21,447 nucleotides of DNA from a virus: the IMG/VR virus record IMGVR_UViG_3300037487_002208, positions 1 through 21,447 of that record, one strand, 5' to 3'. Position 1 is the stretch's first letter. The number at the start of each line of letters is the position of its first letter. The position numbers and the translations under genes are program-made. Under the pieces are notes generated by a model. It worked only from the letters and a program-made list of their open reading frames with translations. It searched no databases and was not told the origin of the DNA. Positions 1 through 21,447 of the stretch are shown piece by piece.

Positions 1-1
1 C

Positions 2-3000
2 CAGCCAGAAACAGATAAATGGATTGAGGTGCAAGCAGTGGACGCAGAGATGTTCGATATGTCGTGGCGCCCTGACCCAAGGGAGCCACCATTCATATAC
101 GTATGGGGTAACAAGTGGATACCTGCTGAGTTACAGCCGACATTAGAGTATCACGTACCAGGCGCCACAGAACGCAAGTACATGGACGAACTGGTGGAAG
201 TATTGCCTGATGGCAACTGGAGTGAAGTTCAGCCGATTGACAAGTCGTCATTTGATTTGTCATGGCGTCCTGATCCAAGAGAACCACCCTTCGTCTATGT
301 GTGGGGCAACAAGTGGATTTCCCCTGAGGTACAATCTACGATTGAGTACACATGCCCCGGTGCCACTGAGCGCAAGTACATGAGCGAGTTAGTTGAAGTC
401 CTCCCTGAAGAAAAACGATGGAATGAAGTTCAGTCGATCACCAAACAATTTGATCTGACATGGAGACCTGATCCGCGTGAGCCTCCCTTCATATACGTAT
501 GGGGGAACAAATGGATACCAGGTGAACTGAAAGCAACACTGGAATATATCTGTCCTGGTGCCACGGAGCGAAAGTACATGAGTGATCTTGTTGCCGTTCA
601 ACCGGAGGCAGATAAATGGATTGAGGTGCAAGCAGTGGACTCAGAGATGTTCGATATGTCCTGGAGACCTGATCCACGTGAGCCGCCGTTTATCTACGTA
701 TGGGGTAACAAGTGGATACCTGCTGAACTACAACCGACATTAGAGTATCACGTACCAGGCGCCACAGAACGCAAGTACATGGACGAACTAGTAGAAGTGC
801 TACCTAATAATAATTGGAACGTGCTTATCCCGCCAGCCAACTTTGATTTCAGCTGGAGACCTGACCCGAGAGAACCGCCATTCATCTACGTGTGGGGCAA
901 TAAGTGGGTATCTGCTGAATTTCAATCAACGTTAGAGTATGTGTGCCCGGGTGCCACCCAAAAGAAATACATGTCAGAGATAGTTGAAATTTTACCTGAC
1001 ATGACCCCTTGGAAAATCATTGAGACCGTAAGAGGATTCGACTTCAGTTGGAGACCTGATCCCACCAGTCCGCCGTATATCTATGTATTTGGTAACACCC
1101 AATATCCTGGGATGGTGATGCCTACACTTGAGTATCATGTGGAAGGAGCAGTTGATCGCAAATACATCACCGACATTGTTCCTACTCTGGCACCGGATCA
1201 ATCTCTATTCAAACAACTGATTTCGGTAGCGGCGTTTGACTTCAGTTGGAGACCTGACCCGACGAGCCCACCATATATCTACGTATGGGGTAACCAATGG
1301 AATGCAGTTGATGTTGAACCTACACTGGAATTTCATGCACATGGCGCCACTGAATACAAGTATATGACTGATCAGGTTGCGTATGTTTCTTCCATGAAGG
1401 AGAACTTTGAAATAGTGGAAGATGTTGACACCTTTGACTTTAGTTGGAGACCAGACCCGAGAGAGCCCGCCTTCGTCTATGTATGGGGCAATACTCAATA
1501 CCCGGGCACAAAGATGCCTACTGTCAGGTATCGTTGTCCCGGCGCCACACAAGAAAAGCACATGACAAATATAGTGGCTACTCTGGCGCAACGCCCCGAC
1601 TTATTTGAGAATGTTGTGGAGAAGTTTGATTACAGTTGGAGACCTGACCCAACCAGCCCTGCGTATGTGTATCAGTTCGGAACTCTACTTGACGAGTTTG
1701 ACGGACCACGATTTATCGTACCTGGTAATGATACCACAATAGTCAAGGTAAATCGCCAAGAAATTATACTTGAGAACATTGTCTTTCCTAAATATAAGAT
1801 TGAGACAACACTCGATGCGCTGATAATGGCGCACCCAGGAGAAATATTCTGGGCGTTGAATCCTGATCTTGATTACACTGAGTTCGACTTCAAGTGGTTA
1901 CCTGACGAAAAGAATGTGTATCACATCAATGCGTTCGGCTCTAAAGATTCTATTAACTCGCAGACTTACTTTGTTAACGGCAAGATGTGGGCCCGTGGTT
2001 ATCGTGATATCAATTATGTCGAGGGCAAAACAGTTAATCTGAAAACGGTCATTCATATGTTTTATGTTGACCGTGGTAATGCTGAATCCACAGAACGCTT
2101 TGAGGCTCTACAGAAACGTTATAGTAACATTCAAAAGACCAGATATCTCAACTCCTGGGTTGATACTATCAACCGTTGTATCAACCGATCATCTACCACA
2201 TTGTGCTGGATACTGAACAGTGAACTTGACTACAGCACATTTGAGTTTGATTTCTATCCTAGCCCATGGCAGATGAGGATGGTGCATGTCTTCGGCACTC
2301 AATGGAGTCATTGGGGCACGACCTTCATGGTGAATAAAGAAAACTTTGCTGAGGAAACAAAGTATATAAAGATCATTGAGCACCTGTCTATGCTGAATTT
2401 CGTGCGGCGTAAGACTGCGACGGCAACGAACCGGCTGTATGATATTGTGATGATCGACCATGGTAACTCGTATGAATTTGATAGAATACCGGGAATTGTG
2501 GTTCAGTATGACCATAACTACCTGAATACCTTCAGGCGAATACTGAAAGAATTACCAGTCAAGAAGGACCATTATGTTTGGATATGCAGTTCAGTGTGCG
2601 ATTACTCCAGATTTGACTTCAGTTACATATGCGACCCGTTTGCCAGAGAACAACTCCATGTCTTTCCGAGCAACAAGCAAAAGTTTGGTGACACGTTCCT
2701 GGTTGATGTTAACAGGCTTAGGACTTTGCTACCTGAAATGACAACTCTGGAAGACTACTACAAAATTAACTTCAATCAACATCAGCGAGTGAACCGATTG
2801 CCGCCACCAGTAATCACTGTTAACGCTGATACACATGTAGATGAAATCACAGATGACTTTAGTTTCCCGTATGCGGTATTTGAGACAGAGCCACTCTCTA
2901 TCATAGACAATGAACCAATGAATCTATGGACACCAGAGACAAAAACTCTAATAGTTACCAGCACCGGCGGCACCAGAGTCATAGTGCCTAAGGAGGCGAA

Positions 3001-3739
3001 GGCCTACCTTAGGAAAGAACTGTATGATTATCCGTATATTAAGAAGGCGAGCACGTTGATCAAGTCCGCCCCACTTGATATCGTCTTCCTGAGTAACGGT
3101 GAAACCGGCGCGGATGAAAACTATGAGCATTTGCTAAAGGTAACTAGCGGGTTACCTAATAGAGTAGTCAGAGTAGACGGAGTCACTGGGCGAGTTGCTG
3201 CCTATCATGCATCAGCAAAGGCCAGCGAGACACCGTGGGCGTTTACTGTATTCGCCAAGTTGAAAGTGAACCCGAAGTTTGACTGGGCATGGCAACCCGA
3301 CAGACTTCAGGTGCCAAAGCATTACATCTTTCATGCCACTAATCCTGTCAATGGCCTGGTATACGGTCACCAGGCAATGATCGCGTACAACAAGAAAATC
3401 GTTCTGGCTAATACTGGTCACGGGCTTGACTTTACGCTTGACGATGAACACGAAGTTGTAGAGGTAAACTCCGGTATGGCAAACTTCAACACTGATGAGT
3501 TCAGCACCTGGCGCACTGCTTTTAGAGAAGCCATAAAACTTCGGGCATCTGATTCCGAAGAGAGCAAGGCACGACTGAACATATGGCAAACCGTTGCCGA
3601 TGGTGAATTTGCCGATAGTTGTATTGATGGAGTCCATCAGGCTCTGGCATATTATGCCGAAGTGGATGGTGACATGGCTGCTCTACGATTGAGTTATGAT
3701 TGGGCATGGATACACCAGCGTTTTACCAAATATCATTGA
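2..3739 (+). CDS. Giant modular repeat protein with WRPDP/VWGN modules, 5' end outside window
   Basis: The frame is open from base 2, so the gene starts upstream; 1,245 codons are visible plus the stop. It begins with eight modules of about 65 residues (first bases at 53, 251, 449, 650, 842, 1037, 1235 and 1433), each opening F-D-x-S/T-W-R-P-D-P, then P-x-[IV]-Y-V-[WF]-G-N, a P-T-L-E-Y-like segment, G-A-T-x-x-K-Y-M and a variable linker. From 1625 on, four or so degenerate modules follow (FDYSW, FDFKW, FEFDF, FDFSY). The C-terminal ~300 residues are non-repetitive, with stretches such as RVDGVTGR, SETPWAFTVFAK and WRTAFRE. I recall similar modular proteins from T4-like marine and freshwater phages, where function is unassigned. 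The C-terminal part could be glycosyltransferase-like, but I see no clear DxD. A role in the virion or in surface glycan handling is inference only. A late sigma70/late promoter pair for the next unit overlaps its stop codon. Confidence 0.8.
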   Translation, partial: QPETDKWIEVQAVDAEMFDMSWRPDPREPPFIYVWGNKWIPAELQPTLEYHVPGATERKYMDELVEVLPDGNWSEVQPIDKSSFDLSWRPDPREPPFVYVWGNKWISPEVQSTIEYTCPGATERKYMSELVEVLPEEKRWNEVQSITKQFDLTWRPDPREPPFIYVWGNKWIPGELKATLEYICPGATERKYMSDLVAVQPEADKWIEVQAVDSEMFDMSWRPDPREPPFIYVWGNKWIPAELQPTLEYHVPGATERKYMDELVEVLPNNNWNVLIPPANFDFSWRPDPREPPFIYVWGNKWVSAEFQSTLEYVCPGATQKKYMSEIVEILPDMTPWKIIETVRGFDFSWRPDPTSPPYIYVFGNTQYPGMVMPTLEYHVEGAVDRKYITDIVPTLAPDQSLFKQLISVAAFDFSWRPDPTSPPYIYVWGNQWNAVDVEPTLEFHAHGATEYKYMTDQVAYVSSMKENFEIVEDVDTFDFSWRPDPREPAFVYVWGNTQYPGTKMPTVRYRCPGATQEKHMTNIVATLAQRPDLFENVVEKFDYSWRPDPTSPAYVYQFGTLLDEFDGPRFIVPGNDTTIVKVNRQEIILENIVFPKYKIETTLDALIMAHPGEIFWALNPDLDYTEFDFKWLPDEKNVYHINAFGSKDSINSQTYFVNGKMWARGYRDINYVEGKTVNLKTVIHMFYVDRGNAESTERFEALQKRYSNIQKTRYLNSWVDTINRCINRSSTTLCWILNSELDYSTFEFDFYPSPWQMRMVHVFGTQWSHWGTTFMVNKENFAEETKYIKIIEHLSMLNFVRRKTATATNRLYDIVMIDHGNSYEFDRIPGIVVQYDHNYLNTFRRILKELPVKKDHYVWICSSVCDYSRFDFSYICDPFAREQLHVFPSNKQKFGDTFLVDVNRLRTLLPEMTTLEDYYKINFNQHQRVNRLPPPVITVNADTHVDEITDDFSFPYAVFETEPLSIIDNEPMNLWTPETKTLIVTSTGGTRVIVPKEAKAYLRKELYDYPYIKKASTLIKSAPLDIVFLSNGETGADENYEHLLKVTSGLPNRVVRVDGVTGRVAAYHASAKASETPWAFTVFAKLKVNPKFDWAWQPDRLQVPKHYIFHATNPVNGLVYGHQAMIAYNKKIVLANTGHGLDFTLDDEHEVVEVNSGMANFNTDEFSTWRTAFREAIKLRASDSEESKARLNIWQTVADGEFADSCIDGVHQALAYYAEVDGDMAALRLSYDWAWIHQRFTKYH
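53..1624 (+). repeat. Tandem array of eight ~197-nt coding modules, with a 597-nt higher-order duplication
   Basis: Module starts are spaced 192-201 nt apart and remain in frame. The first module, with its upstream linker from base 14, is copied at 611 with an exact 597-nt offset (three modules). Linker and central blocks are almost identical between the two copies, including 30 identical bases at 14-43 versus 611-640. The part encoding R-P-D-P-R-E-P-P-F differs at many synonymous positions. This pattern points to recent duplication or patchy gene conversion between modules. Confidence 0.85.
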
Positions 3740-3764
3740 TCTGATGATAAATACCTGATATAAT
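3736..3764 (+). promoter_or_regulatory. Overlapping sigma70-type and late-type promoters upstream of the tmRNA
   Basis: TTGATC at 3736-3741 and TATAAT at 3759-3764 are separated by exactly 17 nt. A late-type box, GATAAATA, lies inside the spacer at 3746-3753. The -35 overlaps the stop codon of the giant repeat gene. The predicted start from the sigma70 boxes is at about 3770, and from the late box at about 3759. Both would read into the tmRNA. Confidence 0.6.
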
Positions 3765-3769
3765 ACGGC

Positions 3770-3865
3770 ATGAGAATATTATTATTACTTGGTGCATTTC
3801 TTGCCAGTTGCGGAATTAGTATTTCTGTGATTTGGTTGGTTTTACACCTACTCGGAGTTTTATAA
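3770..3865 (+). CDS. Possible 31-aa membrane peptide or lipoprotein ORF ahead of the tmRNA
   Basis: The ORF has 31 codons, starts MRILLLLGAF and is hydrophobic throughout, with LASC at residues 11-14 resembling a lipobox. No Shine-Dalgarno sequence is present. The ATG lies 6 nt after the TATAAT box, so translation would need a leaderless mRNA, as predicted for other genes here. It fills exactly the gap between the promoter and the tmRNA acceptor piece. It could simply be the T-rich 5' leader of the tmRNA precursor, in which case it is not a gene. I favour neither strongly. Confidence 0.3.
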   Translation: MRILLLLGAFLASCGISISVIWLVLHLLGVL

Positions 3866-4185
3866 TTGTTGTAATCCCTTCGAAATGAAGGCGGGCAAGA
3901 CGCGAGTTCGAATCTCGCCAGGTCCACCAGTAAGCAATCTGAATCTAACGATCAGGTTTGGCATCCCAGGTAAACTCTCCCGCAAGGGACTCGCCCGAAT
4001 ACGCCAAGATTGCTTTCTAATGGGCCTGCTCTGGTAATCGATTGCGCGAGATAGTAGAGACGGCAACAGGAACGATGATGGACCTAATCCACATAAAACT
4101 TATAACTGCAAATGACGAGTTATTTTCTCTGGCTGCGTGAGCAACAGAGATGAGGTAGAAAAGACCTTATAACCAAACCAATCAG
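3866..4185 (+). ncRNA. ssrA: Circularly permuted (two-piece) tmRNA, tag ANDELFSLAA
   Basis: tmRNA rescues stalled ribosomes by acting as alanyl-tRNA and then as mRNA for a degradation tag. The acceptor piece comes first: T arm GCGAG-TTCGAAT-CTCGC (3902-3918), then CAGGTCC-A-CCA ending at 3929. The coding piece starts at 4022 with GGGCCTG, which pairs with CAGGTCC over all 7 bp and creates the G3-U70 wobble that specifies alanine. It continues CTCTGGTAATCGA, resembling the ATTCTGGATTCGAC of E. coli tmRNA. The tag frame at 4108-4140 reads GCA resume codon, A-N-D-E-L-F-S-L-A-A, TGA; the E. coli tag is ANDENYALAA. The TGA sits in the loop of a hairpin TCTCTGGCTGC/GCAACAGAGA, as in helix 5 of known tmRNAs. 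The intervening segment 3930-4021 is closed by AAGCAATCT (3932-3940) pairing with AGATTGCTT (4007-4015), extending the acceptor stem. The 5' boundary is approximate. Pseudoknots were not resolved. Confidence 0.93.
4108..4140 (+). other. tmRNA tag reading frame
   Basis: The frame starts at a GCA resume codon and encodes ANDELFSLAA followed by TGA. The AND start and LAA end are the conserved parts of proteobacterial tags; the final LAA is what ClpXP and related proteases recognise. The middle residues (ELFS) differ from ENYA of E. coli. Confidence 0.93.
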
Positions 4186-4210
4186 AAAGGCTCCTCGGGG
4201 CCTTTTCTTT
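4186..4210 (+). terminator. Intrinsic terminator after tmRNA
   Basis: AAAGGC (4186-4191) pairs with GCCTTT (4200-4205) and is followed by a T-rich run (TTTTCTTT). It directly follows the coding piece of the tmRNA and precedes the next late promoter. Confidence 0.75.
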
Positions 4211-4216
4211 CGGGCG

Positions 4217-4224
4217 GCTAAATA
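4217..4224 (+). promoter_or_regulatory. Late-type promoter box GCTAAATA
   Basis: This is a variant of the GATAAATA/CTAAATA box seen before many genes here, analogous to the T4 late TATAAATA. Counting as in T4 (+1 is 6 nt after the box), transcription would begin at about 4229-4230, on the ATG of the 52-aa gene. Confidence 0.5.
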
Positions 4225-4228
4225 TTGG

Positions 4229-4387
4229 ATGCTTGAAAACATTTACCAACAATGGCAGTGCGGTAACGAAAACTATATTGAACGGTATATGGATTTCGTC
4301 AGACTATTTGCCAAACTTATGGACTATTCCGTGGAAGAGAGTTTGAGTATGCTAGAAAGCGAACCCTGGTTCCACAAACCACAATAA
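4229..4387 (+). CDS. Hypothetical acidic 52-aa protein
   Basis: It begins MLENIYQQWQ and ends SEPWFHKPQ. It is rich in aromatic and acidic residues, with no signal peptide or membrane segment, and is probably a small helical cytoplasmic protein. The ATG lies 4 nt after a late-type box and has no Shine-Dalgarno sequence, so it is a candidate for leaderless translation. It sits alone between the tmRNA terminator and the next late promoter. The frame is closed cleanly by TAA and codon use looks like its neighbours. I do not recognise the family. Confidence 0.6.
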   Translation: MLENIYQQWQCGNENYIERYMDFVRLFAKLMDYSVEESLSMLESEPWFHKPQ

Positions 4388-4442
4388 CACGCCGTCGTTT
4401 GTCCTAGATCAAACAAACTTTCTCTAAAGGCGGCCTTCACGG

Positions 4443-4450
4443 ACTAAATA
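4443..4450 (+). promoter_or_regulatory. Late-type promoter box ACTAAATA
   Basis: The context GGACTAAATAAAAGT matches the late box of the HNH endonuclease cassette (- strand, 7951-7958), including the bases around it. It would give a ~70-nt leader for the membrane protein at 4528. Confidence 0.6.
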
Positions 4451-4459
4451 AAAGTAGAC

Positions 4460-4502
4460 AGCATCTACTAGTAGCTGGTCAGCAAAACATAAGTTAGATG
4501 CT
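4460..4502 (+). repeat. Inverted repeat in the leader of the membrane protein gene
   Basis: AGCATCTA (4460-4467) pairs perfectly with TAGATGCT (4495-4502) across a 27-nt loop. It lies at the start of the predicted late transcript and upstream of the TAGGAG ribosome site, so it may stabilise or regulate this mRNA. Confidence 0.5.
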
Positions 4503-4527
4503 GATCAACTGTAACTAGGAGATTATT

Positions 4528-4923
4528 ATGAGCAACGTCAAAACACTTCAGGCTGAACAAGGCCTCGGCATCACACTTCCACAAGAAACGATCAACGCAG
4601 TCAAAGAAGAGGGCCAACGTGCCCTGAACATTGGTTTGTTTCTAATGGCACCTTTCATCGGTTTATTCTACGCCATGGCACTGCCATTCGTTGGAATGGG
4701 CATGCTTATGATGATCGGAGTCAAAACATATGTTAAGACAGATGGATGGACAAAAACTAAAGCATTGATGTTGTCTGTCGCACTAAAGGTGAAGGGCATC
4801 GCCCTATTCATCGCAGCACCGTTTATCGGTTTGGCGTACGCCGTGGCATTACCCTTCCTAGGATTAGGCATGATGGCATGGGTCGGAAGAAAAGCCCTCA
4901 TCAGGAAACTTCATAAAGACTAA
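4528..4923 (+). CDS. Membrane protein made of a duplicated hydrophobic hairpin
   Basis: The protein has 131 residues and is preceded by a good ribosome site (TAGGAG, 8 nt before ATG). After an N-terminal amphipathic ~30 residues come two similar hydrophobic blocks, both of the form A-P-F-I-G-L-x-Y-A-x-A-L-P-F-x-G-x-G-M, at roughly residues 38-62 and 93-118, joined by a Lys-rich linker. The second block is followed by a basic tail (RKALIRKLHKD). The internal duplication suggests two membrane hairpins. It has its own late promoter, leader hairpin and terminator, so it is a single-gene unit. A role in the host inner membrane (for example holin-like or exclusion) is a guess. I do not recognise the family. 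Confidence 0.8.
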   Translation: MSNVKTLQAEQGLGITLPQETINAVKEEGQRALNIGLFLMAPFIGLFYAMALPFVGMGMLMMIGVKTYVKTDGWTKTKALMLSVALKVKGIALFIAAPFIGLAYAVALPFLGLGMMAWVGRKALIRKLHKD

Positions 4924-4940
4924 GTGATACGCACCGTATA

Positions 4941-4963
4941 AAAAGGGCCTTCGGGCCCTTTCC
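4941..4963 (+). terminator. Intrinsic terminator
   Basis: AAAGGGC pairs with GCCCTTT around a CTTCGG loop and is followed by TCC. It closes the membrane protein unit. Confidence 0.8.
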
Positions 4964-4973
4964 TATTCCTGGA

Positions 4974-4981
4974 GATAAATA
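4974..4981 (+). promoter_or_regulatory. Late-type promoter box GATAAATA
   Basis: The box ends 5 nt before the ATG at 4987, which places the predicted transcription start on that A. A GGAG upstream at 4970-4973 lies before the box and would not be in the transcript. Confidence 0.6.
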
Positions 4982-4986
4982 TATGC

Positions 4987-5673
4987 ATGAGAGCAAATGA
5001 ATTTTTAGGCGAGTATTCGTATACAGACGCAGATTTACGGGCTGAAATGGAACAGCAAGGATACACCTTGTTGGGTGAACCAGGGGTAGATCAAACAGCG
5101 TATCTGGAACCAGGTGGAACTGGTGTGCTGAAAATCTTCGGAACGCAGCGCGGTCACACCGGTGATGACTACACCCCCGATCAGAAGATGTTTATATACT
5201 GGGCGGAGTACTGTAAAAAGAACAAGGCCAATCCGTTTCTGCCCAAGTATTCCGGATGGGAACCCTACATGTTTGACGGGAGCAGATATCTAAAGATAAA
5301 GATGGAACAACTTATCAAGATGCCAGATGCCCTTGGGATGGCATTAGAGGGACTTGCTCATGATTCTAATAGAGACCGATGGCGCTTACCTTCTGGTAGA
5401 AAATATGCAAAGAAGATCCGTGCCGCAGATATTGGCACCGATAAGCAAGTGGATTGGCACACACAACCGCAGCCCTCTGCTTCGCGCAAAGGACTAAATG
5501 AACTGATCATTCTGCTGGGTCAGCGGAAGTATAACCTGTTAAAACGAACCATTGAGAATCTTGCTTCTATGGCACAGGCTAATGGTTGGCGCCTGGATCT
5601 TCACCGTCATAACTACATGATGCGTTACAACAGCACTCCGGTGATTGTAGATCCATGGGTTGTCCCAAACTAA
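4987..5673 (+). CDS. Protein-kinase-like fold protein
   Basis: The protein has 228 residues and resembles the minimal protein-kinase-like (aminoglycoside phosphotransferase type) fold. A candidate nucleotide-binding Lys is in GVLKIFG (K49), after a Gly-rich turn EPGGTG. A catalytic-loop-like D-L-H-R-H-N-Y-M contains D204 and N209. A metal-binding Asp equivalent to DFG is in VIVDPW (D222), close to the C-terminus. Spacing between these is shorter than in Ser/Thr kinases, and no activation loop follows. It would phosphorylate a protein or small molecule, but the substrate cannot be told. The ATG at 4987 has no Shine-Dalgarno sequence and sits at the predicted late transcription start. The alternative ATG at 4983 ends after five codons. 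Sequence families of this type occur in T4-like phages, usually unannotated. Confidence 0.6.
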   Translation: MRANEFLGEYSYTDADLRAEMEQQGYTLLGEPGVDQTAYLEPGGTGVLKIFGTQRGHTGDDYTPDQKMFIYWAEYCKKNKANPFLPKYSGWEPYMFDGSRYLKIKMEQLIKMPDALGMALEGLAHDSNRDRWRLPSGRKYAKKIRAADIGTDKQVDWHTQPQPSASRKGLNELIILLGQRKYNLLKRTIENLASMAQANGWRLDLHRHNYMMRYNSTPVIVDPWVVPN

Positions 5674-5694
5674 AAATATCCTCTATATCTTTGT

Positions 5695-5702
5695 GATAAA
5701 TA
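5695..5702 (+). promoter_or_regulatory. Late-type promoter box GATAAATA
   Basis: It precedes the beta-barrel gene and gives a leader of about 37 nt. Confidence 0.65.
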
Positions 5703-5711
5703 TGAGTTCAC

Positions 5712-5727
5712 CCTGATGAAAGTCAGG
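5712..5727 (+). promoter_or_regulatory. 5'-proximal hairpin in the beta-barrel gene leader
   Basis: CCTGA (5712-5716) pairs with TCAGG (5723-5727) around a 6-nt loop. With a start near 5708 this hairpin is at the very 5' end of the late mRNA, ahead of the AAGGA ribosome site; such structures often stabilise mRNA. Confidence 0.45.
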
Positions 5728-5744
5728 TAACTTTAAGGAAAATT

Positions 5745-6206
5745 ATGAAGAAATTAGCAATTATGACAGTTCTAGCCGTGGCCGCAGTGGCAGCATCCGC
5801 AAATGACATTGGTATTCGTGCCGGTCGTCTTGGTGGAGCAACAACGAATGATGCAGGGTTGACAGGCGCTGGCGTCACTTTCGGGCGTCAATTTGGTGCC
5901 TTCGGCGCCGAACTATCATACGACCGCGCTCTCATTGGTAGTTCATCGGTTAGTCGTTATGCTCTAGTTGGATCATACCCACTGTTGAATTACAGTGGAA
6001 TGACTCTTGCTGCCAAAGCAGGTACGGCATTCATCGATCCTACTGCAGGGTTGAACGGTTATGCAGTGACTCTTGGAGTTGGAGCATCTTATCCGCTGAC
6101 AAAGACGGTTAGCCTCGTTGCTGACTACTCTTATCAAGCCGGCCAAGACCGCGTGAAGTCATTCAACGGTAACTTGGTGACAGTTGGCACAAAATACACA
6201 TTCTAA
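5745..6206 (+). CDS. Outer-membrane beta-barrel protein with signal peptide
   Basis: The protein has 153 residues. A Sec signal peptide is clear: MKKLAIMTVL, a hydrophobic Ala/Val core and a likely cut after ASA (residue ~19). The mature part alternates polar and hydrophobic residues in short strands rich in Gly, Ala and Tyr (GAELSYDRALIG, YALVGSYPL, VSLVADYSYQAG) and ends in an aromatic Phe (GTKYTF), typical of small 8-stranded barrels inserted by the BAM machinery. The leader has AAGGA 9 nt before ATG and its own late promoter and terminator. By analogy with Lom/Ail-type phage proteins it may alter the host surface or block superinfection; that is inference. It implies a Gram-negative host. 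Confidence 0.8.
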   Translation: MKKLAIMTVLAVAAVAASANDIGIRAGRLGGATTNDAGLTGAGVTFGRQFGAFGAELSYDRALIGSSSVSRYALVGSYPLLNYSGMTLAAKAGTAFIDPTAGLNGYAVTLGVGASYPLTKTVSLVADYSYQAGQDRVKSFNGNLVTVGTKYTF

Positions 6207-6214
6207 TGTGTCTG

Positions 6215-6240
6215 AAAAGGGCCCACGGGCCCTTTTCCTT
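6215..6240 (+). terminator. Intrinsic terminator
   Basis: AAAAGGGCC pairs with GGGCCCTTTT around a short loop and is followed by CCTT. It is immediately followed by an early promoter, a stem-loop plus promoter arrangement like the PeSL cassettes described in T4-type phages. Confidence 0.85.
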
Positions 6241-6244
6241 CGCC

Positions 6245-6273
6245 TTGACCATAAATGGGCTTTCTGTTATAAT
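6245..6273 (+). promoter_or_regulatory. Early sigma70-type promoter (TTGACC, 17 nt, TATAAT)
   Basis: The spacer ATAAATGGGCTTTCTGT belongs to the 'GG' subtype of the conserved early promoters in this window. The ATG of the next gene is 6 nt after the -10, so the start site falls on the ATG. Confidence 0.85.
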
Positions 6274-6278
6274 ACATC

Positions 6279-6533
6279 ATGGAAATAAAAAATTCAACTG
6301 ATTGGCATGAAGTCCAGGCACTGCTGCTAACTGAATTATATCAGATTGGATATAACCCGGATTTTCGTAAACTGATCCGTAATATTGCGCTCATGGTGTC
6401 TAATCTGAGCAAGGCCGAAGTTGAAGCCCGGCGTATTCACAATGATAAAAATCTTGTAGAACCGCTGGATCAAATCAATAAATCGATCAAACACTTGAAA
6501 CACCTTTTGCTTATGGCAAGACTGATGAAATGA
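6279..6533 (+). CDS. Hypothetical 84-aa helical protein
   Basis: It begins MEIKNSTDWHEV and ends LLLMARLMK. It is predicted to be mostly alpha-helical with a basic C-terminal half (INKSIKHLKHLLL) and has no Cys or signal peptide. Its early promoter places the transcription start at about the ATG, and there is no Shine-Dalgarno sequence, so translation is probably leaderless. It ends shortly before the next early promoter. I do not recognise the family; an early host-takeover factor is possible. Confidence 0.7.
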   Translation: MEIKNSTDWHEVQALLLTELYQIGYNPDFRKLIRNIALMVSNLSKAEVEARRIHNDKNLVEPLDQINKSIKHLKHLLLMARLMK

Positions 6534-6543
6534 AACGCTGGAA

Positions 6544-6572
6544 TTGACAATAAATCCCAAATCTGCTATAAT
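6544..6572 (+). promoter_or_regulatory. Early sigma70-type promoter (TTGACA, 17 nt, TATAAT)
   Basis: The spacer ATAAATCCCAAATCTGC belongs to the 'CCC' subtype. It drives the HExxH protease gene, which has a CAGGA ribosome site. Confidence 0.9.
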
Positions 6573-6594
6573 ACATCTTTAAGTCAGGAATCAC

Positions 6595-7017
6595 ATGGAA
6601 TTCGCAGTTGAAGCAAATGGTAAAAGTCAGAAGTTTTTGACCGCAATCATGCCTTCCATGATCAAGCAGTTGAAGCTGGAGAACAGCCAGCGGGCAGTTT
6701 TGGTCAAGGTCACCAGCGACATTGATCCTGGTTTCTACGGCGCCACGCTTCACATTGAAGTTGCCGATTGTTATCTGGTGCTGTTGAAAAAGCCGAAGAG
6801 AATGACAGCACACGCCTTGATTGAAATGTCCACTACGCTCGCACACGAAATGGTTCATGTGCGTCAACTGGCTAAGGGTCAGATGAAGTTTTTGAAGAAT
6901 CAAGCACGGATCTGGATGGGCAAACGCTACAGCGCCAAGGTCCCGTATCTTGATCAGCCGTGGGAACTGCAGGCACTCGGTCTGCAAGAGATTATCGTCC
7001 GAAGGGCAATTGAATGA
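6595..7017 (+). CDS. SprT-like HExxH zinc metalloprotease
   Basis: The protein has 140 residues. The zinc site is H84-E-M-V-H88 within T-T-L-A-H-E-M-V-H-V-R-Q, followed by the hydrophilic helix typical of SprT/gluzincin-like small proteases. A likely third ligand is E104 in D-Q-P-W-E-L-Q-A. The protein is much shorter than chromosomal SprT and is a minimal catalytic domain, as found in other phages and prophages. It is probably cytoplasmic, since no signal peptide is seen. The start is set by CAGGA 8 nt upstream and the promoter at 6544. The stop overlaps the next gene by ATGA. Substrate is unknown; processing of host or phage proteins early in infection is inference. Confidence 0.75.
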   Translation: MEFAVEANGKSQKFLTAIMPSMIKQLKLENSQRAVLVKVTSDIDPGFYGATLHIEVADCYLVLLKKPKRMTAHALIEMSTTLAHEMVHVRQLAKGQMKFLKNQARIWMGKRYSAKVPYLDQPWELQALGLQEIIVRRAIE

Positions 7018-7163
7018 CCGACGAGAAAATTATCGAGATTCGCAAATCGGTAAAGTCGGTTGATGTGACCAAACCCTGGTCTGATACACTGGCATTCGCC
7101 AAAGCAATCATCGAAGAATACAAGAAAGAACAAAATGGCGAAGCCAGTAGTTTACCGAAATAG
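7014..7163 (+). CDS. Hypothetical 49-aa protein, coupled to the protease gene
   Basis: The ATG overlaps the protease stop codon (ATGA), so it is likely translated by coupling. The sequence begins MTDEKIIEIR and is charged and helical, with a central DVTKPWSDTLAFAKAII. It ends 17 nt before the stop of the opposing HNH endonuclease gene, so it may have been trimmed by that insertion. I do not recognise it. Confidence 0.65.
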   Translation: MTDEKIIEIRKSVKSVDVTKPWSDTLAFAKAIIEEYKKEQNGEASSLPK

Positions 7164-7180
7164 CATCCTTGCTAAAGGGA

Positions 7181-7891
7181 TCACTTTTTCTTGCAGTTAA
7201 CCCCGTGGTTTTTAGTGAAATTGCCTTTACCTTTGCCTTGTTTACCGCAATACTGACATGCCCATTCAACTTGAGATGGGCTGTTCTTTCCTAAAAAATT
7301 ATGCGACCCATCATGAATCCTTTTAGAATTCATTGTTGATCCGAGGAAATGATGAGTGCCATTCTTTACTCGATTCAAATTTATATCACGCTGAAATTCT
7401 GAATCAAGAAAATGATGCGTTCCGTTTTCTACCCGGTTACTTGACACACTGGTTCCATCGTCCTTCTTCATCAAGTGATGCGTTCCATTTTTTACTTTTT
7501 CCAATTGTATTTGTAATACCTTTGATTGAAATTCTGAATTTAGAAAATGATGAGTACCGTTGGTCAACCTTTGTTTAGCACTTACCCTCGCGACCTCACC
7601 TCCTAATAAATTATGAGTTCCATTTTGGATTCTTTTGGTGTTTTCTAACTGCATCAATCTTGACTTTTCCTCTGGGAGGATCAATATCCTATTTGCTAGT
7701 AAAACACATGCTCCCCAATCACCTTGTTGATAATGTATATCATAGTGATCTTGGACAGACAATGCGCGGAGATTTTCTGGTGAGTTATTGGAGTGTTTGC
7801 CGTCGAGGTGATGGATGTCGTATGTTCGTCCATCATTATCTTTTGGTATTGGACCGAAATGGTCTTCGTAAATTTTACGATAAATATTCAT
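7181..7891 (-). CDS. HNH homing endonuclease with NGTHHFL repeats and C-terminal zinc finger
   Basis: I place the start at 7891 (236 aa, MNIYRKIYED), not further upstream, because the shared cassette leader ends in CAGC-ATG there. The HNH core is D-I-H27-H28-L-D-G-x-H-S-N-N-x-P-E-N40-L with H49 and H53 in Q-D-H-Y-D-I-H-Y, a nicking or cutting beta-beta-alpha-metal site. The middle holds six copies of a N-G-T/S-H-[NH]-[FL]-L motif spaced by 15-35 residues, probably DNA-contacting modules of the NUMOD type. The C-terminus has C212-x2-C215 and H229-x3-C233, a likely zinc finger. The gene runs against all its neighbours and sits in a self-contained cassette with a late promoter, between the protease operon and the phosphoesterase promoter. 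It would cut cognate phage DNA lacking the cassette. Confidence 0.9.
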   Translation of the reverse strand: MNIYRKIYEDHFGPIPKDNDGRTYDIHHLDGKHSNNSPENLRALSVQDHYDIHYQQGDWGACVLLANRILILPEEKSRLMQLENTKRIQNGTHNLLGGEVARVSAKQRLTNGTHHFLNSEFQSKVLQIQLEKVKNGTHHLMKKDDGTSVSSNRVENGTHHFLDSEFQRDINLNRVKNGTHHFLGSTMNSKRIHDGSHNFLGKNSPSQVEWACQYCGKQGKGKGNFTKNHGVNCKKK

Positions 7892-7958
7892 GCTGATGCC
7901 CTTTCCGGCGTTAGAGAGGGTGGGAAGTCCAATTCCGCGACTCTCACTTTTATTTAGT
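7892..7958 (-). promoter_or_regulatory. Endonuclease cassette leader, copy 1: late promoter plus 5' hairpin
   Basis: On the - strand the late box ACTAAATA (7958-7951) is followed by AAAGTGAGAGTCGCGG, a loop, CCACCCTCTCTAA, and a purine-rich segment ending ATCAGC-ATG. GAGAG pairs with CTCTC and an inner GGAA pairs with TTCC. With +1 about 6 nt after the box, the hairpin is at the extreme 5' end of the mRNA. Matching copies are at 10801-10867, 17037-17119 and 21376-21440. Confidence 0.85.
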
Positions 7959-7963
7959 CCGAT

Positions 7964-7992
7964 TTGACAATAAATGGATTTTCTGTTATAAT
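7964..7992 (+). promoter_or_regulatory. Early sigma70-type promoter (TTGACA, 17 nt, TATAAT)
   Basis: The spacer ATAAATGGATTTTCTGT is the 'GG' subtype. It starts 5 nt from the divergent late box of the HNH cassette. The next ATG is 6 nt beyond the -10, so the mRNA is predicted to be leaderless. Confidence 0.9.
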
Positions 7993-7998
7993 CATAGT

Positions 7999-8544
7999 AT
8001 GAATCAAAAAATCTTTGTATGTGCCGATACACATTTCGGACATGGTAATATCATGAAGTTCTGCCCGAACACCCGACAATTCCGTGACGTTCACCACATG
8101 AACGCCATGATGATCAAAGAGTGGAACGAGACCGTTGGTCCCGACGACTTGGTCTATCACTTGGGTGACTTCGCCTTCTTGAAGCCAGAGTCTGCAATCG
8201 CCACGGCGCGTATGTTGCACGGACGCAAGATTTTGATCGAGGGAAACCACGACGACAAGTTGTTGCGTGAGCCGGGCTTCCGCGCATGTTTTGAAGAAGT
8301 TCATAAGTATCACGAAATCGTGGTTGACGGCAATCATGTGGTGATGTTTCACTACCCGATCGCTGAGTGGAACAAGTGCCATCGTGGCTCTGTTCAATTG
8401 CACGGGCATGTTCACGGCAAGGATGTCGGCATGAGCAAGTTCCGAGTGCGTGACGCCTCAATGGATTCGCGTGGAACGGTTGTGACCGAAATGTCCACTA
8501 TCGTGCGTGACGCTCTGCGTGGCGAAATCTTTCAACATCACTAA
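7999..8544 (+). CDS. Calcineurin-like metallophosphoesterase
   Basis: The protein has 181 residues. All the two-metal motifs are present in order: D9-T-H11 in CADTHFGH, GD in YHLGDFAF, GNHD in LIEGNHDD, H in FHYP, and the GHxH motif in LHGHVHGK. This matches the compact single-domain phosphoesterase family common in phages, which hydrolyses phosphomono- or diesters; the real substrate (nucleotide, RNA end or protein phosphate) cannot be told. The length is normal for the family. There is no Shine-Dalgarno sequence and the promoter -10 is 6 nt before ATG, so translation is probably leaderless. It is first in an early operon followed by five or six small overlapping genes. Confidence 0.9.
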   Translation: MNQKIFVCADTHFGHGNIMKFCPNTRQFRDVHHMNAMMIKEWNETVGPDDLVYHLGDFAFLKPESAIATARMLHGRKILIEGNHDDKLLREPGFRACFEEVHKYHEIVVDGNHVVMFHYPIAEWNKCHRGSVQLHGHVHGKDVGMSKFRVRDASMDSRGTVVTEMSTIVRDALRGEIFQHH

Positions 8545-8551
8545 GGTCTGT

Positions 8552-8839
8552 ATGAAAATCACTTCTGCTGATTGTCGTATTGCCATTGATCAATATTGGC
8601 CGGACTTCAAGCATGCCTATGCTGACCTAAGAAAACAGCAATGGAAGCGAGACATCAAGGTCAAAAATGATCAGGGGCAATGGATCCGTTACTTCAATGC
8701 TTTCGAGGATCAGACCCCGACATATGGCTATGTTGAAACTTGGTTAGCCGTGATTGAAACTGAAAGTGGTTTAGTGGTGCGTCATCTGAATGATGATGAT
8801 CGCGCTTTCCTTCATACAAAATACCCGTGGATAAAATGA
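8552..8839 (+). CDS. Hypothetical 95-aa protein
   Basis: I start it at ATG 8552 (MKITSADCRI), 7 nt after the phosphoesterase stop, with AAGG just upstream; an upstream in-frame start would overlap the phosphoesterase by 38 nt. The protein is acidic-basic mixed, Trp-rich (YWPDF, QQWKRD, GQWIRYF, TWLAVIE) and has no signal peptide. Its 3' end overlaps the next gene by ATGA. I do not recognise the family. Confidence 0.75.
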   Translation: MKITSADCRIAIDQYWPDFKHAYADLRKQQWKRDIKVKNDQGQWIRYFNAFEDQTPTYGYVETWLAVIETESGLVVRHLNDDDRAFLHTKYPWIK

Positions 8840-9123
8840 AGATTCAAGTATTCAAGCGTACCCAAGATGATTGGTACGGCAGTTACAAACTCGCGGAGTC
8901 CTTCACCGGGGACATGCTCGTTAAAGTCTCCTTCACACAAACTGGCCCCGATCCGGAACTAGGACTTGGTAAATGGCGAGTGTGTGTCTGGGGCAATGAC
9001 GACTGCGGCATGGAACGCGACTTTGATCTTGAAGGTGACGCTCTCCATCTTTTCTATCACATCCTCAGCTGGACTTATGTGAATAAGGATCAACTGAAAA
9101 ACGCAGGGTTTGTATACGCATGA
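8836..9123 (+). CDS. Hypothetical 95-aa protein
   Basis: It begins MKIQVFKRTQ at the ATG that overlaps the previous stop (ATGA). It contains W-R-V-C-V-W-G-N-D-D-C-G-M-E-R-D-F, reminiscent of small beta-sheet proteins, with two Cys that could bind metal. I recall similar short phage proteins, but no function is known to me. It overlaps the following gene by ATGA as well, so the series is translationally coupled. Confidence 0.75.
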   Translation: MKIQVFKRTQDDWYGSYKLAESFTGDMLVKVSFTQTGPDPELGLGKWRVCVWGNDDCGMERDFDLEGDALHLFYHILSWTYVNKDQLKNAGFVYA

Positions 9124-9350
9124 AAACATACGAGGAAGCCGTTAGTATTGTCGCTGAGGTTCGCCTCAGTGGCGATGTCACTGACTTTAGTAGCGCGTTC
9201 AATTGGACTGGTGCAATGCTCCTTGCCAAGATTTACGAAAAAGGTCAGCACGAGGTTGCCAACGATTGTTACGACCTCTACATGAAGCGCCGAGCGGAAA
9301 AAGAAAAAGCAATCAAATCGGCCCGTGCTGAGGCACACCTGGAAAAATGA
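9120..9350 (+). CDS. Hypothetical 76-aa protein
   Basis: It begins MKTYEEAVSI and is a predicted helical protein with a strongly charged C-terminal helix (MKRRAEKEKAIKSARAEAHLEK), possibly a coiled coil or nucleic-acid contact. Both ends overlap neighbours by ATGA. Family not recognised. Confidence 0.75.
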   Translation: MKTYEEAVSIVAEVRLSGDVTDFSSAFNWTGAMLLAKIYEKGQHEVANDCYDLYMKRRAEKEKAIKSARAEAHLEK

Positions 9351-9544
9351 AGATCAAGTTCAAGAGAGTTGACGACCCGATCTGGTTTAAAGTAGTTGAT
9401 GCCTGCCCGGATGAATTGATGGTGACAGAATTTATTGAAAAACTCGGCGGCAAAGTATTGTCAGATGGTCCCTTTGAATATGTCATTAATGGGATTGAAT
9501 TCCCCTCAGAGGCCGCTTACACCTGGTTCCTGTTGAAAATTTGA
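9347..9544 (+). CDS. Hypothetical 65-aa protein
   Basis: It begins MKIKFKRVDD at an ATGA overlap. It has an alternating strand-helix pattern (DELMVTEFIEKLGGKV, PFEYVINGIEF) and no signal peptide. Its TGA stop lies inside the TTGACA -35 box of the next early promoter. Family not recognised. Confidence 0.75.
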   Translation: MKIKFKRVDDPIWFKVVDACPDELMVTEFIEKLGGKVLSDGPFEYVINGIEFPSEAAYTWFLLKI

Positions 9545-9569
9545 CAATAAACCCAAATTCTGCTATAAT
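9541..9569 (+). promoter_or_regulatory. Early sigma70-type promoter (TTGACA, 17 nt, TATAAT)
   Basis: The spacer ATAAACCCAAATTCTGC is the 'CCC' subtype. The -35 contains the stop codon of the upstream gene. A TAGGAG ribosome site follows. Confidence 0.9.
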
Positions 9570-9589
9570 ACACGCTTACTAGGAGTTTT

Positions 9590-9826
9590 ATGAGATTTGA
9601 AGTCAAAGTGTGCGACAGCATCCACAATGTAATGTTCATTGCCCAGGTCGATGACATATACGTGTCGGCTTTCTCTCCTCTGGTCAAGTCCTTTACAAGT
9701 TCTATCAAGAGGGTTCACCCGGGCGAAGGCAACTGCGGTGATCAGAACGAATACGAAGCGACTTACTCGGGAATCTGTATCAAGTACCCGGACTTTGTCA
9801 AACTGATGAACAACATAGATATCTGA
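9590..9826 (+). CDS. Hypothetical 78-aa protein
   Basis: The start is supported by TAGGAG 6-8 nt upstream and a consensus promoter. The sequence begins MRFEVKVCDS and ends KLMNNIDI; it is a mixed alpha/beta small protein with three Cys and no signal peptide. The next gene follows after a single base, so the two form an operon. Family not recognised. Confidence 0.75.
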   Translation: MRFEVKVCDSIHNVMFIAQVDDIYVSAFSPLVKSFTSSIKRVHPGEGNCGDQNEYEATYSGICIKYPDFVKLMNNIDI

Positions 9827-9827
9827 A

Positions 9828-10073
9828 ATGTACAAATACACTCCGGAGCCAAAGCTGTTGAAAACACTACAGCTTGCCAAGGCTAAGCGATATTGGAAGG
9901 GCGACAGTCCAACTTGGACGCTGGCATCAAGTTATTTCAGCGACTACACCGATATCTGTAACTTTCTCCGAAGTTGGGAAAATGTAGTCTTTTACAGCCC
10001 AACTCGTCGTCAGGAAATACCTGTGGTGAGTTCTATGTTCCCAGTTAGTTTTTTTCAGGAAGAAAAAGTTTGA
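9828..10073 (+). CDS. Hypothetical 81-aa protein
   Basis: It begins MYKYTPEPKL one base after the previous stop and is Tyr/Trp rich (RYWKGDSPTWTLASSYFSDYTD), with no recognisable domain or signal peptide. Its stop overlaps the TTG start of a gene stump (10070-10144) that has a good AGGAAG ribosome site inside this gene's 3' end. Family not recognised. Confidence 0.7.
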   Translation: MYKYTPEPKLLKTLQLAKAKRYWKGDSPTWTLASSYFSDYTDICNFLRSWENVVFYSPTRRQEIPVVSSMFPVSFFQEEKV

Positions 10074-10144
10074 AGCAAGAATTACAAAAGTTCGTACAAG
10101 AAAACCCGAAGTTGGTGACGATGCGTGAAACGTCTCCGGGCTAG
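10070..10144 (+). pseudogene. 5' stump of a gene, possibly an RNA ligase, cut off by the GIY-YIG cassette
   Basis: After an AGGAAG ribosome site, a TTG start opens a frame of 24 codons reading (M)KQELQKFVQENPKLVTMR followed by ETSPG and TAG. The QENPKLVTMRETS-P-G pattern resembles the N-terminus of phage RNA-ligase-family proteins as I remember them (they continue PGLxVLKYxRKVFY). Here the frame runs straight into the 3' end of the opposing GIY-YIG gene and the remaining coding sequence does not reappear before 10928. This looks like insertion plus deletion. Alternatively it is a real 24-residue peptide; I think that less likely. Confidence 0.45.
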
Positions 10145-10800
10145 AAGTAACATTTAAGTTCAGGAAGCCATCGTGACGCCTGATTCTTGGCAAGTTCTTT
10201 GTGGTCGGATATCCTACATAAAAACGGAACTGAATTAAATAATTTGGGTCTGCCTATCGCAGACTCACTCCGTTTTTTTCGCGTTTCTGCGGTATCCTGT
10301 TTGCCTAAATGTTTTATACGATTTGCCTCATTTGATTCAGGTGAATGAGTCCTCCCTGTCATACTAAATTTAGCACGATGTTCCTTTGTCATCGGTGGCC
10401 GATTAGGAGCGTATGGCGCAGGTACACCTTTGCGATGGGCAGTTCTTTTTCGTATATGTTCTTTTGTTTGTGATTTACCGTACGCAAAACCTCGTCTAGC
10501 ATATGCTTCATTGATATACATGTCATTTACGGATGCTTTAACATGTACTTGTAAATAGTACTCTCGTTCCACTGCTTCTTTTCTGGTCTGATGTGTAGTT
10601 AGTATCACTGTTTTGAACTGATCAGGATTGTTGGTTAATTCAGATTTCCAAATTGATTTATATTTTCTTGATGATACGGACCCGTGATAACCGGTTTGAA
10701 TTTTCGTAACTGATGTTGACCCTAGATAAAACATGGGTAGTTTGTTACCACGATAGATAGTTAAATAGACGCAGTAGGGGAAACTGTTATAAATAGTCAT
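10141..10800 (-). CDS. GIY-YIG homing endonuclease with NUMOD3-like repeats
   Basis: The protein has 219 residues and starts MTIYNSFPYC. The GIY-YIG domain occupies about residues 8-95: Y-C-V-Y12 (GIY variant), F-Y-L-G-S-T near 24-29 (YIG variant), and a catalytic Glu in A-V-E-R-E-Y-Y (78-80). Downstream are NUMOD3-like basic helices with K-E-H-[IR]-x-K and S-P-E-x-x-E patterns that bind DNA. The start is fixed by the cassette leader (TGGAG then CAGC-ATG). The gene opposes its neighbours, sits 5 nt from the next early promoter through its own late box, and appears to have replaced most of an older gene at its 3' end. It probably acts as a free-standing mobile element. Confidence 0.9.
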   Translation of the reverse strand: MTIYNSFPYCVYLTIYRGNKLPMFYLGSTSVTKIQTGYHGSVSSRKYKSIWKSELTNNPDQFKTVILTTHQTRKEAVEREYYLQVHVKASVNDMYINEAYARRGFAYGKSQTKEHIRKRTAHRKGVPAPYAPNRPPMTKEHRAKFSMTGRTHSPESNEANRIKHLGKQDTAETRKKRSESAIGRPKLFNSVPFLCRISDHKELAKNQASRWLPELKCYF

Positions 10801-10867
10801 GCTGACGCTCCAGTAAAGTGTTAGAGAGGGCGGAATTCGTAGTTCGTGGCTCTCACTTCTATTTATC
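10801..10867 (-). promoter_or_regulatory. Endonuclease cassette leader, copy 2: late promoter plus 5' hairpin
   Basis: On the - strand GATAAATA (10867-10860) is followed by GAAGTGAGAGCC, a loop, GCCCTCTCTAACAC, TGGAG and GTCAGC-ATG. GAGAG pairs with CTCTC, and GAA with TTC inside. It is nearly identical in layout to copies 1 and 4, with different loop sequence. Confidence 0.85.
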
Positions 10868-10872
10868 CCATG

Positions 10873-10901
10873 TTGACAATAAATGGTTTTTCTGTTACAA
10901 T
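10873..10901 (+). promoter_or_regulatory. Early sigma70-type promoter (TTGACA, 17 nt, TACAAT)
   Basis: The spacer ATAAATGGTTTTTCTGT is the 'GG' subtype. It begins 5 nt from the divergent late box of the GIY-YIG cassette, the same distance as at 7964. Confidence 0.85.
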
Positions 10902-10927
10902 AATATTGTCTAAACTATGGAAAAGCA

Positions 10928-11368
10928 ATGATACCAGCAGAAAACAAAGAGGAAGTTATTTCCTCGGGCATCTCCTTCCTGAGGTCGATCACTCTGGCTT
11001 ACGGGTCAGATACTGGCATGGAACTCTGGGACACGATCTCCTCGACTCTTGATCCTGATATCAAGGGACAAATCTTCTTCTCCATGCTCACTGGAGAGTC
11101 CGGCAGTCGCATCACCATTCGGGACTACGACCATGCCTCACATGGCGGTAACAAAGTCGCCATCATCAAAGCAATCCGAGAAGTCACCGGGTTAGGTCTG
11201 AAGGACGCAAAAGATCAGGCTGACATTCTGATGGGTAATTCCAATAATGGTTACACCACCAACTCTTATGTTGGCTTCGGTCCCAAGGCTATCACAATTG
11301 ATATCGCACACAACATGAATCGGAATGTCTGCGTAACTATTTTACGAAACGCCGGGTGTGTGATATGA
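10928..11368 (+). CDS. 146-aa protein with ribosomal L7/L12 C-terminal-like segment
   Basis: The segment N-K-V-A-I-I-K-A-I-R-E-V-T-G-L-G-L-K-D-A-K (residues 75-95) closely matches the signature of the bL12 C-terminal domain, the part that recruits translation factors. The N-terminal ~70 residues are unlike bL12, and the end (ITIDIAHNMNRNVCVTILRNAGCVI) may form the last strands. bL12-type genes are documented in some phages, so capture is plausible, but only one domain is seen. An ATG at 10917 opens a four-codon frame (MEKQ, TGA overlapping this ATG), which could be a leader peptide. The ribosome site is weak (GGA). The gene is followed by a late promoter for the adhesin-like gene. Confidence 0.7.
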   Translation: MIPAENKEEVISSGISFLRSITLAYGSDTGMELWDTISSTLDPDIKGQIFFSMLTGESGSRITIRDYDHASHGGNKVAIIKAIREVTGLGLKDAKDQADILMGNSNNGYTTNSYVGFGPKAITIDIAHNMNRNVCVTILRNAGCVI

Positions 11369-11374
11369 TAAATA
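11367..11374 (+). promoter_or_regulatory. Late-type promoter box GATAAATA
   Basis: The box overlaps the TGA stop of the upstream gene and ends 4 nt before the ATG at 11379, so the transcript would start at the ATG. Confidence 0.65.
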
Positions 11375-11378
11375 CACG

Positions 11379-12677
11379 ATGGCACTCTCAATAGGATCAG
11401 GAATTTCAATCGGCGCCGGACTTGATATCGGATCAGACCTACCAACTCAAATTGGGCAATTTATTTACGGTGGATATTACGCCGGTCAAATTAGTGTTGA
11501 CCAAACTGGAGTTGCCACACACTATCTTATCTTGGCGCCAAAGGCAAACGAGGTCCTGGCGCTGGCGTGGAGTTCTGAATTGGTGCAAACCAATATAAAC
11601 GATTACATTGCTGGTCCGACGAATACCGCTGCTCTTGTGGTGCTCGGATCAGGATATGCCGCAGCCACCTACTGCGGAGTCACTGCGAATGCCTCTGGAG
11701 GTATCAATGGGTACACCGATTGGTATTTGCCTGCCAAGTGTGAATTAGAAGTGATCTACTATAACCTGAAGCCGGGCATTGGAAGCAACAACACGCTCTA
11801 CGGCGATAACCCATACGCGGTTTTACCTGAACCATTCAACACCGTTTATACTTCTGGTTCTCCGGCTCAAACAGTATCTAAAGTATTTCAATCCGGACAG
11901 TTTCAGGAACTCGATGCTGGCAATTATTGGTCAAGTAGTGAAACACCTGACGCCACTTTTCAGGCGGGGAATGCATGGTTTCAAGTAATGGCCGACGGCT
12001 CACAATATTTCGGTGATAAAACAGCAACTTGGCTTTACACCAGACCGGTTCGTCGCATCCCTGTTGTCCCTACAGTTATTGGTCAGCCATTCGGAGGCGG
12101 CTTCTATGCCGGTAAGATCGCGGTTGGTGGCGGTGGAGTTGCCACCCACTACTTGGTTATTGCTGACAAAACTCTTGGTGAGTCATCCGGTCTACAGTGG
12201 GGCCCTGCTTTTGTGACTACTGGAATAACATCTGTGATCGATGGCCCGACTAATTCATCTTCACTGGCTGCGTTGGGGGCTACATATGCTGCGGCGACAT
12301 TCTGTGAAGGACTAACTATCAACGGGTATACTGATTGGTATCTGCCGGCAAAGAATGAGTTAGAAGTGATCTACTATAACTTGAAATTCGGAGCACAACT
12401 AAATTACACTGGCGCCGGTTCCAATGCTAACGCAGTTGCTCCGGAACCGATCAGCACTAACTATAGCGCCACCTCACCTCAACAAACTGCTGCGGTCGCG
12501 TTCAGAACCGGCGGAAGTCAAGCACTTACATATCCTGATAACTATTGGTCTTCTACCGAAAATAGTTTTTTTCTGGCTGCTTCTCTGGTATCTCCTGATG
12601 GCCAGTTTGGCGGCTTCTTCAAGACCGGCACAACAGGTTACCGTACTCGCGCAATCCGCCGAGTTCCTATCGTCTAA
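11379..12677 (+). CDS. Adhesin or fibre-like protein with two DUF1566 (Lcl C-terminal) domains
   Basis: The protein has 432 residues with two tandem copies of about 200 residues, at roughly 22-225 and 232-430. Each holds G-Y-Y/F-A-G-x-I, H-Y-L-[IV], G-P-T-N, A-A-T-[YF]-C, G-Y-T-D-W-Y-L-P-A-K-x-E-L-E-V-I-Y-Y-N-L, N-Y-W-S-S-[ST]-E and R-x-[VI]-R-R-[IV]-P. These are hallmarks of DUF1566, found at the C-terminus of collagen-like adhesins and in phage tail or capsid decoration proteins. The N-terminus is a short Gly/Ser-rich stretch without a clear signal peptide. The late promoter 4 nt upstream fits a virion gene and predicts a leaderless mRNA. Receptor binding or decoration is inference. Confidence 0.85.
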   Translation: MALSIGSGISIGAGLDIGSDLPTQIGQFIYGGYYAGQISVDQTGVATHYLILAPKANEVLALAWSSELVQTNINDYIAGPTNTAALVVLGSGYAAATYCGVTANASGGINGYTDWYLPAKCELEVIYYNLKPGIGSNNTLYGDNPYAVLPEPFNTVYTSGSPAQTVSKVFQSGQFQELDAGNYWSSSETPDATFQAGNAWFQVMADGSQYFGDKTATWLYTRPVRRIPVVPTVIGQPFGGGFYAGKIAVGGGGVATHYLVIADKTLGESSGLQWGPAFVTTGITSVIDGPTNSSSLAALGATYAAATFCEGLTINGYTDWYLPAKNELEVIYYNLKFGAQLNYTGAGSNANAVAPEPISTNYSATSPQQTAAVAFRTGGSQALTYPDNYWSSTENSFFLAASLVSPDGQFGGFFKTGTTGYRTRAIRRVPIV

Positions 12678-12772
12678 TGGACACTCCGCTCTCATCAAAA
12701 ATCTCACTCTTGCGGTGATTAAATTCGCAGACAAACGATACAGAACCCTTTTTATCCTGAAACACCCGTAAT

Positions 12773-12801
12773 TTGACAATAAATCCCAATTCTGCTATAA
12801 T
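12773..12801 (+). promoter_or_regulatory. Early sigma70-type promoter (TTGACA, 17 nt, TATAAT)
   Basis: The spacer ATAAATCCCAATTCTGC is the 'CCC' subtype, identical to that at 13045. The 95 nt between the adhesin stop and this promoter hold nothing I can identify. Confidence 0.9.
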
Positions 12802-12826
12802 ACATTCTGTATCAAAAAGGAACCTA

Positions 12827-13048
12827 ATGTTTGTTATCATCAATGTCGGCACTGATCGGATGTGTGAATTCAACTACCGTTATGGCCCGGCAAAATACAA
12901 GACTGAGCGCGGAGCTAAGGGTGCTTGTACCCGATTGAACAAGCAATATGGCGATACCAAACAGTGGGAAGTAGTAACTTTCACCGAAGCCCTGAATCGT
13001 CAGGCTGCCCGATCGGTCCGAGTGATGCGCGAAAACGCCCAAATTTGA
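12827..13048 (+). CDS. 73-aa protein, RGAKxACTRLNK family
   Basis: It starts MFVIINVGTD with AAGGA 7 nt upstream; an earlier in-frame TTG lies in the promoter and is rejected. The core T-E-R-G-A-K-G-A-C-T-R-L-N-K is shared with the gene at 13369 (A-R-G-A-K-I-A-C-T-R-L-N-K), so the two are paralogues. The stop TGA is inside the -35 of the next promoter. Small early phage protein, function unknown; the basic motif could contact nucleic acid. Confidence 0.75.
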   Translation: MFVIINVGTDRMCEFNYRYGPAKYKTERGAKGACTRLNKQYGDTKQWEVVTFTEALNRQAARSVRVMRENAQI

Positions 13049-13073
13049 CAATAAATCCCAATTCTGCTATAAT
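13045..13073 (+). promoter_or_regulatory. Early sigma70-type promoter (TTGACA, 17 nt, TATAAT)
   Basis: The spacer is identical to that of the promoter at 12773, 272 nt upstream. The -35 contains the stop codon of the upstream gene. Confidence 0.9.
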
Positions 13074-13099
13074 ACAGTCTGAATCAACAAAGAGTCACT

Positions 13100-13360
13100 A
13101 TGCGAAACGTTAAAGAAGCAAAGATTGAAATGCAGCAAGATCGTGAACGCGCCATGTATGGGTGTCTGATCGCTGACTTCAAGGAATCGCTTGAAGATTC
13201 ATTCACTTTCAAGGTTTCGGGCCCGGCTATGTGCGCCATGTCTCTTATGTCTGACGCGCAAGAAGAAATGGCTCACGGAATGGTGGAAAATGCCCGTCAG
13301 ACAATCAACCGCGCAAAGTGGGTCCTGTCTGAATACGTCATGGATACGTTGAAACTCTGA
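13100..13360 (+). CDS. Hypothetical 86-aa helical protein
   Basis: It begins MRNVKEAKIE; the ribosome site is weak (AAAGAG). It is Met-rich and helical (MCAMSLMSDAQEEMAHGMVENARQTINRAKWVLSEY), with two Cys and no signal peptide. It is followed 8 nt later by the paralogue gene at 13369, which has a GAGGA site, so they form a two-gene operon. Family not recognised. Confidence 0.75.
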   Translation: MRNVKEAKIEMQQDRERAMYGCLIADFKESLEDSFTFKVSGPAMCAMSLMSDAQEEMAHGMVENARQTINRAKWVLSEYVMDTLKL

Positions 13361-13368
13361 GGAACAAC

Positions 13369-13656
13369 ATGTATTTTCTGATCATGAACACAAACAACGG
13401 GAAGCGATATGTCAAGCCCGGGCATGTCACGCATACTGCGTATTGCACTGCCCGCGGCGCGAAGATCGCATGTACCAGACTGAACAAAGAATGGGCAACA
13501 TCTTGTTTCAAGGTGATGACCAACGAACAATTCGACTTCTACTACCCTGCCAAGATGAAAAAGGTCAAGAACCTCATGTCGGGTGTTGAAATCGAAATTG
13601 CCGAAGACACGCCCCTGTGCTGTGATCCGAGTTCCGAAACGTATTGGTCAATGTAA
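13369..13656 (+). CDS. 95-aa protein, RGAKxACTRLNK family
   Basis: It begins MYFLIMNTNN after a GAGGAAC ribosome site. Residues ~29-40 share R-G-A-K-x-A-C-T-R-L-N-K with the 73-aa gene at 12827, and both start with a hydrophobic strand followed by a similar basic loop. It has a longer C-terminal tail with C-C-D-P. A duplicated pair of early proteins; function unknown. Confidence 0.75.
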   Translation: MYFLIMNTNNGKRYVKPGHVTHTAYCTARGAKIACTRLNKEWATSCFKVMTNEQFDFYYPAKMKKVKNLMSGVEIEIAEDTPLCCDPSSETYWSM

Positions 13657-13657
13657 T

Positions 13658-13686
13658 TTGACATTAAATACATTCTGTGCTACAAT
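13658..13686 (+). promoter_or_regulatory. Early sigma70-type promoter (TTGACA, 17 nt, TACAAT)
   Basis: The spacer TTAAATACATTCTGTGC keeps the TAAAT and TTCTG parts of the family but is the most diverged of the early set. It drives the MoxR gene, with AAGGA upstream of ATG. Confidence 0.8.
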
Positions 13687-13724
13687 AAGCACTTATTCAG
13701 TTAGTTAACTTTAAGGAAGAAAAA

Positions 13725-14822
13725 ATGGCAGCAGTTCTCAGCGACAACCACACTATCACTAGTGTTCAGGCTCGTAAATCAATTCTCAAGGCGTTCAGCA
13801 AAAAGCGCCCTGTGTTTCTCTGGGGCCCTCCTGGCATCGGCAAGTCCGATGTAGTCGCTGAAATTGCAGACGAACTCGGCGGAGCAATCATTGATTTGCG
13901 TATGGCGCAAATGGAGCCGACTGACATTCGCGGCATCCCCTTCTTCAACAAAGACAATGGCAAGATGGACTGGGCTCCCCCTGTTGATCTGCCCGACGAG
14001 GAATTCGCCTCACAATATCCGATCGTCGTTCTCTTCCTGGACGAAATGAACTCGGCTCCTCCTTCTGTGCAAGCCGCAGGGTATCAACTGATTCTGAACC
14101 GCCGCGTCGGCAAGTACAAGTTGCCCGATAACGTTGTGATTGTCGCCGCTGGCAATCGTGACTCTGACAAGGGCGTCACGTATCGTATGCCGATGCCGTT
14201 GGCAAATCGTTTCATTCACTTGGAAATGAAGGCTGACTTCACCAGCTGGCAAAACTGGGCTGTCAATCACAACATCCACAAGGACGTTGTTGGTTATCTG
14301 TCGTTTGCCAAGCAGGACATGTACGACTTTGACGCGAAGTCCAGCAGCCGTGCTTTCGCAACTCCGCGTAGCTGGTGCTTCGTTTCCGATCTGCTTGACG
14401 ATGACATGGATGTGGATACGCAGTTCAATCTGATCGCCGGTTGTGTCGGCGAAGGGCTTGCTGTCAAGTTCTCGGCTCACCGCAAGATTTCGGGCAGGTT
14501 GCCTGAACCCGCGGATATTCTGTCTGGCAAGGTCAAGGACCTGGCAGTCAAGGAAATCTCGGCGATGTACGCCCTGACGATTGCAATGTGCTACGAACTG
14601 AAGGATGCCACAGAGAACAAGACTGTGGATCAGAAGCAGTTCCACGTGATGGCTGATAACTTCTTCTCGTACATGATGAACAACTTTGAAACGGAGTTGG
14701 TTGTCATGGGTGCAAAGATCGCGCTGAAAACATACAAACTGCCGATTGAGCCGATGCAGTTGAAGAACTTTGACGACTTCTATAAGAAGTACGGCAAGTA
14801 CATTGTTGAAGCCGGCAACTAA
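13725..14822 (+). CDS. MoxR-family AAA+ ATPase
   Basis: The protein has 365 residues and uses ATP hydrolysis to remodel partner proteins or load metal cofactors. Walker A is G34-P-P-G-I-G-K40-S, Walker B is V-L-F-L-D106-E107, sensor 1 is at A-A-G-N144-R, and the arginine-finger region is P-L-A-N-R162-F. The spacing fits the MoxR clade. The C-terminal ~180 residues form the helical lid plus an extension. MoxR proteins act with VWA-domain partners, and just such a gene (15055) follows, separated by a terminator, a 49-codon gene and a promoter. The start is set by AAGGA and a consensus promoter. Target unknown; a virion-assembly or host-inactivation role is inference. Confidence 0.9.
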   Translation: MAAVLSDNHTITSVQARKSILKAFSKKRPVFLWGPPGIGKSDVVAEIADELGGAIIDLRMAQMEPTDIRGIPFFNKDNGKMDWAPPVDLPDEEFASQYPIVVLFLDEMNSAPPSVQAAGYQLILNRRVGKYKLPDNVVIVAAGNRDSDKGVTYRMPMPLANRFIHLEMKADFTSWQNWAVNHNIHKDVVGYLSFAKQDMYDFDAKSSSRAFATPRSWCFVSDLLDDDMDVDTQFNLIAGCVGEGLAVKFSAHRKISGRLPEPADILSGKVKDLAVKEISAMYALTIAMCYELKDATENKTVDQKQFHVMADNFFSYMMNNFETELVVMGAKIALKTYKLPIEPMQLKNFDDFYKKYGKYIVEAGN

Positions 14823-14828
14823 ACAACA

Positions 14829-14847
14829 GGGGCTTCGGCCCCGTTTT
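14829..14847 (+). terminator. Intrinsic terminator after the MoxR gene
   Basis: GGGGC pairs with GCCCC around a TTCG tetraloop, followed by GTTTTC. The T run is short, so read-through into the 49-codon gene is likely, as that gene has no promoter I can see. Confidence 0.75.
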
Positions 14848-14860
14848 CAACGAGGATAAT

Positions 14861-15010
14861 ATGTCAGGTAAAAAATACTTTTACGCCATGGGTCAACGTG
14901 CCCGTTCGCGCAACATCTCCAAAGTTAAGGCTGAGGAGTTCTATCTTCCTGGCGCACCGGACTACGCCCGTATTGCGTTTGATCGTGGATTTCGTGGCCT
15001 CGGCCTTTGA
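14861..15010 (+). CDS. Hypothetical 49-aa basic protein
   Basis: It begins MSGKKYFYAM after GAGGA and ends DRGFRGLGL; the TGA stop lies inside the -35 of the next promoter. It is strongly basic (GQRARSRNISKVKAEE) with an aromatic N-terminus, compatible with nucleic-acid or ribosome binding. It lies between the ATPase and its likely VWA partner. Family not recognised. Confidence 0.7.
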   Translation: MSGKKYFYAMGQRARSRNISKVKAEEFYLPGAPDYARIAFDRGFRGLGL

Positions 15011-15035
15011 CAATAAATCCCAGGTCTGTTATAAT
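15007..15035 (+). promoter_or_regulatory. Early sigma70-type promoter (TTGACA, 17 nt, TATAAT)
   Basis: The spacer ATAAATCCCAGGTCTGT mixes the 'CCC' subtype start with the TCTGT end. The -35 overlaps the stop of the 49-aa gene. Confidence 0.9.
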
Positions 15036-15054
15036 AAGACTTTCAAGGAATCAA

Positions 15055-16335
15055 ATGAGCGCAGTTATCCCCAAGCAAAAGAAACTTCGTAGTGCCAAGC
15101 ACGAAAATCTGATCGGCCCGTCTGATCCTAAAGTGGACTTTCAGGCGCGTGAGCGTTTGATCACTGCCCGCATCGGTCTGTTGCTACGTCACTCCTTCTT
15201 CGGTAATCTGGCAACTCGTATGACGTTGACAAACGCCGACGAATGGTGCGGCACTGCTGCAACTGACGGTCTCAAGTTCTACTACAATTCCCGTTTCATT
15301 ATGAAGTTGCGTCCTAAGGAAGTTGAATTCCTCGTGGCGCACGAAATTCTCCACGTGGTTTACGATCACATGGGCCGTCGCCTGAGCCGTGATCCGCAAA
15401 TCTGGAATATCGCGGACGACTATTGTGTGAATGCCGATCTGAAACGTCACAAAATTGGCGAGTTCATCACCACAGTGCCTTGTCTCTACGAACAAAAGTA
15501 TGACGGCAAGCCCGCTGAGGAAGTGTACGATGATCTGATGAAGAATGTCCAGAAGATTTCCTTGGACGACCTCATTGACAAGTTGCTGGACGATCACATG
15601 GATGGTGAGCCCGGTGAGGACGCTGACGGTGACGAAAAAGACGGCAAGGGCAAATCAAAGCGCCCGAGCATGTCGCAGGAAGAGCGCGACCGCGTCCGTC
15701 AAGAGGTCAAGCAGGCAATCATTGCGGCTGCACAAGGATCTGATCCTGGGACACTGCCCCAGGGCGTGGAGCGTCTGATCAAGGACACCACGAATCCCGT
15801 GATGCCCTGGCGTGAACTGATCCAGACAAATCTGACTTCGGCAATTCGCAACGACTACAGTTGGGCGCGCCCGAGTCGTCGTTCTTGGCACATGGACGCA
15901 ATCATGCCCGGTATGACACCCGGTGAAGAGATTGACGTTACTGTGGCAATTGACATGTCCGGTTCAATCAGCACAAAACAAGCCTCGATGTTCCTCGGTG
16001 AAATCGGCGGCATGATGGACTCGTTCTCCGGATACAAAGTCCATGTGTTCTGCTTTGACACCAAGACCTACAACCCGGCTGACTTTGATTCTGACAACAT
16101 GGACACCATCAACGAGTACGAACCCGCGGGTGGTGGCGGCACTGATTTTGATTGCATCTTTGATTACCTCAAGACCAATGATATCAGCCCGAAACGTCTG
16201 ATCGTTTTCACTGACGGATACCCGTACGGTTCTTGGGGTGATGCTGAATACTGCGACACTACCTGGATCATTCACGGTGACAAGGATCCGCATCCCCCAT
16301 TCGGCACTTTTGCCATTTACGACGAACCTAAGTAA
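15055..16335 (+). CDS. Putative metallopeptidase plus VWA-like protein (DUF2201 type), MoxR partner
   Basis: The protein has 426 residues from ATG 15055 (AAGGA upstream); in-frame TTG at 15007 is the promoter and not a start. The N-terminal metallopeptidase-like domain has A-H96-E97-I-L-H100 and D-Y-C-V-N. A charged linker at ~181-215 (GEPGEDADGDEKDGKGK) separates it from a von Willebrand A-type domain with a full MIDAS: D300-M-S302-G-S304, T363 in G-G-G-G-T-D-F and D387 in V-F-T-D-G. This matches the bacterial DUF2201/VWA-like pairing with MoxR ATPases. The AAA partner is two genes upstream. In other systems such pairs assemble or activate enzymes, so here they may act on a phage or host complex. 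Zinc and Mg/Mn binding follow from the motifs but are not proven. Confidence 0.88.
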   Translation: MSAVIPKQKKLRSAKHENLIGPSDPKVDFQARERLITARIGLLLRHSFFGNLATRMTLTNADEWCGTAATDGLKFYYNSRFIMKLRPKEVEFLVAHEILHVVYDHMGRRLSRDPQIWNIADDYCVNADLKRHKIGEFITTVPCLYEQKYDGKPAEEVYDDLMKNVQKISLDDLIDKLLDDHMDGEPGEDADGDEKDGKGKSKRPSMSQEERDRVRQEVKQAIIAAAQGSDPGTLPQGVERLIKDTTNPVMPWRELIQTNLTSAIRNDYSWARPSRRSWHMDAIMPGMTPGEEIDVTVAIDMSGSISTKQASMFLGEIGGMMDSFSGYKVHVFCFDTKTYNPADFDSDNMDTINEYEPAGGGGTDFDCIFDYLKTNDISPKRLIVFTDGYPYGSWGDAEYCDTTWIIHGDKDPHPPFGTFAIYDEPK

Positions 16336-16342
16336 GGAATAT

Positions 16343-16549
16343 ATGACATACGAATCACCTGATCGTGGAGAAACGGTATTCAACAGAATGGCAGGCTCTC
16401 TACAGAGAACGATTGTTAGCAAGAGCCCTGTGGCAATACGAACCGAACGGCATCGCAACTGGTACAAGATCATTGAAGCGGCGGTAGACAATCCTGCACT
16501 TGAAGAGGCCATTGTCAAGGCCGAAGCAGTGTATGCCGCGCAAAAATAA
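16343..16549 (+). CDS. Hypothetical 68-aa protein
   Basis: I start it at ATG 16343 (MTYESPDRGE) because TAAGGA lies upstream and the longer in-frame start would overlap the VWA gene by ~100 nt. It is a helical protein with a basic centre (QRTIVSKSPVAIRTERHRNWYK) and an acidic helix after it. It overlaps the next gene by 17 nt. Family not recognised. Confidence 0.7.
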   Translation: MTYESPDRGETVFNRMAGSLQRTIVSKSPVAIRTERHRNWYKIIEAAVDNPALEEAIVKAEAVYAAQK

Positions 16550-16895
16550 ATTTCTTGCCGTGTGGGATATGAATGGGCTTGAAACCCTTTATAATCTCAC
16601 CGCCTGGGAAAAGCGAGTGAAGCAATGGGAAAAGGAACATATCTTTCGGATCCTTAAAGAGGAGAAAAAGTCTGATCCTCCCCGTGCGCCAAATCTTCAA
16701 ATGATCCTACTCCGGGCACGGGTTAATTCCCAGCGGCAGTATGAGGTCTACATCTTTGAGACTTCCGATCTTGATGAAGGATTCATCAGGAAATTGTTTG
16801 ATGAAACCCCTCAAGTAATCGTTGATTCCATTCGGAATGTCGGAGAGAAAATCTATTCAGATTACACCCCGCGAACAAGACACTTTATCCAATAA
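16533..16895 (+). CDS. Hypothetical 120-aa protein
   Basis: It begins MPRKNKFLAV at ATG 16533, overlapping the previous gene; an in-frame ATG at 16500 would add 11 residues. The protein contains KFLAVWDMNGLE near the start and a charged helix (EKRVKQWEKEHIFRILKEEKK), a beta-type middle (QMILLRARVNSQRQYEVYIFE) and a helical end. It is followed within 5 nt by the end of the opposing endonuclease relic. Family not recognised. Confidence 0.75.
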   Translation: MPRKNKFLAVWDMNGLETLYNLTAWEKRVKQWEKEHIFRILKEEKKSDPPRAPNLQMILLRARVNSQRQYEVYIFETSDLDEGFIRKLFDETPQVIVDSIRNVGEKIYSDYTPRTRHFIQ

Positions 16896-16899
16896 AATA

Positions 16900-17036
16900 T
16901 TATTTCTTTAGTTTACACTTATCAAAGTGGTATCGCATCATAGCACAAATACCTCCGCTCTTGTCACAATAGGGACACTCCACTATGCGTATGTGTAAAA
17001 TCCCGTAGGAGGTCGTCTTCTTGTATAAATAATCAT
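16900..17036 (-). pseudogene. Relic of an endonuclease cassette: start codons fused to a C-terminal zinc finger
   Basis: The cassette leader ends at an ATG (17036) opening MIIYTRRRPP, like the MIIY/MTIY/MNIY starts of the intact endonucleases, but this frame stops after 17 codons. A second frame over the same DNA ends in V-E-C-P-Y-C-D-K ... R-Y-H-F-D-K-C-K-L-K-K, which matches the C-terminal zinc finger of the HNH protein (W-A-C-Q-Y-C-G-K ... K-N-H-G-V-N-C-K-K-K). The catalytic middle is missing. The simplest reading is an internal deletion with a frame change that left both ends of an endonuclease gene. Confidence 0.7.
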
Positions 17037-17119
17037 GCTGATACTCCCAAATAGTGTTAGAGTGACTGGGGAATCCACTCCCGCGAGTCACGCTTATTAT
17101 GACCGTCTTTTTATTTATC
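17037..17119 (-). promoter_or_regulatory. Endonuclease cassette leader, copy 3 (diverged): late promoter plus hairpin
   Basis: On the - strand GATAAATA (17119-17112) is followed, after an extra ~16 nt, by GTGACT, CGCGGGA, a loop, TCCCC, AGTCAC and TCTAACAC, then GGGAG and ATCAGC-ATG. The stem GTGACT/AGTCAC replaces the GAGAG/CTCTC stem of the other copies, while the flanking CTCTAACAC and ATCAGC-ATG are kept. Confidence 0.75.
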
Positions 17120-17147
17120 CTAAAAAATAATTACATCAATATTCGCA

Positions 17148-17155
17148 ACTAAATA
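17148..17155 (+). promoter_or_regulatory. Late-type promoter box ACTAAATA
   Basis: It precedes the 234-aa gene and gives a short leader with an AAGGAG ribosome site. It lies back-to-back with the late box of the relic. Confidence 0.65.
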
Positions 17156-17177
17156 GTTTCATACAAGGAGTATTTTT

Positions 17178-17882
17178 ATGAGTTTTACTAGACATGTGGG
17201 GCGCCATGGTGACCGTAAGGTAGCCGTTATTTTTCGTGAAGTACCAGGTGAGCCACATATGTGTTTGGTCACTTATACCGAACTAATCAATTCGCACATT
17301 CACGATGCGCTGATTCGGTGCATTGACAGCGACATCGGTCAGAACAGCGAAAATCTGGCAGACGCACTAAACCGGTCATACACTCAAGATGGTCGCCCAA
17401 TCCTCGGAGTTCTTCACACAGAGGGCCAATTGAAGAAGGTTCAAACTGCTCAGATCGTTATGACACCGAATCCTACTACCAAGATCAAGTTGGACGAACT
17501 GAATACTATGCTCAATGAAATGAAATTGGGCGAAGCCGCTGTGAAGAAAATGGCAGACATGGACAAGAGTATGGGAATGCAATCACCGGGCGAAGTTGCT
17601 CGTAGGATGCGCGGTCCACAAACACCTATCGTTGCATCTGGCTCCGATGTTCTTGGTGATGCCCTTCTTGCAAAGCAACGCATTGAACAAGCAAACAAGA
17701 TGGCTGCTGAGGCACAAGGTCTCCTTGCTGAATCTGCCCGACTGATGACCGAAGCGCAATCTTTGGATCCATCATTGGCACCTAAAGCAAGTAAAACTAA
17801 ACGCAAAGCAACTCCGCCCCCAGTAGTCATCGCTCCTGCGGCCAAACGTAAGTATGTTCGCAAAGTAGCAAATGTCACCTGA
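17178..17882 (+). CDS. Conserved T4-like phage protein of unknown function, 234 aa
   Basis: It begins MSFTRHVGRHGDRKVAVIF and contains F-R-E-V-P-G-E-P-H-M-C-L-V and L-D-E-L-N-T-M-L-N-E-M-K-L-G-E. I recall this combination from T4-like phages of aquatic bacteria, where it is an unassigned conserved gene. The last ~110 residues are Ala/Lys-rich and helical (coiled-coil-like, IEQANKMAAEAQGLLAESARLM), ending in a basic Pro/Lys tail. A strong ribosome site (AAGGAG) and a late promoter suggest high late expression, for example a structural or scaffold role; that is inference. It overlaps the next gene by 11 nt. Confidence 0.75.
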   Translation: MSFTRHVGRHGDRKVAVIFREVPGEPHMCLVTYTELINSHIHDALIRCIDSDIGQNSENLADALNRSYTQDGRPILGVLHTEGQLKKVQTAQIVMTPNPTTKIKLDELNTMLNEMKLGEAAVKKMADMDKSMGMQSPGEVARRMRGPQTPIVASGSDVLGDALLAKQRIEQANKMAAEAQGLLAESARLMTEAQSLDPSLAPKASKTKRKATPPPVVIAPAAKRKYVRKVANVT

Positions 17883-18168
17883 ATTTCTATCTAAGTGGGA
17901 ACATATTCTTGCTGACGTTGAGAAAAATAAAATACCCATTCAGTTTATCAAGAAATTGGTAATCAGACTTGAAGGTAAAAGGCAGCAGACGGTGAACATT
18001 CACAATCTGTTGAAACAGGGACTGGAACCAGAACAAGTTGAGGAAGTGCTAAACCGAAAACTTGAAGAACTTGATTCAATCATTTCAAGTGTGGAGTTCA
18101 TTCTCAACGTGGAATCAATTGCCGAAACGGTGCAACCATTGACCGACGAGATGCTAAAAAATCTATAA
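17872..18168 (+). CDS. Conserved phage protein, 98 aa, partner of the preceding gene
   Basis: It begins MSPEFLSKWE and contains R-L-E-G-K-R-Q-Q-T-V-N-I-H-N-L-L-K-Q-G-L-E-P-E-Q-V-E-E-V-L, a strand-helix-turn-helix-like pattern, then an acidic helix and I-A-E-T-V-Q-P-L-T-D-E. I recall this small protein lying beside the previous one in T4-like aquatic phages. The two overlap by 11 nt, so they are co-translated. Function unknown. Confidence 0.75.
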   Translation: MSPEFLSKWEHILADVEKNKIPIQFIKKLVIRLEGKRQQTVNIHNLLKQGLEPEQVEEVLNRKLEELDSIISSVEFILNVESIAETVQPLTDEMLKNL

Positions 18169-18173
18169 ATGGG

Positions 18174-18193
18174 CAGGTGTCTCTTGACACCTG
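18174..18193 (+). repeat. Perfect hairpin overlapping the -35 of the thyA promoter
   Basis: CAGGTGTC (18174-18181) and GACACCTG (18186-18193) form an 8-bp stem with a TCTT loop, followed by TTTGTCC. It could end the upstream operon (weak T run) or act as an operator, since it covers the TTGACA at 18184-18189. Confidence 0.6.
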
Positions 18194-18212
18194 TTTGTCC
18201 ATGTGCTATCAT
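18184..18212 (+). promoter_or_regulatory. Possible sigma70-type promoter for thyA (TTGACA, 17 nt, TATCAT)
   Basis: The boxes and spacing are good but the spacer lacks the ATAAAT/TTCTG signature of the other early promoters. The start site would be at about 18218-18219, on the ATG. Confidence 0.6.
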
Positions 18213-18217
18213 GTGGT

Positions 18218-19165
18218 ATGAAACAATATTTAGATTTACTCCAAGACATTTTAGACAACGGCGAAGAAAAAGATGACAGGACTGGTGTTGGCACTCGTAG
18301 TGTTTTCGGGCGTAGTATCCGCTTTGATCTGCGTTCTTCCTTCCCGGCTGTTACCACAAAAAAACTGGCCTGGAAAGCGGTAGTCAGCGAACTACTCTGG
18401 TTCATTGAAGGATCCGGCGACGAAGGCCGATTGAGAGAAATCCTATACGGCGACCGTGAAGCAAAAACTGATCACGGCGTCCATAAGAAAACAATCTGGA
18501 GTGACAATGCTAATGCTCCGTATTGGCAACCCAAGGCAGAATATCCCGGAGACCTCGGACGAGTCTACGGAGTTCAATGGCGTCACTGGAAAACATTCAC
18601 CCCGACCAATTCAGTAGTCGCAAACAAAGATGCGTACTGGCCCGACGAAGTAAAAACCGTGGGGCATCTTCCTGCGTATGTCCAGACCAGAAAAGTAGAT
18701 CAACTATTCGACCTCATCGAAGGATTGAAGAAAGATCCGAATGGTCGGCGTCACATTGTAGTAAGTTATAATCCCGGAGAATTAGATCAGATGGCTTTGC
18801 CGCCATGCCACGCCATGTTCCAAATGTATGTGTCAAAAAATAAATTATCGTGTCAGATGTACCAACGCAGCGGAGACGCTTTTTTAGGAATCCCATTTAA
18901 TATAGCATCTTATGCCTTATTAACTCACATGATAGCACAGGTGTGTAATATGGAAGTTGGTGAGTTGATATTAGTATTTGGTGATGTTCATATTTATAAA
19001 AATCATATAGATCAGGTTAATGAACTTTTATCAAGAGAACCAATGGAAGCACCAGCCCTTTATTTAAACCCCGGCGTAAAAGATATTAACTCCTTCACGA
19101 TGGCTGATATAAATCTTGTAAATTACAAATCCCATCCCGCCCTAACTGCACCAATGGCCGTTTAA
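18218..19165 (+). CDS. thyA: Thymidylate synthase
   Basis: It converts dUMP and methylene-THF to dTMP and dihydrofolate, supplying thymine for phage DNA. I start it at ATG 18218 (315 aa, MKQYLDLLQD); an in-frame GTG at 18203 lies before the -10. Key parts are present: R-T-G-V-G-T-R, W-x-x-x-x-S-E-L-L-W-F, R177-R178, the nucleophile C197 in L-P-P-C-H-A, Q-R-S-G-D220, N228 in P-F-N-I-A-S-Y, H258/Y260 and the C-terminal A-P-M-A-V. N228 corresponds to the Asn that selects uracil, so this is a dUMP enzyme and not a T4-like dCMP hydroxymethylase. A dUMP hydroxymethylase cannot be excluded. It is longer than E. coli ThyA through insertions around residues 75-160. From about residue 222 to the end the codons become AT-rich, as in the GIY-YIG gene that follows. 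Confidence 0.95.
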   Translation: MKQYLDLLQDILDNGEEKDDRTGVGTRSVFGRSIRFDLRSSFPAVTTKKLAWKAVVSELLWFIEGSGDEGRLREILYGDREAKTDHGVHKKTIWSDNANAPYWQPKAEYPGDLGRVYGVQWRHWKTFTPTNSVVANKDAYWPDEVKTVGHLPAYVQTRKVDQLFDLIEGLKKDPNGRRHIVVSYNPGELDQMALPPCHAMFQMYVSKNKLSCQMYQRSGDAFLGIPFNIASYALLTHMIAQVCNMEVGELILVFGDVHIYKNHIDQVNELLSREPMEAPALYLNPGVKDINSFTMADINLVNYKSHPALTAPMAV

Positions 19166-19178
19166 ATTAAAGATTAGT

Positions 19179-19186
19179 GATAAATA
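19179..19186 (+). promoter_or_regulatory. Late-type promoter box GATAAATA
   Basis: It lies between thyA and the GIY-YIG gene and gives a ~26-nt leader with AAGG. This leader lacks the shared hairpin of the other endonuclease cassettes. Confidence 0.65.
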
Positions 19187-19217
19187 CATGAGAGAAGGGG
19201 CATAAGGTAAAACTCAC

Positions 19218-20081
19218 ATGATAATATATAAAACCACAAACTTACACAACGGTAAAATTTATGTAGGGAAAGATAAGTATAACGATCCGTTGTATTTGGG
19301 GTCAGGTGACTTATTATGTAAAGCAATCAAAAAATATGGCAGAGACATCTTTAGAAAAGAGATTATCGAGGAGTGCTGTGCGTCAAACATAAATGAGCGC
19401 GAAAAATTTTGGATTAACTTTTATAAATCTAGAGACCGCGGCGTAGGTTATAATATTGCAGAAGGTGGGTCAGGTGGCGACACCATGAGTAAACATCCGA
19501 ATAAGGCAGAGATAGGATTGCGTCATAGCATAGCAATGACTGGTAAAACTCCTAGCCAAGAAAACAGAAAACCGTGTTCAGCAGAAACTAAATTAAAATT
19601 ATCAAAGGCTTCTGCTGGCGAAAGAAATCCCATGTTTGGAAAAACGCACAATGATTTAACCAAGCAAAAGATTTCAGCAATTCAACGAAAGAGGGATCCT
19701 TTTTCAAGAGTAGTTTCGAGTATAACAAAACAAAAAATATCTAAAGCCAATATCGGTAAAATAATGACCCAGGAGGCAAAGCAAAAAATATCAGAGGCTA
19801 ATTCGGGTGAGAGAAATGGCTTTTATGGGAAAAAGCATACTATTGAAAATATTGAAATATGTAGGGGAAACGGTAGATTGCCCAAGTCGTCTATTACACG
19901 GCAGAGAATAAGTGATTCACTTAAAGGAAAATATCATGGATCCCAAAACAAAATATTTATAGCAAACGGAACCGAATTCAAATCATTAGGTCAGTGTTTT
20001 AAACTTACTAACGAACCCATTCATATTATTCGGGGAAAGTTAAAGACCGGTGTATATTTTTATGTTGGCAAGGAAGTATAA
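19218..20081 (+). CDS. GIY-YIG homing endonuclease with NUMOD3 repeats and NUMOD1-like tail
   Basis: The protein has 287 residues. The catalytic domain (1-95) shows K-I-Y15-V-G-K, L-Y26-L-G-S-G, R46 in F-R-K-E-I-I-E-E and a Glu in N-E-R-E-K-F-W. NUMOD3-like repeats follow (L-K-L-S-K-A-S-A-G-E-R-N-P-M-F-G-K, Q-K-I-S-K-A-N-I-G, Q-K-I-S-E-A-N-S-G-E-R-N-G-F-Y-G-K), then a helix-turn-helix-like end (G-T-E-F-K-S-L-G-Q-C-F). This is the general layout of I-TevI-type enzymes. The gene is markedly more AT-rich than the early genes and follows thyA, a classic target of such enzymes. It is on the + strand with its own late promoter; its stop overlaps the next ATG (TAATG), so the insertion ends exactly at a gene start. 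Confidence 0.93.
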   Translation: MIIYKTTNLHNGKIYVGKDKYNDPLYLGSGDLLCKAIKKYGRDIFRKEIIEECCASNINEREKFWINFYKSRDRGVGYNIAEGGSGGDTMSKHPNKAEIGLRHSIAMTGKTPSQENRKPCSAETKLKLSKASAGERNPMFGKTHNDLTKQKISAIQRKRDPFSRVVSSITKQKISKANIGKIMTQEAKQKISEANSGERNGFYGKKHTIENIEICRGNGRLPKSSITRQRISDSLKGKYHGSQNKIFIANGTEFKSLGQCFKLTNEPIHIIRGKLKTGVYFYVGKEV

Positions 20082-20410
20082 TGGGATATTTTTCAATCAA
20101 AGGACCAATGGTTTCTCGTCACCCACCTGAGTTCAAGTATCAAATGGTAGAGGTCAACGGTAAGGAGTATGTTACCAGCGAGATGGTAGTTTACCAATTT
20201 CAGGTTTGGTCTGATGATCCGATCGTGGCAGCAGCAGCCCCGCTTTATGCATGGGAACAAACTGAAGCAGGTAAATGGGTAAAAGAACATGCCGTTGAAA
20301 TTCCTCGATGGGAACGGTGCACTGATCATGTCACCCTCAACGAACAGTTTGCTATTATAGCACGGCTCACAGAGCCAGATCAAACATTTTTTAGATTGAA
20401 ATTCTTATGA
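20081..20410 (+). CDS. Hypothetical conserved phage protein, 109 aa
   Basis: It begins MGYFSIKGPM with its ATG overlapping the endonuclease stop codon, and contains V-N-G-K-E-Y-V-T-S-E-M-V-V-Y-Q-F-Q-V, S-D-D-P, A-P-L-Y-A-W-E-Q-T-E-A-G-K-W-V. I recall similar proteins in T4-like aquatic phages, without assigned function. Composition returns to the normal GC of the window here. It overlaps the epimerase gene by ATGA. Cytoplasmic and soluble by sequence. Confidence 0.75.
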   Translation: MGYFSIKGPMVSRHPPEFKYQMVEVNGKEYVTSEMVVYQFQVWSDDPIVAAAAPLYAWEQTEAGKWVKEHAVEIPRWERCTDHVTLNEQFAIIARLTEPDQTFFRLKFL

Positions 20411-21384
20411 AGATACTGGTCACCGGAGGCCTCGGATTGATAGGCCACAATGTAGTCGCACGTTTAGAACAACTCGGTCATTCCGTGATGATCTTTGATA
20501 CACGCACCACATACGGAATAATTCCACAGGATGAACTTGATTATCTGATGGAGGAACGACTGAAGAAGATCAAGACTTCGGCGATCTGGCCGATCCATAT
20601 TGTCAGTGCCCGGGCCGACACAATAATTTCAGAAGATCCGCCGGATGTTGTGATGCACCTGGCAAGTTTCCCCAGGCAGAAAGTCGTCAATGCAAACCCA
20701 CAACTTGGCTCCGAAACAATGAGTCAGGGGCTTTTGAATCTGCTTGAGGCGAGTGTCCGCGGGAAGGTAAAACGCTTTATGTATGTCAGCAGCAGCATGG
20801 TCTACGGTGACTTCACTGATGATGTCACTGAGGACTATGTCTGTAAACCACAGGGACAATACGGCATTATGAAATATGCCGGCGAGTTGCTGGTAAAGGA
20901 TTACACACGCAAGCATGGCATGGCTCATACGATCATCCGACCGAGCGCAGTATACGGACCACTTGATGTAGAAGACCGGGTCATTGCCAAGTTCATGCTT
21001 CAGGCGATGCGCGGTGAGGTCCTCAAGGTCAATGGATCAAATGAAACTCTGGACTTCACTTTTTCCACAGACGCCGCCGACGGAATAGTAGCAGCAGCCC
21101 TAAGTGAAAATGCCATGAATAAAACCTACAACATAACCAAAAGCCATAGCCGCACTTTATTAGATGCAGCGCAGTTGGCAGTGAAAATAGTTGGTAAGGG
21201 GTCCATTGAAGTGCGAGGCAAAGATGCTGATTTTCCCTCGCGAGGTGCTCTGAATATTAGTGCCGCTAGGCGCGATTTTGGATTTGATCCTAAAATAGAT
21301 GTAGAAGAAGGATTTCAAAAATACTATGAATGGATCAAGGGAAGTTCATATTGGCAAGCCAAGTTGAATACAAATGATAAATAG
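20407..21384 (+). CDS. NAD-dependent nucleotide-sugar epimerase/dehydratase (extended SDR)
   Basis: The protein has 325 residues. The Rossmann NAD site is T-G-G-L-G-L-I-G (residues 6-13), followed by an acidic D31 in I-F-D-T. The active site has S-S-S-M-V-Y-G and Y-G-I-M-K, the YxxxK dyad with Ser. Later, I-I-R-P-S-A-V-Y-G-P binds the sugar nucleotide. These mark a UDP-glucose-4-epimerase or dTDP-glucose-dehydratase-like enzyme; which reaction cannot be told. It fits a role in glycan or virion/host-surface modification, possibly with the giant repeat protein. ATGA overlap with the previous gene; its stop codon overlaps the next late promoter (GAT-AAA-TAG). Confidence 0.9.
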   Translation: MKILVTGGLGLIGHNVVARLEQLGHSVMIFDTRTTYGIIPQDELDYLMEERLKKIKTSAIWPIHIVSARADTIISEDPPDVVMHLASFPRQKVVNANPQLGSETMSQGLLNLLEASVRGKVKRFMYVSSSMVYGDFTDDVTEDYVCKPQGQYGIMKYAGELLVKDYTRKHGMAHTIIRPSAVYGPLDVEDRVIAKFMLQAMRGEVLKVNGSNETLDFTFSTDAADGIVAAALSENAMNKTYNITKSHSRTLLDAAQLAVKIVGKGSIEVRGKDADFPSRGALNISAARRDFGFDPKIDVEEGFQKYYEWIKGSSYWQAKLNTNDK

Positions 21385-21440
21385 TAGTGAGAGTCGCGGC
21401 TTGCAGGCCCACCCTCTCTAATACTAATTGGAGTATCAGC
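21376..21440 (+). promoter_or_regulatory. Endonuclease cassette leader, copy 4: late promoter plus 5' hairpin
   Basis: GATAAATA (21376-21383) is followed by GTAGTGAGAGTCGCGG, a loop, CCACCCTCTCTAATAC, TTGGAG and TATCAGC-ATG. GAGAG pairs with CTCTC and GGC with GCC inside. It matches copies 1 and 2, which lead into endonucleases. Confidence 0.85.
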
Positions 21441-21447
21441 ATGACTA
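21441..21447 (+). CDS. Start of a further homing endonuclease gene (3' part outside window)
   Basis: Only ATG-ACT-A is visible. The 65-nt leader directly upstream is the one found before the HNH and GIY-YIG genes at 7891 and 10800, and the first seven bases equal those of the 10800 gene. An HNH or GIY-YIG endonuclease is therefore expected beyond the window. Confidence 0.5.

Follow-up and report, generated by a model that had tools for sequence, protein, structure and literature searches.

A chimeric thyA gene beside a free-standing GIY-YIG homing endonuclease gene in a virus record with T4-like genes: a probable case of intronless homing

The stretch of DNA analysed here (the window) is a 21.4-kb virus record with T4-like genes. 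It carries an intact but chimeric gene for thymidylate synthase, thyA (18218..19165, plus strand; 315 aa; Pfam PF00303, 339 bits), the halves of which group with different phages. By amino acid identity, the 5' part (18218..18704) is closest to the relative L003 and appears to represent the recipient lineage; the 3' part (18758..19165), judged by amino acid identity and the AU test, is an apparently imported allele (type B) common to L004 and L006–L008, and a recombination junction interval lies between the two (18705..18758). Alignment to the T4 td exon junction TTCTTGGGT|CTACCG (NC_000866), together with published I-TevI cut positions (PMC2988022), maps two putative counterparts to 18863..18890: CAACG at 18863-18867 for the I-TevI cleavage motif, and 18889|18890 (FLG|IPF) for the site of td intron insertion. 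The next gene on the same strand (19218..20081) is predicted to encode a free-standing GIY-YIG homing endonuclease of 287 aa with NUMOD3 motifs. It starts 52 bp past thyA, after a short intergenic leader (19166..19217, read from the sequence) in which GATAAATAC at 19179-19187 resembles a T4-type late promoter and may act as one. Its stop codon overlaps the start codon of a 109-aa gene, also on the plus strand (20081..20410).

Several other features were recorded in the window and its relatives. Upstream of thyA, the window has neither a DHFR gene nor a GIY-YIG gene, only a sigma70-like TTGACA-17-TATCAT element; L003 has a different GIY-YIG gene immediately 5' of thyA (3271-3888, minus strand), at the position where L004, L006 and L009 have DHFR. 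In L017 (3336-4858), the 5' end of thyA is partially duplicated, with an inserted 166-aa gene between the duplicate and the full thyA. A permuted two-piece tmRNA of betaproteobacterial type (3813-4231, plus strand; Rfam beta_tmRNA, 118.7 bits; ARAGORN tag ANDELFSLAA*) hints at a betaproteobacterial host. Two further homing endonuclease genes lie on the minus strand at 7181-8032 (HNH_3) and 10141-10800 (GIY-YIG, just under the Pfam cut-off); a gene 43% identical to the former is found in L116 (2739-3464) immediately 3' of the epimerase gene, where the window ends. Intergenic repeats of ~31 bp, early-promoter-like, occur near 6544, 7963, 9540, 12772, 13044, and 15007, and a 1236-aa ORF (29-3739) contains many FDFSWRPDP..PPYIYVWGN-type repeats.

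NCBIfam and a fold search settled the family of the thyA-side nuclease. TIGR01453 (group I intron endonuclease) scored 95 bits against a cut-off of 56, and Pfam NUMOD3 scored 94 bits, pointing to a modular DNA-binding region; the Pfam GIY-YIG model did not reach the protein, a PDB sequence search returned zero matches, and the I-TevI zinc finger model gave no match. An AlphaFold model built from 22 relatives had pLDDT above 90 in the first 80 residues, and its best PDB matches were the I-TevI catalytic domain structures 1MK0/1LN0 (1MK0: E 1.2e-4, probability 1.00). The GIY-N10/11-YIG motif is present as IIY-x10-YVG (residues 2-17, first Gly replaced by Ile). E62 and N79 are invariant in the 22 relatives and align to the Glu and Asn of I-TevI; where I-TevI has the catalytic Arg of motif B, the window nuclease and L037/L195 have an alignment gap at or next to that position. 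Identity to I-TevI is 29% over 199 aa. Judged by profile and model, the product of 19218-20081 is most readily identified as a GIY-YIG homing endonuclease of the I-TevI/NUMOD3 type.

The first-pass annotation had described thyA as turning AT-rich from about codon 222, with the AT-richness running on through the nuclease gene. The AT-rich stretch is real: codons 223-315 have GC 0.358 and GC3 0.28, compared with 0.468 and 0.455 in codons 1-222, and none of 2,987 same-size in-frame windows taken from the other non-endonuclease genes of the fragment was as low in GC and GC3. Its edge, however, is ill-defined: the change-point lies at codon 220 for GC3 (permutation p = 0.051) and at 18822 for GC over all positions. 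ATA codons are indeed absent before the break, but five, not four, follow it (Fisher p = 0.026). Across a comparison set of 115 related thyA genes, a milder 3' GC drop is a general property (mean change across codon 222: GC -0.05, GC3 -0.02), and the drop in the window (GC -0.11, GC3 -0.175) ranks second in size. A drop is also seen in L006 (-0.071 GC), which has no nuclease. The nuclease gene does share the low GC (0.359), but this is uninformative alone, since the window's two further endonuclease genes also have low values (GC 0.383 and 0.391); AT-richness of the nuclease as proof of a common donor was rejected for that reason.

Comparison of the two thyA halves gave a sharper picture of their separate descent. 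Codons 1-120 share 87.5% amino acid identity with L003 (next best about 80%, L004/L006 about 69-70%), and codons 181-315 share 85% with L004/L006 (next best about 70%); L003 has the GC of the window, and L004 and L006 have 0.365. The window groups with L003 in the 5' tree and with L004 and L006 in the 3' tree, and enforcing the opposite arrangement lowers the log-likelihood by 66 and 72 units (AU p = 0.0035 and 0.001), grouping of the 3' part with L003 being rejected by the AU test. The earlier proposal of an imported 3' part is thereby upheld, congruence of the two phylogenies being clearly not what was found. From these comparisons, the thyA 3' part derives from a more AT-rich lineage, and recombination is the cause of the AT-rich stretch. 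In the 5' tree, L004 and L006 do not form a sister pair; one 3' allele is therefore present on three different backbones, of which two lack the nuclease (L004 and L006-L008 all carry type B without it).

Sites that distinguish L003 from L004/L006 switch at 18704/18706 (max-chi; matched in strength by 0/5000 shuffles). A variable stretch with poor likeness to either parent follows, and from about 18758 most of the sites are of the donor type; with one donor at a time, the comparisons put the switch at positions ranging from -305 to -184 relative to FLG|. The homology break (about 18,705-18,758) is thus upstream of the composition break. The T4 record agrees that F-L-G|L-P-F is the td intron site, as had been stated. 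Its window counterpart lies inside the apparently imported tract, 130-185 nt from the tract start, and the annotated position of the break, exactly at FLG|IPFN, had to be abandoned, since the informative sites rule out a junction there. The 315-codon frame is continuous across 18889|18890, with no interruption at FLG| such as a mobile td-type intron would make, and an intron remnant in thyA was rejected on this ground. A search for relatives with an intron at this site had been suggested; none was seen in the intact thyA genes compared. Rfam found no intron in the window, a weak negative given that the known td intron of phage Melville was also missed.

Genes flanking the import stay with the L003 lineage on both sides (17178-18168 and 20081-21384), and the import ends near the nuclease. 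Identity to L003 is 79% for the gene at 17178 and 94% for that at 17872 (others at most 71% in both cases), 59% at the amino acid level for the gene at 20081 (other relatives at most 42%), and 84% for the epimerase (others at most 72%); for the VWA gene, no lineage stands out. With flanks on both sides closest to L003, the window is the likely recipient. A donor with both the type-B 3' part and the window nuclease was not found among the loci compared, and in searches for the origin of the type-B part the best identities were only 57-59% in a bacterial-genome scan and at most 63% among phage records. Nor did we find a near relative of the window without the nuclease, which would show its own empty site: the siblings L002 and L116, 98.5% identical to the window, both carry it. 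These two have zero mismatches to the window from 18659 to 20136 and share a patch of ~87% identity at 20137-20236, in gene 20081 just 3' of the nuclease gene.

Linkage to thyA extends to relatives of the window nuclease, which lie beside or inside this gene in four other phages. The best full-length IMG/VR relative, in L037 (3494-5090), lies inside thyA and interrupts it, as a split gene or as an intron, at a place that corresponds to codons 124 to 157. The strongest named-phage match, in Yersinia phage fHe-Yen9-01, is directly 3' of td, and in two Acinetobacter phages the relatives adjoin td on the opposite strand; some other relatives are located elsewhere in their genomes. A second, I-TevI-like family has the I-TevI zinc finger, and its best database matches are I-TevI of td introns, with 39-40% identity to I-TevI over 208 aa in the closest two. 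Its members are free-standing, 6-61 nt 3' of thyA on the same strand, at 27 loci (some near-duplicates) retrieved by the nuclease alone. Truncated copies in L172, L214, and L277 suggest decay.

Starts of conversion tracts were placeable only in nuclease carriers with close non-carrier relatives, to within some tens of bases because of conserved codons just upstream; other carriers, with no close non-carrier relative, showed no sharp break. Divergence rises from 8.6% to 41% between L240 and L256, and from 9% to 30% between L150 and L134, in both cases 28 nt before FLG|. By informative sites, the switch in L150 falls at -25/-24 for two of three donor proxies, and that in L240 between -61 and -6, depending on the proxy; L009 gave no clear position. 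The foreign tracts of L240 and L150 therefore begin some 20-30 nt 5' of the td site; the cuts made by I-TevI fall 23 and 25 nt upstream of the site, and the 20 bp to which the enzyme binds are centred there (PMC2988022). Strong thyA breaks were present in 5/6 close pairs for carriers versus 31/134 for non-carriers (p = 0.004), the latter lying elsewhere in thyA except in the remnant-bearing L214. Clustering of carriers was seen on the 3' tree, with 6 changes (a number this low in 0.2% of shuffles), and not on the 5' tree (8 changes; 17%). The relatives, rather than the window's own junction, thus make it plausible that the td site and thyA-side nucleases are linked.

Carriers differ most from the non-carrier consensus at codons 216-230. 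The canonical site SVDVFLGLPFNI was present in 0/10 dereplicated carriers and in 76/101 non-carriers, the second count including the 80 loci from the L003 query, which are biased in that the search pattern CHMYQRSV covers part of the td site. Because of this bias, we ran the site test again on loci obtained through other queries, whose retrieval was site-independent (unbiased non-carrier count 37/58), and on a set from a separate 5'-only query (74/77 non-carriers canonical; one carrier, non-canonical). The search by nuclease alone found no canonical site beside any nuclease copy. The catalytic Arg codon is AGR in 8/13 carriers and 25/172 non-carriers. Shared ancestry inflates these carrier and site counts, and independent pairs of nuclease and altered site number about 4 to 0 (p = 0.125), too small for significance. 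We discarded a further test, of distinct carrier alleles versus non-carrier sequences (p about 1e-7), because of its uneven counting. L342 and L344 are non-carriers with a carrier-type site, which may be as expected if the nuclease can be lost; other histories also fit.

We consider it probable that a free-standing GIY-YIG nuclease spreads by intronless homing into the thyA of related phages. During co-infection, the donor's nuclease would cut the 3' region of thyA in a phage without the nuclease gene, and repair off the donor would copy in the nuclease gene together with flanking thyA sequence. The L003-like lineage of the window would have been the recipient, taking the segment from about 18,705-18,758 to about 20,081 from an AT-rich donor. 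Nuclease and thyA 3' part would then have arrived in one event, started by a break in thyA, and homing would be the cause of the 3' co-conversion; by analogy with the related nuclease family, the cut may have been near the td-intron site. Intronless homing with co-conversion explains the chimera, the adjacency, the thyA linkage, and the carrier sites by one mechanism. It is supported by the conflicting half trees, junction signal, and L003 flanks in the window, and by the thyA-linked nuclease relatives, carrier mosaicism, clustering on the 3' tree, L240/L150 tracts, and altered sites outside it. Counting against it are the lack of a donor or empty-site relative among the loci found, the frequency of thyA recombination without a nuclease, the position of the window junction away from the td-type cut, and the p value of 0.125 for independent pairs.

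A serious rival, although one we rate as unlikely, is that ordinary recombination between co-infecting T4-like phages made the chimera and the nuclease came separately, the adjacency being a coincidence helped by thyA being a common recombination site. The 31 nuclease-less pairs with strong breakpoints speak for such a history, as do the type-B 3' part on backbones that lack the nuclease and the AT-richness of this phage's endonuclease genes wherever they are located. It remains serious because thyA is mosaic without the nuclease and neither a donor nor an empty-site relative of the window was found. Against it, breaks are overrepresented in carriers, carriers with different 5' backbones have 3' parts in common, and the tracts of two carriers begin near the td-type cut position.

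The first-pass annotation had instead proposed that exon 2 was co-converted with a nuclease now outside the gene, and the import it postulated is supported, whereas its intron is not. Under that account, a td-type intron homed into FLG|IPFN, co-converted exon 2, and was later lost, the nuclease having moved outside. In its favour are the position of the td site within the imported tract, the assignment of the nuclease to the 'group I intron endonuclease' subfamily of NCBIfam, and the match of the nuclease fold to I-TevI. However, neither the uninterrupted window thyA nor the intact thyA genes compared contain an intron, free-standing relatives occur in several phage groups, and the junction is 130-185 nt upstream, so that we regard a lost intron as improbable; with a free-standing nuclease and no intron, intronless homing with co-conversion fits better. 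That no import took place, and that composition or selection acting locally, through amino-acid content or codon use, made the thyA 3' region AT-rich, agrees with the general mild drop among thyA genes but can be dismissed as highly improbable, given a drop near the extreme of the 115 relatives and strongly conflicting half trees, an incongruence that refutes it.

Free-standing GIY-YIG homing endonucleases are a known kind of element, and intronless homing in the window has several points of comparison. As in the T4 I-TevI/td intron, a GIY-YIG nuclease is linked to thyA/td, with an FLG|LPF-type site and co-conversion of flanking thyA sequence; unlike that system, the window has no intron, its nuclease following 52 bp after an uninterrupted thyA, and the enzyme is NUMOD3-rich with no match to the I-TevI zinc finger model. 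The T4 seg endonucleases SegF and SegG are likewise free-standing GIY-YIG genes adjoining a conserved phage gene, intact in the window, and their intronless homing involves a cut site away from the insertion site and co-conversion tracts (PMC2988022). Co-conversion of flanking target-gene sequence is similarly indicated here by the 3' import and in L240 and L150; the window differs in that the neighbour is thyA, and its homing is putative. Collaborative homing (F-CphI and similar; PMC2988022, PMC10448857) also pairs a free-standing nuclease with a neighbouring gene in which a known intron site may be the target, but no intron occupies the site in the phages examined here. The mobE gene in nrdA of phage Aeh1 resembles L037, where a nuclease relative interrupts thyA, unlike the intact thyA of the window. 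We found no report of free-standing I-TevI-like genes at intronless thyA with td-site tracts in the open literature searched, which covered few subscription papers and is weak evidence of novelty.

More tentatively, and with somewhat less than even confidence, we propose that free-standing I-TevI-like nucleases form a pool in environmental T4-like phages and cut intronless thyA at the sequence where T4 has its td intron, with carriers protected by a recoded site (partly through synonymous changes at the catalytic Arg codon) and the protected 3' half passed on with the nuclease. If true, these nucleases would be the intron-free counterparts or ancestors of I-TevI called for by the collaborative-homing model, and would bear on how mobile introns gain a nuclease already matching their insertion site. 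Free-standing I-TevI relatives by intronless thyA, tracts near the I-TevI cut, and altered carrier sites make this question directly testable. An essential phage enzyme can, it would seem, be pieced together around selfish genes, and single-gene thyA phylogenies of T4-like phages would therefore mislead.
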